From: Flavobacterium sp.
GTDB lineage: Bacteria; Bacteroidota; Bacteroidia; Flavobacteriales; Flavobacteriaceae
Length of the DNA stretch: 64,000 nt
NCBI RefSeq assembly: GCF_025352425.1
Contig: NZ_JANXTI010000026.1
Location: 1 to 64,000 of the forward strand
Reading direction: 5' to 3'
Part shown: piece by piece, positions 1-64,000 of the stretch
Layout of the letters: every line of letters begins with the position of its first letter
Position numbering within the stretch: position 1 is the stretch's first letter
Notes under the pieces: model-generated
What the model was told of the DNA's origin: nothing
Seen by the model: only the letters and a program-made list of their open reading frames with translations
Database searches by the model: none
Made by a program: the position numbers and the translations under genes

Positions 1-200
1 GGCACAATCCAGACTTCTACATCTGAGGCTTTTTGTTTGCCTTTAACAAACTCAGCTACCATGCGTAAATCTTCAATTCGGCTGTTGGTGCAACTGCCTA
101 TAAATACATAATCAACTTTATGACCTTTCATATTGCTGCCATCCTGCAAACCCATGTACTGTAAGGCTTTCAGGTAAGATAACTTTGGTTCAATATATCA
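1..200 (-). pseudogene. leuC: leuC fragment (3-isopropylmalate dehydratase large subunit), 5'-truncated
   Basis: Read on the minus strand this stretch encodes an aconitase-family segment with the signature [12 protein letters not shown]. That motif holds one of the cysteines that bind the 4Fe-4S cluster of LeuC, which isomerises isopropylmalate in leucine synthesis. Homology starts near [15 protein letters not shown] few codons further upstream the frame meets TGA (198-200), followed by AT-rich non-coding DNA. In full LeuC proteins the motif lies about 340 residues in, so the first two thirds of the gene is missing here. The rest runs off the left edge. It looks like a remnant left by a rearrangement that brought in the ferritin-like cluster. 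Whether a full copy exists elsewhere cannot be seen. Confidence 0.8.
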
Positions 201-274
201 ATAAATTCATATTTGATAGACCAATAAACAATATTAAAAATCAAATTATTTAATTACACCCAACGGGTTATATC

Positions 275-1084
275 ATGAATATTTCAAAAATATTAGAATG
301 CTTTAGTGACGATAAACTAATGAAATCACCAAGCAACAGAAGAGAAAGTTTTAGCAATTTTGGACAAATTGGAAAAACAGTAGCTTTAGCATCAATTCCG
401 TTTGGGCTTTCTGCTTTTTCAAATAAAGCATTTGCTGCAGACATTACTCCAACTCCAAGTACCCCAATAGGTGCACTGCAATTAGCATTGACGTTAGAAT
501 ATCTTGAAAATGAATTCTATCAAATGGGATTAGCTTCCAATGTTATTCCACCCGGAGAAAACGGAGGAAGAGACTTAAAAGTTTTTCAGCAAATTGCCGA
601 CCATGAGGCAGATCACGTTGCTTTTCTGATTGCAGGATTAGGAGGAACAGCAAGCGCAAACTTTGTGGCAAAACCTACTTTTGATTTTACAGTTGGAGGA
701 TTGTTTGACCCATTTAATGATTATCCAACATTCCTGGCATTAGCACAGGCATTTGAAGATACCGGAGTAAGAGCTTACAAAGGACAGGCAGCCAATTTAA
801 TATCGACACCCGATTTACTTACCGCAGCATTGCGAATTCACTCTGTTGAAGCACGACATGCATCAGAAGTTCGAAGATTAAGAGGACAAAAAGGCTGGAT
901 TGTACGTAATGACAGAGGAGGGCTTCCCGCTCAAGCACAAGGATCTTATAATGGAGAAGAGAATGTGATACAAGCTGGTTACAACACTGCCGCTCTTTTT
1001 GGCGTAGATGCCGGAACCGAATCGTTTGATGAGCCATTAACTACACAAGAAACGGTTAACATAGCTAATTTATTTATTGTATAA
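275..1084 (+). CDS. Ferritin-like domain protein, Tat-type signal (copy 1)
   Basis: A 269-residue protein of the ferritin-like (Ferritin_2, desiccation-related) type. The N terminus carries a twin-arginine-like segment SNRRESF, then a hydrophobic stretch ending at NKAFA, so export of a folded protein through Tat is likely. Helical-bundle motifs follow: LEYLENEFY near 75, DHEADH near 112, AFEDTG near 160 and HSVEARH near 190. These give the spaced Glu and ExxH residues expected of a di-iron site. Peroxide or iron handling, or stress protection, is a family-based guess. The product differs from the gene at 2086 at 11 of 269 positions, so the two are recent duplicates. A hairpin terminator follows. 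Confidence 0.85.
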   Translation: MNISKILECFSDDKLMKSPSNRRESFSNFGQIGKTVALASIPFGLSAFSNKAFAADITPTPSTPIGALQLALTLEYLENEFYQMGLASNVIPPGENGGRDLKVFQQIADHEADHVAFLIAGLGGTASANFVAKPTFDFTVGGLFDPFNDYPTFLALAQAFEDTGVRAYKGQAANLISTPDLLTAALRIHSVEARHASEVRRLRGQKGWIVRNDRGGLPAQAQGSYNGEENVIQAGYNTAALFGVDAGTESFDEPLTTQETVNIANLFIV

Positions 1085-1104
1085 TTTATATTTAAGCTTA
1101 ATCA

Positions 1105-1139
1105 AAGCCAACTTGCTCTTAAGCAAGTTGGCTTTTTTT
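1105..1139 (+). terminator. Rho-independent terminator after ferritin-like gene 1
   Basis: AAGCCAACTTGCT and its complement AGCAAGTTGGCTT form a long stem around a short loop, followed by a run of seven T. Confidence 0.9.
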
Positions 1140-1319
1140 GTTATCAAAGATTTCATTTTCGAAGCTAAAATTTCAATAGATACGCTACCATAGTCTTGCG
1201 TGGTAATTATACAAAAATACTAAATAGTTGTGTAAGCAAAGCATTTCGTTTAATCAGAACTTTACAAACATTCCTCAAAAATTAAAACTTAATATTATTT
1301 ACAATCAAAAATTTAAATT

Positions 1320-2060
1320 ATGGAAAACAAAGTAAAAATTTGCAAAGTGAGACCTTCTTTTACCAGTAGAAGAAGTTTTCTAAAACTCAGTGGACTCACA
1401 GTAGTTGGCGCAGGTGTATTAATGGCAACCGGATGCAGTAGTAATAGTGATGACAATAACCCGCATTATCCGGGACTCAGAAATGGGGTTTTTGATTTAG
1501 GAGAGGGCGATTTCGGGGTTTTGACCTATGCATATGCATTGGAACAATTGGAGGCAGATTTTTACACTAAAGTCGTAAATGCAACGGGATTCAATTCAAA
1601 CTTTTCGCTTGAAGAAAGGACTGTCCTAACAGACTTGTATAATCATGAAGTGATTCACAGAGAATTTTTTAAAGCAGCTTTGACTGGTGCTTTACCAAAT
1701 CCAACAAGCCAATTATTACCAACACTTGCATTTGATTATGGAACTTTAAACTTCAGCAATCGTACTCAGGTACTTGCCACCGCAAAAGCATTGGAAGACA
1801 CAGGAGTTGCAGCATATAATGGTGCTGGAAAACTTCTTACTAATCCAGATTATTTATTATTAGCAGGGAAAATTGTTTCTGTTGAAGCCAGACATGCCTC
1901 TGCTATCAGAAGTTTGATTAATCCAAATTCAAAAGATTTTGCAGGAGATGATATTGTGAATACTGATACCGGATTGGATACTGTAAAAGATCCTTCGCAG
2001 GTTTTAGCTATTGCCGATGGATTTATCACCACTAATTTTACTGCTTTGTATTTACCTTAA
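1320..2060 (+). CDS. Ferritin-like domain lipoprotein with Tat motif
   Basis: A 246-residue protein. The N terminus has a clear twin-arginine motif, SRRSFLK, and then a lipobox-like MATGCSS, so a Tat-exported lipoprotein is predicted, anchored at Cys 39. The mature part repeats the four-helix pattern of its neighbours: YALEQLEADFY near 77, NHEVIHREFF near 113, ALEDTG near 160 and SVEARHAS near 190, which supply candidate iron ligands. It is clearly more divergent than the two flanking copies. The next gene starts 25 bases after its stop, so cotranscription with copy 2 is likely and the two may form a mixed assembly (inference). Confidence 0.85.
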   Translation: MENKVKICKVRPSFTSRRSFLKLSGLTVVGAGVLMATGCSSNSDDNNPHYPGLRNGVFDLGEGDFGVLTYAYALEQLEADFYTKVVNATGFNSNFSLEERTVLTDLYNHEVIHREFFKAALTGALPNPTSQLLPTLAFDYGTLNFSNRTQVLATAKALEDTGVAAYNGAGKLLTNPDYLLLAGKIVSVEARHASAIRSLINPNSKDFAGDDIVNTDTGLDTVKDPSQVLAIADGFITTNFTALYLP

Positions 2061-2085
2061 TTATTAAAAACTAAAAATATATATT

Positions 2086-2895
2086 ATGAATATTTCAAAA
2101 ATACTAGAATGCTTTAGTGACGATAAATTAATGAAGTCACCGAGCAACAGAAGAGAAAGTTTTAACAGTTTCGGACAGATTGGAAAAACGGTTGCTTTGG
2201 CCTCAATTCCATTCGGACTTTCTGCATTTTCAAATAAAGCATTTGCTTCAGATATTACTCCAACTCCAAATACGCCAATAGGTGCACTGCAATTAGCATT
2301 GACGTTAGAATATCTTGAAAACGAATTCTATCAAATGGGATTAGCTTCAAATGTTATTCCACCCGGAGAAAACGGAGGAAGAGACTTAAAAGTTTTTCAG
2401 CAAATTGCCGACCATGAGGCAGATCATGTTGCTTTTCTGATTGCAGGGTTAGGCGGAACCGCTAGCGCTAACTTTGTGGCAAAACCTACTTTTGATTTTA
2501 CTGTCGGAGGATTATTCGATCCATTTAATGATTATCCAACATTCCTGGCATTAGCACAGGCCTTTGAAGATACCGGAGTGAGAGCTTACAAAGGGCAGGC
2601 GGGCAATTTAATATCCACGCCTGATTTATTAACAGCTGCTTTACGAATTCATTCTGTTGAAGCACGACATGCGTCGGAGGTTCGAAGATTAAGAGGTCAA
2701 AAAGGCTGGATTGTTGGAAATGACCGTGGAGGACTACCTGCTCAGGCACAGCCAGTTTATAACGGAGAAGAAAATGTCCTACAAGCTGGTTATAACACCT
2801 CCGCTCTTTTTGGTGTAAATGCCGGAACCGAATCGTTTGATGAACCATTAACTACACAAGAAACAGTTAACATCGCAAACTTGTTTATAGTATAA
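2086..2895 (+). CDS. Ferritin-like domain protein, Tat-type signal (copy 2)
   Basis: A 269-residue near-twin of the protein at 275, with 11 substitutions spread along the chain and no indel. It shares the SNRRESF export signal and all candidate di-iron residues (LENEFY, DHEADH, VEARH). DNA identity is high but many silent changes exist, so the duplication is not brand new unless gene conversion has acted. It sits 25 bases downstream of the lipoprotein paralogue and ends in its own hairpin terminator, whose stem again contains AAGCCAACTT. The terminator was therefore probably duplicated with the gene. Confidence 0.85.
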   Translation: MNISKILECFSDDKLMKSPSNRRESFNSFGQIGKTVALASIPFGLSAFSNKAFASDITPTPNTPIGALQLALTLEYLENEFYQMGLASNVIPPGENGGRDLKVFQQIADHEADHVAFLIAGLGGTASANFVAKPTFDFTVGGLFDPFNDYPTFLALAQAFEDTGVRAYKGQAGNLISTPDLLTAALRIHSVEARHASEVRRLRGQKGWIVGNDRGGLPAQAQPVYNGEENVLQAGYNTSALFGVNAGTESFDEPLTTQETVNIANLFIV

Positions 2896-2910
2896 AACTA
2901 TCATCTTCAA

Positions 2911-2948
2911 AAAGCCAACTTAGTTCCTTATTAAGTTGGCTTTTTTTG
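2911..2948 (+). terminator. Terminator of ferritin-like cluster
   Basis: AAAGCCAACTTA pairs with TAAGTTGGCTTT and is followed by a T run. The stem resembles the terminator at 1105, as expected for a duplicated unit. Confidence 0.9.
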
Positions 2949-2995
2949 TTTTATATGGCATTGATTTTCAATTAGAAATAAAAATTAAAATCAAG

Positions 2996-3026
2996 TTTGC
3001 ATATATGATAAATAATTGTACTTTTG
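2996..3026 (+). promoter_or_regulatory. Bacteroidetes-type promoter of rplM-rpsI
   Basis: TTTG at 2996-2999 and TACTTTTG at 3019-3026 are 19 bases apart, matching the -33/-7 consensus of the Bacteroidetes housekeeping sigma factor. The short leader downstream contains a small CCC/GGG hairpin (about 3031-3043) that could be a ribosomal-protein binding site, which is only a possibility. Confidence 0.8.
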
Positions 3027-3069
3027 CACTCCCTTTATTGGGAATGGAATGTTTAATTAAAAAAATATT

Positions 3070-3525
3070 ATGGACGCATTAAGCTACAAGACACAATCTG
3101 CAAGCAAGGCCACTGTTACAAAAGAGTGGATCATTGTAGATGCTGATGGTCATAACTTAGGTCGTTTTGCTTCAAAGGTCGCTATGATTCTTAGAGGTAA
3201 ATACAAGCCAAGTTATACACCTCACGTCGACTGTGGAGATAACGTAATTGTTATCAACGCAGAGAAAATCAACCTTACAGGTAACAAGTTGGATGACAAA
3301 ACGTACATCAGACACACAGGTTATCCGGGAGGACAAAGAACTTTGACTGCAAAGGTTTTGCAATCAAAAAACCCTGCTTTGCTAATTGAAAAAGCAGTGA
3401 AAGGGATGTTGCCAAAAAATAAATTGGGAGCCGAGCTTTTCAGAAATTTAAATGTTGTTGTAGGAACTGAGCACAAACAAGGTGCGCAAAAACCTAAAAC
3501 AGTTAACCTAAACGATCTTAAGTAA
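3070..3525 (+). CDS. rplM: 50S ribosomal protein L13
   Basis: 151 residues, the usual L13 length. Family signatures are visible: [16 protein letters not shown] at the N-terminal third, [16 protein letters not shown], and the RHTGYPGG loop. L13 is an early-assembly protein of the large subunit. The stop codon shares one base with the start codon of rpsI (TAATG), which indicates coupled translation. The gene has a clear upstream promoter. Confidence 0.98.
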
Positions 3526-3911
3526 TGGGAGTTATTCACAAAATCGGTAGAAGAAAATGTGCTGTGGCACGTGTTTACGTTTCAGAAGGAACTGGAAAGA
3601 TTACTGTAAACAAAAGAGAATTTGAAAACTATTTCCCAACAGCTACTTTACAGTACAAAGTGATGCAGCCAATGTCTATGACAGAAAACGCAACTAACTT
3701 TGACGTAAAAGTAAATGTATTTGGTGGTGGGTCAACAGGGCAAGCAGAAGCTGTGAGAATGGCAATTGCAAGAGCAATGTGTGAAGTGGAAGCTGATAAC
3801 AGAGCTATCCTAAAACCAGAAGGATTACTAACAAGAGATCCAAGAATGGTAGAACGTAAAAAATTCGGTCAGAAAAAAGCACGTAAGAGATTCCAATTCT
3901 CTAAACGTTAA
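3525..3911 (+). CDS. rpsI: 30S ribosomal protein S9
   Basis: 128 residues with the S9 hallmarks: the start [17 protein letters not shown], the central [17 protein letters not shown], and the C-terminal basic tail [12 protein letters not shown]. The terminal KR contacts P-site tRNA in known ribosomes. It overlaps rplM by one base in the usual rplM-rpsI operon. Confidence 0.98.
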
Positions 3912-4075
3912 TATTTTCAGATTATTATTTTACAAATTAAAATTGAATTTAAACAAAGTTGTCGATATTCCTTAAGGGGAATTAGTTTAGCATCGAAATG
4001 CAGTCCAAAGTCTTAATATAATTAAGCGAAAAAGGTGACGCATTGCTAATCAAACGGAACGTAAACTATTACACA

Positions 4076-5005
4076 ATGGCAAACAAAATTGAAGTTAAAG
4101 ATTTATTAGAAGCAGGTGTTCATTTTGGACACATGACTCGTAAGTGGGATCCAAACATGGCCCCTTACATCTATATGGAACGTAATGGAATTCACATTAT
4201 CAACCTATACAAAACAGCAGCAAAAATTGAAGAGGCTAATGAAGCCATGAAAAAAATTGCCGCATCAGGTAGAAAAATACTTTTCGTAGCTACCAAAAAA
4301 CAAGCAAAAGACATCGTTGCTGAAAAAGCACTAGCCTGTAACATGCCATACATCACTGAAAGATGGCCAGGTGGTATGTTGACAAACTTCGTTACTATCC
4401 GTAAAGCCGTTAAAAAAATGGCTACTATTGATAAAATGAAGAAAGACGGAACCTTTATGACATTGTCTAAAAAAGAACGCCTTCAGGTTGATCGTCTTCG
4501 TGCAAAATTAGAGAAGAACTTAGGTTCTATCGCTGACATGTCAAGACTTCCTGCTGCATTATTTGTAGTGGATATCAAAGCTGAACACATCGCCATAAAA
4601 GAAGCACAAAAATTAAACATTCCAGTTTTTGCAATGGTTGATACTAACTCTGATCCACGTGAAGTAGATTACGTTATTCCATCCAATGATGATGCTTCAA
4701 AATCAATTGATAAAATTTTATCTCTAGTAACTGCTGCAGTTATTGACGGATTGGCTAACAAAACTTCTGATAAAGAAGGTGATGAGGCACAGGAAGTTGA
4801 CGCAGTGGCTGAAGTTACTACACAGGAAGTTGTAGCGGAAGCTGCGGCTCCAGTTGTCGAAGAAGCGGCTCCGGTTGCTGAAGAGACCGCTGCTCCTGAA
4901 GTAGAATCTGTTGTAGAAGAAACTCCAGAAGTGGAAACAGTTGTAGAAATGGAAGCTGCTCCGGAAGTAGAAGCAGAAGCTACTGAACCTAAAACTGAAG
5001 AATAA
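4076..5005 (+). CDS. rpsB: 30S ribosomal protein S2
   Basis: 309 residues. The start at ATG 4076 (MANKIEVKDLLEAGVHFGH) matches the family; an in-frame TTG 33 bases upstream would add residues no S2 has. Core motifs include HMTRKWDPNMAPYIY, ERWPGGMLTNF and the LPAALFVVD strand. After residue 225 there is a long acidic Ala/Glu/Val tail built from EEAAPVAEE-like repeats, an extension common in Bacteroidetes S2. The 160-base leader between rpsI and this start could hold an S2 or operon leader structure, but I could not define one. Confidence 0.97.
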   Translation: MANKIEVKDLLEAGVHFGHMTRKWDPNMAPYIYMERNGIHIINLYKTAAKIEEANEAMKKIAASGRKILFVATKKQAKDIVAEKALACNMPYITERWPGGMLTNFVTIRKAVKKMATIDKMKKDGTFMTLSKKERLQVDRLRAKLEKNLGSIADMSRLPAALFVVDIKAEHIAIKEAQKLNIPVFAMVDTNSDPREVDYVIPSNDDASKSIDKILSLVTAAVIDGLANKTSDKEGDEAQEVDAVAEVTTQEVVAEAAAPVVEEAAPVAEETAAPEVESVVEETPEVETVVEMEAAPEVEAEATEPKTEE

Positions 5006-5013
5006 AATAAAAT

Positions 5014-5085
5014 AATTACGAATTATGAATTACGGATTACGAATTATTTCACTCGTAATTGACAATTTGTAATTCGTAATTTCAT
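5014..5085. repeat. Intergenic AT-rich inverted repeat (ATTACGAATTA type)
   Basis: The rpsB-tsf gap holds several copies of ATTACGAATTA/ATTATGAATTACGG and then the reverse arm CGTAATT...GTAATTCGTAAT, forming an imperfect large hairpin. A related run occurs at 50345-50377. The two flanking genes are normally cotranscribed, so the hairpin would be in the operon mRNA. Confidence 0.7.
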
Positions 5086-5122
5086 TTTAAAAGAATTTTA
5101 AAAACTTAAAATAAAAAATATT

Positions 5123-5953
5123 ATGTCAACAATCACAATTACTGCTGCAGACGTAAATAAATTAAGAACAATTACCGGTGCAGGAATGATGGACTGTAAA
5201 AAAGCTTTGGTAGAAGCTGAAGGAGATTTTGATTTAGCAATTGAAAACCTTAGAAAAAAAGGTCAAAAAGTTGCTGCAAACCGTTCAGACAGAGAATCTA
5301 CAGAAGGTGCAGCTATTGCAGTTGTTAATGCAGATAAAACTTCTGGTGTTGTTATCACATTAAACTGTGAAACTGACTTCGTTGGAAAAAATGAAGGTTT
5401 TGTAAAATTGGCTACTGATTTAGCTAATTTGGCTATTAACTTCGATACAAAAGAAGCTTTCTTAGCTGCAGATTACAACGGACTTACTGTTGCTGAAAAA
5501 TTAATCGAGCAAACTGGTGTTATTGGAGAAAAAATTGAAATCGCCTCTTTCGAAAGATTGTCTGGTGCTTTTGTTGGTTCTTACATCCACGCCGGAAATA
5601 AGATTGCTACCTTAGTTTCATTGTCTACAAACGTTGCCGGTGCAGAAGAAGCTTCAAGAAACGTTGCGATGCAGGCTGCTGCTATGTCGCCAATCGCTTT
5701 AAATGAAGCTGGAGTTGATGCAGATATCATCGCTAAAGAAATTGAAATCGCTAAAGATTTACTTCGCCAAGAAGGAAAACCGGAAGCAATGATTGAAAAT
5801 ATCGCTAAAGGTAAATTAGGTCGTTTCTTTAAAGATAATACTTTGGTAAACCAAGACTATATTAAAGATAGCTCAATGAGCGTTGCCAACTATATTAAAT
5901 CTGTTGATGCAGGTTTGACTGTAACTGGTTTCAAAAGAGTTGCTTTAGGATAA
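5123..5953 (+). CDS. tsf: Elongation factor Ts
   Basis: 276 residues. EF-Ts is the nucleotide exchange factor that reloads EF-Tu with GTP. The N-terminal UBA-like domain carries VNKLRTITGAGMMDCKKAL, and the core contains the TDFV motif (NCETDFVGKNEGF) that inserts next to the EF-Tu nucleotide site. It follows rpsB, the standard arrangement, and a strong terminator comes after it. Confidence 0.98.
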   Translation: MSTITITAADVNKLRTITGAGMMDCKKALVEAEGDFDLAIENLRKKGQKVAANRSDRESTEGAAIAVVNADKTSGVVITLNCETDFVGKNEGFVKLATDLANLAINFDTKEAFLAADYNGLTVAEKLIEQTGVIGEKIEIASFERLSGAFVGSYIHAGNKIATLVSLSTNVAGAEEASRNVAMQAAAMSPIALNEAGVDADIIAKEIEIAKDLLRQEGKPEAMIENIAKGKLGRFFKDNTLVNQDYIKDSSMSVANYIKSVDAGLTVTGFKRVALG

Positions 5954-5978
5954 TCATTATTTAATAAGGTCACAAGGA

Positions 5979-6007
5979 AACCCGAGCCATTTGGTTCGGG
6001 TTTTTTA
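5979..6007 (+). terminator. Terminator of rpsB-tsf
   Basis: AACCCGAGCC and GGTTCGGGTT form the stem, followed by TTTTT. Confidence 0.9.
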
Positions 6008-6040
6008 TTTTTTAGCAGCACACGTTTAGCCTTCTTTTCA

Positions 6041-6091
6041 CTTCTGTTCCCGCTGTCCGCGCTACACGGTAGCTTGCTCCCATCGGGGCTA
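6041..6091 (-). repeat. Dispersed TAGCCCCGAT repeat, copy A
   Basis: On the minus strand the unit starts TAGCCCCGATGGGAGCAAGC and ends near GCGGACAGCGGGAACAG. It shares its ends with copies at about 36525, 58131 and 60861. It lies between two terminators and no gene is present in it. Confidence 0.65.
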
Positions 6092-6194
6092 AAGACACGC
6101 AAGGTTTTCACAAGAAAACATCCCATTTCTAAATCCTCAAACATTAAAAAATCCCGTCAGTTATTTGACAAGTTATTTTGTACGAAGTTGAAAT

Positions 6195-6229
6195 AAAAAA
6201 ACCCGATTCAAACGAATCGGGTTTTTTAT
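6195..6229 (-). terminator. Terminator of the M3 peptidase gene
   Basis: AACCCGATTC/GAATCGGGTT stem with A/T runs on both sides. It lies just past the stop of the leftward peptidase gene and could act in both directions. Confidence 0.85.
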
Positions 6230-6235
6230 TTACTA

Positions 6236-8353
6236 TTATTTCTTAACCACCGGAAAACCTCTCGCTCGCATCAATGCGTCCGTTGTAACATTTCTGCCAC
6301 GGAATTTTCTATAAGCAATTTCAGGGTCAATTGTATTTCCAATACTGAAAACATAATCATGTAATCGTTTAGCAACTGCTTTATCATACAAACCATCTTT
6401 GGTTTCGGTAAAAGCTTCTGTAGCATCTGCACTGATTGCATCTGCCCACAAATAACCATAATAACCCGCAGCATAAGCATCGTCTGAAAAGATGTGTCCA
6501 AACTGTGGAATACGATGACGCATCACGATTTCTTTTGGCATTTTTAAGGCATCTAAAGTTTCTTTTTCGAATTGTTTTGGATTAATATTCGGGTTTTCCA
6601 ACAAGTGTAATTTCATATCTACCAAAGCACTCGCAATCGTTTCTACAGTGGAAAACGCTTCGTTAAAGGTTGCTGCTCTGTTATTTCTTTCTACCAAAGC
6701 CATCGGCATTGGCTCACCTGTTTTATAATGCAACGCAAACTGATTCAACACCTGTGGCGTGGCTAACCAACGTTCCATGACCTGTGAAGGAAATTCTACA
6801 TAATCTCTTGGGACATTGGTTCCTGATAAACTTGGATAAGTCACATCCGAATTCAAACCGTGTAAGGCATGTCCGAATTCATGGAATAACGTACTTGCAT
6901 CTTCCCATGAAATCAATATTGGTTCTCCAGCTTTTCCTTTAATGAAATTGCAGTTGTTAGAAACAATGGTAATCACATCACCATTCACCCTACTTTGTTC
7001 TCTGGTAGCATTCATCCATGCACCCGATCGTTTTCCTTTGCGCGCATACGGATCAAAATACCAAAGACCAACAATTTTTTTCGTGTCTTTATTGTAAACT
7101 TCCCAAACTCTCACATCGGGATGAAAAACCGGAACATTGCTAACTTGTTTAAACCCTAAATGAAAAATTTCTCCCGCAACCCAAAATACTCCTTCACGCA
7201 ATTTTTCCAATTGTAAATACGGCTTCAAATCATTTTGATCCAAATCATATTTTGCTTTTCTAACTTTTTCAGAATAATAGCGGTAATCCCAAGGTTCTAT
7301 TTGAAATTTTCCGCCGTCGGCGTCCACCATCTTTTGCATGTCAGCAACATCCTGATGCACTTTTTCTACTGCCGGCGTCCAAACCGACATCATTAAATCT
7401 AAAGTTTTTTGTGGATTCTGCGCCATTGTATTTGACAAACTCCAATCAGCAAAAGTTTTAAAGCCCAATAGTTTAGCTTTCTCTGCACGCAATTTTAAAA
7501 TTTGCACTAACGTAGTGTTATTATTATTGGCGTTGTCATTATCGCCTCGACTGGTAAAAATCTGAAACGCTTTTTCCCTTAAATCCCTGCGGTTCGAAAA
7601 GGTTAAAAATGGTTCGATAGAAGAACGCGTATTGGCAATGCAACCGATTACGCTAAGTTTTCTTTCTTTGGCATCAGATATCGCGGCATTTTTTAATTCA
7701 TCCGGTAAACCGTCAAAATCGGCTTCGGTTTTTAATTCCAGATAATAATTGCTTTCGTCTGCCAATTGATTTTGGCTAAATTTGGTAAATAAACCAGCCA
7801 ATTCCTGATTGATTGCGGCAATTCGTGTTTTGCTTTTCGCAGTCGCTTTGGCACCTTCACGAACAAAGTTGGAATAATACAACCAAACTAATCGTTGTTG
7901 TTCTTTGGTTAATTTTTTCTTATCCTGAGAATTGTAAACTTTTGAAATTCTGGCAAACAACTTCGAATTTTGATAAACTTTGTTCCCTAGATCATATATC
8001 TTAGGCGTCATTTCGGTTTCGATAGGCGCAAATTCCGGGCTGTTCATATTGGAACTGTAAATCCCAAAAACAGCATAAATTTGATTAAATTTCTTACCTG
8101 TTTTTTCCAACGCCACAATAGTGTTAGTAAAGGTTGCCGGTTTTGGATTATTAACGATTTTTTTGATTTCATTCAATTTCTCCTGCATGGCAAACTCCAG
8201 TGCAGGTTTCAAATCTTGCAGTTTGTAATCTGTAAATGCGGGAACGCCACCATAAGGTCCTGTCCAATCATTCAAGAAAGAATTTCGATTTGCTTGTGCA
8301 TTTACTGTAATTATCGGGGCAATCATAATCAATGTTAAAATTATTTTTTTCAT
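6236..8353 (-). CDS. dcp: M3 family metallopeptidase, peptidyl-dipeptidase Dcp type
   Basis: 705 residues, the normal length for Dcp/oligopeptidase A relatives. A Sec signal peptide (MKKIILTLIMIAPIITVNAQ) predicts a periplasmic enzyme. The zinc site is HEFGHALHG near residue 495, where the two His and the Glu are the canonical HExxH set. The family clips dipeptides from peptide C termini. The gene stands alone, with a terminator after it and a divergent transporter gene upstream. Confidence 0.92.
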   Translation of the reverse strand: MKKIILTLIMIAPIITVNAQANRNSFLNDWTGPYGGVPAFTDYKLQDLKPALEFAMQEKLNEIKKIVNNPKPATFTNTIVALEKTGKKFNQIYAVFGIYSSNMNSPEFAPIETEMTPKIYDLGNKVYQNSKLFARISKVYNSQDKKKLTKEQQRLVWLYYSNFVREGAKATAKSKTRIAAINQELAGLFTKFSQNQLADESNYYLELKTEADFDGLPDELKNAAISDAKERKLSVIGCIANTRSSIEPFLTFSNRRDLREKAFQIFTSRGDNDNANNNNTTLVQILKLRAEKAKLLGFKTFADWSLSNTMAQNPQKTLDLMMSVWTPAVEKVHQDVADMQKMVDADGGKFQIEPWDYRYYSEKVRKAKYDLDQNDLKPYLQLEKLREGVFWVAGEIFHLGFKQVSNVPVFHPDVRVWEVYNKDTKKIVGLWYFDPYARKGKRSGAWMNATREQSRVNGDVITIVSNNCNFIKGKAGEPILISWEDASTLFHEFGHALHGLNSDVTYPSLSGTNVPRDYVEFPSQVMERWLATPQVLNQFALHYKTGEPMPMALVERNNRAATFNEAFSTVETIASALVDMKLHLLENPNINPKQFEKETLDALKMPKEIVMRHRIPQFGHIFSDDAYAAGYYGYLWADAISADATEAFTETKDGLYDKAVAKRLHDYVFSIGNTIDPEIAYRKFRGRNVTTDALMRARGFPVVKK

Positions 8354-8452
8354 TATTTATTTGTTTTTATCAAAAGTATGAAAAATAAATTCATCTCACT
8401 CCTATCATAATCATAAACCAAAATTGTATAAATTTGAGAAAAATACAGCCCT

Positions 8453-9103
8453 ATGTTTCAATCCAAGAAAGACACGGTTTATGTCGTACTTGCCGGAATA
8501 TTTATAACGAATGCTGTTGTCGCGGAACTCATCGGCGGTAAGTTAATTGATGTCGGCCCGGCCGTAATGAGTATTGGCATACTGCCCTGGCCAATTGTTT
8601 TTGTCACTACAGACTTAATCAATGAATATTTCGGAGAAAGAGGCGTTCGCAAACTTACTATAATCACGGCTTGTTTGATTGCCTATACTTTTATCGTTTT
8701 GTTCTTTGCGATGAAAATTCCGTCTACCGGAATAAGTTCCGTTTCTGCCACGCAGTTTAATTCCGTTTTTGGTCAGAGCCAATTGATTATTGTTGGAAGC
8801 ATTACCGCATTTCTAATTTCACAAATAATTGACGTCAGTATTTTTCATTTCTTCAAAAGGCTAACAGGCAACAAAATGATTTGGCTTCGAAGTACCGGCT
8901 CAACGGTTATTTCACAACTCTTTGATAGCTTTATCGTTTTGGGAATTGCGTTTTGGTTGCCTGGAATTATGGACACAAAAACATTCTTGCTATCTGCAAT
9001 GACCGGCTACACGGTGAAACTTGTTATTGCGGTTTTAATGACTCCAATGATATACTTAGGCCATGGTTTAATTGAAAAATATATTGCTAAAGATGTCAAC
9101 TAA
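8453..9103 (+). CDS. Queuosine precursor transporter (YhhQ/VUT family)
   Basis: A 216-residue membrane protein with about six hydrophobic segments. The family signature is visible: VYVVLAGIFITNAVVAELIG at the N terminus and WPIVFVTTDLINEYFGERG near 45. YhhQ-family proteins import preQ0/preQ1 for queuosine tRNA modification. TAAATTTG at 8429-8436 is a plausible -7 element. I found no preQ1 riboswitch in the 100-base leader. The 3' end overlaps the next gene by 11 bases. Confidence 0.88.
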   Translation: MFQSKKDTVYVVLAGIFITNAVVAELIGGKLIDVGPAVMSIGILPWPIVFVTTDLINEYFGERGVRKLTIITACLIAYTFIVLFFAMKIPSTGISSVSATQFNSVFGQSQLIIVGSITAFLISQIIDVSIFHFFKRLTGNKMIWLRSTGSTVISQLFDSFIVLGIAFWLPGIMDTKTFLLSAMTGYTVKLVIAVLMTPMIYLGHGLIEKYIAKDVN

Positions 9104-9653
9104 AATACGATGCGCCTGGTGCGAAAAAGATGATTTGTATAGGGATTATCACGATAACGAATGGGGGAATCCGGTGTATGATGATGATAAACTTTTTGAG
9201 TTTTTGGTTTTGGAAACCTTTCAGGCTGGACTTAGTTGGTACACGATTTTGAAAAAACGTGATAATTTCCGCAAGGCGTTTGATCAATTTGATTACAGAA
9301 AAGTGGCCCAATATAAAGATAAAGAAATTGAAACCTTAATGCAGGATGCCGGCATTATCCGAAATGGTTTAAAAATAAAAGCGACGATTTCTAATGCTGT
9401 GGCTTTTGTAAAAGTTCAGGAAGAATTTGGAAGTTTCTCTAAATACATTTGGGAATTTACGGGCGGAAAACCTATCGAAAATAATATCAAAAAAATGAGT
9501 GATGTTCCCGCTACTACGCCACTTTCAGATGAAATAAGCAAAGACTTAAAAAAGCGCGGATTTAAATTTGTCGGTTCGACAGTAATCTATGCACATATGC
9601 AGGCCACGGGAATGGTTAATGACCATGTGGAAGATTGCTGGAAGCGAAATTAA
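9093..9653 (+). CDS. tag: DNA-3-methyladenine glycosylase I
   Basis: 186 residues from ATG 9093 (MSTKIRCAWCEKDDLYRDYH). An earlier in-frame TTG at 9072 is less likely because the family starts close to this Cys-rich motif. Tag removes 3-methyladenine from alkylated DNA. Visible signatures: YHDNEWG near 20, LETFQAGLSW near 46, and the C-terminal HVEDCW that supplies zinc ligands. It overlaps the transporter gene upstream and runs 38 bases into the oppositely oriented aat gene. Confidence 0.95.
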   Translation: MSTKIRCAWCEKDDLYRDYHDNEWGNPVYDDDKLFEFLVLETFQAGLSWYTILKKRDNFRKAFDQFDYRKVAQYKDKEIETLMQDAGIIRNGLKIKATISNAVAFVKVQEEFGSFSKYIWEFTGGKPIENNIKKMSDVPATTPLSDEISKDLKKRGFKFVGSTVIYAHMQATGMVNDHVEDCWKRN

Positions 9654-10293
9654 TTTCCACAGATTTCAATACCTTCATAAACGTTTCTCTCGAAACTTCA
9701 AAAGCGCCAAGTTTTTCTAAATGGTCATTGTGCACTTGGCAATCGAGCAGTTTATAATTGTTTTCTTTTAAATAATTGACCAAAGTCACAAATGCAACTT
9801 TACTCGCATTGGGCAATTTTGAAAACATACTTTCGCCACAGAAAATATGTCCCAAATCAACGCCATACAAACCGCCAACGATTTCATCATTCTGCCAAAC
9901 CTCAACCGATTTTGCGATTCCCATTTCATGAAGTTTGGTGTATGATTCAATAATATCTTCGGTTATCCAGGTGCCATCTTGTTCTTTCCTCTCAACTTGT
10001 TGGCAATTGGTAATTACTTCCCTAAAGTTTTGATTAAATGTAATTTGAAATTTATTTTGGTTCAGCAAATTCCGAATACTTTTTGAAACTTTATAAATAG
10101 ATGGAACAACTACCATCCTCTCTGACGGTGACCACCACAATATGGGTTCGTCTTCGTTAAACCAAGGAAAAATACCGCTACGATACGCTAAAAGCAATCG
10201 CTCGATAGACAAATCGCCACCAATGGCAAGAACGCCTTCTATGGAAGCTTCATCAACAGGTGGAAAATATAATTCTTTGGTTAGGAAATACAT
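9616..10293 (-). CDS. aat: Leucyl/phenylalanyl-tRNA-protein transferase
   Basis: 225 residues. Aat adds Leu or Phe from aminoacyl-tRNA to proteins with N-terminal Lys or Arg, marking them for ClpS/ClpAP. Signatures are FPPVDEA near the start, GLLAIGGDLS-like EGVLAIGGDLSIERLL, FPWFNEDEPILWWSPSERMV, and the GGLYGVDLG...GESMF segment. The 3' end overlaps tag tail to tail. Confidence 0.95.
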   Translation of the reverse strand: MYFLTKELYFPPVDEASIEGVLAIGGDLSIERLLLAYRSGIFPWFNEDEPILWWSPSERMVVVPSIYKVSKSIRNLLNQNKFQITFNQNFREVITNCQQVERKEQDGTWITEDIIESYTKLHEMGIAKSVEVWQNDEIVGGLYGVDLGHIFCGESMFSKLPNASKVAFVTLVNYLKENNYKLLDCQVHNDHLEKLGAFEVSRETFMKVLKSVEINFASSNLPHGH

Positions 10294-10343
10294 GTTTTAG
10301 AGAAAAGAGAAAAGAAACAAGAAGCAAGAGAAAAGATCAAATG

Positions 10344-10378
10344 AAAAAACCATTCATACAATTAAATGTTAGAATGGT
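10344..10378 (-). terminator. Terminator after aat-side gap / DUF3127 gene, with purine-rich tract
   Basis: On the minus strand ACCATTC pairs with GAATGGT and is followed by TTTTTT, ending leftward transcription from the DUF3127 gene. Just beyond it (10300-10340) lies an AAGAAGCAAGAG-type purine tract of the kind also seen at 16495-16565, 20165-20215 and in the PPTase gene. Confidence 0.7.
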
Positions 10379-10406
10379 CTTTCTTCTTTTTTCTTTCTAC
10401 TTTTTT

Positions 10407-10784
10407 CTAGAAAGGTAAATCGTCGTGCTCTTCCTCATTGAAGTTGGTTGCCGGAGCAAATGCTTCTGCTGGTGGCATTGGAGCCATTCCTGCTGCTGAC
10501 GGAGCTTCGGTTTGCAGTTTTTCAACTTTCCAGCCTTGAATATCATTAAAATATTTGGTTTCGCCTTGTGGGTTCACCCATTCTCTTCCTCTTAAATTGA
10601 TTGACACTTTTACGGCATCACCAACATTGTGATTATTCAACAAATCACATTTGTCCTGCACAAAGTTGATGCTTATAAATTGTGGGTATTGCTCTTCTGT
10701 TGCCACAACCAATTCTCTTTTTTTAAAGCTGGCACTCACTTGTTGCTCAGCATTAATCACCTTAATTTTTCCGGTAACTTCCAT
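10407..10784 (-). CDS. DUF3127 domain protein, OB-fold-like
   Basis: 125 residues from the ATG at 10784 (MEVTGKIKVINAEQQVSASF). An upstream start would add ten untypical residues. The family has unknown function but resembles single-stranded nucleic-acid-binding OB folds. The strands KKRELVV, FISINFV and AVKVSINLRGREW are visible, followed by an Ala/Pro linker and an acidic tail ending DDLPF. That tail is like the SSB C-terminal tip (the ssb gene here ends NDLPF), so docking to SSB partners is conceivable (inference). It starts two bases after the flavin reductase gene. Confidence 0.85.
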   Translation of the reverse strand: MEVTGKIKVINAEQQVSASFKKRELVVATEEQYPQFISINFVQDKCDLLNNHNVGDAVKVSINLRGREWVNPQGETKYFNDIQGWKVEKLQTEAPSAAGMAPMPPAEAFAPATNFNEEEHDDLPF

Positions 10785-10786
10785 AA

Positions 10787-11662
10787 TTATTGTTTTGCTA
10801 AAAGCACTTTCCAAGCCGAAAGCGCGTCATTATTATTCAAATATTCTTTTGCCTTTTGGTGGATTTTCATTTCATCATCCGAACTCAAAACACCTTTAAT
10901 TGCAAAATTTTGCTTTACAAATATAGTAATTTCTTCTTGTGTTGGCAATGCTTCTACATTACCTAATTTTCCTAAATCGTTCCCGTCAAAAATTATGCTT
11001 TTTTTGATGAAATCAGGAATTTCATCTACACCGATTCCCAGTGAGGTCAGTGGCTTTTCGACTTCAAACAGCCCTTGATTGGAACGCGAATACCAATTCC
11101 CGCCCAGACGGGATACCAAATCTATTTTGCTTTGGTCTATCATATTTTTGTCATCGAGTATGTTTTCGTGGATGTGGATTTTAACCACTTCACAAATAAT
11201 TAAATTTCCCGCGCCACCTTGATTCCCTAAAGCAATAATTTCGTTGACTTTGCATTCGATCTGCACCGGACTTTCTGCTACACGATACGGTTTTACCATA
11301 TCCGAAGGCAACATCGTTAAACCCGATTTCAGAAATTCGTTTACACCATCAGGATATTCCGTACTCGATAACGAGGCCTGTTGCACCATAGCATAATTCA
11401 CAACATTGATGACTACTTGTTTCGTAGCCTGACAATTTTCGAGCGTGTGCTTCGTGGTATTATTTCTAACACGGCGTGCCGGTGAAAAAACCAAAATTGG
11501 CGGATTGGAACTAAACACATTGAAGAAGCTAAAAGGTGACAGATTCGGCTTACCATTCTTGTCCATAGTACTGGCAAAAGCGATTGGCCTTGGTGCTACA
11601 GCGCTTTGCAAATAGCCTTGTAGTTGCGCGGGCGAAAGTGTGTGTGGTTCAAAACTAAGCAT
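10787..11662 (-). CDS. Flavin reductase family protein (FMN-binding split barrel)
   Basis: 291 residues. The N-terminal 200 residues match the flavoprotein-oxygenase/DIM6-NTAB family: SAVAPRPIAFASTMDKNGKP, then SPFSFFNVFSSNPPILVFSP, and AGNLIICEVVKIHI, which build the FMN pocket. The substrate is not evident. The C-terminal 80 residues are a helical extension with no recognised domain. It is almost certainly cotranscribed with the DUF3127 gene. Confidence 0.85.
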   Translation of the reverse strand: MLSFEPHTLSPAQLQGYLQSAVAPRPIAFASTMDKNGKPNLSPFSFFNVFSSNPPILVFSPARRVRNNTTKHTLENCQATKQVVINVVNYAMVQQASLSSTEYPDGVNEFLKSGLTMLPSDMVKPYRVAESPVQIECKVNEIIALGNQGGAGNLIICEVVKIHIHENILDDKNMIDQSKIDLVSRLGGNWYSRSNQGLFEVEKPLTSLGIGVDEIPDFIKKSIIFDGNDLGKLGNVEALPTQEEITIFVKQNFAIKGVLSSDDEMKIHQKAKEYLNNNDALSAWKVLLAKQ

Positions 11663-11738
11663 CTTATTTTGATGTTTTTTACAAATGTAATAAGTTTAAT
11701 CTCTAATACTTTTAATTATATTTATAAAAAATTTCTCC

Positions 11739-12884
11739 ATGCAGTTTTCCGAAAAACCAAACCTTACACGCTGGATTATTATCATGGCTTCCTTTGTCAT
11801 TGTGATTTTAATATTGTGGAATACCTATTCTTTTTTTCAGATTTTTAAAAACGATGAGCGCGTAAAAATGGAAGTCTGGGCGGAAAGTTTAAAAACCTTG
11901 CTCAATGCTCAACCGGAAGACGAAGTAGAGCTTCCGCGGCAGGTGATGAGTAATAACAAAACGATTCCAATCATTTTAACCGAAAACAATCTCATTATCA
12001 ATACGGCAAATATTGACGACAACGTTGTAAAAAACAAAGCCAAACTGGGCGATTTTTGGGAGAAATTAAAAAAACAAAATGACCCAATTGTGATAAGAAT
12101 CGGACCCGGACAAGTGCAGTATTTATACTATGGTAATTCTTCATTGCTCAACAAATTGAAATATTATCCGGTTGCTTTATTATCGATTATTTTTCTTTTT
12201 GGAGCTGTGGTATACAACTTTTACCGGAGTACCAAAATGGCAACCCAAAACAAACTTTGGGCCGGAATGGCAAAGGAAACGGCTCACCAAATAGGCACAC
12301 CTTTATCCTCATTAATTGGTTGGCTTGAAATAATGAAGGCGGATAATGTAGATGAAACTACCGTTGCCGAAATTGAAAAAGACATCAATAGATTGCAGAC
12401 CATCACGGATAGGTTTTCAAAAATTGGTTCTGAACCGGTTTTGAAACGCCTGAATATCATTGAAGAAACGGAACAGTCGTTTGATTATTTAAAATCGAGA
12501 TTTTCAAAACAAGTGGAATTTTCCTTTGTAGCGCCTAATAAACCTATTATGGTTTCCCTAAACCCGGCACTACATAGTTGGACTGTCGAAAACTTAATCA
12601 AAAATGCTATCGATGCCATGAGAGGTAAGGGTAAAATATCAGTTGTGATTGAAAACGAAAATAATATGGTTAAAATTTTAGTTTCGGATACCGGAAAAGG
12701 AATTCCAAAAAATCAATTCCGACGGGTTTTTGAACCAGGATTTACTACAAAAAAGAGAGGTTGGGGATTAGGGCTTTCATTAACTAAACGTATCGTTGAA
12801 GAATACCACAAAGGGAAAATAAAAGTCCTGAATTCTGAAATTGGAAAAGGAACAACAATGCAGGTTTGTTATAAAAAAAGATAA
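11739..12884 (+). CDS. Membrane sensor histidine kinase
   Basis: 381 residues. Two transmembrane segments (about 11-32 and 140-160) enclose a short extracytoplasmic sensor. The HisKA H-box is KETAHQIGTPLSSLIGW near 185, where His is the phosphoacceptor. ATP-binding boxes follow: ENLIKNAIDAM (N), DTGKGIP (G1), FEPGFTTK (F) and GWGLGLSL (G2). There is no adjacent response regulator, so it is an orphan kinase whose partner and signal are unknown. Confidence 0.93.
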   Translation: MQFSEKPNLTRWIIIMASFVIVILILWNTYSFFQIFKNDERVKMEVWAESLKTLLNAQPEDEVELPRQVMSNNKTIPIILTENNLIINTANIDDNVVKNKAKLGDFWEKLKKQNDPIVIRIGPGQVQYLYYGNSSLLNKLKYYPVALLSIIFLFGAVVYNFYRSTKMATQNKLWAGMAKETAHQIGTPLSSLIGWLEIMKADNVDETTVAEIEKDINRLQTITDRFSKIGSEPVLKRLNIIEETEQSFDYLKSRFSKQVEFSFVAPNKPIMVSLNPALHSWTVENLIKNAIDAMRGKGKISVVIENENNMVKILVSDTGKGIPKNQFRRVFEPGFTTKKRGWGLGLSLTKRIVEEYHKGKIKVLNSEIGKGTTMQVCYKKR

Positions 12885-12947
12885 CGGTTTTTATTTAAAG
12901 TTAGTGAAGAAATCGATAGTTGATAAAATTTTTGAATTAAATCAGCA

Positions 12948-13337
12948 TTACAAATTTGCACGAATGGCTGAAGCCAACTCCTCAAATTCTTCTTTCGTTA
13001 GTGACACTTTTCTCTGAAAACGCATATCATCCATATCGTGTAGAGGAATCAAATGTACATGCGTGTGCGGCACCTCAAGCCCAACGACAGCAACGCCAAT
13101 TCGTTTGCATTCTATTGTTTTTTCTAGTGCTTTGGCTACTTTTCTGGAGAATTTCATTAAGCCCAAATACAAATCCTCATCCATATCAAAAATGGCATTG
13201 ATTTCTTGTTTCGGAATACAAAGCGTGTGGCCTTTTGCATTTGGATTTACATCTAAAATGGCAATAAAATTTTCATCCTCGGCTACTTTGTAACCTGGGA
13301 TTTCTCCATTAATTATTTTCGTAAAAATTGAACTCAT
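12948..13337 (-). CDS. HIT family protein (nucleotide hydrolase/transferase)
   Basis: 129 residues, a Hint-type protein. The histidine triad HTHVHLIPL is present near 91, and the N terminus MSSIFTKIINGEIPGYKVAE is typical. These enzymes hydrolyse AMP-linked or nucleoside-phosphoramidate substrates. It lies 9 bases downstream of greA, so the two are likely cotranscribed. Confidence 0.93.
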   Translation of the reverse strand: MSSIFTKIINGEIPGYKVAEDENFIAILDVNPNAKGHTLCIPKQEINAIFDMDEDLYLGLMKFSRKVAKALEKTIECKRIGVAVVGLEVPHTHVHLIPLHDMDDMRFQRKVSLTKEEFEELASAIRANL

Positions 13338-13346
13338 TTTAACTGA

Positions 13347-13823
13347 CTAGTCTCTCGAAATCTCTAAAACCTCGAAGTTTAATTTACCGTTTGGAACTGT
13401 AATTTCAGCAACCTGCCCAACCGATTTTCCTAATAATCCTTTACCAATTGGTGAAGTAACAGAAATTTTGCCTGTTTTTAAATCCGCTTCGCTTTCAGCA
13501 ACCAGCGTATATTTCAACTCCATTCCGTTAGCCTGGTTTTTAATTTTCACATTGGATAAAACCAAAACTTTTGAAACATCAAGATGTGTTTCGTCTATTA
13601 GTCGGGCATTTGAATGCACTTCCTCAAGTTTGGCAATTCTCATTTCGAGCATTCCCTGTGCTTCTTTTGCTGCATCATATTCTGCATTTTCAGACAAGTC
13701 GCCTTTGTCTCTTGCTTCTGCAATAGCTTGTGAGGCTTTAGGTCTTTCGATGCTTTTTAATTGATCTAATTCTTCTCTCAACTTCTTTAATCCTTCTACT
13801 GTGTAATACGATACTGTACTCAT
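13347..13823 (-). CDS. greA: Transcription elongation factor GreA
   Basis: 158 residues. GreA rescues backtracked RNA polymerase by stimulating transcript cleavage. The N-terminal coiled coil carries the DKGDLSENAEYDAAKEAQ tip motif with the acidic residues that reach the active site. The C-terminal FKBP-like domain has SPIGKGLLGKSVG. The start is preceded by an unusually strong GGAGG ribosome-binding site for this phylum (see the leader entry). Confidence 0.97.
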   Translation of the reverse strand: MSTVSYYTVEGLKKLREELDQLKSIERPKASQAIAEARDKGDLSENAEYDAAKEAQGMLEMRIAKLEEVHSNARLIDETHLDVSKVLVLSNVKIKNQANGMELKYTLVAESEADLKTGKISVTSPIGKGLLGKSVGQVAEITVPNGKLNFEVLEISRD

Positions 13824-13877
13824 GATTTCCTCCTTTATATAAATAGAAAAAATCCCATCGCAACGGGATTTCTTTTT
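13824..13877 (-). promoter_or_regulatory. greA leader: strong Shine-Dalgarno and terminator-like hairpin
   Basis: Minus-strand reading gives AATCCC-(8 bases)-GGGATT followed by TTTTT, then AAAGGAGG five bases before ATG. The hairpin with T run sits in the 5' UTR, not after a gene, so premature termination is possible. Bacteroidetes ribosomes largely mask the anti-Shine-Dalgarno, so an intact GGAGG here is notable. Confidence 0.6.
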
Positions 13878-13985
13878 TCAAAGATATTATTTTATTTTTA
13901 TTTCGAAATTGTTGGCGTTTTATTAACGCTTGTCAAAGTTAATTAATTTAAATTTGTTTCGCTATAGTATTTTAATAAAATTAAT

Positions 13986-14411
13986 ATGAAAAAGATTTAT
14001 ATCATATTGCCGTTTCTGCCTTTTCTCTTCAGTTGTGATGGCGGAAGTCTTAATAACAGCAATCCTAATATTCCAAATTATCAGGTAAATCTGCAACTCA
14101 ACCTGAGTTTGCCAGCTTACAGTAACCTGCAGTTCCCAAGCAATCATATCGTAGATTATTCTGCAACATCCGGCGCCAGAGGAATTGTTGTTTTTAATAC
14201 CGGCAGTGGGTTTAATGCTTTTGATTTAGCTTGCCCAAATCAACCTTTCACTACCTGCACTTCACCAATGATTGTTACCGGTATTGAAGCAAAATGTTCC
14301 TGTGACAATACTACCTATAATTTATTTTCCGGTCAATCTCCCGGCCAACCTTATCCTATGAAGCAATACCGCACAGAAGTTAGCGGAGGTTATTTGTATG
14401 TTACCAATTAA
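13986..14411 (+). CDS. Rieske-fold-like lipoprotein lacking cluster histidines
   Basis: 141 residues. The N terminus has a lipobox (LPFLFSC), so a lipoprotein is predicted. The rest follows the layout of a Rieske domain: strand GIVVFNTGSGFNAFDLAC near 60, and CSCDNTTYNLFSGQ followed by QYRTEVSGGYLYV at the end. In true Rieske proteins the two loops read CxH and CxxH. Here they read CPN and CSCDN, so neither histidine is present and a 2Fe-2S cluster of the usual kind is unlikely. Function unknown. The 3' end overlaps the TonB receptor gene by four bases, tail to tail. Confidence 0.7.
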   Translation: MKKIYIILPFLPFLFSCDGGSLNNSNPNIPNYQVNLQLNLSLPAYSNLQFPSNHIVDYSATSGARGIVVFNTGSGFNAFDLACPNQPFTTCTSPMIVTGIEAKCSCDNTTYNLFSGQSPGQPYPMKQYRTEVSGGYLYVTN

Positions 14412-16588
14412 AATTTAAGCGTTGCTCCGGCTAAAAAATTAATTCCGGCTTGTGGATAATATCCCACACCTTCAATAGTTGTTGTAACTCCCGGCGTAGA
14501 GAAATCATCATCATAAGTATAGAAATAGCCATTCGATTCATATCTGTAATCAAATATATTGTTTACTAATGCGGAAAAAAGAATGGATTTTATTCCTTTG
14601 TTGATATTCCATAAATAGGTTATGTTCAAATCGTGAACGTTATAGGCTTTCAAAACTGATTTTTGTGAATCTATGTTTCCCATGAATTGTTTTCCTACAA
14701 ATTTATTCAAGATGCTAATATTTAGGTTTTTGATTGGCGAATAGGTTGTGGCATTTCCAAAAACAATTTCCGGAGAAAATGCAATGTTTGTATTTCCTAA
14801 ATTCTCCAGTACGCCATTACGCTGAAAATAAAAATCCTTATTCTTATTCTGGCTTAAGGTAAGATTTGGTTGAAAGGTAAGCTTATTGATTACTTTGATT
14901 ACCGATTCCAACTCAATTCCGTAGCGATAACTGTTTCCACTGTTCGTGAAAATTGGCGAGCCAACATCGTTTAAAGCGCCGGTTAAAACCAATTGATCTT
15001 TGTACTGCATATAAAAAACATTCGCATTTACAGTTGCCTTTTGGGCCTTGTATTTCCAACCCAATTCATAGTCAACTAATCGTTCGGGTTTTATGCTGCC
15101 GTTTTCGTAATCATCCCGTCTTGGTTCCTTATTGGCAACTCCGACATATACATAAAACGCATTCTTGGAATTTAATTGATAGGTCGCACCAATTTTCGGA
15201 TTGAAAAATCGAAACGTATCATTGACTTCCCCAAAGACTTCACTAGTTGCTTTGTAAAAAACCATTCGGTATTGCAAATCGGCAAAGAAGTTTATTTTTC
15301 CGAATGCTTGTGATGCTTTAGCATAGAAATTCACATCGTCTTTATTTCCGTAATTGTCATAGTAATGGTTTTGTGTCGGAACATAAAACGCTGTCCGGAT
15401 TACGGTTCCAAAATGCTTTCCTAAATACCTGTTAGCCGCACCGCCAAATAAAATATCCGTTTTTTTACTTTTATAATTTAATGAAAATGTTGATCCAAAA
15501 AAGTCATTATCCAACCATTTTTGTCTGACTAAATCAGCCGTTGAATTTCCTTGAAAATCCGGCAAATTATAATTGGCTAATGTTTCGTCTTCCCTATATT
15601 GTTCGTAATATCCTTTCCCTAACGTATAATGAAGCGCAACATTGGATGTCCATTTTTCCGACCATTTTTCCGACCAATGCAATTGAAAATGATGCTGCCA
15701 ATAATTATCGGTTTCATTGTCATAGAATTTTGTATTCCCATTTTCATCAGTATACATTCCGACAGAATTGAACGTTCGGTCATGTTCTAAAAGATACGGA
15801 TCTTCAAGTCCGTTCCAGGATTGATAGGTTTTTTCCTTTCCGCCAAAAGCAATGAATTTTAATGCTGTCGATTTCTTTATATAATTAACATTGAAAAAAT
15901 AGCCAAACATCTTACTAAAAGCCCTGTCGATATAACCATCGGAAGCTATTTGTGAAATCCTGGCATTAAATTCCAGATTATCGTGCAAACCGGTTCCGAA
16001 AGCTAAAGTGTGTTTCCTTGTCCCGAAACTTCCACCGGAGTTCGCAATTTCTGCGTAAGCGTTTTGCTGAAATGATTTAGTCTGCATGTTTAGGCTTGCG
16101 CCAAAAGCACCCGCACCATTCGTTGAAGTTCCAACACCGCGCTGCAGCTGAATGCTTTCCAATGAGCTTGCGAAATCGGGCAAATCAACAAAATAAGTGC
16201 CTTGACTTTCGCTGTCATTAAACGGAACTCCGTTCAGCGTAACGTTAATTCTGGAACCATCAGTACCACGGACGCGCATATAGGTGTAACCAACGCCATT
16301 TCCCGCATCAGTAGTTGTAACAACCGAAGGTAAATAATTTAGTAAAATGGGGATGTCCTGCCCCAGATTTCGAGGAGCAATTTCTTCTTTGGTGACATTA
16401 GTAAAGGTAACAGGATTTTTTTTGTCGGCACGAACTCCGGAAACCAAAACGGCATCGAGTCGGTTGACTTTGGTGGTGTCTTGTACTTTTTCTTGCGAGA
16501 AAGAGAAGAAAGAAGAAAGAAGAAAGAGAAAAGAAAACAATGTCTTACTTCTTGCTTCCCTGCTTCTGATAATAAATAAATTTTCCAT
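14408..16588 (-). CDS. TonB-dependent receptor under TPP-riboswitch control, probable thiamine importer
   Basis: 726 residues. After the signal peptide (ending FSFSQ) comes the plug domain: LDAVLVSGVRADKKNP (TonB box region), LLNYLPSVVTTTDAGNGVGY, MRVRGTDGSRINVTLNGVP and IQLQRGVGTSTNGAGAFGAS. The barrel ends in a C-terminal aromatic strand (FLAGATLKF). A TPP riboswitch lies about 95 bases upstream, so the substrate is most likely thiamine or a derivative. This fits earlier comparative work predicting TPP-regulated outer-membrane receptors with PnuT in Bacteroidetes. The signal-peptide region overlaps a purine-rich low-complexity tract (16495-16565). Confidence 0.88.
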   Translation of the reverse strand: MENLFIIRSREARSKTLFSFLFLLSSFFSFSQEKVQDTTKVNRLDAVLVSGVRADKKNPVTFTNVTKEEIAPRNLGQDIPILLNYLPSVVTTTDAGNGVGYTYMRVRGTDGSRINVTLNGVPFNDSESQGTYFVDLPDFASSLESIQLQRGVGTSTNGAGAFGASLNMQTKSFQQNAYAEIANSGGSFGTRKHTLAFGTGLHDNLEFNARISQIASDGYIDRAFSKMFGYFFNVNYIKKSTALKFIAFGGKEKTYQSWNGLEDPYLLEHDRTFNSVGMYTDENGNTKFYDNETDNYWQHHFQLHWSEKWSEKWTSNVALHYTLGKGYYEQYREDETLANYNLPDFQGNSTADLVRQKWLDNDFFGSTFSLNYKSKKTDILFGGAANRYLGKHFGTVIRTAFYVPTQNHYYDNYGNKDDVNFYAKASQAFGKINFFADLQYRMVFYKATSEVFGEVNDTFRFFNPKIGATYQLNSKNAFYVYVGVANKEPRRDDYENGSIKPERLVDYELGWKYKAQKATVNANVFYMQYKDQLVLTGALNDVGSPIFTNSGNSYRYGIELESVIKVINKLTFQPNLTLSQNKNKDFYFQRNGVLENLGNTNIAFSPEIVFGNATTYSPIKNLNISILNKFVGKQFMGNIDSQKSVLKAYNVHDLNITYLWNINKGIKSILFSALVNNIFDYRYESNGYFYTYDDDFSTPGVTTTIEGVGYYPQAGINFLAGATLKF

Positions 16589-16681
16589 CCGTAAATTGTT
16601 TACGAATAAAAAGAGGTAATTATTCTTTGTTAAAAATTAAATGATACTCCTGACCTCAAACTAAAGTGCACTTAGTTTTTT

Positions 16682-16766
16682 GTCAAATCCTTAAACAGCA
16701 TTACCTGTTCTAAGTTCATTGGGTATAATCTCAGCTCGTTATTTAGAGCACCCCTTTTGAGACAGG
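16682..16766 (-). promoter_or_regulatory. TPP riboswitch (THI element)
   Basis: On the minus strand the conserved pieces appear in order: AGGGGTGCTC, GAGCTGAGATTATACCC, GAACTTAGAACAGGTAATGC, closed by TCAAA/TTTGA. These match the thiamin-pyrophosphate aptamer. A near-palindrome, AAACTAAGTGCAC and its complement (16659-16679), lies just downstream and may be part of the expression platform. No T run follows it, so control at translation is more likely than termination. The upstream 16781-16860 holds ATTAAGTATT-type simple repeats. Confidence 0.93.
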
Positions 16767-16864
16767 GCAAATATAAAGAAAGTATTAAGATTGGAGTATT
16801 AAGTATTAAGATTTTTACATGACTTAATAGTTAATACTTTGTACTTAATACTTTGTACTTAATA

Positions 16865-17266
16865 CTACAACTTAGGCTTCTTTCGGTTTTCCTTAATTTC
16901 AGAAACCACAGATTTGTCTTTTAATCTTTTTTCGACTACCGATTTTGGGACTTTTGTCACCTTTCTTTTCTTGGGAACGATTAAGGATTTTTCTATTAAT
17001 TCTACAAAACGTTTAGTGATGATTGCCTTGTTTTTAAGCTGGCTCCTGTCCTCGTCACAGTTTAAAATCAGCAAGTTTTCTATTGTTAATTTGCTCGCTA
17101 ATTTGGTTTCGATTAATGCTTTTTCAACCTCATCCAATGCCTGAGAATTATTCAAATCAAAAGTCAATACTACTTTGGAAGAAACCTTGTTTACATTTTG
17201 TCCGCCGGGACCAGAGCTTCTGACAGCTTTAAAAGTTAGTTCAGCAATAATTCTTTCAGTTTCCAT
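16865..17266 (-). CDS. arfB: Alternative ribosome-rescue factor ArfB (peptidyl-tRNA hydrolase YaeJ)
   Basis: 133 residues. The catalytic GGQ loop is in RSSGPGGQNVNKVSSKV near residue 18, and the basic tail (PKKRKVTKVPKSVVEKRLK...) is the part that enters the mRNA channel of stalled ribosomes. The short length and tail separate it from RF1/RF2. It overlaps the DUF4301 gene by 11 bases, which suggests coupling. Confidence 0.94.
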   Translation of the reverse strand: METERIIAELTFKAVRSSGPGGQNVNKVSSKVVLTFDLNNSQALDEVEKALIETKLASKLTIENLLILNCDEDRSQLKNKAIITKRFVELIEKSLIVPKKRKVTKVPKSVVEKRLKDKSVVSEIKENRKKPKL

Positions 17267-18857
17267 TTTGGGATTGATGTGCAGGTTTTAGCAAATCGTT
17301 GACTGTTTTCACGGGATTAAAAGTAAGCAATGGCACTTCAACAAAAACGGTAATCCATTTTGCCATTCCACCATTCCATAGCCCAGGCAGTTCATATCCT
17401 TTCAGTTCTTTGCCGTTTTTGTTTTTTGACACAATAAATCCGGTACTTTGATCTACATATTGCGTTAAATCAAACTTTTCGCCGAGATAATTCTTAGTAC
17501 CACAAACCAAATCTACGGGATTAAAATGCGTGGCTTTCGCCAAAATTTGTGCCTGCTCTGTATTATGCGTATCTACCTGAGAGCTCTCTACAATTTGCAG
17601 CGAAACATTGCCTTTATAACTTTTTACCCAAAATGGGCCACCGCCGGGCTCGCCTTCATTTTTGACCATTCCGCAAACCCTGATCGGACGGTTTAATTTG
17701 TCTTTTATAAACTCTAATTTGTTCTTGATTGAATATTTGCAAAAATCTTCCAGGATATCAATGTTCAGTTTTTGTTCCATGAAATTCATGATTTCGGGAA
17801 TGTTCTGTGCAGACACTTCATTATTATCTACCGCTTTCAGAATTTTAAAACCTTGTTGCTGCAAATCAATCAACACTCCCGCCAATGCCTTCTTATACAA
17901 CGCAATTTCTTGAATATGATTCTGGATAACATTATCAATGTTTTTGATGAAAATTACATCGGCGTCAAGATTATTCAGGTTATTGATAAGCGCGCCATGA
18001 CCGCCGGGACGAAAAACCAATTGCCCATTTTCATTGCGGAATGGCTCGTTATTAGAAGCAACCGCTATCGTATCTGTACTGCTGTCCTGATTGGAATAGC
18101 TAACGTGAACAGTGGTTTTAGATTTCTCTTCCACTTTGTGTTTTACCCGATCAATTATTGTCTGAAATAAATCTTCATCGTGATCCGAAACGGTAAAATG
18201 CAAATGCGAAACCGAATTCGAGCTCGCATAAAAAGCACATTCGTTCAGATGTTCTTCGGCCGGAGTTGCAATCTCTGTCCCGTATTTGTGGAAATCCAGT
18301 ACCCCTTTTGGTTTATTGCAAAAATCAAAATGCTTCGGTGACAGCATCGCGTTAATAAACCGGTAGCTTTTCTCATGGCTTTCCAGGGAGTAATAATCTG
18401 AGTAAAGGGTTTTCAGGCTCGCCTTTATCTTGTCATAAAAAGGGAACTTTTCAATTCCGGCTAGGAAGATTGGCAGGTTTTTGTCCTTTTTCCTATTGAT
18501 ATAAGCATTTATGGTTTCGTTATCGTGGTCGAAGTCAATTAAGAATTCGCTTAAAAACTTAAACATTCTGCTCGCTGCACCCGATGCCGGAACAAATTTC
18601 TTGAGCTTCAGTCCGGGCTTTTGTGTGTCAAAAAATTGTGCGTGCTTTTGAAATTCATCATGTGACAATTTTCTAATACCGTCATCTATTTTAGCGGGTC
18701 TTTCGAGTGTAATCTTCGGAATCCCCATCTGAAACAACAAAAGTTCACCTTCGATTTTGTCCAGCGAAATACCCAAACCTTTGATTTGTTCAAAGTCTGC
18801 TGCTGTAAAACCGTGGTGTTTCGCTAAATTTTCTTTCGTTGTAACGTTTTCTTCCAT
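17256..18857 (-). CDS. DUF4301 family protein
   Basis: 533 residues, matching the DUF4301 family of Bacteroidetes. Notable conserved stretches are KKFVPASGAASRMFKFL near 87, FRPGGHGALINNLN near 280, and RVCGMVKNEGEPGGGPFWV near 390. The PASGAASRM and GRPGGHG-like patterns recall nucleotidyltransferase loops, but the function is not known. It overlaps both neighbours (pnuC-type gene by 34 bases, arfB by 11), so it is part of one operon. Confidence 0.85.
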   Translation of the reverse strand: MEENVTTKENLAKHHGFTAADFEQIKGLGISLDKIEGELLLFQMGIPKITLERPAKIDDGIRKLSHDEFQKHAQFFDTQKPGLKLKKFVPASGAASRMFKFLSEFLIDFDHDNETINAYINRKKDKNLPIFLAGIEKFPFYDKIKASLKTLYSDYYSLESHEKSYRFINAMLSPKHFDFCNKPKGVLDFHKYGTEIATPAEEHLNECAFYASSNSVSHLHFTVSDHDEDLFQTIIDRVKHKVEEKSKTTVHVSYSNQDSSTDTIAVASNNEPFRNENGQLVFRPGGHGALINNLNNLDADVIFIKNIDNVIQNHIQEIALYKKALAGVLIDLQQQGFKILKAVDNNEVSAQNIPEIMNFMEQKLNIDILEDFCKYSIKNKLEFIKDKLNRPIRVCGMVKNEGEPGGGPFWVKSYKGNVSLQIVESSQVDTHNTEQAQILAKATHFNPVDLVCGTKNYLGEKFDLTQYVDQSTGFIVSKNKNGKELKGYELPGLWNGGMAKWITVFVEVPLLTFNPVKTVNDLLKPAHQSQNGN

Positions 18858-19441
18858 TCAATATAACCAAATACGGCAATTATTGTAAAAATTAAATATT
18901 GGATGCTCGTAAACGAATATCCCTTGTAATAATACATCGGAATCGAAATAACATCACCAATAATCCATAAAATCCAGTTCTCGATTTTCCGCCGCGCCAT
19001 TTGCCACATCGCCACAAAGAAAATTCCGGTGACTAATGTATCGACATACGATGTCCAGTGGGTAAATTTATCAAAAAATGTGTAAACAACTACCACAAAA
19101 CCGATGGTTAACACAAAAATTAGCAAAGACCATTTCTTTTCTGACAAAGTCATTCGCGAAATCGGAAACTTAATTCCTTCTTCCTTCTTCCTCGTCCAGG
19201 TATACCAACCATAAATACTCATCACCACATAATAAAAATTAATCATCATGTCGCCAAGCAACGACCATTTCCATAGCAAATACACATAAATCGCGGTATT
19301 GATTATCCCTGTTGGAAAAACCCAAATATTATTATTCTTCGCATACCTAACGCTCAATAAACCAAACAGTATCGCGCTTACTTCAAGTACAATGTCATGC
19401 GGTGGATAGTCCTTATATTGGTCAAACAGGAAGTCGAACAT
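18824..19441 (-). CDS. pnuC: PnuC-family vitamin transporter, probably PnuT (thiamine)
   Basis: A 205-residue inner-membrane protein with six to seven hydrophobic helices. The family motif WVFPTGIINTAIYVYLLWKW sits near 42, with YYVVMSIYGWYTW near 75. PnuC proteins carry nicotinamide riboside, while the PnuT branch carries thiamine. The nearby TPP-regulated receptor favours thiamine, but no residue I can see settles it. Its ATG overlaps the stop of the upstream GGGP-synthase-like gene (ATGA), and its end overlaps DUF4301. Confidence 0.85.
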   Translation of the reverse strand: MFDFLFDQYKDYPPHDIVLEVSAILFGLLSVRYAKNNNIWVFPTGIINTAIYVYLLWKWSLLGDMMINFYYVVMSIYGWYTWTRKKEEGIKFPISRMTLSEKKWSLLIFVLTIGFVVVVYTFFDKFTHWTSYVDTLVTGIFFVAMWQMARRKIENWILWIIGDVISIPMYYYKGYSFTSIQYLIFTIIAVFGYIEWKKTLQRKKI

Positions 19442-20151
19442 CAGTCAAAAAAGTTTAAATCGTTTTCAAACGCCGTTCCAATCACAACCAAATCCGCACC
19501 TGCAGCATAAGCATCCTCAATCTGTTTCTTCGAACGAATTCCACCGCCAACAAGCAACGGTACCGAAATCCGTTCCGAAACGCTTTTTATGATTTTCAAC
19601 GGTACCGCATTTTGAGCACCGCTACCCGCTTCGAGATAAATAAGTTTATTGCCAATGAATTCCCCTGCTTTAGCGGTTTGAGAAATGTATTCGATATTGG
19701 ATATCGATAAAGGCTTCGTTTTGCTCACACGTTCTACCGCCGTTTCGCTTCCGCTTTCTATCAAAAGATAGCCTGTAGAAATTACTTCCAGATTGGTTTT
19801 TTCCAAAATCGGAACAGCGTCAATCTGATACTCCACCAGATAATCCGGATTCCTTCCCGAAAGCAGCATCAGGTATAAAATGCCATCCGCTTCCGCCGAT
19901 ATCTGCGATGGGTTTCCGGGAAAAAGCAATATAGGTAATGCTATCCTTTCCTTTAGTCCAACAATGATTTCATCAAGATGATGCCCATCAAACGAACTCC
20001 CACCAACAAAAATATGCGTTGCCGGCGACTGCTTTATTTTTTCTGCCAACACCGGAACAGCTTCCGTTGCTACTTTATCAGGATCGATTAAAATAGCAAG
20101 TAGCTTTTGGTTTTTCTGTTTGGAATTAAGTAATTCTTGGTATATCGTCAT
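19441..20151 (-). CDS. Geranylgeranylglyceryl-phosphate synthase family protein (PcrB-like)
   Basis: 236 residues from ATG 20151 (MTIYQELLNSKQKNQKLLAI). A longer reading frame upstream only translates a purine-rich tract. Family signatures: AILIDPDKV near 20, HIFVGGSSFDG near 46, ILLFPGNPSQIS, YLEAGSGA and VPLLVGGGIRS, which form the phosphate-binding TIM barrel. The enzyme joins a polyprenyl diphosphate to glycerol-1-phosphate. Bacteroidetes homologues of this group are known to make such ether-lipid precursors in vitro. Confidence 0.9.
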   Translation of the reverse strand: MTIYQELLNSKQKNQKLLAILIDPDKVATEAVPVLAEKIKQSPATHIFVGGSSFDGHHLDEIIVGLKERIALPILLFPGNPSQISAEADGILYLMLLSGRNPDYLVEYQIDAVPILEKTNLEVISTGYLLIESGSETAVERVSKTKPLSISNIEYISQTAKAGEFIGNKLIYLEAGSGAQNAVPLKIIKSVSERISVPLLVGGGIRSKKQIEDAYAAGADLVVIGTAFENDLNFFD

Positions 20152-20197
20152 TTGATGTTTAACAGCGTCTTTTTCTTTCTTCTTTACTCTTTTATCT

Positions 20198-20900
20198 TTA
20201 CTCTTCTTTCTTTTCACCCGAGGCGAAGCCGAACGGTACGGAGTAAAAAACACAGACAAACACATAGTTCTCAATCAAATCAAACACCGCCTCAAATCGT
20301 TCGGTTTTATCATTGAACTCCAACGAAACGCCACATTTCCTATCAACTAAATCAAAATCATCCTCAAAAATGTGGTCCTTAAAGCTAATTCCTATTTCAT
20401 TCTTGATTTTAAAAACTGATTCCTTAATGCCCCAAACAACCGTAGCCTTTATCAGTTCGTCTTCTTTGTTTAGGTTTGCCAGATGCGAAACATCCATATA
20501 ACGTGGCGCCAACTTAAGTGTTTTGTCCTTTAGGATTTCCATATCAAAGCCCACTTTTTGTTCACTAATTACCAATGCGGAAAAATCATGCGAATGCGAA
20601 ATAGAGATATGAAGTTCTATGGAAGTTGGAAGGAGCTTCTTGCTTCTTGCTTCCTTCCTTCAAATGCGGCTTCCCAAACTCATCATAATACAAATCAAAA
20701 TCGGTGTAGTCATTATGCTGAAGCAACATCCTTACCGCCAAAAATCCTTTCTTATGTTCTTCCGATTTCATTCCCTCAATGCGTTGCAGCGAGCTATCTT
20801 TTAACTTTACATTTTCCAAAAAAAAACCGATATCCTCGGTAATCTTCCAAAGATACAGTTTCGTGTTGGGTGACAACGATATGACTTTATGTAATGGCAT
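20198..20900 (-). pseudogene. 4'-phosphopantetheinyl transferase, frameshifted
   Basis: Two reading frames together make one Sfp-type PPTase. The first (20900 to 20586) covers MPLHKVISL to FGKPHLKEG. The second (to 20198) starts with ISISHSHDFSALVIS and contains VGFDMEI (magnesium-binding motif) and WGIKESVFK (WxxKEA-type motif). The shift falls in a purine tract, GAAGGAAGGAAGCAAGAAGC (about 20630-20660), with about 50 bases that have no counterpart in normal PPTases. An insertion of this simple repeat probably broke the frame. Since acyl-carrier-protein activation is essential, another copy, slippage or a sequence error must be considered. Confidence 0.8.
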
Positions 20901-21028
20901 TTAGTATTTTGCTGTTTTTCAAAAGATTAAAGGAGTAAGCATTTCATAATTTTGAAAATAAATTATTAAAATCAAAACCTATGTCGTAATTTTGCGCCAG
21001 AATTTAAAAACACAAATATACATAATAG

Positions 21029-22345
21029 ATGAGTACACAAACATTACCTTTTGTAGCTTACAAAGTTAAGGATATTAACCTTGCAGCTTGGGGAAGAAAA
21101 GAAATTGAATTGGCAGAAGCTGAAATGCCGGGTCTAATGGCGCTTCGCGCTGAATATGGCGCAAACCAACCATTGAAAGGTGCACGTATCGCCGGATGTC
21201 TTCACATGACAATCCAGACCGCCGTTCTTATTGAAACATTAATCGCTCTTGGGGCTGAAGTTACCTGGTCATCATGTAACATTTTCTCAACACAGGATCA
21301 GGCTGCTGCTGCTATCGCTGCTGCGGGAATCCAGGTGTATGCCTGGAAAGGTCTTGACGAAGAGTCTTTCGACTGGTGTATTGAGCAAACCTTATTCTTT
21401 GGTGAAGACAGACAGCCATTAAACATGATTTTGGATGATGGCGGCGATTTAACCAATATGGTTTTCGACCGTTACCCGGAATTAATCCCAGGAATCAAAG
21501 GATTATCAGAAGAAACTACTACCGGAGTTCACAGACTATACGAAAGAATGAAAAACGGCACCTTATTCATGCCGGCTATCAACGTAAATGACTCGGTTAC
21601 CAAATCGAAATTTGACAACAAATACGGATGTAAGGAATCGGCGGTTGATGCTATCAGAAGAGCAACCGACCTTATGTTGGCTGGGAAAAGAGTAGTAGTT
21701 TGCGGATACGGTGACGTTGGTAAAGGAACTGCGGCTTCTTTCCGTGGTGCAGGTTCTATCGTTACGGTTACCGAAATTGATCCTATCTGTGCTTTACAGG
21801 CCGCTATGGACGGTTTTGAAGTGAAGAAATTAAATACTGTTGTTGGAAATGCTGATATCATCATCACCACTACAGGAAACAAGGATATCGTTATGGGAAG
21901 CCACTTCGAGCAAATGAAAGACAAGACTATCGTTTGTAACATTGGTCACTTCGATAACGAAATTGACATGGCTTGGTTAAACCAAAACCACGGTCACTCA
22001 AAAATTGAAATCAAACCACAGGTTGACAAATATACTATCGCAGGAAAGGATATCATCATCCTTGCCGAGGGTCGTTTGGTAAACTTAGGTTGTGCAACTG
22101 GCCACCCAAGTTTTGTAATGAGTAACTCATTCACCAACCAGACTTTGGCGCAGTTAGAGTTATGGACAAACACTTCAGCTTACAAAAACGAAGTGTATAT
22201 GTTACCAAAACATTTAGATGAAAAAGTAGCAGCTTTACACTTAGCTAAACTAGGCGTTGAACTGGAAACATTAAATGATGAGCAGGCTGCTTATATTGGT
22301 GTTGACGTTCAAGGACCATACAAGCCGGAGTATTACAGATACTAA
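21029..22345 (+). CDS. ahcY: Adenosylhomocysteinase
   Basis: 438 residues. The enzyme splits S-adenosylhomocysteine into adenosine and homocysteine in the methyl cycle. Motifs: [16 protein letters not shown] near 57, [16 protein letters not shown], the NAD-binding [20 protein letters not shown] near 228, and the C-terminal [12 protein letters not shown] that closes the partner's cofactor site. TAATTTTG at 20987-20994 is a possible -7 box. The last 20 codons plus the terminator are duplicated downstream. Confidence 0.98.
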
Positions 22346-22411
22346 TAAGCACATTGTCACCCGGCTGTCACCCTGAGCTTGTCGAAGGGCTCCAAAGGAC
22401 ATATAATAAAA

Positions 22412-22441
22412 GAAACCCTTGCAGTAATGTGAGGGTTTTTT
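22412..22441 (+). terminator. ahcY terminator (duplicated at 22651-22680)
   Basis: AAACCCT and AGGGTTT flank a 12-base loop, followed by T6. The same hairpin is present in the duplicated copy. Confidence 0.8.
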
Positions 22442-22460
22442 GATTATTTAATATCGTGAG

Positions 22461-22489
22461 ACCTGTCAGGTTTTAGAAACCTGACAGGT
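22461..22489. repeat. Perfect palindrome ACCTGTCAGG type
   Basis: ACCTGTCAGGTTT and its complement around a 3-base centre. The same arms occur at 24717-24745, and a variant (AACCTCTCAGG) at 58212-58241. Confidence 0.85.
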
Positions 22490-22730
22490 GTGCAACGCAT
22501 TTCATTGGGCGCTGGCTGCTTATATTGGTGTTGACGTTCAAGGACCATACAAGCCGGAGTATTACAGATACTAATAAGCACATTGTCACCCGGCTGTCAC
22601 CCCGAGCTTGTCGAAGGGCTGTCAAAGGGCTCCAAAGGACATATAATAAAAGAAACCCTTGCAGTGATGTGAGGGTTTTTGTTTTAAACCATTCCACACT
22701 TTCCCCTTTGTCATTCCGAATCCCCAAACT

Positions 22731-22757
22731 CGTCATTGCGAGGAACGAAGCAATCTT
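22731..22757 (+). repeat. Dispersed CGTCATTGCGAGGAACGAAG repeat fragment
   Basis: A 27-base stretch of the widespread intergenic repeat containing ATTGCGAGGAACGAAGCAAT. Near it are two copies (22369-22390, 22598-22619) of a second repeat, CACCCTGAGCTTGTCGAAGG, and a third copy is at 24755-24776. The whole gap 22346-22943 is therefore repeat sequence rather than genes. Confidence 0.75.
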
Positions 22758-22768
22758 AACTATATTAT

Positions 22769-22800
22769 AGAAAACCCTCTCAGCGATGTGAGGGTTTTTT
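22769..22800 (+). terminator. Further terminator-like hairpin
   Basis: AAAACCCTC ... GAGGGTTTTTT. It resembles the duplicated ahcY terminators and may be a third, older copy. Confidence 0.65.
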
Positions 22801-22943
22801 GTTTTTACTACTTATCTAATTTTATAAATTATATTAATTATATTTTTTTATAATTTAGCAAACACTTAAATATGTCACCAGCTGGGCAAAGCCTCACGAA
22901 TCATATCTTTGTATAAGTAAATCATTTAAAACAAAAACTAACT

Positions 22944-23378
22944 ATGACATCAACAGAGGAAAAAAATGGCTGGGATAAAGTTTATTGGGCATATTGTTCT
23001 GGAGATTTAAAAAAAATGTTAAGTGTTACAAAATTAGAAACAAGAGCTAGTAATCGGCATTTTTTACTTCAATCAATTATAAGAGATACGTACAAATTAA
23101 GAAGTGACGAATATTATCAACAACTATGCTTGAAATTTGGGGAGATCTATTTTGAAGAATATCCTGTATTTGAATTAAAATTAAGAGAACATTTTAAAGA
23201 AGATTTACCAAGAATTACAGCATTTGAACATTACGCAACTTTACTTACGGAATTAGGAGAATATGAAAAAGCGATAACTGTTTGTAAAATGGCTATTTCA
23301 TTTAATCTTAATGACGGCACTAAATCTAACTATCAAGGAAGAATTGACCGGATAAATAAAAAAATAATAACTAAATAA
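22944..23378 (+). CDS. Hypothetical protein, helical, TPR-like C terminus
   Basis: 144 residues, not recognised as a whole. It is mostly helical. The C-terminal part (AFEHYATLLTELGEYEKAI, then a second helix) has the spacing of one tetratricopeptide repeat. There is no signal peptide or membrane segment. Codons are distinctly AT-rich compared with ahcY, which suggests recent acquisition. TATCTTTG at 22904-22911 is a fair -7 promoter element. No partner gene is adjacent. Confidence 0.6.
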   Translation: MTSTEEKNGWDKVYWAYCSGDLKKMLSVTKLETRASNRHFLLQSIIRDTYKLRSDEYYQQLCLKFGEIYFEEYPVFELKLREHFKEDLPRITAFEHYATLLTELGEYEKAITVCKMAISFNLNDGTKSNYQGRIDRINKKIITK

Positions 23379-23546
23379 TTTGATAAAAATAATATCAGTT
23401 CTCTAAAGTGTAAGAACTTCGGAGCAAAAAAAATCAAATCAAATTAACCCCCCCGCTACCGCACGAATCCTTTCGTGTGGTAATTAACTCCAAAAACCAC
23501 CCCAATCCCTTACCCCATAAGCCCTACACCCCATTTTGTAAATGCA

Positions 23547-23735
23547 CCTCCTGAATCCGTAAACACGCCTCCTGAACGTATAAATGCACTTCCTGATTTC
23601 ATAAACGCATCTCCTGAATTGATAAATACACTTCCTGAGTTTGTAAACACGCCTCCTGAGTTTATAAATCATCCTCCTGATCTTATGAATACACCTCCTG
23701 AGTTTATTAATCAGCTTCCTGACTTTGTAAATGCT
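23547..23735. repeat. Nine-unit 21-bp tandem array
   Basis: Units resemble CCTCCTGAGTTTATAAATAC and repeat every 21 bases, with degenerate half units on both sides. On the plus strand, frame 23484-23765 is open and reads as PPEFINT heptads, but it has no start codon. On the minus strand the same units read as C-[IV]-Y-K-[LFI]-R-[RK] heptads with an ATG at 23672. A hairpin with 11-bp arms (TACCGCACGAA) lies at about 23457-23482. The array ends 100 bases before a sigma-54 promoter. Its role is unknown. Confidence 0.9.
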
Positions 23736-23835
23736 ATTCCACCCTTTATAATTGGGGTCTCGTGAGTATTAATGCCAACAGCCAATTCTTAAGATTAAAT
23801 TAAAATTTGCATTAGGAAGAACATTATTACAATTG

Positions 23836-23850
23836 TGGCACGCACTTTGT
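23836..23850 (+). promoter_or_regulatory. Putative sigma-54 (RpoN) promoter
   Basis: TGGCACGCACTTTGT matches the -24/-12 consensus TGGCAC-N5-TTGC closely and lies 39 bases before the ATG at 23889. A second such site precedes the gene at 46810. Confidence 0.75.
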
Positions 23851-23888
23851 TTTTATGGTAATATTAGTAACCAATAAAAAATATAGTC

Positions 23889-24593
23889 ATGAATTCAAAA
23901 TCCAGAGTTTCCTTTAGCTCACGTTTAACAGAAGGGGAAAAATTAATTGAGTACCTAAACACGTTCACCGGTTTCGACCCAGGTGATGCAGCACTTACAG
24001 CAGCAGCTTTTCAAACCCAAACTTCCGCACTACACCTAGTGCAGGACGAACACACAACAAAACACTACGATTATTCCAAAGCCGCATTCGACCGTCGCAA
24101 GTTCTTTGACAAGGAAACTAATTCCATCTCAAAAATACTTACGCAGATAGGAGCCAACATCCGAGGTCGATTAGGAAAGGATTCCCAGCAACATCACGAT
24201 GTCCATGCTTTAGTTCTCAAAATAAGAGGACAAAGAAGGATAACAGTTACCGAAAACTCAACTGAAAATACCATCAGCCGTTGTGAAAACTCCTTTGGTA
24301 GCCGCATCATCTACTTCAGTGATATGATAACACTCTTAACAGGATTCGGCACAGATTACGCACCAATCAATGAGAAAATAAAACTTCGAACGATGCGTGA
24401 TTTACTAACCCAGGCAACAACGGCAACCGCCACAGTATCACAAAAACTCGCCGTATACAAACCGTTAATCGCTGCAAGAAAAGATGGCTTCAAACAACTC
24501 TCAGCAACGGCCAAAAGGATTAAGGACATGGTCCTATCCCAATACGGTCAGGACTCCACAGAGTATAACTTAGTAAAAGGCCTAGTGATATAA
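23889..24593 (+). CDS. Hypothetical protein, sigma-54 driven
   Basis: 234 residues, family not recognised. There is no signal peptide or membrane segment. The sequence is polar and largely helical, with FDRRKFFDKETNSISKIL near 68 and a Thr/Ala-rich helix (LLTQATTATATVSQKLAVY) near 172. GC content and codon use are higher than in the preceding gene. It stands alone between a sigma-54 promoter and a terminator, so it is probably a regulated monocistronic gene. The 137-residue gene at 46810 shares the promoter type, but I see no convincing sequence similarity. Confidence 0.7.
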   Translation: MNSKSRVSFSSRLTEGEKLIEYLNTFTGFDPGDAALTAAAFQTQTSALHLVQDEHTTKHYDYSKAAFDRRKFFDKETNSISKILTQIGANIRGRLGKDSQQHHDVHALVLKIRGQRRITVTENSTENTISRCENSFGSRIIYFSDMITLLTGFGTDYAPINEKIKLRTMRDLLTQATTATATVSQKLAVYKPLIAARKDGFKQLSATAKRIKDMVLSQYGQDSTEYNLVKGLVI

Positions 24594-24629
24594 AACAATA
24601 CTTCCGTAATTCACCCTGCTTGCCCCTGA

Positions 24630-24659
24630 AAAACCCTCACATACTGCGAGGGTTTTTTT
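24630..24659 (+). terminator. Terminator after the 234-residue gene
   Basis: AAACCCTC ... GAGGGTTTTTTT hairpin; stem close to those after ahcY. Confidence 0.85.
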
Positions 24660-24716
24660 ATTAATAACTTTGTCTTTCCCGGGAACGACTTGGTAGTCTT
24701 AAATTTTACTTCCAAG

Positions 24717-24776
24717 ACCTGTCAGGTTTCGAAAACCTGACAGGTCTAAAGTGTCACCCTGAGCTTGTCGAAGGGC
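24717..24776. repeat. Palindrome plus CACCCTGAGCTTGTCGAAGG repeat
   Basis: ACCTGTCAGGTTT palindrome (24717-24745), then the CACCCTGAGC repeat (24755-24776). This is the same pair of elements as in the ahcY downstream zone. Confidence 0.8.
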
Positions 24777-24783
24777 TAAAAAC

Positions 24784-24814
24784 AAAAAACCCGACTCATT
24801 GAATCGGGTTTTGT
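24784..24814 (-). terminator. Terminator of rplU-rpmA
   Basis: AAACCCGA / TCGGGTTT stem, with TTTTTTG on the minus strand, just past the rpmA stop. Confidence 0.85.
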
Positions 24815-24833
24815 ATATAATTAAGAGTTGTTC

Positions 24834-25094
24834 TTATGCTTCAAAAGCAACCACAGAAACAAATGATTTATTATCACCTTTTTTCTGGAATTTCACTACA
24901 CCAGCAACCCTTGCATGTAAAGTATGATCTTTACCCATGTAAACGTTTTCCCCTGGATTGTGTTTAGAACCTCTTTGTCTAACAATGATATTACCTGCAA
25001 TTGCAGCCTGACCACCATAAATCTTAACGCCTAAACGTTTTGATTCTGATTCTCTACCATTCTTAGAACTACCGACACCTTTCTTGTGAGCCAT
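24834..25094 (-). CDS. rpmA: 50S ribosomal protein L27
   Basis: 86 residues with [20 protein letters not shown] at the start and the [16 protein letters not shown] motif. The N terminus reaches the peptidyl-transferase centre in known ribosomes and needs no Firmicute-type processing here. It lies downstream of rplU in the usual order. Confidence 0.98.
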
Positions 25095-25118
25095 GACGTA
25101 TAAGTTTAAATATTGTTA

Positions 25119-25604
25119 TTATTCTTGAGTATCTTCTTTTTTAGCTTTTGGAGCTGCTGCTTTTTTTGGAGCTGCTTCCTCTGCTTTTTCTACCTTAGGA
25201 GCTTTTGCTTTTTTAGGAGCTTCCACTTCTTCCGTTGCTACAGCTTTTTCTGCTTTTGGAGCTGCTTCAGCTTTCGCTGCTTTTTTGCCACCGGTTGCAG
25301 ATATACCTTCAATCACAATTTGTGTAAGGTATTGTCTGTGTCCATTTCTTTTCTTGTAACCTTTTCTTCTTTTCTTTTTGAAAACGATTACCTTATCTCC
25401 TTTTAAGTGTGATAACACTTTGGCTTCTACTGAAGCACCTTCTATAGCTGGGGCGCCTAAAGTAATGCTACCGTTATCGTCTAATAAAAGAACTTTGTCA
25501 AAAGAAACTTTTGAACCTTCTTCATTAGTCAAACGGTTAACATAAACCTTTAAGTCTTTGCTCACTTTGAATTGTTGCCCTGCTATCTCTACGATTGCAT
25601 ACAT
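25119..25604 (-). CDS. rplU: 50S ribosomal protein L21 with Lys/Ala-rich extension
   Basis: 161 residues. The first 103 are standard L21 (MYAIVEIAGQQFKVSKDLKV, and KKKRRKGYKKRNGHRQ, which binds 23S rRNA). The last 55 are a low-complexity Ala/Lys/Glu tail (EAAPKKAAAPKAKK), much longer than E. coli L21 but familiar in Flavobacteria. Its role is unknown. Confidence 0.97.
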   Translation of the reverse strand: MYAIVEIAGQQFKVSKDLKVYVNRLTNEEGSKVSFDKVLLLDDNGSITLGAPAIEGASVEAKVLSHLKGDKVIVFKKKRRKGYKKRNGHRQYLTQIVIEGISATGGKKAAKAEAAPKAEKAVATEEVEAPKKAKAPKVEKAEEAAPKKAAAPKAKKEDTQE

Positions 25605-25738
25605 AACATTAATGTTTAGTTAATTTTTTAAGTGCGCAAATATACGACTATTTATTATCCACACAACACTTCCCGCAAAAAAGTTTAAACTTGTCAGTCA
25701 AAGTGTTACGTAACGTTTTAGAAATCCACATATTATTG

Positions 25739-25767
25739 TTGAATATAAATAAAATAAATTACTTTTG
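25739..25767 (+). promoter_or_regulatory. Promoter of the M16 peptidase pair
   Basis: TTG near 25739 and TACTTTTG at 25760-25767 fit the Bacteroidetes promoter. The spacing is about 18-21 bases depending on which TTG is used. Confidence 0.6.
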
Positions 25768-25829
25768 GTGTAACAAAATTTAAGCTTAGTTTACTAACAA
25801 CAAAATCAACTGAAAAATTTAAATTTTTT

Positions 25830-27185
25830 ATGAAAAATTCATTAATCGCTTTAAGTTCAATGCTTATGCTTGGAGGAACAGCTCATGCCCAAAAGGTCGC
25901 TTTTGAGGAATACAACCTGCCAAATGGTCTTCATGTAATTTTACACAATGACCCTTCTGCACCTGTTGTAATTACCTCTGTTATGTATCACGTAGGTTCA
26001 AAGGATGAAAGTCCGGAAAGAACAGGATTCGCACACTTCTTCGAACACTTATTGTTTGAAGGAACAGAAAACATCAAACGTGGTGAATGGATGAAAACGG
26101 TAACGTCAAACGGAGGAACAAACAATGCCAACACATCGGAAGACAGAACGTATTATTTCGAAGTTTTCCCTTCGAACAACACCGAGTTAGGTTTGTGGAT
26201 GGAATCAGAAAGACTGATGCATCCTGTTATCAACCAAATTGGTGTTGATACCCAAAACGAAGTAGTAAAAGAAGAAAAAAGACTTCGTGTTGACAATCAG
26301 CCTTACGGTCAGTTAATTGCCGAAGTAAAGAAAAACATGTTTAAGGTGCACCCTTACCGTTGGGCAACTATCGGTTCTATGGCACATTTAGATGCTTCAA
26401 AACTGGAAGAGTTTCAGGCTTTCAACAAAAAATTCTATTCACCAAACAATGCAGTTTTAGTAGTTGCAGGTCAAATCGACATCGCACAGACTAAAGCCTG
26501 GGTTGAAAAATATTTCGGACCAATTCCTAGAGGTGTCGAATTGCACAAACAAACATTCACAGAAGCGCCAATTACAGAAACAATCCACGCAACTTACGAG
26601 GATGCTAACATTCAAAAACCAATGGTTGTTGCTGCCTACAGAACTCCATCAATGAAAACACGTGATGCACGTATCCTTGATATGATTTCTACTTATTTAA
26701 GCAGCGGTAAAAGTTCTAAACTATACAAAAAGATTGTTGACGATAAGAAAATGGCGTTGCAGATTGGAGCTTTCAACTACAGCCAGGAAGATTATGGACA
26801 GTACATCCTTTACGGAATGCCACAAGGAGATTTTAAATCAACTGATTTAATCAGAGAAATTGATGAAGAAATTGTGAAAATGCAAAAGGATTTGATTTCG
26901 GAAAAAGATTTTCAAAAATTACAAAACATCAACGAAAGTAACTACGTAGACAGTAATTCAAGTATTGAAGGTGTTGCCGAAAACTTAGCTTCTTTCTACC
27001 TATTATACGGCGATGTGAATCTTATCAATACAGAAATCGAAATGTACCGTTCTATTACTCGTGAGGAAATTAGAGACGCAGCAAAAAAATATCTTAATCC
27101 GAATCAGCGTTTGATTTTAGATTACGTTCCTGCAAAAGACAAAGCTGAATCAAACGAAGGCGAACAAGCAAAGCAAAATAAATAA
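25830..27185 (+). CDS. M16 zinc peptidase, catalytic subunit
   Basis: 451 residues with a Sec signal ending GTAHAQ. The inverted zinc motif HFFEHLLFEGTE (HxxEH) is near residue 72, with the third ligand region NEVVKEEKR about 75 residues later. The second half is the non-catalytic repeat. Paired periplasmic M16 proteins degrade peptides in a clam-shell heterodimer. The inactive partner follows 9 bases downstream. Confidence 0.93.
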   Translation: MKNSLIALSSMLMLGGTAHAQKVAFEEYNLPNGLHVILHNDPSAPVVITSVMYHVGSKDESPERTGFAHFFEHLLFEGTENIKRGEWMKTVTSNGGTNNANTSEDRTYYFEVFPSNNTELGLWMESERLMHPVINQIGVDTQNEVVKEEKRLRVDNQPYGQLIAEVKKNMFKVHPYRWATIGSMAHLDASKLEEFQAFNKKFYSPNNAVLVVAGQIDIAQTKAWVEKYFGPIPRGVELHKQTFTEAPITETIHATYEDANIQKPMVVAAYRTPSMKTRDARILDMISTYLSSGKSSKLYKKIVDDKKMALQIGAFNYSQEDYGQYILYGMPQGDFKSTDLIREIDEEIVKMQKDLISEKDFQKLQNINESNYVDSNSSIEGVAENLASFYLLYGDVNLINTEIEMYRSITREEIRDAAKKYLNPNQRLILDYVPAKDKAESNEGEQAKQNK

Positions 27186-27194
27186 ATTACGAAA

Positions 27195-29249
27195 ATGAAA
27201 AAATCAATTATACTTTTATCAAGCTTGTTTTTAACTATTATTATGCAAGCACAAGACAGATCACAACCGAAACCAGGCCCATCGCCAAAAATAAATATCA
27301 ATAAACCGGAAACTTTTTCGTTGCCAAACGGATTAAAGGTTTTAGTAGTTGAAAACCACAAGCTTCCAAGGGTTTCCTTTAATTTAAGCATGGACAATGC
27401 TCCGTATGCTGAAGGAAATAAAAAAGGTGTTGACGATTTAAGCAGCAGCTTAATCGGAAACGGTTCAACAAAAACCCCAAAGGATGCTTTCAACGAAGAA
27501 GTGGATTTTCTTGGAGCTGATATTAATTTCTATTCTTCAGGGGCTGCTGCCAATGGATTGTCTAAATATTCGAAAAGAATTTTAGAGTTAATGGCTGAAG
27601 GAGCTTTAATGCCAAACTTCACTCAGGAAGAATTTGATAAAGAAAAAGACAAATTAATCGAAGGATTAAAAACACAGGAAAAAAATGTTTCTGTAGTTGC
27701 GGGAAGAGTTGAAAACGTTCTGGCTTATGGTAAAAATCATCCGTCAGGAGAATATTTATCGGAAGAAACTATTAACAATGTTACGTTGGCTGATGTAAAA
27801 AACAACTATGCTACTTACTTCGTTCCCGAACACGCTTATTTAGTAATCGTTGGTGATGTGAAAACAAAAGACGTGAAAAAAAATGTTAAAAAACTATTTG
27901 GTTCATGGACAAAAGCTACTGCGCCAAGATTAACATATTCTAATCCAACTAATGTTCAGTACGCACAAATCAACTTTATAGACATGCCAAATGCGGTTCA
28001 GTCTGAAATCTCATTAATCAACACGGTAAACCTAAAAATGTCTGACGCTGATTATTTCCCTGTAATTTTAGCGAACCAGGTTTTTGGTGGTGATTTCAAC
28101 AGTTATATGAATATGAATTTGAGAGAAAAACATGGCTGGACTTACGGTGCCCGTTCAAGCATTGGTTTCGACAAAAATATCTATAGCAAGTTCAAAGCTA
28201 ATGCTCAGGTTAGAAATGCCGTTACGGATAGTTCTGTAGTACAATCTTTAATGGAACTAAACAGAATCAGAACTGAAAAGGTTAGTGACGAAATGTTGAA
28301 CAGCGTTAAAGCTGGTTACATCGGACGTTTTGTAATGCAGGTTGAAAAGCCGGCAACAGTTGCCCGTTACGCTTTGAATATTGAGACAGAAGGTTTGCCT
28401 ACTGATTTTTACGAAAACTACATCAGAAATATCAATGCGGTTACACCGGATGATATTATGAGAGTAGCCAATAAATATTTCTTAGCTGATAATATGCGTA
28501 TTGTAGTTACCGGAAAAGGTTCAGAAGTTATTTCAAGCCTGGAAAAATTAAAGATTCCGATGTTCTATTTCGATAAATTCGGAAATCCAACCGAGAAACC
28601 AGCGATGAAAAAACCGGTTCCCGCAGGAGTTACAGTAAAATCAGTAATTGACGCGTATGTCGCTGCCATTGGTGGTGACAAAGCAGTGAAAGCTGTAAAA
28701 TCTATTGCATACGTGGGTTCAACAACAATTCCTCAGGCGCCAATGCCTTTGTCTTACAGTTCAAAAATGGATAGCAAAGGAAGAATGATGGTCGAACTTG
28801 CTATGGCCGGAATGGGTTCTATAATGAAGCAGGTTGTAAACGGAAATACCGCATACATGATGCAACAAGGGCAGAAAAAAGTTATGGAAGGTGATGAACT
28901 TGCTAAGATGAAAGAGAATGCTATTTTATTCAATGAAACCTTATTGGCAGCCAAAAAAGGCGTAATGATTTCAGGAATTGAACCAATGAACGGAGCGGAT
29001 TCGTATGCAGTTGTTGACGGCGATACCACTTATTATTTTGATGTAAAAACAGGTTTAAAAACTGCCGAAGCTTCTACTGAAGAGCAAGGCGGACAAAAAA
29101 TGACCAGAGTAACAAACTTCAACGATTACAGAGTGGTAAAAGGAGTTAAGGTTCCTTTTAATACTATCATGAATGTTGGTTTTGAATTGGACATTAAAAT
29201 GAGTGATGTAAAAATCAACGAAGGAGTTTCAGATGCTGATTTTCTTTAA
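27195..29249 (+). CDS. M16-like protein without zinc motif, partner subunit
   Basis: 684 residues with a signal peptide ending IIMQAQ. It has the same fold as its neighbour, but the HxxEH position reads KGVDDLSSSLIGNGS, so zinc cannot bind. The R/Y-containing half (NLREKHGWTYGARSS near 310) is intact and may complete the partner's site. After residue 480 there is an additional domain of about 200 residues (YVGSTTIPQAPMPLSYSSKM...) resembling outer-membrane lipoprotein-sorting folds, with unknown function. Cotranscribed with the active subunit. Confidence 0.9.
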   Translation: MKKSIILLSSLFLTIIMQAQDRSQPKPGPSPKININKPETFSLPNGLKVLVVENHKLPRVSFNLSMDNAPYAEGNKKGVDDLSSSLIGNGSTKTPKDAFNEEVDFLGADINFYSSGAAANGLSKYSKRILELMAEGALMPNFTQEEFDKEKDKLIEGLKTQEKNVSVVAGRVENVLAYGKNHPSGEYLSEETINNVTLADVKNNYATYFVPEHAYLVIVGDVKTKDVKKNVKKLFGSWTKATAPRLTYSNPTNVQYAQINFIDMPNAVQSEISLINTVNLKMSDADYFPVILANQVFGGDFNSYMNMNLREKHGWTYGARSSIGFDKNIYSKFKANAQVRNAVTDSSVVQSLMELNRIRTEKVSDEMLNSVKAGYIGRFVMQVEKPATVARYALNIETEGLPTDFYENYIRNINAVTPDDIMRVANKYFLADNMRIVVTGKGSEVISSLEKLKIPMFYFDKFGNPTEKPAMKKPVPAGVTVKSVIDAYVAAIGGDKAVKAVKSIAYVGSTTIPQAPMPLSYSSKMDSKGRMMVELAMAGMGSIMKQVVNGNTAYMMQQGQKKVMEGDELAKMKENAILFNETLLAAKKGVMISGIEPMNGADSYAVVDGDTTYYFDVKTGLKTAEASTEEQGGQKMTRVTNFNDYRVVKGVKVPFNTIMNVGFELDIKMSDVKINEGVSDADFL

Positions 29250-29268
29250 TTCATAAAATAATTTTATA

Positions 29269-29300
29269 TAAAGAGCCTCGAGTATATCGGGGCTTTTTTA
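29269..29300 (+). terminator. Terminator of the M16 pair
   Basis: GCCTCG / CGGGGC hairpin followed by TTTTTT. It overlaps the tail of the convergent EamA gene. Confidence 0.8.
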
Positions 29301-30164
29301 TTTTCTGTTCGCCAGATAAACACCAATCAAAATGATGAATGCACCTAAAAACTGCAATGGCGTGAGCATCTCGTTATCCAAAAGTCCCCATAAGCAGGCA
29401 ACAATCGGAATCAGATAAGTAACCGATGAAGCAAAGATTGGAGATGAAATTTGTATCAGTTTATAAAAAATCACATTGGCAACTCCCGTTCCAACTATTC
29501 CTAAAATCATAACATAAAGCATTGCCTGATGCGTTGCTGGTAAATACATTTTGGCACTGAAATCCGTAAAACATAAAATCACAATCGCAGGAACCAACAT
29601 CACTAAAAAATTTCCAGTAGTGATACTCAAAGGCTTCACATCGGAAAGGTATCTTTTTATCAGATTGACATTCGTAGCATAACAAACTGTCGCTATCAGC
29701 ACAAAAACGGAATACGAATAATCCTCTGAAACGCCCTGAGCTTTTCCGTTAAAAATCAAAACTGCAGTACCTATTAATCCTATTATGATTCCAAAGATCT
29801 GGCTTCTCTTAAAGTTCAGTCCAAAAGCAATCGCGCCTAAAATTAAAGTATTCAATGGCGTCAGCGAATTCAATATTGAACAAATAGAGCTACTGACTTT
29901 AGTTTCTGCAATGGCGAAAAGATAGGCCGGAATAAAAGTCCCAAACAAGGAAGTCAACGCTATATATTTCCACTGATGCTGTGCAATTGAAGCCAAACTC
30001 TTAAAACCAACTATCAATAGAAAAACAGCGCAAAAGATTATCCGCAAGGAACCCAATTGAAACGGATTCAATCCGTCCAATCCTTTTTTAATCAGTATAA
30101 AAGAACTTCCCCAAATCAGAGCCAGCGCTATCAGGATAATCCATTTTAATTGTAGTGATTTCAT
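29298..30164 (-). CDS. EamA/DMT superfamily transporter
   Basis: 288 residues with ten hydrophobic helices in two EamA halves. The first begins LIALALIWGSSFILIKKGL, and the second has SVFVLIATVCYATNVNLIKRY. Such exporters handle metabolites or drugs. The substrate cannot be told. The gene is convergent with the M16 operon. Confidence 0.9.
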   Translation of the reverse strand: MKSLQLKWIILIALALIWGSSFILIKKGLDGLNPFQLGSLRIIFCAVFLLIVGFKSLASIAQHQWKYIALTSLFGTFIPAYLFAIAETKVSSSICSILNSLTPLNTLILGAIAFGLNFKRSQIFGIIIGLIGTAVLIFNGKAQGVSEDYSYSVFVLIATVCYATNVNLIKRYLSDVKPLSITTGNFLVMLVPAIVILCFTDFSAKMYLPATHQAMLYVMILGIVGTGVANVIFYKLIQISSPIFASSVTYLIPIVACLWGLLDNEMLTPLQFLGAFIILIGVYLANRK

Positions 30165-30363
30165 ATGGAAATAGCTATTGATTTTTATTTGTCATATGTA
30201 ATTCGCTCTTGAATTTTTTCTGTAATTCATTACTTTTGGATGAGCTCTTTTCATACTGGTTTTTACAAGACTTCAAATTTTGTAATTATTTTAAGAATAA
30301 CAGCTTTTATTTTTTACTAATTTTGTTCAAGATTAAAAATAATCACCCTAATAAATCTTAATT

Positions 30364-30738
30364 ATGAATTTCACCAAATCGTTATTGACTTTTGGTATTG
30401 CTTCTACCCTATTATTTAGTTGTAAAGACACTGCTAACAAACCTGTTGCAGGAACAGCGGAAACTAACACTAAAAAAGAAATTGCTGTTGCAACAAAACC
30501 CGAGATAGCAAGTTTTAAGATTGAAGGTATGACTTGTGCAATAGGCTGCGCGAGAACAATTGAAGAAAAACTTTCAAAAATGAATGGCGTTCAAAAAGCC
30601 ACAGTTGATTTTGATAAAAAACAAGCAACGGTTGAATTTGATGCGGCGGTTTTAACTCCGGAAAAATTAACTAAAGCCGTTGAAACTACCGGTGATGGCG
30701 AAACGTATAAAGTTTCTGAAATGAAAACAAAAGGATAG
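30364..30738 (+). CDS. Heavy-metal-associated (HMA) domain lipoprotein
   Basis: 124 residues. The lipobox LLFSCKD places it at the membrane. The HMA domain (55-120) has the ferredoxin-like pattern, but its metal loop reads GMTCAIGCART, a CxxxC in place of the usual CxxC of copper chaperones. It probably binds copper or a related soft metal (inference). TAATTTTG at 30318-30325 is a likely -7 box. It is monocistronic. Confidence 0.88.
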   Translation: MNFTKSLLTFGIASTLLFSCKDTANKPVAGTAETNTKKEIAVATKPEIASFKIEGMTCAIGCARTIEEKLSKMNGVQKATVDFDKKQATVEFDAAVLTPEKLTKAVETTGDGETYKVSEMKTKG

Positions 30739-30787
30739 TTATAATCTATTCAACATAAGTAAAAAGGAACTCGATTGGGTTCCTTTT

Positions 30788-31345
30788 TTATTTCCACTTT
30801 ATTGTTTCAAGTAAACGCTGCATATCATTTTTGACATAATCTGCCGCCGGCATAATTGAATCAAACTTGGGCTTTGCATAAAAATAAATCGAACCTGTTA
30901 CAAAATGTTTGATGCTATCCGTAGCATAAAACTGCGCATTTGTTGCCGCATTTCCATCAACGCGATAGAACATTCCATATACTTTTTTCTCGCTGTTTAC
31001 ATAGGGTTGTTCCAAAATATCATCCGCTTTTATAACGTGTTCATACGTTAGTTTTTGCGCATCCTTCAACAACAAATTGATGTCATTGTTCACCGTTTTA
31101 TACGTCAGATAAATGGTAGCTTTCATTTTTGGATAATGAATTGAAAAGCCACAATTTTTATCTTCTTTGATAATGGCATTTTCATTGATTTCAAATTCAA
31201 AAGGACAATGATTGCTAAAAAAAGCATATTTGGCAACCGGATAATCCAATCGCAGCTGGCTTGCAGGTTTTGGCAACACTTCATCTTTGCAGCCGGAAAC
31301 CAAAATCAACAGCGTTACCGCAAGAAAACCAAATGTTCTTCTCAT
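30788..31345 (-). CDS. gldD: Gliding motility lipoprotein GldD
   Basis: 185 residues with the lipobox LVSGCKDE. GldD is one of the lipoproteins needed for gliding and type IX secretion function in F. johnsoniae. The recognisable segment is LDYPVAKYAFFSNHCPFEFE followed by the NCGFSIHYPKMKATIYLTY strand. It directly follows gldE with no spacer, the conserved mutY-ssb-gldE-gldD order. Confidence 0.93.
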   Translation of the reverse strand: MRRTFGFLAVTLLILVSGCKDEVLPKPASQLRLDYPVAKYAFFSNHCPFEFEINENAIIKEDKNCGFSIHYPKMKATIYLTYKTVNNDINLLLKDAQKLTYEHVIKADDILEQPYVNSEKKVYGMFYRVDGNAATNAQFYATDSIKHFVTGSIYFYAKPKFDSIMPAADYVKNDMQRLLETIKWK

Positions 31346-32641
31346 TTATTCAAGAGTTACTTTTAATTGTTTTATTCTTTTTTTGTCCACAACTTCAATC
31401 GTGAAGAGCAAATTTGAAAAATGGATTTTCTGTCCCTTTTTGGGAAAATTACCTAAAATCTCTAATATAAATCCGGCCATTGTTTCCGCTTCTCCTTTTT
31501 TATTTTCAAATAGTTCTTCGTCAACATCAACAATCCTGTAAAAATCCTTGAGGTTTATTTTCCCTTCAAAAAGGTAATTCTTATCGTCAATTTGGGAGAA
31601 ATTTAAATTCTCATCATCAAACTCATCCGAAATATCGCCCACAATCTCTTCAATTACATCTTCAAGCGAAACCAATCCCGAGGTTCCTCCATATTCATCA
31701 ACCACGATGGCTAAATGACTTTTTTTGCTTTGGAATTCTTTTAACAAATCGTCAAGCTTCTTGTTTTCGGGAACAAAAAACGGCTCGCGTACCAGTGTAT
31801 TCCAATCAAATTCCTTTTTATTAATATGTGGAATCAAATCTTTAACAAACAAAACGCCTTCAATATGATCGATGCTTTCCCTGTAAATCGGAATTCTTGA
31901 ATAGCCTTTGTCAACTATCTTTTGGTAAATTTCTGCAAAAGTTTCATCCATTTCGAGTGCAAAAATATCAATTCTTGGGCTCATGACTTGCTTTGTATCT
32001 GTATTTCCAAACGAGACGATGCCTTCCAATATCTTTTGTTCTTCGGTAGTGGTATCTTCTGTAGAAGTTAATCCTAATGCCTGAGATAACTGATCGACCG
32101 AAATATTTGATTTTTGTTTTGCCAGTTTTTCATGCAAATAAATACTCACCGAACGCATTGGCAAGCTAATTGGGGAAAGCAGTTTGTCTAAAACTACCAT
32201 TGGATTTGCAACAAATTTTGAGAATTTTATGTTGTTTCTACTGGCGTAAATTTTGGGCAAAACTTCGCCAAACAAAAGAATAAGAAATGTAACCAATAAA
32301 ACCTCAACAATAAATTTCAATAACGGAGAAGCAATGGCTTCAAAGAGAGAATTTCCAACAAAAGAAAAAATTATCACAACGCCGATATGGCTGAAATTGT
32401 TTGCTACCAATATCGTTGCCAATAATTTCTTTGGCCGTTGCAGGAGTTTCGAAATCAGGTTCGCTTTTGAAGAATCTTCTTCCGATAAGGTGTTTAAGTC
32501 TTGTTGCGTTAGAGAAAAAAGAGCAACTTCGGCAGCAGAAACCATGGCAGAACAAAACAAAAGAAATGCAATAGCTATAATTCCAAAAAGTAAGTTGGTA
32601 TCAATAGTGGCGAAAATAGTAGTACTGGGCTCAGCGTCCAA
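31346..32641 (-). CDS. gldE: Gliding motility protein GldE (CNNM/CBS membrane protein)
   Basis: 431 residues. Four hydrophobic helices form the DUF21/CNNM domain (about 10-170: FLLFCSAMVSAAEVALFSL), then a CBS pair (MSPRIDIFALEMDETF and YRESIDHIEGVLFVKDL) and a CorC/HlyC C-terminal domain (DEYGGTSGLVSLEDVIEEIV). Relatives are magnesium or cobalt efflux proteins, while GldE supports gliding in a manner linked to GldD. It abuts gldD. Confidence 0.93.
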   Translation of the reverse strand: MDAEPSTTIFATIDTNLLFGIIAIAFLLFCSAMVSAAEVALFSLTQQDLNTLSEEDSSKANLISKLLQRPKKLLATILVANNFSHIGVVIIFSFVGNSLFEAIASPLLKFIVEVLLVTFLILLFGEVLPKIYASRNNIKFSKFVANPMVVLDKLLSPISLPMRSVSIYLHEKLAKQKSNISVDQLSQALGLTSTEDTTTEEQKILEGIVSFGNTDTKQVMSPRIDIFALEMDETFAEIYQKIVDKGYSRIPIYRESIDHIEGVLFVKDLIPHINKKEFDWNTLVREPFFVPENKKLDDLLKEFQSKKSHLAIVVDEYGGTSGLVSLEDVIEEIVGDISDEFDDENLNFSQIDDKNYLFEGKINLKDFYRIVDVDEELFENKKGEAETMAGFILEILGNFPKKGQKIHFSNLLFTIEVVDKKRIKQLKVTLE

Positions 32642-32666
32642 TGAGGTAAAGATTAGTTAAACAATA

Positions 32667-33104
32667 TCAGAACGGCAAATCATTTTCGGGAGCAGCCGGA
32701 CTTGGTGCTTCAAAAGTAGTGCTTTTTGTTTCTAAATGTTGTGTTGTTTTTAGTCCGTCAACTTCTTTTTTGGTAGTCAAAAATGTGAATTCAGTAACTT
32801 GTATTTCGGTTGTGTATTTTGTAGTACCGTCTTCAGCCTGCCATTGGCGCGATTTTATTCTGCCTTCAACGTATATTTTATCACCTTTTGATAAATACTT
32901 TTCACAAATTTCGGCAGCTTTATTCCTCACTACTAAATTATGCCATTCGGTAGAAGTAATTTTTTCATTGGTTTGCTTGTTGATATACACTTCATTAGTA
33001 GCCAAAGGGAAACGTCCAATACAATTTCCACCTTCAAAATAATGCATCTTTACTTCGTCACCAAGATGACCAATTAACATTACTTTATTTAAGGTGCCAT
33101 TCAT
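32667..33104 (-). CDS. ssb: Single-stranded DNA-binding protein
   Basis: 145 residues. The OB fold starts MNGTLNKVMLIGHLGDEVKM and includes TEWHNLVVRNKAAEICEKYL and GDKIYVEGRIKSRQW. The disordered tail ends in NDLPF, the tip that docks repair and replication partners. It sits between mutY and gldE. Confidence 0.95.
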   Translation of the reverse strand: MNGTLNKVMLIGHLGDEVKMHYFEGGNCIGRFPLATNEVYINKQTNEKITSTEWHNLVVRNKAAEICEKYLSKGDKIYVEGRIKSRQWQAEDGTTKYTTEIQVTEFTFLTTKKEVDGLKTTQHLETKSTTFEAPSPAAPENDLPF

Positions 33105-33149
33105 TTTTTAAATAGTTAGCTTCCTTCAAATTTACTACTTTTTTAAAAA

Positions 33150-34190
33150 TCAGCGCCATTCTTTTTCAATAAAATTATAAATTACAATTGGAAATGGAAA
33201 TTTAGAGGCTGATTCACAATCAATTCCGTTGTCAAGTGTTCCTTCTACCTTAACTTTCCAGAATTTAATTGCCAAATGTTGGTGTGAAAGTTTGTGAACG
33301 ATGCTTTCATTATTATATAATTGAATTCCAAGAATCTTGTTTTGGAGAAAGTCTTGATTTTCAATTAATTCCAGGACAGCTATATCGGTTTCTGCTTTTT
33401 CGGTTTCTATCAATGGAAACTCGTATAGATTATGCCAGATGCCTTTTTGAGTTCTTTTACTAATAATTGTATCGTTATTCTCGTTCGAAAAAACCAAATA
33501 ATTAAAATAGCGTTTCGTTACTTTAGTTTTTTTAGATTTTAGCGGAAGCTGCGATACTTTTTTCTTTTGCAAAGCCAAACAGCTGTCATTAAAAACACAA
33601 ACACGACAGTCGGGATTTTTGGGAACGCATTGCAACGCGCCGAATTCCATTATGGCCTGGTTGAATATATTGGCTTTGCCTTTTGGCAATAAATCTGCTG
33701 CTAATTGTGTAAATTCTTTTTTGGCTGCAGCCGATGAAATGTCGGTTTCTACTTCAAAATAACGTGACAGGACGCGATAAACATTGCCATCAACTACCGG
33801 AACATTTTCATTATAGGCAAATGAAGCAATGGCTGCCGCTGTATATTCGCCAATTCCTTTTAAATGCAATAAGGCTGCATAAGTCTTCGGGAATTCTCCG
33901 TTGAACTCAAAGGCAATTTTTTTTGCTGTTTTATGCAGATTTCTGGCTCGGGAATAATAGCCCAAACCCTGCCACAATTTTAATACTTCTTCCTCATCGG
34001 CGCTAGCCAAATCAAAAACCGTGGGAAATGCTGTTGTAAAGCGCAAAAAATAGGGTAATCCTTGTGCAACCCGCGTTTGTTGAAGCATGATTTCTGAGAG
34101 CCAAATAGTATACGGATTCGTGTCATTGCGCCAGGGCAAATCACGTTTGTTTTGTAAATACCATTGTATAAGTGCGTTAGGAAAAATCAT
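33150..34190 (-). CDS. mutY: A/G-specific adenine glycosylase
   Basis: 346 residues from ATG 34190 (MIFPNALIQWYLQNKRDLPW). The longer upstream frame is AT-rich leader. MutY removes A opposite 8-oxoguanine. Evidence: WLSEIMLQQTRVAQ with the catalytic Glu, the helix-hairpin-helix LKGIGEYTAAAIASF, the Asp motif VVDGNVYRVLSR, and the 4Fe-4S loop C-x6-C-x2-C-x5-C near 195. A C-terminal Nudix-like domain recognises the oxidised base. Confidence 0.95.
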   Translation of the reverse strand: MIFPNALIQWYLQNKRDLPWRNDTNPYTIWLSEIMLQQTRVAQGLPYFLRFTTAFPTVFDLASADEEEVLKLWQGLGYYSRARNLHKTAKKIAFEFNGEFPKTYAALLHLKGIGEYTAAAIASFAYNENVPVVDGNVYRVLSRYFEVETDISSAAAKKEFTQLAADLLPKGKANIFNQAIMEFGALQCVPKNPDCRVCVFNDSCLALQKKKVSQLPLKSKKTKVTKRYFNYLVFSNENNDTIISKRTQKGIWHNLYEFPLIETEKAETDIAVLELIENQDFLQNKILGIQLYNNESIVHKLSHQHLAIKFWKVKVEGTLDNGIDCESASKFPFPIVIYNFIEKEWR

Positions 34191-34248
34191 GGCTAATTGT
34201 GGATTGCAAAAATAAATCTTTATGTGATTAAATTTTAATAGATTATGC

Positions 34249-34280
34249 TTGAAATATTGTTTTTTTAATTCATATATTTG
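34249..34280 (+). promoter_or_regulatory. Promoter of the HU gene
   Basis: TATATTTG at 34273-34280 matches TAnnTTTG. A TTG at 34249 is 21 bases upstream. Confidence 0.6.
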
Positions 34281-34323
34281 CAACCTCAAAAAAATTACAT
34301 AATTAATATAAAATACGAAGAAA

Positions 34324-34617
34324 ATGACGAAAGCAGATATCGTAGCAAAGATTTCAGAAAGAAAAGGACTTGAAAAAGGTGATGTTCAAGCAGTAGTTGA
34401 AGCGTTTATGGAAGAAGTGAAAAATTCTTTAGAAACTGGTGACAATGTTTATTTAAGAGGTTTTGGTAGCTTCATTATTAAAACCAGAGCTGAAAAAACT
34501 GGCAGAAACATTTCAAAAAATACGACAATCAAAATCCCAGCACACAATATTCCAGCATTCAAACCTGCAAAAGTATTTGTAGAGGCAATAAAAACCAATA
34601 CTGAAGTAGCGGTATAA
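34324..34617 (+). CDS. HU-family DNA-binding protein
   Basis: 97 residues. The DNA-bending arm and flanks are recognisable: MTKADIVAKISERKGLEKGD, NVYLRGFGSFIIKTRAEKTGRN, then IPAHNIPAFKPAKVF. HU dimers compact and bend DNA. It lies ahead of the small basic protein and rng. Confidence 0.95.
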   Translation: MTKADIVAKISERKGLEKGDVQAVVEAFMEEVKNSLETGDNVYLRGFGSFIIKTRAEKTGRNISKNTTIKIPAHNIPAFKPAKVFVEAIKTNTEVAV

Positions 34618-34649
34618 CTTATTTATTAATCACCAAAAATCATCCTAGT

Positions 34650-34742
34650 ATGCCAAGTGGTAAAAAAAGAAAGAGACATAAGGTAGCAACGCACAAACGT
34701 AAAAAACGTGCGAGAGCTAACCGACACAAAAAGAAAAAGTAG
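34650..34742 (+). CDS. Small Lys/Arg-rich protein (30 residues), probable ribosome or RNA ligand
   Basis: The reading frame MPSGKKRKRHKVATHKRKKR plus ten residues (ARANRHKKKK) has an ATG start and a TAG stop. About two thirds of the residues are Lys, Arg or His, so it must bind nucleic acid. I recall near-identical short frames before RNase G in other Bacteroidetes, which argues for a real gene. It does not match the Thx sequence pattern. A described Flavobacterium ribosomal protein may correspond, but I cannot confirm this. The stop overlaps a terminator stem. Confidence 0.75.
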   Translation: MPSGKKRKRHKVATHKRKKRARANRHKKKK

Positions 34743-34765
34743 TTCTAAACTACTTTTCTTTTTTT
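34736..34765 (+). terminator. Terminator overlapping the stop of the small basic gene
   Basis: AAGTAGTT / AACTACTT hairpin with CTTTTTTTT after it. The upstream arm includes the TAG stop codon. Confidence 0.85.
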
Positions 34766-34927
34766 TAACAAACGTTCATTGAAATTGAAATCGAGAGATT
34801 TCACCGGGTAAACAATACCTGTTAAAATGTTTAATCCATCCTAACATTTAGTTATGAGTTATGAGTTATTAGTTGTAAAACTTTTGACTTTTATTTTCGA
34901 CTAAAAGTCAGGATAAAAATTTACAAA

Positions 34928-36475
34928 GTGAATAAAGAACTAATCATTAGATCTAGTGCTGACGCTGTAGATTTTGCCTTATTAAAAGATGGAAAACTAA
35001 TTGAATTACACAAACAAGAAGAAACAAGCAACTTCCAGGTTGGCGATATTTTTATTGCCAAAATAAGGAAGCCGGTTGCAGGACTTAACGCTGCTTTTGT
35101 AAATGTAGGCTACGAAAAAGATGCCTTTTTACATTATCAGGATTTAGGTCCAAGTTTTGCTTCTTATTTGAAATTCATAAAACTTGTAAGCGCAGGTAAA
35201 CTAAAAGATTTTTCCCTAAAAAACTTCCAGTTTGAGAAAGAAATTGATAAAGATGGTGCGGTAGCAGACATACTGACCGCCAATCAATCAATATTAGTAC
35301 AAGTAGTAAAAGAACCTATTTCTACAAAAGGGCCAAGAATAAGCTGTGAGCTTTCATTCGCTGGCCGATTTTTAGTTTTAGTGCCTTTTTCAGACCGGGT
35401 TTCTGTTTCGCAAAAAATAGAATCCAAAGATGAAAAAGACCGACTTAAAAAACTAGTACAATCAATCAAACAAAGAGGTTTCGGTGTTATTGTGAGAACA
35501 GTAGCAGAAGGCAAAAACATAGCCGAATTAGAAAAAGATTTGCAGAACTTAATGAATAGATGGACTGCAATGAGTAAAAAATTACCAACTGCACATCATC
35601 CATCCAAAGTGTTAGGAGAGCTAAACAAAGCATCTTCCATACTTAGAGATGTATTTAACGATACTTTTACCAGTATCCAAATTGATGATGAAGAGTTGTA
35701 CCAGGAAACAAAGGACTATTTAGCCGAAATAGCTCCTGAGAAACAAAAAATTGTGAAATTTTATCAGTCGAAAGACACGCAATTGTTTGAGAAATATCAT
35801 ATCGAAAGACAAATAAAAACTTCTTTCGGACGAACAGTATCGATGAGTAAAGGTGCTTATTTGATAATAGAACATACTGAAGCTTTGCACGTTATTGACG
35901 TGAATAGCGGAAACCGTTCTAACAAAGCCAACAATCAGGAAGATACTGCTTTGGAAGTAAATATGATAGCTGCCGCAGAAATCGCAAGACAGTTACGTCT
36001 TCGTGATATGGGCGGAATTATCGTTATCGATTTTATCGATATGAAAGATCCGGACAATCGCCAAGTGTTGTTCAACTTCCTTAGGGATGAAATGAGCGAT
36101 GATAAAGCCAAACACAAAATCTTACCCCCGAGTAAGTTTGGATTAGTCCAAATTACAAGACAAAGAGTAAGACCAGAAGTAAATATTGAAACAAGAGAAG
36201 AAAATCCAAATAACCTGATGAGCGATGTTGATGCGCCAATTCAGATTATAGATAAAATTGGTTTCTCTCTTGAAAAAATTATCAACGGCCATAAAAAGGT
36301 AACACTAAATGTGCATCCCTTTGTGGCAGCATACCTTAAAAAAGGTTTTCCATCATTACGTTCAAAATGGTTTTTTGAACATAAAAAGTGGGTAAAAATC
36401 ATACCTCGTGACGCTTACACGTATTTGGAATATCATTTCTTTGACAACAAAGGAAAAGAGATTTCAGAAAAATAA
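34928..36475 (+). CDS. rng: Ribonuclease G (RNase E/G family)
   Basis: 515 residues from a GTG start at 34928. The S1-like domain is near 38-120 (GDIFIAKIRKPVAGLNAAFV). Catalytic Asp residues lie in VIDVNSGNRSNKANN near 320 and GGIIVIDFIDMKD near 360. The zinc-link CPxC motif of E. coli RNase E is absent: that place reads VRPEVNIETREENPNN. A full-length, normal enzyme for Flavobacteria, acting in rRNA maturation and mRNA decay. Confidence 0.95.
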   Translation: MNKELIIRSSADAVDFALLKDGKLIELHKQEETSNFQVGDIFIAKIRKPVAGLNAAFVNVGYEKDAFLHYQDLGPSFASYLKFIKLVSAGKLKDFSLKNFQFEKEIDKDGAVADILTANQSILVQVVKEPISTKGPRISCELSFAGRFLVLVPFSDRVSVSQKIESKDEKDRLKKLVQSIKQRGFGVIVRTVAEGKNIAELEKDLQNLMNRWTAMSKKLPTAHHPSKVLGELNKASSILRDVFNDTFTSIQIDDEELYQETKDYLAEIAPEKQKIVKFYQSKDTQLFEKYHIERQIKTSFGRTVSMSKGAYLIIEHTEALHVIDVNSGNRSNKANNQEDTALEVNMIAAAEIARQLRLRDMGGIIVIDFIDMKDPDNRQVLFNFLRDEMSDDKAKHKILPPSKFGLVQITRQRVRPEVNIETREENPNNLMSDVDAPIQIIDKIGFSLEKIINGHKKVTLNVHPFVAAYLKKGFPSLRSKWFFEHKKWVKIIPRDAYTYLEYHFFDNKGKEISEK

Positions 36476-36477
36476 AA

Positions 36478-36510
36478 GAAACCGCCTTTCGCAAGATCGG
36501 CGGTTTTTTT
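36478..36510 (+). terminator. Terminator of rng
   Basis: AAACCGCC / GGCGGTTT stem followed by TTTT. Confidence 0.9.
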
Positions 36511-36524
36511 GTTTCTATTTTGAA

Positions 36525-36623
36525 GCTATTCCGGCTATACGTTTCAATCTTTTAAGAATTGATGTGCCTTCGCTAACGCTCAGGCCAATCCTTAAAAGGA
36601 TTTCCACTGCTATCCGGGCTAAA
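36525..36623 (-). repeat. Dispersed TAGCCCCGAT repeat, copy B
   Basis: On the minus strand: TAGCCCGGATAGCAGTGG, an AAATCCTTTTAAGGATT hairpin centre, and the end TATAGCCGGAATAGCTTC. The boundary words match copies C and D. Confidence 0.75.
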
Positions 36624-36649
36624 AATCACAAACCAAATGAATTTTTCAC

Positions 36650-36982
36650 TCATGTATCCTGAGCTTCTCGGTTATCCGGGTTGTCCTGCGTGATGTATTT
36701 CTCCGTGTTTTTCGTATTAAAAGCTCGTTCATCTTCGGGAGAACGATACGCGCTTTCTTTTCCTGATGTCTCTGCCGGACCTTCGGAAAAATTATTTTCA
36801 TCGTGCTCATTATTTGAAGTATTGTCGTTGTTATAATACCGATATGGATCAGTGTCCGACTTAAAATCTTCCGTCTTTCTCTCCGAATCAACATTTAAAC
36901 GTGCCATGTCTATGTGTTTTTCTTTTTCATTCTGTGGATTACTGTCGTCATGACCATAATTCCCATTGCCATTGTTTTCCAT
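36650..36982 (-). CDS. Hypothetical disordered acidic protein
   Basis: 110 residues from ATG 36982 (MENNGNGNYGHDDSNPQNEK). It is rich in Asn, Asp, Glu and Gly, with no hydrophobic core, so it is predicted to be disordered. No domain or partner is recognised. The upstream ATG-like starts add an AT-rich leader and are less likely. It may be a stress or hydrophilin-like protein, but that is a guess. Confidence 0.55.
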   Translation of the reverse strand: MENNGNGNYGHDDSNPQNEKEKHIDMARLNVDSERKTEDFKSDTDPYRYYNNDNTSNNEHDENNFSEGPAETSGKESAYRSPEDERAFNTKNTEKYITQDNPDNREAQDT

Positions 36983-37159
36983 AATTTGATTATTAAATAA
37001 TTGTAAAATTAGCATCTTTACGGGCTGGGCGAATTACAAGATTTTTATAATTACTTACACTGTTTAGCATTCAAACAGTTCGGTTTCCAATCCCAGTAAG
37101 AGGTCGATATTCTATAATATTTAGAATAAATCGTATAAGCTGGTTAAATCCCCGTAAAA

Positions 37160-37446
37160 TAAATTTGTACTACAAGTTAGTTCGTGAGTAACAAATTTCT
37201 GTCGGTACGAAGACGAGGGATGACAGTTCGTCGAGGAGGCTGTAACGGGGCATGCACTTTCCATCCCTTCGTGCATGTAATAACCTAACGTCGGCACACT
37301 TGTGGATTACCAGGTCGGCTTTTGCTAGCAAAAATACCTGAAGCCCACTGGGCTTCCTCCTCTTAATCTCAAATGTGGAAACCGGTCAGCAACACGGCGG
37401 TTCGACAGAAAACTAAAGTCCTCGTTTCGGCGGGGACTTTTTTTAT
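37160..37446 (+). ncRNA. Candidate structured non-coding RNA with own promoter and terminator
   Basis: No protein frame fits here, yet the stretch is GC-richer than its surroundings and full of paired segments. TAAATTTG (37160-37167) is a -7 promoter box. The putative RNA starts near 37174 and ends at a strong terminator (AAGTCC...GGACTT then T8, 37416-37446). Helices: GCATGCAC/GTGCATGT (37250-37277), TTTTGC/GCAAAA (37320-37333), GAAGCCC/GGGCTTC (37340-37356), and a long-range GAGGAGG/CCTCCTC (37233-37239 with 37356-37362). It matches none of tmRNA, RNase P, SRP RNA or a riboswitch I know. Confidence 0.6.
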
Positions 37447-38066
37447 TTCTCCGTTTTAACCTGCCTGAAAGTGAGATTGATTCTTGGCAAAACATCCCTC
37501 GCCGTTTTTGGAACCTGATGCTCCCAATACGTATTGCTTGAGCCCGCCATTAATAGAAATGAACCATGATATAACGGAATTTCAATGTTCGGTATATGTT
37601 TCATAAACTTATGACGCAAACGGAACAGGCGCGTTTCGCCAAAGGTTACCGAAGCAATGTTCATATCCTTGTTGGTGCTAGTTGTCTTATCGCTATGCCA
37701 ACCCACACCATCCGTTCCGTTCCGATATAAATTCAACAAAACAGCATTGAATATTATTTGGGTTTCATTTTCAACCCGATGCTTTATTTCGAGCAATTCG
37801 GTCGGCCAATTGGGATTGGATTCCCGTTCAGGCCGGTTCGTATCGCCGTACCAGGAAACCATACGTGGAGCGGTAACCACTTTGTCATACATTGGCATCT
37901 CGTACTCATGCCAATGGGTCTCTTGAAGCAGTGTAGTATAATATTCATCAGCTTCCTCCTTAACAAAGAAGTTATCAATCAATAACAAATCACAATCGGG
38001 CACATCATAAACTTTTTTGCCACGCATCCCAGAGGTGAACATCTCAGTATCATTGAATAAAATCAT
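37443..38066 (-). CDS. alkB: AlkB-like DNA demethylase (2-oxoglutarate/Fe(II) dioxygenase)
   Basis: 207 residues from ATG 38066 (MILFNDTEMFTSGMRGKK), ten bases after the upstream stop. AlkB enzymes oxidatively remove methyl groups from damaged bases. The iron ligands HxD are in GVGWHSDKTTS near 125, the distal His in YWEHQVPK near 185, and the 2-oxoglutarate arginines in RINLTFR. It forms an operon with the exonuclease/GIY-YIG gene, which lies behind the shared 18-bp motif. Confidence 0.92.
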   Translation of the reverse strand: MILFNDTEMFTSGMRGKKVYDVPDCDLLLIDNFFVKEEADEYYTTLLQETHWHEYEMPMYDKVVTAPRMVSWYGDTNRPERESNPNWPTELLEIKHRVENETQIIFNAVLLNLYRNGTDGVGWHSDKTTSTNKDMNIASVTFGETRLFRLRHKFMKHIPNIEIPLYHGSFLLMAGSSNTYWEHQVPKTARDVLPRINLTFRQVKTEK

Positions 38067-38076
38067 AATTCCTTTT

Positions 38077-39438
38077 CTATTTGAGGACTTTCCCGGGATA
38101 TTTCTCTGCATGGCCGTAAATCAGCTGCATAATGTATTGATTGCTCCTATAAGGTGTAACATAATCCCGCACCTCTGAGGCTTCGCCGAATGCGAGATCC
38201 GATGCAACGTAACCCATTCCATAAAAGTGCCCCTTTTCCACCCAGATGCAACTTCGTTCCTCCGCGTTCCTGCCTTTGTCCATAATGGCAAAGCTTGGCC
38301 GGTTTTGTAAAAAGAAATCGATGGCACTTTCAATCTGACCGTTATGATAGGCCACTTCGGGTAAGTTCACAGTATCGGTTTGGATAAACGTTTCGCCTTC
38401 ACCGGGACTTCCATATTTGCAGAACCGGTAGTCAATTTGAAATTGTTCCATCAACTGCCGCAGCAAATTTATTCCGTCGTGCTCGCTATTAAAAACCTCA
38501 ATACAGTGCTGACTTTTATTAACTTTCGCTATGGCGAGATAGAGGTAACCATTACGCGCTTCATATTGATAAAGTCCATATTTTGGGTCAAATCGTTTTA
38601 GAGCCCTGTTATAAGTGGGCCATAATTTCTTTATTTCATTACATTCAAGCAGCAGTGCCATAAGTTCTGTAGCACAGGCTTCAAAGGAAATGTTGTAAAT
38701 ATCCTTTAGGAAATTCTGCCGTTGTGGATTGATATTATGACCTGTGAAATGCGAGGCAACGCGCTTTTTTATGTTGACCGCTTTCCCGACATAGATTACT
38801 TTTTTTTCCTTGTTATAGAAATAATACACACCGGGCTTTTCGGGTAACTGCTCAAAGACGGCTGGCGGTAAGTTGGGAGGCAGTCGTTGGTCCTGTGCCG
38901 TTTTCTTTATCATCTTCTCCATTACTCCTTCTTCGTCCCATTCCAATAACCGCGAAAACAATATGGCTGTTGCATCGGTATCACCACCTGCACGGTGCCG
39001 GTTTTCCAATGGAATGTCTAACGAATGGCAAAGGTTCCCCAGGCTATAGGAATTCAGTCCCGGCCTTATTTTTCTTGCCGCTCGCACGGTACACAGTTTC
39101 TTTGCTGTCCATTTGAATCCCGACCTTTCGAGTTCGTGCCGGACAAAAGAGTAATCAAAGTTGACGTTATGTGCTACGAAAATCCGACCGGTAAGCATTT
39201 CCAAAATTTTTTCTGAAACATAGTCAAAGGTGGGCGCGTCACGAACGGTTTCGTTATTGATTCCCGTCAGTGCGAAAATAGCAGGCGGTATATCCTTTTG
39301 GGGATTGACAAGCGTTTCCCAGCGATCAATTATGCGTGTACCGTCATGGATGATAATAGCGATTTCCGTAATACGGCTGCCACTCGCATTGCCGCCGGTA
39401 GTTTCGATATCGACTATCGCGAATTCCTGCTTCTTCAT
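38077..39438 (-). CDS. DEDDh exonuclease fused to a GIY-YIG (UvrC-like) domain
   Basis: 453 residues. The N-terminal domain is a DnaQ-type 3'-5' exonuclease: FAIVDIETTG, FVAHNVNFDYSFV and HRAGGDTDAT provide the acidic set and the His. After a linker, LPEKPGVYYFYNKEKKVIYVGKAVNIKKRV is the GIY-YIG nuclease core. This is the Cho/UvrC-type architecture described as DNA polymerase III epsilon-like. A proofreading or repair role is likely. It heads an operon with alkB. The promoter region contains the motif shared with dinB. Confidence 0.92.
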   Translation of the reverse strand: MKKQEFAIVDIETTGGNASGSRITEIAIIIHDGTRIIDRWETLVNPQKDIPPAIFALTGINNETVRDAPTFDYVSEKILEMLTGRIFVAHNVNFDYSFVRHELERSGFKWTAKKLCTVRAARKIRPGLNSYSLGNLCHSLDIPLENRHRAGGDTDATAILFSRLLEWDEEGVMEKMIKKTAQDQRLPPNLPPAVFEQLPEKPGVYYFYNKEKKVIYVGKAVNIKKRVASHFTGHNINPQRQNFLKDIYNISFEACATELMALLLECNEIKKLWPTYNRALKRFDPKYGLYQYEARNGYLYLAIAKVNKSQHCIEVFNSEHDGINLLRQLMEQFQIDYRFCKYGSPGEGETFIQTDTVNLPEVAYHNGQIESAIDFFLQNRPSFAIMDKGRNAEERSCIWVEKGHFYGMGYVASDLAFGEASEVRDYVTPYRSNQYIMQLIYGHAEKYPGKVLK

Positions 39439-39504
39439 TTATTAAATTGTGGTTCAATGTGGTACACAAAATTATGATATTACCGCACTATAGCAACAAT
39501 AAGT

Positions 39505-39530
39505 TTATTGACAAATCCTCACATTAACAT
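39505..39530. promoter_or_regulatory. Putative repair-regulon operator, site 1
   Basis: The 18 bases AAATCCTCACATTAACAT (39513-39530) are identical to 51671-51688 between dinB and the LexA-like gene. It lies 75-92 bases before the exonuclease start. Confidence 0.65.
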
Positions 39531-39872
39531 TTAAGCAACCGCAGCTAACTGCACCACATAATATTGTTCATTGCCACACTCCCACTCCTGCGTAATCACC
39601 AAGTTGGAATTCCTAATGCTGCTAAGTTGACTGCTGACGTCTTTCTCTATGCTGTTGCTCTTACCGATTTCTGTGATAACATAAAAGTTGACGTAGTGTT
39701 CCGGTGAAGGATTGGCATCGCTGTAATCGCATTGGTTGTCCAATTCGTATTCATAGGGGCGTACGTCAATTAAGTTGGTAGAATTTTGTTTTGCCAATAA
39801 ACGGATGATTTCCTCCGTAGCAGATTGTGTTCCTATATGACCAGAGGTCCTGTAGTGTAAGATAGCTTCCAT
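39531..39872 (-). CDS. Hypothetical protein
   Basis: 113 residues, not recognised. Soluble, mixed alpha/beta, no signal peptide. Features are the N-terminal MEAILHYRTSGHIGTQSATE, a central NFYVITEIGKSNSIEKDVSS and a C terminus with two strands (NSNLVITQEWECGNEQYYVV). Its stop codon abuts the operator-like motif upstream of the exonuclease gene, and both genes run leftward, so readthrough is possible. Confidence 0.55.
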   Translation of the reverse strand: MEAILHYRTSGHIGTQSATEEIIRLLAKQNSTNLIDVRPYEYELDNQCDYSDANPSPEHYVNFYVITEIGKSNSIEKDVSSQLSSIRNSNLVITQEWECGNEQYYVVQLAAVA

Positions 39873-40028
39873 AGTAGTAGATTTTTAGGTAAAATTACTG
39901 TGTTGTAGGCACTTGACTCTTATATCATTTTCGGGAAATTTTACTGGGACGCAAAGAAGTAAGGGGAATTTCTTATATATTTGGATAATTATTCTTGCGA
40001 GTGACAAAAACTTCGCCTATTAATGAGT

Positions 40029-40045
40029 TAGCAAACATTGCTCCA
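40029..40045 (-). repeat. Cassette boundary repeat, GTTAGCAAAC arm
   Basis: GAGTTAGCAAACATTGCTC lies just past the DUF4239 stop. The complementary version GAGCAACGTTTGCTAAC is found at 40911-40927 upstream of the same gene, so the gene is bracketed by inverted copies. Confidence 0.7.
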
Positions 40046-40056
40046 GACCGTAATAA

Positions 40057-40848
40057 TTAAATATTATTGGTTTCTTTATCCATCATCAAAATAGTTTTAT
40101 ACTCATTTGGCTCAATCTTCATGTCGCCGGTAAACGGATGATCTAATTGGACAATAATAAAAATAACTAGTCCAATAAATGCGCCCAACAATGTATTTAT
40201 TAATAAATGGATTCGTAAACTTTCTACATCAAGTAATAAAGCAAAAATCATCACAATAATTCCTCCCAACAAGAGTGGAATCCATATTTCAAACGGTATT
40301 GAAGATGAGTTATTTACTTGTCTAAGGCTTCTACGCATGCTTAATTCATTCAACTGATTGAGAATTTGAGCGGAATATGCGTTTTTCATACCTAACTTAC
40401 CTACCAGTAAAAAAACTTTATTTAATGCAGTTCTACTATTTTTATCAAGCGGTTCCATTTTTTCCATAGCAGGAAAATCATGTTCAATAACAGTGTGTAC
40501 ATATTTCATGTAAGCTGTTTTTATTGGTAAAATTTCTGTTTTAGAAGGAAAATAATTAATGTCTCTATAAAAGGCTATTGCTGAACTTCCTTCATAACTG
40601 GTATCTATCTGAGCATTATCAGACGAACCCCAAACCATAAAGACAACAAAACCTAAAAGTAATGCGTAAAAACCTCCAATTATAGCAAAAATATAACTTA
40701 CTGCTTCATTATGCTTCTGTTTTGGAGATATCTTCACGTATTTGCGAAAACAATAAGTTATTAAAAAACTTATTCCAGAAAATATAAGGACAATAATTAT
40801 TAATAATATTAATGGTGGAATCTGAAGTAGTTGATAGATAAAACTCAT
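40057..40848 (-). CDS. DUF4239 membrane protein (bestrophin-like)
   Basis: 263 residues. There are two N-terminal hydrophobic helices (LILLIIIVLIFSGISFLITY and IIGGFYALLLGFVVFMVW) and two C-terminal ones (IPLLLGGIIVMIFALLLDV, then a LLINTLLGAFIGLVIFIIV segment) around a cytoplasmic or periplasmic helical part. This matches DUF4239. The function is unknown; a distant channel-like relation has been suggested for the family. It is a single-gene unit between cassette repeats. Confidence 0.85.
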   Translation of the reverse strand: MSFIYQLLQIPPLILLIIIVLIFSGISFLITYCFRKYVKISPKQKHNEAVSYIFAIIGGFYALLLGFVVFMVWGSSDNAQIDTSYEGSSAIAFYRDINYFPSKTEILPIKTAYMKYVHTVIEHDFPAMEKMEPLDKNSRTALNKVFLLVGKLGMKNAYSAQILNQLNELSMRRSLRQVNNSSSIPFEIWIPLLLGGIIVMIFALLLDVESLRIHLLINTLLGAFIGLVIFIIVQLDHPFTGDMKIEPNEYKTILMMDKETNNI

Positions 40849-40910
40849 GGTGTTCGATTTGTAACCAAAAGTAGTTAAAAATATATGGATAATTTAAACG
40901 TCTCCATTTG

Positions 40911-41006
40911 AGCAACGTTTGCTAACAGCCGTTTCTCGCAATTGCGAATTTTGTGGTAAGTTCACGTTCACGTTTCGCAAGAAATATTATCTTAGTGGAA
41001 AATAAT
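40911..41006. repeat. Palindromic cassette repeat, left half (interrupted by transposon)
   Basis: GAGCAACGTTTGCTAACAGC and CCGTTTCTCGCAATTGCGAA form the left arm. The right arm lies at 44130-44195. The IS1595-type transposon sits in the middle. Removing it and one 8-bp duplicate joins the two halves into one inverted repeat. Confidence 0.75.
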
Positions 41007-41102
41007 GGTAATGTCATAGTTAAAGGTAGTAAAATAATTGCCTAAAAATTTTGTCGTTTGAGTTTAAGTAGTTACATTTGTACTACCATTAAATCATACA
41101 GG

Positions 41103-41969
41103 ATGAATATTATACAAGTTTACAAACAGTTCCCAACACAACAAGATTGCATCAACCATTTAGAATTAGTAAGATGGAACGGCGAACCTACCTGCCCTTA
41201 CTGCAATTCTAAAAACCAATCTCCTATGCCAAAGGAACAACGTTTCCATTGTAATACTTGCAACACTTCTTTTAGTGTTATTGTTGGAACGATATTTCAC
41301 AAAACAAAAATTGATTTACAAAAATGGTTCTTGGCTATTTCTTTAGTGCTTAATGCAAAAAAAGGATATAGCGCACGTCAGTTAGGACGTGATTTAGAAG
41401 TAACAAAAGACACCGCTTGGAGAGTGTTTATGCAGATAAGACGCGCTTTAGTTGACGATAAACAATTAATGACGGGAATTGTTGAAGCTGATGAAACTTA
41501 TATCGGAGGAAAAGATAAAAACCGCCACAATGATAAAAAGAAACCTGGCGGACAAGGTGGCGCAAACCACACGCCTGTTATTGGAGTTTTACAGCGTGAT
41601 GGTAAGGTTGTGGCTAAAAAAAAATGACACCACTAAAAAGACCTTAAAAAGGTTTTTACACGATAACGTTGCCAAAGGTTCTGTTCTTTCAACAGACCAA
41701 CACAAAGGTTATGCAGGAATGAATAAATGGTACGACCATAAAACTGTAAATCACAATATCGGACAGTATGTTAAAGGAATTGCGCACACAATACTTTAGA
41801 AGGATTTTGGTCTTTATTCAAAAGAGGTATTTACGGACAGTACCACCAAATTAGCGATAGATATTTAGACAAATACCTTGTAGAGTTCTGTTTCAGATAC
41901 AGCAACCGTTCGGTTGATACAAATGTATTATTCGCTCAAATTATAAATAAATCAGTAAATCTATATTAA
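41103..41969 (+). pseudogene. IS1595-type (ISXO2-like) transposase, two frameshifts
   Basis: The frame starts at ATG 41103 (MNIIQVYKQFPTQQDCINHL). A zinc ribbon CPYC...CNTC is near 33-60, and the DDE-type domain begins EADETYIGGKDKNRHNDKKK. The frame breaks at a run of nine A (41616-41624), where eight would continue to NDTTKKTLKRFLHDNVAKGS. It breaks again at CACACAATACTTTAG (about 41787), where one more A gives NTLEGFWSLFKRGIYGQYHQ up to a stop at 41969. The two indels cancel. Either the gene is decayed, relies on slippage, or holds homopolymer errors. Confidence 0.9.
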
Positions 41970-41970
41970 T

Positions 41971-42915
41971 ATGAAAAATAAAAATTTAGAAGCTAAGTAT
42001 GGCTCTTCGGACTCTCCTTTAATGATAGGAGATATAGAAATACCTTGTTACGTGTTAGAAGATGGAAAAAGAGTAATTGTGCAAAGAGGCTTGTTTAAAG
42101 CCTTAGGCATTAATTATGGAGGCACAACAAACAAAGAACTCAAGGAGTTTGGAGGTGCTGCAAGGCTGGTCGCTTTTATGGATAATAACTCTATTTTCAA
42201 TGCAAATAATAGCGCAGAGCTTAATGAAATCAAGCTGCTGCTAAAATCCCCTATAAAATTTGAACTTAACGGCGTGATACACTTCGGGTATGAAGCCACA
42301 TTGTTACAAGAAATAACTAAAAGCATATCAAAAGCATATTTAAAAGGTACTTTACCCGCAAGAAATAATGAAATTGGACGTAATGCCGAAATATTATATG
42401 ATGCTTTTGCAAAGGTTGGAATTATTGCGCTAGTTGATGAGGCTACAGGCTATCAAGAGGTAAGAGAAAAAACGGCGCTTAAAGAATTCTTGGCGCAATT
42501 TCTTAAAGATGAAAAAGGGAAATGGGTTCAAACGTATGACGATTCATTTTTTGAAGCTATATTCAGAATGAAAGGATGGAATTGGTCAATTGCAAACAAG
42601 GGCAAAAAACCTCAAGTTGTAGGGCACTATATAAATAATTATGTTTATTCAAGATTGGCTCCGCAAATTTTAATTGAATTGAGAAAACTAAATCCTAAAG
42701 ATGAAAAAGGAAATAGGAAAGGAAAATTTACACAATGGATCGAACCTAACTTCGGACATCCAAAATTAAAAGAACATTTGGCAGTTTTAACAGCTTTAGC
42801 GAAAGCCTCTGGGCATAATTGGAAGAATTGGGAGAGAATGGTCGAAAGGGCATTGCCAAAATTTGGAAGTGATGGAAGCCAATCTCCAGAATTACCCTTT
42901 GATGAGGTTGATTAA
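41971..42915 (+). CDS. P63C domain protein, transposon passenger
   Basis: 314 residues. The C-terminal half is the P63C domain (DSFFEAIFRMKGWNW, then VVGHYINNYVYSRLAPQIL and KRGKFTQWI-like GKFTQWIEPNFGHPKL). P63C occurs in phage and mobile-element proteins and its function is unknown. The N-terminal half (DIEIPCYVLEDGKRVIVQRG) is typical of its usual partner region. It starts one base after the transposase stop and is wholly inside the inverted repeats. Confidence 0.88.
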   Translation: MKNKNLEAKYGSSDSPLMIGDIEIPCYVLEDGKRVIVQRGLFKALGINYGGTTNKELKEFGGAARLVAFMDNNSIFNANNSAELNEIKLLLKSPIKFELNGVIHFGYEATLLQEITKSISKAYLKGTLPARNNEIGRNAEILYDAFAKVGIIALVDEATGYQEVREKTALKEFLAQFLKDEKGKWVQTYDDSFFEAIFRMKGWNWSIANKGKKPQVVGHYINNYVYSRLAPQILIELRKLNPKDEKGNRKGKFTQWIEPNFGHPKLKEHLAVLTALAKASGHNWKNWERMVERALPKFGSDGSQSPELPFDEVD

Positions 42916-43127
42916 ATCAAAAACCATATATTTGTAATGACATAGTGCTATTATTATCGCTTTAACCTGAAAGTACCACATCAATTTTAAAGCAAGACAG
43001 ATAATGATTATAGTGCGCCAATCCGGCGCGACTGTATATCGTTGTTTTGTTGGGCGGGCTGTACTGCCTAGGTTAAGCGTGATATTAGTCGCGCTTTTTT
43101 TATTTAATAACCTAAAAATGTACCACA

Positions 43128-43868
43128 ATGAAAAAAATTATTTTATTATCGTTGCTTTTGCTATGCAACCTTTCTTATTGCCAAAGCAATATTAATGGCA
43201 TTGGAAGATTTAAAGTTGGGATGAACATTTCAATAATAGATTCTTTAAAAAATGAGGGTTACGCCTATAAAGAATTTGACAAGGTTAAAGACCAAAGATA
43301 TTTCGGTTCAGAGCAGGATTTAGTGAATAGATTGTCAAGAAACGAGAGCAAAAAGATAATGAAATCTGAAATGACTATTTACGAAAAAAAAGTGTCCGAC
43401 AATTATCAAGATTATGGATATTCTCCTTTGGTAAAAGAAAAGAGGGTGTTCATTATAAAATACTATAATGTTGCTGACATTGATATTGATTTAATGGAGC
43501 TGGATTTTTATAATGATAAATTATATGAAATAAAAATATCTGAAAATCCCTTACTAAATCTTTCTTTAATGAAAAAATATAAATATGAAAATAAGGTTGA
43601 GTTGGGAGAAAAATACAATTGCTATAATGCATATCGCGAAATAGAATATCAGGAGCAAACTTTAAAAACAATATTTAGAAACGACGAAATATATGCCTAT
43701 TCCCTACAATCAAGAAGTTATCACAACTGCAAAGAGTTAAATATATTACTGTGCGTCGTAAATGATAAAACCATTTCCGAAAATGTGTTTCAGATAGAAA
43801 AAAAGATTTTCATTGATTTAATGAACGACCCAAACAGAAGCGATTTACAATCATTAAAAAAGCTTTAG
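43128..43868 (+). CDS. Secreted hypothetical protein, transposon passenger
   Basis: 246 residues with a signal peptide (MKKIILLSLLLLCNLSYCQS). The mature part is Lys/Tyr-rich, with no known domain. It begins INGIGRFKVGMNISIIDSLK, a pattern seen in many Flavobacterial exported proteins that open with a short periplasmic strand-helix unit. Very AT-rich codons set it apart from the neighbouring repair genes. Being inside the transposon, it is probably cargo of unknown benefit. Confidence 0.65.
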   Translation: MKKIILLSLLLLCNLSYCQSNINGIGRFKVGMNISIIDSLKNEGYAYKEFDKVKDQRYFGSEQDLVNRLSRNESKKIMKSEMTIYEKKVSDNYQDYGYSPLVKEKRVFIIKYYNVADIDIDLMELDFYNDKLYEIKISENPLLNLSLMKKYKYENKVELGEKYNCYNAYREIEYQEQTLKTIFRNDEIYAYSLQSRSYHNCKELNILLCVVNDKTISENVFQIEKKIFIDLMNDPNRSDLQSLKKL

Positions 43869-44129
43869 GTCAATAGTGTTTATAAAACGAAACTTACCGA
43901 ATCACGCGCGCCTATATAGGTTAAAATTTGATGTAACAAAAGTTTCGTTCTCGGTAACACTTTTAGCAGATGTCAGGCATAACGCCTTAGACTTTTTTAT
44001 GAAGTGTTTTTTACTGTCAATGTTAGTTATTTGATAGACGAACCGTTTATTGTGATGCCGTGCGAAATCAGAAAAGGGTTCGTATGCTAAAACATTATTT
44101 CAATCACTACCTTTAACTATGACATTACC

Positions 44130-44195
44130 AAAATAATTCGTTCCGAAGTTCGCAACTGACGAGAAGCGGCGGAACGTTAAACAACTAGCAAGACA
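44130..44195. repeat. Palindromic cassette repeat, right half
   Basis: Contains TTCGCAACTGACGAGAAGCG and GAACGTTAAAC, complementary in outline to the left half at 40911-41006. Confidence 0.7.
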
Positions 44196-44226
44196 ATATG
44201 TTACATTTGTAAATAAATTTAACAAA

Positions 44227-44651
44227 ATGAATAAGCAAGGTGCAATCATAATCGTTGAAGATGACAAGGATGATCAAGAAATCTTTGGTGAAGTATTCAA
44301 AGATTTAAATTATACAAATGAAATTATTTTCTTTAATGATGGACAAGAAGCACTCACCTATTTGATTGAAATACCGCGGAGCCCTTTATAGTATTTTCAG
44401 ATATAAATATGCCAAAATTAAATGGCAAAGAGCTGAGAAAGCAAATTATTGAAAATGAAAACATACGGCTCAGAACCATCCCGTACTTATTTTTTACAAC
44501 TAGTGCTGCGCAAGAAGATGTGATTGATGCGTACTCAAAATCTATTCAAGGTTTTTTTGTCAAGCCGTCAAGATTTGAAGATTTTAAACGTTTAGTGAAG
44601 ACAATAGTTGAGTACTGGCAGGATTGTGTGTCTCCAAATTATGTAAAATGA
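44227..44651 (+). pseudogene. Single-domain response regulator (REC), frameshifted
   Basis: From ATG 44227 the protein reads MNKQGAIIIVEDDKDDQEIF, a REC start with the acidic pair. The frame breaks after TYLIEI. One added A at 44370 would give LIENTAEPFIVFSDINMPKL, restoring the phospho-Asp (FSDINMP) and the later TSAAQ and KPSRFEDF motifs up to the stop at 44651. Otherwise an intact CheY-like protein of about 141 residues, as often used with phytochromes or hybrid kinases. No kinase is adjacent. Confidence 0.88.
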
Positions 44652-44694
44652 TTTCTCTCTAAGGCTGACCGCGAGTTTTATAGAATTGCCTTCA

Positions 44695-44770
44695 ACGGAA
44701 TAGCACCAACGGATATCAGCCGTTTGGGCAATAGCTCATAATTTGCTCAAATTTACCGCTACTGCGCCAA
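44695..44770. repeat. Palindromic cassette repeat, third member
   Basis: CAGCCGTTTGGGCAATAGC ... GCGCCAATCGGCGGCACG shows arms of the same CAGCCGTTT type as at 40911 and bounds the response-regulator cassette on its right. Confidence 0.6.
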
Positions 44771-44785
44771 TCGGCGGCACGTAAC

Positions 44786-45208
44786 CTAGAGGTTTAAAAA
44801 TTCCACCGTCCTCTCATCCTCCTCCGCATCATAATACTTTTCCAACACTTCCCTAAAAACCGGGTGCGAATCCTTAACGTTAGCAAAAAGCGTCATACAA
44901 GACCGTAACTTCCTATCATCCGGTTTACCAAAAATTTTATTTGCTGTTTTACCTTCAATCACCAAAACTGCCTCTGAAATCTCAATCAGATGTTTTCCTA
45001 AAACAGGATGTTGCAAAAAGCCTTCAGCTTCTTCAAGATTATTTATCGCATAAAATCGTGCGGTGTCGCTGTTTGCCAATCCCTGTAGCTGCGGGAAAAT
45101 ATACCACATCCAATGCGAAGTTTTTTTGCCATTTTTGATTTCTGTAAGTGCCCTTTGATAGGATTGGTTGTGCGCTTCGAGAAAGCGGGTGAGATTGGGT
45201 GCGGGCAT
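44786..45208 (-). CDS. DUF1810 family protein
   Basis: 140 residues from ATG 45208 (MPAPNLTRFLEAHNQSYQRA). An earlier in-frame ATG would run back into the neighbouring gene. The family motif KKTSHWMWYIFPQLQGL is near 27, with DDRKLRSCMTLFA near 90. The function is unknown. It follows the SRAP gene by ten bases, so the two are probably one operon. Confidence 0.9.
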   Translation of the reverse strand: MPAPNLTRFLEAHNQSYQRALTEIKNGKKTSHWMWYIFPQLQGLANSDTARFYAINNLEEAEGFLQHPVLGKHLIEISEAVLVIEGKTANKIFGKPDDRKLRSCMTLFANVKDSHPVFREVLEKYYDAEEDERTVEFLNL

Positions 45209-45218
45209 TTTGTAGACT

Positions 45219-45893
45219 TTAAAATAAAAATAATTCCTGTCCCGGTTTCGGAAGCGGCGTCGCCTCCAGCTCAATCTCCTTCCTGCAAAAATAATGCTCC
45301 ATGGCATCATCATTCAGCCATAGCTCCTCTTCATCCTTATGCAGGACCACCGGCATTCGTTTTTTGGTGTTGTGTATTTCTGCCATTAGCGTGTTGGCTT
45401 CGGTGGTGAGTATGGTATAGCTGTCAATCAATTCACCGGTGTTTGGATCTTTAAAGGGAGAATAGATTCCCGCCAATGAAAATAAGTCTTTCCCGGTTGC
45501 CTTGATGTTGTGCAGGATTTTTACCTTCCCTTTTTCATCCATCCATTTGTATTCGTAAAATTCGCTTACCACAACCAGGCAGCGTCGTTTTAAGCTGTCG
45601 CGGTACGAGGGTTTTTCCGCAACGGTTTCTATCATGGCATTTAAGGTATTCGCACCTTTCCGAAACTGTGAAATATCCTTCGCCCAATGCGGTATTAAAC
45701 CCCATTCACCCAAAACTATTTCTTTCTCCTGCTGCTGTTTGATAATAGGAAGCCGCGGATGGCCAAAGCCATTAATCATTCCGGAAGGTGATGGTGGGCG
45801 CTTATCCCAATACTGGACAGGCGGATGGTGCTTGACGCCGTAGTGGTGCTCTATCGTTTCAAAGTCGGCATCGAGTCCGTAGTAGTAACACAT
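45219..45893 (-). CDS. SOS response-associated peptidase (SRAP/YedK/HMCES)
   Basis: 224 residues from ATG 45893, chosen because SRAP proteins need Cys at position 2 (here MCYYYGLDADFE). That Cys crosslinks to abasic sites in single-stranded DNA to shield them. Other family residues: NTLNAMIET near 92, EFYEYKW near 123 and RMPVVLHKDEEELWL near 180 with the active His. It fits the repair theme of this region. Confidence 0.93.
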   Translation of the reverse strand: MCYYYGLDADFETIEHHYGVKHHPPVQYWDKRPPSPSGMINGFGHPRLPIIKQQQEKEIVLGEWGLIPHWAKDISQFRKGANTLNAMIETVAEKPSYRDSLKRRCLVVVSEFYEYKWMDEKGKVKILHNIKATGKDLFSLAGIYSPFKDPNTGELIDSYTILTTEANTLMAEIHNTKKRMPVVLHKDEEELWLNDDAMEHYFCRKEIELEATPLPKPGQELFLF

Positions 45894-46017
45894 ACATCCT
45901 AAATTTAAAACCCTAAGGTACAAAATTTTCCAAGCATATAAAATGTATAGTAAAAGTGTACCTGCAATTTCCAAAAATGTGTATTACTGCTGGCACGATC
46001 CAAAATTTTAACATTTC

Positions 46018-46100
46018 TGGCGCAGGATTTACGCATTTGAAAATGTTGCGCCAAATTTTGTGGCATGATTTTTTCTTACTAAAAAATTGCGCCAAATCTG
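46018..46100. promoter_or_regulatory. Repeated operator-like sites upstream of the XRE gene
   Basis: TTGCGCCAAATTTTG (46046-46060) and TTGCGCCAAATCTG (46087-46100) are direct repeats 41 bases apart, about four helical turns. An inverted copy, TGGCGCAG, lies at 46018-46025. Autoregulation by the adjacent XRE protein is a plausible reading. Confidence 0.6.
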
Positions 46101-46133
46101 TTAAAGAAAATTTTTGATTTAATCTTTATACAG

Positions 46134-46697
46134 ATGAAAAAAACTCAAGCCCTCCGCGACCTTTTAGGATTTAGCCAAACAGAATTGGCATTAGTCCTAA
46201 ACGTTTCCAGAAGCCAATTTTCGAAATTCGAGATAGGAACAAGGGATATTCCTAAAAATGCAAAATACCTTCTTGCTGAAATGTTGAGTCATATACAGTC
46301 TCCTGATATTCCATTAAAAAGAACCGCCGTCGTGCAGGAACAAATGGTGCAATTGCAACTTCAATTGCAATGCATGCTTAAGGAAAATGAATATCAATTA
46401 TTGCATACAGCCCGTAAAATTGAGGCCTCAGAGAAAATCTACAGCACGAAAGTAAGGGTGCGGCATCTTGTTGATTTCCTATCCTCACGCACTGATTCGA
46501 ATGAAATTTCCAAAGCAGCAGCATTGAGGGCAATACGTCATACGGCAGATAAAAGTTTGCAGGAGCATGGATTAACATCCATAACAAAACTCAAGATCAA
46601 ATTGGAAGTATTACAACTCGAAAAAATATTTTTGGATGCGGAATTGCGAAAATTATTGTTAGATACCGATTTTATTGGCAATAAAGACTTATTCTAA
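46134..46697 (+). CDS. XRE-type helix-turn-helix regulator
   Basis: 187 residues. The N-terminal HTH (TQALRDLLGFSQTELALVLN, VSRSQFSKFEIG) is a Cro/C1 fold. The remainder is helical with Leu/Gln-rich stretches (VQLQLQLQCMLKENEYQLL), likely for dimer formation. The target may be the repeats just upstream. The ligand is unknown. It precedes the sigma-54-driven gene. Confidence 0.82.
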   Translation: MKKTQALRDLLGFSQTELALVLNVSRSQFSKFEIGTRDIPKNAKYLLAEMLSHIQSPDIPLKRTAVVQEQMVQLQLQLQCMLKENEYQLLHTARKIEASEKIYSTKVRVRHLVDFLSSRTDSNEISKAAALRAIRHTADKSLQEHGLTSITKLKIKLEVLQLEKIFLDAELRKLLLDTDFIGNKDLF

Positions 46698-46756
46698 TTT
46701 GTAATATTATACTTGTTATGTTAAAGTTTTCATAAAATCATATTCCTACAAATTTT

Positions 46757-46772
46757 TGGCACGGCTCTTGTC
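46757..46772 (+). promoter_or_regulatory. Putative sigma-54 (RpoN) promoter
   Basis: TGGCACGGCTCTTGTC fits TGGCAC-N5-TTGC, 38 bases before ATG 46810, almost the same spacing as for the gene at 23889. Confidence 0.78.
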
Positions 46773-46809
46773 TTTTGGCAGACAATATTAACCATTAAAT
46801 ATTTTTATT

Positions 46810-47223
46810 ATGAACACAATTACAAATTTGACGCAGATTGCCGATTGCAACGCGTTACTTGCCTGGGCAGGTAAAGAGAAAGCCGACTTGACTTTCAAAA
46901 AAATTTCAGATGAGCGTTTAACTGTACGTTATGCAGACACGGCTCAGGAGCTTGACGCCTTATTAGGAGGCGTAATTGCCGAACTTACGGCAACAGAAAC
47001 CATCATCGCAGTATTGCCTGATGGACCAACGAAAGATGATGCCATTAACAAAAAAACCAGACTTGAGTACAAAAAGTTCTTACTCGAAACCCGTAAGGAA
47101 AGTTACGGTGTAATAGCACTGGTTGAAAAGGAAATGGATTTGGAAAGAGTAAATCGTGAGATTGAAGTAGTGGACACCTTTATTGCCGCTGTTGAAGCTC
47201 AGAAAGTCACTCTTGCCGCGTAA
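46810..47223 (+). CDS. Hypothetical protein, sigma-54 driven
   Basis: 137 residues, no recognised domain, no signal peptide. It is largely helical with coiled-coil character (RKESYGVIALVEKEMDLERV), acidic, and ends EAQKVTLAA. The 5' half includes LLAWAGKEKADLTFKKISDE. Monocistronic between a sigma-54 promoter and a strong terminator. A structural or regulatory role cannot be told from the sequence. Confidence 0.7.
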   Translation: MNTITNLTQIADCNALLAWAGKEKADLTFKKISDERLTVRYADTAQELDALLGGVIAELTATETIIAVLPDGPTKDDAINKKTRLEYKKFLLETRKESYGVIALVEKEMDLERVNREIEVVDTFIAAVEAQKVTLAA

Positions 47224-47256
47224 AAAACTACTCTTGATGTGATTTTGATTGACGCT

Positions 47257-47286
47257 GAGGCTGCCCGAAAGGGCAGTCTCTTTTTT
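47257..47286 (+). terminator. Terminator of the 137-residue gene
   Basis: GAGGCTGCCC-GAAA-GGGCAGTCTC stem and GNRA-type loop, followed by T6. Overlaps the end of the convergent dnaE remnant. Confidence 0.93.
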
Positions 47287-50200
47287 ATGCCATTTTGTGT
47301 CGTGGTAAATTAATTTCCTGAGGATAAGGCTCACGGTGCGTCATACTCACATCTTCCCGTATTTGGTGTTGCATTTCATAGCGCTTTTCGTCCGTTGCGG
47401 CATAACGTGGGTCGGGGATAAAAGGCATCTTAGCCATGCGCGTTATAGTAACCGTCGGGAAATGGTAATCGACCTCAACTACTCCCTGTAAAAGATAGCA
47501 TCCTCCTCCCTGAAAAGGATATCTTTTAAGGCAGTCGGCAAAATGCGCCGTATCAAATAGTTCCCCCTCTACATCAATCCACGTTCCGAAATACATATCA
47601 CCCATCTTCGTGGGTACATGCTTTCGTGAAATAAGATAGGCAAGCATCTTCACGGTTCTTTTGTGATAGCGCACTAAATCCCTGGCCATCACATCGCCGC
47701 GATAACGCGTCTGCAACAAATTAAAAGGGGTAACCGATACCGGAAAAGTCAGCAATTCAATTTCATCAAAGGCGTCCTCAAAAGGCGAACGCGCCAATAC
47801 CGGAAGGGTGTATTCCTTATAGGGCTCTTCAAGCAGCAGCCAGCCCCGATTTTCGGGTTTGAAATTCATCATCAGCATGCGCGCAATAACCAAGAGTTCG
47901 CTTTTGGTTTTACCTGTAAACCGAAAGGCACCAATTAAAATCAGTATCTGTATCCCTTCTATCCCTATTGCAATGCGGTTGATAAAATCTTCAATCGATT
48001 TAAATTCCCCATACGTTTCGCGGTTTTCCTCTATCGCATAGGCAATTTTGGACTGCAGGCTTTTAAGGTGCTGAAACCCCAGATACACATTCTTGCCGTA
48101 GACTGTAGTTTGAAACAAACTTTTATTGACGCAGGGGTTGTGGATGTTAGCCCCCGACATTTTAGCTTCGTGTACATACACTTCCGTGCGGTAAAAACCG
48201 CCAAAATTATTGATGGCAGCGGTCATGAATTCGATTGGGTAATGCACTTTCAGGTAAAGGCTTTGGTAACTTTCTACCGCATAGGATGCAGAATGTGCCT
48301 TGCAGAAGGAATAACCCGCAAAGGATTCTATCTGCCGGTATATTTCCTCGCTCAGGGTTTCGGGATGTCACTGCGCTTTACAGCTTTCCAGAAAATCATC
48401 TTTAATCCTTGCCAACTGCGCTTTGGAACGCCCTTCCCACTCATCGCACGCCGCAAAATATCCCCGTCGGAAGCCGGAAGCCCGCCATAATGCAGCGCAA
48501 TCTTTATTACATCTTCCTGGTACACCATAATACCATAGGTTTCACCAAGCTGTTCCTTAAAAACATCATGGAAATATTCAAAACGGTCGGGATAGTTGTG
48601 CCTGAAAATGTATTCCTTCATCATTCCCGACTGCGCCACGCCGGGGCGGATTATAGAAGATGCCGCAACAAGCACCTTATAATTATCACATTTGAGTCGG
48701 CGCAACAATCCCCGCATCGCAGGGCTTTCAATATAAAAGCACCCTATCGTTTTGCCAATACCCAAATAAGCGTTGCAGGAAGCTTCATTTTTTGAAATAC
48801 GGGTATCCCGGATATCCACATCAATCCCCCGGTTTTTTTTGACCAGCTTTACTGTGTCGTCAATAGTGGCGATACCGCGCTGACTTAGGATATCAAACTT
48901 CTCAAAGCCGATATCTTCGGCAACATGCATGTCAAATTGTACAATGGGATAGCCTTTTGGGGGCATTTCCAACCCGGTAAAATTAGTAATGGGCTCTTCG
49001 GAAATGATAATTCCGCAGGAATGCATGCTTCTTTGATTGGGATAGCGTTCGAGCATCATCCCATACTTCTGGACTTTTTTGACCACCTCATTCGGATGAT
49101 GCCTTGTCATTGGATTTTTGGCAAGCACATCCAGTTCTTCCTTCGGCAGTCCGAATACCTTTCCCACCTCCCGAAAAATGGAACGGTATTTAAATTCGAC
49201 ATTTGTCCCGCAGAACGCTACATGGTCACGACCGTATTTATTAAAAATATAATCCAATATGGTGTTGCGCTCCTGCCACGACCAGTCAATATCAAAATCA
49301 GGCGGTGATTTTCGGTTCAGGTTCAGGAAACGCTCAAAATACAGGTCGAGTTCCAACGGGCATATATCCGTAATTCCCAAGCAATAGGCGATAATGCTGT
49401 TGGCTCCACTGCCACGTCCTATATGCAGAAAACCCTGACTGGTGCTGTACCTCACGATATCCCACGTAATCAGGAAGTAACCGCTGAACTGCAATTCATC
49501 AATTACCTTTAATTCTTTTTTAATCCGTGCTATGGCTTCTTTATTGTCCTTTTCATAACGCCGTTCCAAACCCTCATAAGCTAATTTGGTCAACAATTCC
49601 AAATCAGTCCGGTTGTTTTCGGTAAAGTGTTTTTTATTTCTTGGAATGCCAAACTCATACACAAAATGGCATTGCTCCATCAACCATTCTGTGTTCTGGA
49701 GTATTTTGGGATACTCGGTAAAACCAGAAATCAATAGTTCCAAAGGAATCATTATTTCGGATTCCCTGCAATAATCGGTTTCCCTGAGTTTGGAACCTAA
49801 AATATTTAAGTCAATGGCGCGCAGTATTTTGTGCAGGCTGTATTCGGTTTTGGTTCGGTAGGTCACAGGTTTTAGAATCACCATCTTATCCAGCCAACGC
49901 TTCCAATTGTGATTGAATAGTTTGGACAGCTGTTCGGGGCGGATACCCACAAATTCATTTTCATTTAATTCCTCGGGGATGTTTTCGAAAGGGTAAATGA
50001 CAAATACATTTTTAAATGCGGGTGCTCTTTTGGGCAAAGGCGTGTCCGCAAAATTATGCTCCGTAATCAGGCCGTTCATTTCGGCAATACCCTCGCGGTT
50101 TTTTGCCAGTCCTATATACTCCTGTTTATTTTTATTCCTGAAATCAATTCCGACAATGGGTTTGATGTTGACCTCCCCGCATAATTTGACAAAATCATAA

Positions 50201-50331
50201 ATTCCCGTAATGGTATTGATATCGGTCAACGCCATTGTCTTTACGCCATGCAACGCGGCTTCCTGCACTAAGTCCTGAAGCGGGATAGTGCCATAACGCA
50301 GCGAATGAAAGGAATGGCAATTGAGGTACAT
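47285..50331 (-). pseudogene. dnaE: DnaE-type DNA polymerase III alpha (error-prone), disrupted
   Basis: About 1,015 codons across two frames. The PHP domain begins MYLNCHSFHSLRYGTIPLQD. The polymerase core has IGRGSGANSIIAYCLGITD, SPPDFDIDWSW (catalytic Asp pair) and YQEDVIKIALHYGG. The frame is lost after RRAMSGKG: one missing G near 48435 would continue as RSKAQLARIKDDFLESCKAQ. Directly after, GGA has become TGA (48365-48367), so two lesions occur within 70 bases. The rest, GHPETLSEEIYRQIESFAGY onward, is open to 47285. It lies 51 bases from dinB, as in mutasome cassettes. Confidence 0.9.
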
Positions 50332-50339
50332 GAAAAATA

Positions 50340-50377
50340 AATTACGAATTACGAATTAGGAATTACGAATTAGGATT
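50340..50377. repeat. ATTACGAATTA simple repeat
   Basis: Four imperfect copies of AATTACGAATTA/G in the dinB-dnaE gap, related to the rpsB-tsf repeat. Confidence 0.7.
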
Positions 50378-50382
50378 CGGGA

Positions 50383-51594
50383 TTATTGATTTTTATAATA
50401 GAACTCGCCTTTCAACGGGTCAGGTAGTTTTTGTTCTTCCTCATCTTTTGATTTGAGTTTGGTTCCCGCACAGCGGCTTACCGCATCAGCGCCAAAACGG
50501 TTTCTTATTTTGTCCATCGTTTGGTATAAAGACATCATTTCTACCGTGTCCTCAAACATATTTACCTGATAGCTTCCGCGGGCTAATCCACTAAAGCGGA
50601 TACCAATAAGTCGGATGCGCATCCTACGGTTGTACAGTTTGTCAAACAGTTCCAAAATGTAACGGATCAGGATATGGTCGCAGGAGGTATAGGTAATTTT
50701 CATCTGCCGGACTTCGGTATCAAAATTGGCGTATCGGATTTTCACTACTACTAAGGAAGGAAGCCATTGCTCTTTCCGAAGTTGGTAGGCTAATTTTTCA
50801 GCCATGCTTATCAAATGTGATTTAACCTTCTTAATATCAATGGTATCCTGCAGGTAAGTATGCTCGGTTGAAATGGATTTCCTTTCCACATAAGGCTGTA
50901 CCGGCGTGTTGTCAATACCATTTGCTTTTCTCCATAATTCCAATCCAATCTTCCCAAACATACTGTGCATATAATGTTGCGGCATTTCAGAAAGCTTCTC
51001 GATGTTGCGGATTCCAAGCTGTGAGAAGGATTTAAAATTCTGCTCTCCAATTCCAGGAATCTTTCTTATAGAAAGCGGATTTAAAAAGGACTGCACCATT
51101 TTTTCAGGAACTTCAAGATTATCTTTGGGCTTTCCTTCACCCGTAGCAATCTTGGATACCGTTTTATTTACGGATAGCGCAAAGCTTATAGGCAGGCCTG
51201 TTTCCTTTATAATGGTTTGGGACAATTCATTTGTCCATTTATAGCATCCATAAAACTTGTCCATTCCTGTAATATCAAGATAGAATTCGTCAATACTGGA
51301 CTTCTCTACAATAGGGGCATTTTCTTCAATAATCTGGGTTACCTCCTGTGATTTATTGGTAAACAATTCAAAGTCTCCCTTAATGACTTTGGCTTCGGGA
51401 CAAAGCTGCAAAGCCATACGGATAGGCATCGCCGAACGCACGCCAAAGCGTCGCGCTTCATAGGAACAGGACGCCACAACGCCTCGCTCACCACCACCCA
51501 CAATTATTGGAATACCATTTAATTGCGAGTTCTGAAGCCTTACACAAGACACAAAAAAAGTGTCCAAATCCATATGTACAATTGACCTTGACAT
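50383..51594 (-). CDS. dinB: DNA polymerase IV (Y-family, DinB)
   Basis: 403 residues. Y-family catalytic motifs are intact: HMDLDTFFVSC (first Asp) and SSIDEFYLDITG (Asp-Glu pair). The helix-hairpin-helix part is IRKIPGIGEQNFKSF near 185, and the little-finger domain follows. It bypasses damaged template. It diverges from the LexA-like repressor gene with a shared operator region, and heads the operon with the dnaE remnant. Confidence 0.95.
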   Translation of the reverse strand: MSRSIVHMDLDTFFVSCVRLQNSQLNGIPIIVGGGERGVVASCSYEARRFGVRSAMPIRMALQLCPEAKVIKGDFELFTNKSQEVTQIIEENAPIVEKSSIDEFYLDITGMDKFYGCYKWTNELSQTIIKETGLPISFALSVNKTVSKIATGEGKPKDNLEVPEKMVQSFLNPLSIRKIPGIGEQNFKSFSQLGIRNIEKLSEMPQHYMHSMFGKIGLELWRKANGIDNTPVQPYVERKSISTEHTYLQDTIDIKKVKSHLISMAEKLAYQLRKEQWLPSLVVVKIRYANFDTEVRQMKITYTSCDHILIRYILELFDKLYNRRMRIRLIGIRFSGLARGSYQVNMFEDTVEMMSLYQTMDKIRNRFGADAVSRCAGTKLKSKDEEEQKLPDPLKGEFYYKNQ

Positions 51595-51628
51595 CGCTAA
51601 GTTTCTGAGGATAAAATATTTCTACAAA

Positions 51629-51688
51629 AATATGCGGATTTATCACTTTAATAATTATATTTGAAGTGCTAAATCCTCACATTAACAT
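51629..51688. promoter_or_regulatory. Repair-regulon operator sites in the dinB/repressor promoter
   Basis: Two 21-base copies face each other: AAGTGCTAAATCCTCACATT (from 51664) on the plus strand and AAGTGATAAATCCGCATATT on the minus strand (51629-51648). Centres are about 34 bases apart. A half site, CTGAGGAT, is at 51605-51612. Part of the plus copy, AAATCCTCACATTAACAT, recurs before the exonuclease gene. Confidence 0.72.
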
Positions 51689-51691
51689 ATC

Positions 51692-52462
51692 ATGTCGTTA
51701 TTTTCCGATAATATAAAAGTCCTAAGAACGAAAAAAGCCGTGACACAACAGGTAGCTGCGGCGGAATGCAGTGTTCCCAGAGATCGTTACGTAAAATACG
51801 AAGGTGGGATTAATCTTCCGCCACCCGATTTTCTATTGGCTGTGTCGAGATATTTTCATATCAGTATTGATATCTTATTGTCAGTAGACTTGAGGAAAAT
51901 TCCAGTTGATGATTTACTTAAATTGGGTGATAACCGGATTTTATTGCCAATAACGGTTGACAAAAACGGAAATAATTTTATAGAGATTGTTCCCCATAAA
52001 GCACGGGCAGGTTATCTGACCGGCTATGCCAATCCCGAATTTATTGAGAATCTGCAGCAGATAGCATTGCCATTTTTAGGCTCCGGTAAAATGAGGGCAT
52101 TCCCAATTGGTGGCGATTCGATGCCGCCGCATACTGATAAGAGTTTTATTGTAGGACGGTATATTGAAAACCTTGGCGAAATCAAAAAGGACAAAACCTA
52201 TATCATAGTGACACTCAGCGAGGGAATTACATATAAAAGACTCAATAGTAAAAATGACGACTCCATAACTGTTGCTCCCGATAATATTATATACAGCCCT
52301 TATGATATAAAGCTTTCGGATGTTTTGGAAATATGGGAATATGTTGCCCACATTGGTCAGGAAGACAACAAACCGGAGAATTTTGATGCCGAGAGCTTTC
52401 CCGGGATATTGAAAATCCTGCAAAGTGATATTGCGGCTATAAATGCTAAAATTGGGAGGTAA
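51692..52462 (+). CDS. LexA-like repressor: XRE HTH plus S24 self-cleaving domain
   Basis: 256 residues. The HTH is near 10-60 (AAECSVPRDRYVKYEGGINL). The C-terminal domain is of the LexA/CI type: a likely Ala-Gly cleavage site in HKARAGYLTG near 108, the nucleophile in FPIGGDSMPPH near 141, and the general-base Lys in ITYKRLN near 185. Damage-triggered RecA-assisted autocleavage would relieve the divergent dinB operon. It differs from classical LexA in its HTH type, which is common for Bacteroidetes mobile repair loci. Confidence 0.9.
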   Translation: MSLFSDNIKVLRTKKAVTQQVAAAECSVPRDRYVKYEGGINLPPPDFLLAVSRYFHISIDILLSVDLRKIPVDDLLKLGDNRILLPITVDKNGNNFIEIVPHKARAGYLTGYANPEFIENLQQIALPFLGSGKMRAFPIGGDSMPPHTDKSFIVGRYIENLGEIKKDKTYIIVTLSEGITYKRLNSKNDDSITVAPDNIIYSPYDIKLSDVLEIWEYVAHIGQEDNKPENFDAESFPGILKILQSDIAAINAKIGR

Positions 52463-52485
52463 AGTCTCAATACTTAGAGCTTTTT

Positions 52486-53238
52486 TTAATCCAACTCATA
52501 TTCCAACCTAACCGTAATCCGTGCCGTTTTATTTTTACTGTATGTATCGTTGATTCCGCCATAACTATCATCTTCTGTAGAACCTTGGCCTGTAATCTGA
52601 AAAACGCCCATACTGGCTCTTTTAAGTTTTCCCAAATCGCCATCTGCCGTTTTTACAATTTTAGTGGCTCGCTCATTGGCGTCTTTGGTCGCCTTTTCAA
52701 TCAGGCTTTGCTTTAAGCTTGGCAAATCTGAAAACGTGTACTGAATGGTATTAGAGGACAATTCGATTCCGGAATTTACCAATTCAGATGTTTTACTTGA
52801 TACGCTTTCAATACGCTGCATCAAATCGGAATTCTTTTTAGCAGAAAAAGAGATGGTCTGTGTTGCCTGATACCCATCAAAAAGCTGTTCGTAACGAGTT
52901 TGGTTGTCAATTCCTTCACTTCTGACTTCTCTAAACTTTTTCTGGAAATTTACGGCCCCAAAACTAAATTCATTCGATTTAAACCCTTTACCCAAAAAGA
53001 AATCGGAAACAATTTTCTGGTCGGAAACAATCTTATTGTAAGCCGTTTTAATATCAAAACTAGTAGTGGTAAAACTACCTGACCATAGAATCTCATCTGA
53101 AACAAAGTCTTTTGTTCCCAATCCGATTACGGTAATAGAATCTAAATTTTTATTTCTGTTTTGGAATGACTTCCCTAAAATCCATGCGGTAATGATGATG
53201 GCAACGCCAATAATTATAGAAGAGCTAATTTTGTTCAT
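52486..53238 (-). CDS. SIMPL domain (DUF541) protein
   Basis: 250 residues from ATG 53238 (MNKISSSIIIGVAIIITAWI). One N-terminal membrane helix anchors a periplasmic SIMPL domain: ITVIGLGTKDFVSDEILWSG, and ATKDANERATKIVKTADGDLGKLKRASMG-type central helix with strands at the end. The function of SIMPL proteins is largely unknown; links to oxidative stress have been reported. It is convergent with the repressor gene. Confidence 0.88.
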   Translation of the reverse strand: MNKISSSIIIGVAIIITAWILGKSFQNRNKNLDSITVIGLGTKDFVSDEILWSGSFTTTSFDIKTAYNKIVSDQKIVSDFFLGKGFKSNEFSFGAVNFQKKFREVRSEGIDNQTRYEQLFDGYQATQTISFSAKKNSDLMQRIESVSSKTSELVNSGIELSSNTIQYTFSDLPSLKQSLIEKATKDANERATKIVKTADGDLGKLKRASMGVFQITGQGSTEDDSYGGINDTYSKNKTARITVRLEYELD

Positions 53239-53288
53239 AGTTTGCTGATTTAAGTTATATAACGGGAAAAAATGATAATTATTGTATC

Positions 53289-53732
53289 TTAATTTCTTCT
53301 GGAGGCAAAAAACCGAAGCATCAACTCCGAACACTCTTTAGCCAAAACGCCCTGAATTACCTGAGTTTTTGGATGGATTGTGGTGCCAAGATTTTGATAG
53401 CCCCGTTGTTCGTCCGAAGCACCAAAAACTATCTTTGAAATCTGGCTCCAGTACAAAGCTCCCGCGCACATTTGGCAAGGCTCGACCGTCACATAAAGGG
53501 TGCATCCTTTTAAATATTTTCCCCCTATGAAATTCGCCGCCGAAGTAATGGCCTGCATTTCGGCATGAGCCGTAACATCATTGAGCATTTCGGTCAGGTT
53601 GTGTGTCCGCGCAATGATTTTATTGTCGATCACAATTACAGCTCCAATTGGAATTTCCCCTTTTTCAAAAGCGAGTTCCGCTTCCTGCAAAGCTTTCTTC
53701 ATAAAGTATTCGTCGTTGAAAGGGTTTTCCAT
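53289..53732 (-). CDS. tadA: tRNA-specific adenosine deaminase
   Basis: 147 residues from ATG 53732 (MENPFNDEYFMKKALQEAEL). Zinc motifs HAEMQ near 60 and PCQMCAGAL near 91 are those of TadA/CDA enzymes. TadA makes inosine at the tRNA-Arg wobble position. The 5' side faces dxs, transcribed the other way, 37 bases distant. Confidence 0.93.
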   Translation of the reverse strand: MENPFNDEYFMKKALQEAELAFEKGEIPIGAVIVIDNKIIARTHNLTEMLNDVTAHAEMQAITSAANFIGGKYLKGCTLYVTVEPCQMCAGALYWSQISKIVFGASDEQRGYQNLGTTIHPKTQVIQGVLAKECSELMLRFFASRRN

Positions 53733-53769
53733 AAAACAAAAATACAATTTCAATTCGTACATTTGCCTT

Positions 53770-55569
53770 ATGTCAAAAAAATTGCTTGAACACATTGTCA
53801 TTCCCGCTGACCTGAGAAAACTGGACGTTTCACAATTGCCACAATTGGCAAAAGAACTGCGCGATTTTATTATTGATATCGTATCGGTAAAAGAAGGGCA
53901 TCTTGGCGCATCGCTTGGTGTGGTTGAGTTAACGATTGCCTTGCATTACGTTTTTGACACACCAAATGATTTGTTGGTTTGGGATGTTGGCCATCAGGCT
54001 TATGGACATAAAATCTTAACCGAACGCAGAAAAAAGTTTGACACTAATCGACAACTTGGCGGAATTTCCGGTTTCCCAAAGCGTAGTGAAAGTGTATATG
54101 ATACTTTTGGCGTTGGACATTCCTCTACCTCTATTTCAGCTGCTTTGGGAATGGCGATAGCTTCTCAGTTAAAAGACGAAATAAAACACCATATTGCGGT
54201 GATTGGCGATGCTTCGATTGCCAGCGGAATTGCTTTTGAAGGATTGAATCACGCGGGCGTTACTGATGCAAATTTGCTAATCATCCTTAATGACAACGCT
54301 ATCGGAATCGACCCAAGTGTTGGTGCGTTAAAAAATTATCTGACTGCAGTCAAAGAAGGAAAGAATCCAAAACAAAACAATATAATCAAGTCGTTGAATA
54401 TTGATTATTCAGGTCCGATTGACGGGCATGATATTGGAGGTTTAATCAGCGAACTAGAGCGTTTGAAAAAAGTAAAAGGGCCAAAGTTCCTCCACATCGT
54501 TACTACTAAAGGCAAAGGTTTACAACAAGCTGAAGAAGACCAAGTGAAATACCACGCGCCGGGAAAATTTGATGCTTCAACAGGAGAATTAATCAAAGCG
54601 TCTACTGAAAATTTAGCTCCTAAATTCCAGGACGTTTTTGGTTTAACATTAGTAGAATTAGCTAAAAACAATCCAAAGATTATCGGTATTACTCCTGCAA
54701 TGCCAAGCGGAAGTTCTATGAAATTTATGATGAATGCCTTTCCGAAAAGGGCTTTTGATGTTGGCATCGCCGAGCAACATGCGGTAACACTTTCCGCCGG
54801 AATGGCAACTCAGGGAATGGTTGTTTTTTGTAACATATATTCCACTTTTTTACAACGCGCCTATGACCAGGTGATACATGATGTAGCGTTGCAAAATCTG
54901 CCGGTAATTTTCTGTTTAGACCGCGCCGGTTTGGTTGGAGAAGATGGGGCTACACATCACGGTGTTTTTGATTTAGCGTATTTAAGATGCATTCCGAATA
55001 TGATTATTTATGCGCCAAAAGACGAAACCGAATTGCAGAATATTTTATTCACGGCTTCTCTGGGATTAAAAAATCCTATTGCCATTCGGTATCCCCGTGG
55101 GAGAGGCAAAAATACAGATTGGAAATTCCCGTCCGACTTTCAAAAGATAGAAATTGGAAAATCTAAAAAACTTAAAAAAGGGAAAATTGTTGCCATTCTT
55201 TCTACAGGAACTATAGCCGATAATGTTACCCAAGCATTAAATGGTATTGAAGATGAAGGTCATTTTGCGCATTATCATTTTGGTTTTGTAAAACCGCTAG
55301 ACGAAAAGAAACTGCATAAAATCTGTGATAAATTTTCGACCATCATTACTGTTGAAGATGGTGTTACCACCGGTGGTTTTGGAAGTGCAGTTTTAGAATT
55401 TTCTGCTAAAAATGATTATGTCAACGAAATCTTCCTTTGTGGTGTTCCCGATTATTTTATCGAACACGGAACCGTTGATGAACTACAGCAATTTTGCAAC
55501 ATAGATGTTGATGGTTTACGCTCACTTTTTTCAGGCTTGCTTGAGGAAGAAGAGGAAGATGAAGATTAA
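53770..55569 (+). CDS. dxs: 1-deoxy-D-xylulose-5-phosphate synthase
   Basis: 599 residues from ATG 53770 (MSKKLLEHIVIPADLRKLDV); the longer frame upstream runs antisense through tadA. Dxs joins pyruvate and glyceraldehyde-3-phosphate for the MEP isoprenoid route. Signatures: GHLGASLGVVELTIALHYVF, TPP/Mg site GDASIASGIAFEGLNHAG...NDNAIGI, and the transketolase middle domain IAEQHAVTLSAGMA. A run of Glu/Asp ends the protein. The gene overlaps dgt by four bases tail to tail. Confidence 0.94.
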   Translation: MSKKLLEHIVIPADLRKLDVSQLPQLAKELRDFIIDIVSVKEGHLGASLGVVELTIALHYVFDTPNDLLVWDVGHQAYGHKILTERRKKFDTNRQLGGISGFPKRSESVYDTFGVGHSSTSISAALGMAIASQLKDEIKHHIAVIGDASIASGIAFEGLNHAGVTDANLLIILNDNAIGIDPSVGALKNYLTAVKEGKNPKQNNIIKSLNIDYSGPIDGHDIGGLISELERLKKVKGPKFLHIVTTKGKGLQQAEEDQVKYHAPGKFDASTGELIKASTENLAPKFQDVFGLTLVELAKNNPKIIGITPAMPSGSSMKFMMNAFPKRAFDVGIAEQHAVTLSAGMATQGMVVFCNIYSTFLQRAYDQVIHDVALQNLPVIFCLDRAGLVGEDGATHHGVFDLAYLRCIPNMIIYAPKDETELQNILFTASLGLKNPIAIRYPRGRGKNTDWKFPSDFQKIEIGKSKKLKKGKIVAILSTGTIADNVTQALNGIEDEGHFAHYHFGFVKPLDEKKLHKICDKFSTIITVEDGVTTGGFGSAVLEFSAKNDYVNEIFLCGVPDYFIEHGTVDELQQFCNIDVDGLRSLFSGLLEEEEEDED

Positions 55570-56900
55570 GCTGTTACAATCTTGTTATACAATACCGCTT
55601 TTCCATCCGTTAACATAGAGATGAAATGACAGATATGCAGTAATCGGTCGTACAAACTTTCCTTTTCCAAGTGGTGTTTCTCCGGCAAGATTTTCAATAG
55701 TAATTTATCGTAATTGGTGGCTTTCCCTTCGTGATTGTTGTTGTATGCCGTGATGAATTTGTCCAGTAAATTATTAATAATCTGATAACCCGAAAGTTCT
55801 TTTTCAATGACTTCCCGACTTTGGTAAATGTTCTTTACGCTCAATTTGATGATATCATCCATTTGCGCTTTGTACTTGCTTTTGTCCGTCAGCGCAAAAT
55901 GAAATTCGCCTTTAAGAATGGCTTCTTCGTTTTCGATAAAAACTTTCACAGCGTCATTGATAAGATTTCCAATTGCAAGCGCACGCAGATAACTAATGCG
56001 GTCTTCTTTTGTTGTCAACGTTTGGTATTTGGCGGTGTCAATGGTGTCTTTTACCAATTTGATTAAATATTCTAACGCATAATCTTCCGAAACCAAACCA
56101 AGGTTAATACCATCTTCAAAGTCAATAATGGTGTAGCAGATATCATCGGCAGCCTCTACTAAAAATGCCAAAGGATGCCGCTCAAAACCAATATCATTTC
56201 CTGTCTTATTCGAAATCATTCCCAATTCGGAAGCAACTTCCTTAAAGAAATCCTTATCGGACTGGAAGAAACCATATTTTTTATCTGATATGTTTTTTGT
56301 TGGTTTTTTGGGTAAACTTTCTTTTGGATATTTCATAAACGCTCCCAAAACCGCATAGGTCAAACGCAAACTTCCTTCAATTCCGGGGCGCGAACTTGAA
56401 AGCACAGAAAAGCCATTGGCATTGCCTTCAAAATCGATTAAATCCTGCCATTGTTTATCGGTCAGCCGGTCTTTATATTGTTGTCCTTTCCCGATGGAGA
56501 AATATTCGCCAATCGCTTTTTCACCCGAATGTCCGAAAGGTGGATTGCCAATATCGTGGGCTAAGGATGCCGCTGCGACTATGGCGCCAAAATCGTTCAT
56601 ATGATAACCATGAATTTCCTGTAGATGCGGGTATTTTTCAAGAATTTTTTTACCAACTAATCTTCCTATTGAACGCCCCACTACAGAAACTTCCAAACTG
56701 TGTGTCAAGCGAGTATGGACAAAATCAGTTTTCGAAAGCGGAATCACCTGGGTTTTATCTTGTAAGCTTCGAAACGCGGACGAGAAAATAATCCGGTCAT
56801 AATCGACTTCAAAGCCCAAACGGGTATCGTCCTGTTCTGCGCGTAAACGTTTGCTGGTGTCGCCCTGACGTTTTAAAGATAAAAGTTGTTCCCAGTTCAT
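55566..56900 (-). CDS. dgt: Deoxyguanosine triphosphate triphosphohydrolase
   Basis: 444 residues. The HD-domain residues are in LTHSLEVSVVGRSIG near 65 and AASLAHDIGNPPFGHSGEKA near 113, and the DICYTIIDFEDG motif near 253 completes the metal site. Dgt cleaves dGTP to deoxyguanosine and triphosphate and so tunes dNTP pools. It starts a leftward run of small genes only loosely spaced. Confidence 0.94.
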   Translation of the reverse strand: MNWEQLLSLKRQGDTSKRLRAEQDDTRLGFEVDYDRIIFSSAFRSLQDKTQVIPLSKTDFVHTRLTHSLEVSVVGRSIGRLVGKKILEKYPHLQEIHGYHMNDFGAIVAAASLAHDIGNPPFGHSGEKAIGEYFSIGKGQQYKDRLTDKQWQDLIDFEGNANGFSVLSSSRPGIEGSLRLTYAVLGAFMKYPKESLPKKPTKNISDKKYGFFQSDKDFFKEVASELGMISNKTGNDIGFERHPLAFLVEAADDICYTIIDFEDGINLGLVSEDYALEYLIKLVKDTIDTAKYQTLTTKEDRISYLRALAIGNLINDAVKVFIENEEAILKGEFHFALTDKSKYKAQMDDIIKLSVKNIYQSREVIEKELSGYQIINNLLDKFITAYNNNHEGKATNYDKLLLKILPEKHHLEKESLYDRLLHICHFISMLTDGKAVLYNKIVTA

Positions 56901-56941
56901 TGAAATTTTAGATTTGAAATTTTAGATACACGAATATAGTG

Positions 56942-57391
56942 TTATTTTAAATTTTTCTTCATGCAGACACTGCTTTCCACACCAATATATTGTCCATAAT
57001 TCGGGATGCGCTTATAGCCTGATTTTTTATACAAGGCAATCGCACTTTCAAGGCGGATGGAAGTTTCCAAGATACAGAAATCATAACTTTCGGCTTTCGC
57101 CCAATTTTCTAATTCATTTAAAATCGCTACCGCAATACCTTTTCCGCGTTGTTCGGTTAACACAAACATCCGTTTGATTTCGGCAACCTTAGGTTCATAT
57201 TCTTTAAACGCACCACAACCGAGAGCCTTTTCGTTTTCATAATACACGATAACATGTTCTAGATAAATTTGGTTGTATTGTGCAAAAAAATCCTTTTCAT
57301 CACCATCAATATCGACGAGATATTCATCAAAAAGCCGGGTAAGATTTTTAAAGTCCGGATTGTCTGAAGTGGTTTTTTGAATTGAAATCAT
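56942..57391 (-). CDS. GNAT family N-acetyltransferase
   Basis: 149 residues. The acetyl-CoA loop is RMFVLTEQRGKGIAVAILNE (Q/R-x-x-G-x-G/A), with LETSIRLESAIALYKKSGYK near 105 as the second conserved block. The substrate cannot be inferred. It lies 9 bases downstream of the RDD gene. Confidence 0.9.
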   Translation of the reverse strand: MISIQKTTSDNPDFKNLTRLFDEYLVDIDGDEKDFFAQYNQIYLEHVIVYYENEKALGCGAFKEYEPKVAEIKRMFVLTEQRGKGIAVAILNELENWAKAESYDFCILETSIRLESAIALYKKSGYKRIPNYGQYIGVESSVCMKKNLK

Positions 57392-57400
57392 GACTTAATT

Positions 57401-57886
57401 TTATAAGGAATAAAATTGTTTCTTTTTTTCCTCTAACAATATCTTATTAACCACATAGGTTTTTGAAATGCTATCGTGCCAACCACGACAAGGCATTCCC
57501 AAAAAAGAAAATATCTCAAACGGAATCAACCTGCATAATGTGCGCACCAAAATCTGTTCATGATTTGGCTTTTCTCCGTTCTCATCCACCACTATAGTTT
57601 GGGTTATAAATTTGCCGACTGTCCTGGCAAAGAAGATTTCAAAAACATTGTAATAAAACAAAGCTATGCAGGTAACAAAAGTGTATTGTGCAATATCGTT
57701 TTTTACAAAATTACCCATGAAATCCTTATTTCCATTAGACTCGGCTATCACGGCAGCAATGCTGAATGCGATAATAAATAGGAACAATTGCGCAATATAA
57801 TCCATCAGTAAGTTAAGAAAACGCTGGCTATGCGATGCCAAGATTTCGGCTGTTACAATGAACTTTTTTTGGTTTTTTTCTTCCAT
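57401..57886 (-). CDS. RDD family membrane protein
   Basis: 161 residues with three hydrophobic stretches (about 25-48, 65-90 and a weaker third). The RDD pattern is seen in SQRFLNLLMDYIAQLFLFII near 17 and the FFARTVGKFITQTIVVDENG segment near 108. The family is poorly understood, and some members affect ion transport. It is in a cluster with the GNAT gene and the 74-residue gene. Confidence 0.85.
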   Translation of the reverse strand: MEEKNQKKFIVTAEILASHSQRFLNLLMDYIAQLFLFIIAFSIAAVIAESNGNKDFMGNFVKNDIAQYTFVTCIALFYYNVFEIFFARTVGKFITQTIVVDENGEKPNHEQILVRTLCRLIPFEIFSFLGMPCRGWHDSISKTYVVNKILLEEKKKQFYSL

Positions 57887-57891
57887 AATGG

Positions 57892-58116
57892 CTATTCCTT
57901 TTGGTTTGCCAAAAAGAAATTTCGCGATTTTTTTGGGTATTGATTATAGCTTTTATCGCTCGGATTGGCAATCACGGTTTTGATATTGATTTCGTCTCCA
58001 AGTTTGAAACCAGCTTCGGTATATTTATAATCCAAAAGATATTCGCCGCAAAAATAATTGCCGTCGTTATCTTTTTCAATGATTCCTGTGTAGACTCCTT
58101 TTTTTTCTTTTGACAT
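57892..58116 (-). CDS. Hypothetical small protein
   Basis: 74 residues, MSKEKKGVYTGIIEKDNDGN at the start, with two beta strands (YFCGEYLLDYKYTEAGFKLG) and a basic C terminus. It lies 5 bases before RDD, so it is likely a real gene in the same transcript. The pattern resembles a small OB or SH3-like barrel, but no family is recognised. Confidence 0.65.
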   Translation of the reverse strand: MSKEKKGVYTGIIEKDNDGNYFCGEYLLDYKYTEAGFKLGDEINIKTVIANPSDKSYNQYPKKSRNFFLANQKE

Positions 58117-58130
58117 GGTATTTGTTTTTT

Positions 58131-58272
58131 TAGCCCCGATTACCTCACAAGGCTTATATTTTAAATTCGTGTTCGGTCAGTTCGCTTCGCTCGTGTGTAG
58201 TGGCATCCTTTAACCTCTCAGGTTTTTAAAACCTGAGAGGTTAAAGATATAGCTAAAAGCGGGATTAGCTTC
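58131..58272 (+). repeat. Dispersed TAGCCCCGAT repeat, copy C
   Basis: Begins TAGCCCCGATTACC and ends AAAGCGGGATTAGCTTC. A perfect palindrome, AACCTCTCAGGTTTT with its complement (58212-58241), sits inside it. It fills the nrdA-downstream gap. Confidence 0.85.
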
Positions 58273-58338
58273 TAAAAATCGAAACAGCCATCAATGACAG
58301 CTGTTTCTTTATTCTATTTTCTTTATTCTATTTTCTAA

Positions 58339-60759
58339 TTACGACCCACACATTTCACAATCATCCGGACCGGCATTTCTCGCCTGCTCCACCATTGCTT
58401 TGAAATCTTCGGCAGTCATTTCGCCCGTTTCATTTGGCGCTACAACTTCTACTGCTACCGGTTCGGCAACTTGTGCTGTTGGTTCTGCTTTTTTGTCGTT
58501 GTTTAATGTGAACTTGATAGCGTCAACGGCTGACTTGGTTCTCAAATAGTACATCCCGGTTTTCAATCCACTTTGCCAGGCGTAGAAATGCATTGATGTT
58601 AATTTCGCGTAGTTGGCATCCTGCATAAACAAGTTCAGCGATTGGGACTGGTCAATGAAATATCCTCTGTGACGCGACATATCGATAATGTCTTTCATCG
58701 ACATTTCCCAAACGGTTTTGTACAATTCTTTCAAGTCTTGTGGAATATCCAAATCCTGAACAGAACCATTGTTACGCATCAATTGTTGTTTCAATTCTTC
58801 AGTCCAAAGTCCTTGTTTTACTAAGTCTTCCAGCAAATGTTTGTTCACTACAATGAATTCTCCTGATAATACACGACGTGTGTAAATGTTAGAAGTATAG
58901 GGCTCAAATGCTTCGTTGTTACCCAAAATTTGCGAAGTTGAAGCGGTTGGCATTGGCGCAACCAACAAGGAGTTTCTCACACCGTGTTCCATCACTTCTT
59001 TTCTTAGCGCTACCCAATCCCAACGACCGGAAAGTTCTTCGTCTTTGATGTTCCAAAGATTGTGCTGGAATTCTCCGTTTGCAATTGGCGAACCTTTGAA
59101 GGTAGAATATGGTCCTTCCGTTTTTGCTTCTTCCATAGATGCTGTAACAGCAGCAAAATATAAGGTTTCAAAAATTTCCTGATTTAGCTTTTTAGCTTCA
59201 TCACTGGTGAAAGGCATCCTCAACAAGATAAAAGCATCAGCTAAGCCTTGTACACCCAATCCAACCGGACGGTGACGCATGTTTGAGTTTTCCGCTTCCG
59301 GTACCGGATAGTAATTTCTGTCGATTACACGGTTTAGGTTTCGGGTTACACGTTTGGTAACGTTGTATAATAACTGGTGGTTGAATTCTCCGTTTTCCAC
59401 AAACATTGGCAGCGAAATTGAGGCAAGGTTACATACAGCAACTTCGTCAGGAGCAGTATACTCCATGATTTCGGTACAAAGGTTTGACGAACGGATGGTT
59501 CCCAAATTCTTTTGGTTAGATTTTCTGTTTGCTGCATCCTTATACAACATGTATGGCGTTCCTGTTTCGATTTGAGATTCGAGGATTTTCTCCCAAAGCT
59601 CGCGCGCTTTTATTGTTTTTCTTCCTTTTCCTTTTTCTTCGTAGGAAGTATATAATGCTTCAAATTCTTCTCCGTAAACATCGCACAATCCCGGACATTC
59701 ATTTGGACACATTAACGTCCAGGTTGTATCTTCCTGCACACGTTTCATGAATAAATCGGAGGTCCACATTGCGAAGAATAAATCCCTTGCGCGCATTTCC
59801 TCTTTTCCGGTATTCTTTTTCAAATCCAAAAATTCGAAAATATCAGCATGCCATGTTTCCAGATAAATAGCAAAACTTCCTTTACGTTTTCCGCCACCTT
59901 GGTCTACGTAACGTGCGGTGTCATTAAAAACTCGCAACATCGGAACGATTCCGTTTGAGGTTCCGTTGGTGCCTCGAATATAGGAACCTGTTGCACGAAC
60001 GTTGTGGATTGACAATCCAATTCCACCAGCCGATTGCGAGATTTTAGCGGTTTGTTTTAGCGTATCGTAAATTCCGTCAATACTGTCGTCCTTCATTGTC
60101 AAAAGGAAACATGAAGACATTTGTGGTTTTGGTGTTCCGGCGTTAAACAAGGTTGGCGTGGCATGCGTAAAGAACTTTTTCGACATCAAATCGTAGGTTT
60201 CGATTACAGATTCCATATCGTTTAAGTGAATTCCAACAGCAACACGCATCAACATGTGTTGCGGACGCTCAACTATTTTACCGTTGATTTTTAACAAATA
60301 CGAACGTTCTAAGGTTTTGAAACCAAAGTAATCGTAGTTGAAATCACGGTTGTAAATGATATGTGAATTTAAATATTCGGCGTTTGTCTGAATAGCGTCA
60401 TGCACTTCTTCAGACAATAATGGTGCTTTTTGATTGGTTCTCGGATTTACATAAAAGTACATTTCCTTCATGGTTTCCGAGAAGGATTTATTGGTGTTTT
60501 TATGCAAGTTTGAAATCGCAATACGCGCTGCTAATTGTGCATAATCCGGATGTGCAATTGTCATTGAAGCGGCAGTTTCTGCTGCTAAATTGTCAAGTTC
60601 TGAAGTAGTTACGCCATCATATAATCCTTCTATTACACGCATGGTTACTTTTACAGCGTCGACCAAATCGTTCAATCCGTAACATAATTTTTTAATTCTG
60701 TCCGTGATTTTGTCGAACATTACCGGCTCTTTGTGTCCGTCTCTTTTAACTACATACAT
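58339..60759 (-). CDS. nrdA: Ribonucleoside-diphosphate reductase, alpha subunit
   Basis: 806 residues. The N-terminal ATP cone is [20 protein letters not shown]. The catalytic region has [48 protein letters not shown] and [19 protein letters not shown]. The C-terminal CEMCGS holds the redox cysteine pair that reduces the active site. It makes dNDPs with NrdB. The gene follows nrdB, separated by 205 bases containing repeat copy D. Confidence 0.97.
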
Positions 60760-60860
60760 AAGCTTGTTGGTTTTTTAAAAACAGAAAATCCCTTCGCTGT
60801 TTTTGGTTATTTGTAATTGGTTTTGTTTTGTACTAATTTCAAGTTCAGTTTCTTTTTTAG

Positions 60861-60937
60861 GAGCATATTCCCGCTTTTCATTACAATCTTTTACTTCGCT
60901 ACGCTTCGCAAAAGGATTTTCATTTCAATCGGGGCTA
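60861..60937 (-). repeat. Dispersed TAGCCCCGAT repeat, copy D
   Basis: Minus-strand reading: TAGCCCCGATTGAAATGAAA, a CCTTTTGCGAAGCG centre, and the end AAAGCGGGAATATGCTCC. It lies between nrdB and nrdA and would be in any nrdBA mRNA. Confidence 0.85.
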
Positions 60938-60964
60938 GGGTTTACCCGTCAAAGGCTATATGTT

Positions 60965-61942
60965 TTAGAAATCAGCGTCGAAACTGATTTTCCCTGATTC
61001 TGAATCGGTGTTCATTTCACCTGCTTTTTGGTATTCGGCTACACGTTTTTCGAAGAAATTGGTTTTTCCCTGAAGCGAAATCATGTCCATAAAATCAAAA
61101 GGATTCGTCGAGTTATACACTCTTTTGCATCCCAATTCAACCAGTAATCTATCCGCCACAAATTCTAAATATTGCGTCATTAGATTGGCGTTCATTCCTA
61201 TTAAACTTGCCGGAAGTGATTCGGTAATAAACTCCCGTTCGATGTCTAAAGCATCAGTAATGATTTCTGTAATTCTGGTTTTTGAAACTTTATTAACCAA
61301 GTGATGGTTGTGCAAATGCACGGCAAAATCGCAGTGTACGCCTTCATCACGCGAAATCAATTCGTTTGAAAAAGTCAAGCCCGGCATTAAGCCACGTTTC
61401 TTTAACCAGTAAATGGAGCAAAATGCGCCTGAGAAAAAGATTCCTTCAACAGCTGCAAAAGCAATAAGCCTTTCGGCGAACGAGTCAGAACTGATCCATT
61501 TTAACGCCCAATCAGCTTTTTTCTTAATCGCCGGAAATACTTCCAATGCGTTGAAAAGCTGGGCTTTTTCGGCTTCGTCTTTTACATACGTATCAATCAA
61601 AAGCGAATAAGTTTCGCTGTGGATGTTTTCCATCATGATTTGAAAACCATAGAAAAACTTGGCTTCAGGATATTGTACTTCGTTTACAAAATTCTCAGCC
61701 AGATTTTCATTTACAATTCCGTCAGAAGCAGCAAAAAAAGCTAAAATATGCTTGATGAAATATTTCTCATCACTATTTAACTTGTTGTTCCAATCGGACA
61801 AATCCTGATGCAGGTCGATTTCCTCTGCCGTCCAAAAGCTTGCCTCCATTTTTTTGTACCAATCCCAGATATCGTGATGTTTTATCGGGAAAATCACGAA
61901 GCGGTTTTTGTTTTCTTGTAAGATTGGTTCGATGTTGGCCAT
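60965..61942 (-). CDS. nrdB: Ribonucleoside-diphosphate reductase, beta subunit
   Basis: 325 residues of the ferritin-like radical-generating R2 protein. Recognisable parts: [20 protein letters not shown] near 30, [35 protein letters not shown] near 108, and [15 protein letters not shown] with EVHCDFA-type ligands near 192. I did not resolve which metal or radical type is used. No clear NrdR box is visible upstream. Confidence 0.95.
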
Positions 61943-62214
61943 TTTGAATTTATATTATGTGATTTTTTCTAATTGTGTATGTTACAAAGATTGACAAATG
62001 AAACGTAAAAAGAAAGTCAAACTTATTCACAATAGGCTTTAGTTTTTAACATTTAAACAAAATAATGTTAATAGTGCAGTTATTTTATTTAACTGATATA
62101 CAGTAAATTAAAAAATCTAAAATCCTTAAAATGCCCACAGGCAAAGAGAATGGTGAATTTTCTTATAACTAAATTTTAACATTTCGTCGCCGCTGAAAAA
62201 AAGATTTATTGACG
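61943..62214. other. Gene-free AT-rich stretch upstream of nrdB
   Basis: No open frame of note is present. The region carries the nrdB promoter side (TTATTCACAATAGG... TATATTATGTG) and a polypurine run next to the following terminator. No riboswitch pattern, repeat family member or NrdR-type ACACnATATnT pair was recognised. Confidence 0.5.
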
Positions 62215-62250
62215 CAAAAAAAAGAGCGGTTTTCCAGTAGAAAACCGCTC
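62215..62250 (-). terminator. Terminator of the PBCV-adaptor gene
   Basis: On the minus strand GAGCGGTTTT / AAAACCGCTC hairpin with T8 after it. Confidence 0.93.
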
Positions 62251-62274
62251 TTAGAAAAGTGCTTACATTATTTC

Positions 62275-62820
62275 TTATTTATCATCCGAAATATAGGTTT
62301 TATTACCGTTAGAGTTGATATAATATCTTCCTCCTCTTGGCCCAGTGTACACTTTTTTTCCGTTATAGTTTCCGGTAACTTTATCCGGAGTTCTTGGTGC
62401 TTTCTCGGTAGAAACTCTTTCTCTTATTACTTTCTTTGTTTTTGCTTCTGCTTTATTTGCAGCAGCCTTTGCTTTCCCTTCAGCCGATTTTTTTTGACCC
62501 ATTGCGGAAGCGTTATTTTCTTTCGCTTTGTAACGTTTGTCTACCGTTCCATCTTTCTTAAGCTTCACCGAACCCTTTGCCGGCTCTTTAAAACGTTTGT
62601 CAGGGGAACCGTCTTTTTTTGTTTTGGGTGCTTTTTCTTTAACTTCTTTCTTAGCTTTTACTTCTTCTTTTTTTGCTTTGGCTTTTGTTTCCTTAGCTTT
62701 CTTTTTTTTATCAGCTTTAGCTTTTTCGGTTTTAGCTTTAGCTTTTTTTTCTGTTGCTGTTTGAGCAAAAAATGTATTTGAGAAAACAAATACCATGCAT
62801 AATAAAATTAGTTTCTTCAT
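62275..62820 (-). CDS. Secreted Lys/Ala-rich protein with PBCV-basic-adaptor-like C terminus
   Basis: 181 residues from ATG 62820 (MKKLILLCMVFVFSNTFFAQ, a signal peptide). An in-frame TTG at 62829 would lengthen it by three residues. The middle is a charged Lys/Ala/Glu helix, followed by two KKDGTVDKRYK-type repeats (KKDGSPDKRFK and KKDGTVDKRYK). The end, NGKKVYTGPRGGRYYINSNG, matches the PBCV-specific basic adaptor pattern. Cell-envelope or DNA association is possible, but the role is unknown. Confidence 0.82.
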   Translation of the reverse strand: MKKLILLCMVFVFSNTFFAQTATEKKAKAKTEKAKADKKKKAKETKAKAKKEEVKAKKEVKEKAPKTKKDGSPDKRFKEPAKGSVKLKKDGTVDKRYKAKENNASAMGQKKSAEGKAKAAANKAEAKTKKVIRERVSTEKAPRTPDKVTGNYNGKKVYTGPRGGRYYINSNGNKTYISDDK

Positions 62821-62884
62821 GACTTTCAAAATTTTTAAATGAAATTAAAATTAATAATTTTTTCAACACAAAAAAAAATTATGG

Positions 62885-64000
62885 TTAAAAATATGCCCTC
62901 AATTGTATATTTCCTGTGTGAATAGTTTGACTGGTTTCTGTTTTCCTGCCTTGATAGTTAATATTAATGTCTAAAAACTGTGTTAGGTTTTTTTGAACTA
63001 ACAATCGCCAAGTCATGTTTTTCCCTGGCTGCAATCCTTCCAGCATTTGAAATGCCACAGCGGATTGCCCATCGCCTTCAAATTTATTTTGGTACAAAGA
63101 AAATTCTCCATTTATTGTAACCTTCTTTTCGCTGGCATAAGAGAACGAAGTTCCAAATCGGTTTTGCACTAATTTTTCGGAGTTTCCAATCTGATTCTCT
63201 TTTTTTTCAAATTCATAAAAAACATCCCAGCTTGCATTTTTATTGAACAAATAGGAGATTTTTGGATTAACTTTATAACTGTCAACTTCGTAATTCTTGC
63301 TGCTGTAATTTTGAGAAATCAAATCGGTTTGCGAAGTTTCAGTGCTTAAAGAAAAAAGCCATGTTTTTTTGAGCAGATGAATGTATTGCAACTGAAAAGT
63401 ACTGTTTTTACTTTCCTGAGAACCTACAGAAAGTAACGTTTTAATCCGGTTTTGTATATAAGTCCCTGTAATTGAATGCTTCTGTTTTCCCCGATTGAAA
63501 AACAAACTATTCCTCAAACTTGTATTCAGTCCAAGCAGATTATTATCCGAAGTTGAAAATGGATTCAAATCGAAATTATTGCCGTTTCTTTTAATTTTTC
63601 TTTCAATTAAAAAGGAGGATTGGTTGTAGAAATGAGATAAGAACTTTCGGAATCCTGTCGAATTTTGCCATTGAATCCAATTTAAAGTCAGCGCTTGCGA
63701 GAATTTATTCTGATGCGTTTTTACAAAGATTTGATTGGGTAAAAACACCCTGACATATTTGGCCTGATCAGGAAAAGCGGCCACTTCAAATTCTTCTAAT
63801 TCCTGAATTCCGTTATTATTGTAGTCAATCCAGGTATAAACGCCTTGTCCTGGCTCGACTTCAAGATACGTAAATTCCTGTTGCGCAATCGTCCCCGATG
63901 TAGTTTCATAAGCCGTCGTGACGAGCATCAACTGGTTAAAATATTTGTCGTTATACAACAATCTCGAATTCAAGGAAGGCTCATTTTTTCTTGCAGTATC
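62885..64000 (-). CDS. Large probable outer-membrane/surface protein, 3' part
   Basis: The frame is open to the right edge (DTARKNEPSLNSRLLYNDKY at the edge), so the gene starts outside the window. The visible 371 residues are rich in beta strands of alternating polar and aromatic residues and finish QTIHTGNIQLRAYF, with a terminal aromatic like outer-membrane barrels. GQGVYTWIDYNNNGIQELEE resembles a calcium-binding DxNxxG loop. Surface or envelope function is inferred. No known family name can be given from this part. Confidence 0.7.
   Translation of the reverse strand, partial: DTARKNEPSLNSRLLYNDKYFNQLMLVTTAYETTSGTIAQQEFTYLEVEPGQGVYTWIDYNNNGIQELEEFEVAAFPDQAKYVRVFLPNQIFVKTHQNKFSQALTLNWIQWQNSTGFRKFLSHFYNQSSFLIERKIKRNGNNFDLNPFSTSDNNLLGLNTSLRNSLFFNRGKQKHSITGTYIQNRIKTLLSVGSQESKNSTFQLQYIHLLKKTWLFSLSTETSQTDLISQNYSSKNYEVDSYKVNPKISYLFNKNASWDVFYEFEKKENQIGNSEKLVQNRFGTSFSYASEKKVTINGEFSLYQNKFEGDGQSAVAFQMLEGLQPGKNMTWRLLVQKNLTQFLDININYQGRKTETSQTIHTGNIQLRAYF

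Follow-up and report, generated by a model that had tools for sequence, protein, structure and literature searches.

A putative new family of compact pseudoknotted non-coding RNAs in Flavobacterium, other Bacteroidota and Variovorax

The stretch of DNA analysed here, referred to as the window, comprises 64,000 nucleotides of contig NZ_JANXTI010000026.1 from Flavobacterium sp. (assembly GCF_025352425.1). A structured RNA lies in it at 37172–37443 on the forward strand, with an RNase E/G gene as its left neighbour and, on the right, alkB (PF13532) and exonuclease/GIY-YIG genes. Between the RNase E/G gene and the RNA, a hydrophilic protein of 121 aa without a Pfam match is encoded at 36650–37015 (−), and two overlapping frames at 41058–41799 (+) resemble one transposase gene split by a frameshift, presumably of the IS1595-like type. 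The AlkB protein of the window had no relatives in viral contigs. A previous sequence-only reading of this DNA had described the RNA as lacking a protein frame, and indeed no open reading frame of at least 60 aa was present inside the RNA region. The features of the locus are as follows:

37160–37167 (+): candidate −7 promoter box TAAATTTG
37172–37443 (+): predicted transcript of the structured RNA, its ends placed by the promoter box and the terminator
37196–37204 (+): P1, 5' strand, pairing with 37403–37411
37216–37221 (+): pseudoknot, 5' strand AGGGAU, pairing with 37263–37268
37228–37233 (+): P2, 5' strand, pairing with 37395–37400
37239–37242 (+): P3, 5' strand GCUG, pairing with CAGC at 37387–37390
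37247–37249 (+): P4, 5' strand, pairing with 37284–37286
37250–37278 (+): P5 hairpin, 37250–37257 pairing with 37271–37278
37263–37268 (+): pseudoknot, 3' strand AUCCCU, in the P5 loop
37284–37286 (+): P4, 3' strand
37290–37294 (+): P6, 5' strand, pairing with 37382–37386
37301–37373 (+): 73-base insertion in the P6 loop
37382–37386 (+): P6, 3' strand
37387–37390 (+): P3, 3' strand CAGC
37395–37400 (+): P2, 3' strand
37403–37411 (+): P1, 3' strand
37415–37443 (+): intrinsic terminator (stem 37415–37440) with T run

The RNA belongs to a family of structured RNAs, and we collected 84 distinct copies. When 60 related genomes were searched at the nucleotide level, the RNA core turned up in three relatives (G008, G033 and G034) as well as in the genome of the window; most of the other matches were a dispersed repeat of about 40 bases, and a match in G053 that spans only the terminator part was left out. 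A core pattern then gave 39 stretches in contigs from one genome per species. We kept 32 of these and dropped seven (L038, L040, L049, L050, L051, L054 and L058) that by eye were without the upstream core; with the model, the dropped matches score at most 15.3 bits (L054, E 0.021). The kept carriers belong to Flavobacterium, Flavobacteriaceae, the Chitinophagaceae relatives Paraflavitalea, Pseudoflavitalea and Niastella, a Catalimonadaceae bacterium, an uncultured Bacteroidetes and Variovorax.

The first alignment comprised 32 sequences without that of the window, and was made with MAFFT from sequence only and fitted to no structure. With the pseudoknot included, 94.3% of its cells were paired and 21 of 37 pairs had changed on both sides; none of 500 shuffles reached these values, and structures slid along the alignment paired 30.5–43.0%. 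A covariance model built from these 32 sequences, without the window, matched the window at 37186–37420 with 119.3 bits (E 2.6e-32), and the best chance score among 20 control regions was 12.1 bits. Larger alignments of 64 and 84 sequences, which lean towards the model because they were fitted to it, had 93.1% and 93.4% of cells paired, and in both 33 of 40 pairs had changed on both sides; for the 84 sequences, either value was reached by 0/500 shuffles and slid structures gave 29.6–38.9%. The check for covariation among homologues that the sequence-only reading had proposed thus gave a strong signal, and the RNA family and its shared fold can be regarded as well supported by this comparison.

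The common fold predicted in this way shows a closing stem P1, the helices P2 and P3, a three-way junction of P3 with P4/P5 and P6, and a pseudoknot that links the P1/P2 joint with the P5 loop. The comparative structure has seven helices, pseudoknot included, in agreement with the earlier estimate of at least four local helices. A long-range pairing of 7 bp had also been noted; the pairing exists and corresponds to P1, which covaries in the homologues, but it is 9 bp long. All six pseudoknot pairs are kept in 84/84 sequences, in the variants ACGGGU/ACCCGU, AGGGAU/AUCCCU, ACGGAU/AUCCGU and ACGGGC/GCCCGU. The window, with AGGGAU/AUCCCU against ACGGGU/ACCCGU, retains the pseudoknot through compensatory changes. 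P4 is the weakest helix (81.6% of cells paired) and occurs as GGG/CCC, GAG/CUC, GGC/GCC, GGA/UCC and AGG/CCU. Near-invariant unpaired stretches include CGAAG, GUCAG, UGUAA, UUUCC and ACAC, of which UUUCC lies in the P5 loop together with the pseudoknot strand.

Single-sequence folding energy gave z −1.9 for the window RNA, with 6 of 200 shuffles folding as well, and z −0.88 for its antisense strand. Six homologues had z values from −1.58 to +0.88, none being significantly more stable than shuffles. The minimum-energy fold showed most consensus helices in two of them (Variovorax L168 and Chitinophagaceae L185) and departed partly from the consensus in the other four. Since the folding energy of the window RNA is only modest, the case for the fold rests on the covariation in the 32, 64 and 84 sequences.

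The match in the window is 235 nt long, compared with 159–172 nt in the other 83 copies. The window RNA seems longer because of the 73-base insertion in the P6 loop, which is absent from its homologues and is flanked by 6-bp direct repeats (TGTGGA at 37301–37306 and 37374–37379). The size of about 270 nt given earlier includes these 73 bases. P6 is still able to form around the insertion and can be extended by CAC 37295–37297 with GUG 37375–37377. The inserted sequence carries a dispersed repeat of the genus, ACCTGAAGCCCACTGGGCTTCCTCC..., which recurs at seven further places in the genome of the window and in several relatives. This repeat has an inner palindrome, GAAGCCCACTGGGCTTC; other copies are present in, for example, L016, L024 and L029.

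In Flavobacterium, the −7 promoter consensus is TAnnTTTG, as given in PMC9723704. The box TAAATTTG at 37160–37167 fits this consensus and would therefore place the transcript start near 37172. By itself the string carries no significance, occurring 13 times in the window against 13.4 expected, and a scan for sigma-70-type promoters found none at the RNA start site in the window. The same box stands immediately before P1 in the near homologues L122 and L123. The promoter proposed in the earlier reading is plausible. The terminator proposed there is recognizable: an 11-pair stem at 37415–37440 is followed by T's.

A terminator-like end, consisting of a stem and a T run, can be recognized at many copies. 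Among 67 non-Variovorax copies, a run of at least four T's starts no more than 3 nt from the match end in 35, and five T's lie near the 3' end in 39, compared with a fraction of 0.277 at random places. In a second subgroup, of 18 copies, the closing stem is followed immediately by T's in 17. Nine of 11 distinct Variovorax copies examined have no five-T run within 60 nt. The flanks outside the modelled P1 pair better with their own partner than with swapped ones (mean −10.0 versus −6.3 kcal/mol), and own-flank pairing lies beyond the 5% tail of swapped flanks in 23/84 copies.

The position of the RNA relative to genes was counted at 60 non-Variovorax loci, with genes predicted by a simple ORF caller; the counts include loci that are related to each other. 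The downstream gene was codirectional at 42, whereas the other 18, which include the window, L122 and L123, have it on the opposite strand; an upstream gene in the same direction lay within 130 nt at 31. These numbers bear on the possibility that the RNA is a cis-acting riboswitch or attenuator, in which the core would sense a metabolite or an electrophile and P1 or the outer stem with the T run would act as a ligand-gated terminator. The many conserved unpaired bases and the pseudoknot resemble those of aptamers, the closing stem ends in a T run, pirin starts 23–26 nt past the match in several Flavobacterium loci, and the codirectional downstream genes fit this explanation for part of the loci. 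Nevertheless, the downstream genes are of a wide variety, the closing stem belongs to the core rather than to a competing fold, and the downstream gene is so often on the opposite strand that the RNA is not simply a riboswitch; judged by position, it was not classified as one. We therefore consider a cis-acting switch unlikely.

Three settings recur among the copies. Fifteen of 61 non-Variovorax copies sit 4–24 nt past the stop codon of an NAD(P)H-binding (PF13460) gene; a regulator of GAF/sigma-54 type, judged by eye, often lies upstream, and pirin follows in Flavobacterium. Variovorax copies lie near cupin, OsmC, GST and AhpC/TSA genes; one carrier is Variovorax paradoxus NBRC 15149 (L036). 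The third setting is that of free-standing copies in Flavobacterium, the window included. The 18-copy subgroup lies near fasciclin, SIMPL, DUF202, SpoIIAA-like, Ku/LigD, SRAP or SbcD genes, with single copies near Ku/LigD, SRAP or SbcD. A small protein starting MN.(N/K)(N/F)LAGLGGA directly adjoins the RNA in L112 (about 4136–4567), L115 (3748–4179) and L053; its L112 copy has no Pfam match.

The RNA of the window had been thought to start a repair island. This is not borne out by its near homologues: alkB and the exonuclease/GIY-YIG genes are not neighbours in L122 and L123. As the left neighbour RNase E/G is common to the three loci and the right neighbours are not, the repair genes are no conserved partner. 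An alkB-like protein was seen by eye near L207, which is in the same genome as L073. A locus-sharing test confined to the 17 loci of the second subgroup gave 7/136 pairs of RNA loci versus 0/190 control and 2/340 mixed pairs. Several of the seven pairs resemble synteny of related loci, and the test is therefore no evidence for function. The stress-gene context may merely reflect the islands in which the RNA travels.

The positions past the ends of genes also bear on a conserved base-pairing sRNA, or a 3' element that stabilizes mRNA, without a specific binding partner. The RNA does sit 3' of genes in many loci and has terminator-like ends, but its most conserved bases are in the paired or pseudoknotted core elements, which exceeds the needs of a plain stabilizer or seed. 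This explanation appears distinctly improbable to us.

The RNA was found in 34 of 398 genomes of Flavobacterium, the genus of the window, in 16 of 100 genomes of the genus of a Variovorax carrier and in 12 of 195 of the family of the Paraflavitalea carrier, in searches whose strict filters lose weak matches and whose group names follow the named loci. In the family sample of the window, the only carrier among 299 genomes was the window itself; the phylum sample (2/395) gave the window plus a weak match of 26 bits (G964/L124), which was left out as probably due to chance. Likewise, the family (1/130) and phylum (1/200) of the Variovorax carrier and the order of the Catalimonadaceae carrier (1/118) contained only the respective carrier. 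As sampled, the distribution is patchy and spans two phyla. In a quick tree, the Variovorax copies formed one clade (support 0.94), and the Flavobacterium copies were spread over several clades, interspersed with Chitinophagaceae copies. This arrangement suggests horizontal transfer of the RNA, although the tree was made from a short alignment and some supports are low. In viral contigs, neither the exact core pattern nor the subgroup pattern had a match; a shorter pattern had one (L248), which was rejected since the model does not recognize it. One homologue queried against phages had no match, and the single match in plasmids was to a 1.3-Mb Variovorax record.

Several genomes have more than one copy: G170 has six, and G269, G1090, G1141 and G1379 have two each. 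In G170, L105 contains two copies and L106, L107 and L108 one each, about 275–290 nt past a fasciclin-domain gene. The G170 copies (L104–L108) look as if they were mostly duplicated together with the fasciclin gene. Copy number is one of the points to be weighed for a ribozyme that would cut or join RNA, either its own or another, and would lie within a locus that is mobile or co-transferred. Such an activity would suit the near-invariant unpaired bases within an intricate pseudoknotted core, the patchy occurrence across phyla with up to six copies per genome and the lack of a common adjacent partner gene. Against it, we recognized no conserved cleavage site outside the core, the ends vary, and ordinary gene duplication, together with the fasciclin gene, accounts for the G170 copies. 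A ribozyme is thus quite unlikely in our estimate.

The RNA was also compared with known classes. ARAGORN predicted neither tRNA nor tmRNA genes in the window, and a scan of the whole window with Rfam 15 gave no match over the RNA at the gathering score; its two matches were both Flavo-1 (RF01705) and lie outside the new RNA. At E ≤ 10, only weak matches were obtained over the RNA, mostly to the terminator part, the best being Leu_leader with 23.5 bits (gathering score 50). Twelve homologous loci scanned at E ≤ 1 gave four matches, which all fall within the L097 flank and do not reach the gathering score. The Rfam comparison suggested by the sequence-only reading has been made for the window and 12 homologous loci, and the outcome agrees with its proposals that the RNA is new and does not fit the tmRNA, RNase P, SRP RNA, cobalamin or TPP classes. 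We found no description of the RNA in openly licensed PMC papers; the available sections of PMC11109978, PMC8632094 and PMC6429828 hold a single mention of Bacteroidetes, which is unrelated.

A free-standing structured RNA near stress genes might also be the RNA part of a known ribonucleoprotein, either a Y RNA of Ro60 (TROVE) or a non-coding RNA belonging to a retron or to another reverse-transcriptase defence system. TROVE was present in 5 and a reverse transcriptase in 17 of 40 carrier genomes, both were absent from the genome of the window, and Rfam gave no match. Ro60 or reverse transcriptase as an obligate partner is not supported, both candidates were rejected, and this explanation is highly improbable.

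Taken together, we lean towards a new family of compact pseudoknotted non-coding RNAs, made as discrete transcripts that would act in trans. The window copy would be transcribed from its own sigma-A-type promoter, and beside some stress operons the RNA would be produced as the 3'-terminal part of the mRNA from upstream. Its rigid core may bind a protein common to all hosts, or a small ligand, and this binding would adjust expression or RNA turnover under stress; no dedicated protein partner appears to be encoded beside the RNA. A bolder version, possible but doubtful, is that of an autonomous RNA machine, a ribozyme or ligand sensor, that is tied to no single host gene, spread horizontally with stress-protection islands between Bacteroidota and Variovorax, and was re-used as a stress RNA in free-standing form in Flavobacterium. 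Its position apart from genes, its occurrence in two phyla and the absence of a dedicated protein partner make the RNA a good candidate for a new ribozyme, a ligand-binding RNA or an RNA–protein particle. A covarying pseudoknot in a complex fold that matches none of 4227 Rfam families is rare, and the alignment and consensus structure are sufficient to start probing, mutation and pull-down experiments.

Among known systems, Flavo-1 is likewise a dispersed RNA of flavobacteria. Its two matches in the window, at 36524–36624 (−) with 71.2 bits, about 0.5 kb to the left of the new RNA, and at 60863–60940 (−) with 66.1 bits, are on the other strand; unlike the new RNA, Flavo-1 is one elongated hairpin of 76 positions, and it has no match over the new RNA. 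PMC9723704 describes the Rfp of Flavobacterium psychrophilum as intergenic regulatory RNAs, some of them strongly folded and conserved. By description, they share with the predicted transcript of the new RNA an intergenic flavobacterial origin. Standalone riboswitch-like or attenuator RNAs (compare the HMP-PP riboswitch) also have a structured core ending in a terminator-like stem and T run, but the new RNA is often without a codirectional downstream gene. Orphan free-standing structured RNAs of bacteria are exemplified by raiA, OLE and ROOL. The new RNA differs from these in hosts and size, and the window region had no Rfam match to them at E ≤ 10; they share with it a conserved, pseudoknotted or multi-helical, non-coding nature, a patchy distribution and a function that is unclear or just emerging. 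The novelty concerns the RNA family; structured RNAs of the orphan type are already a known kind, and the mechanism may prove to be an ordinary one.
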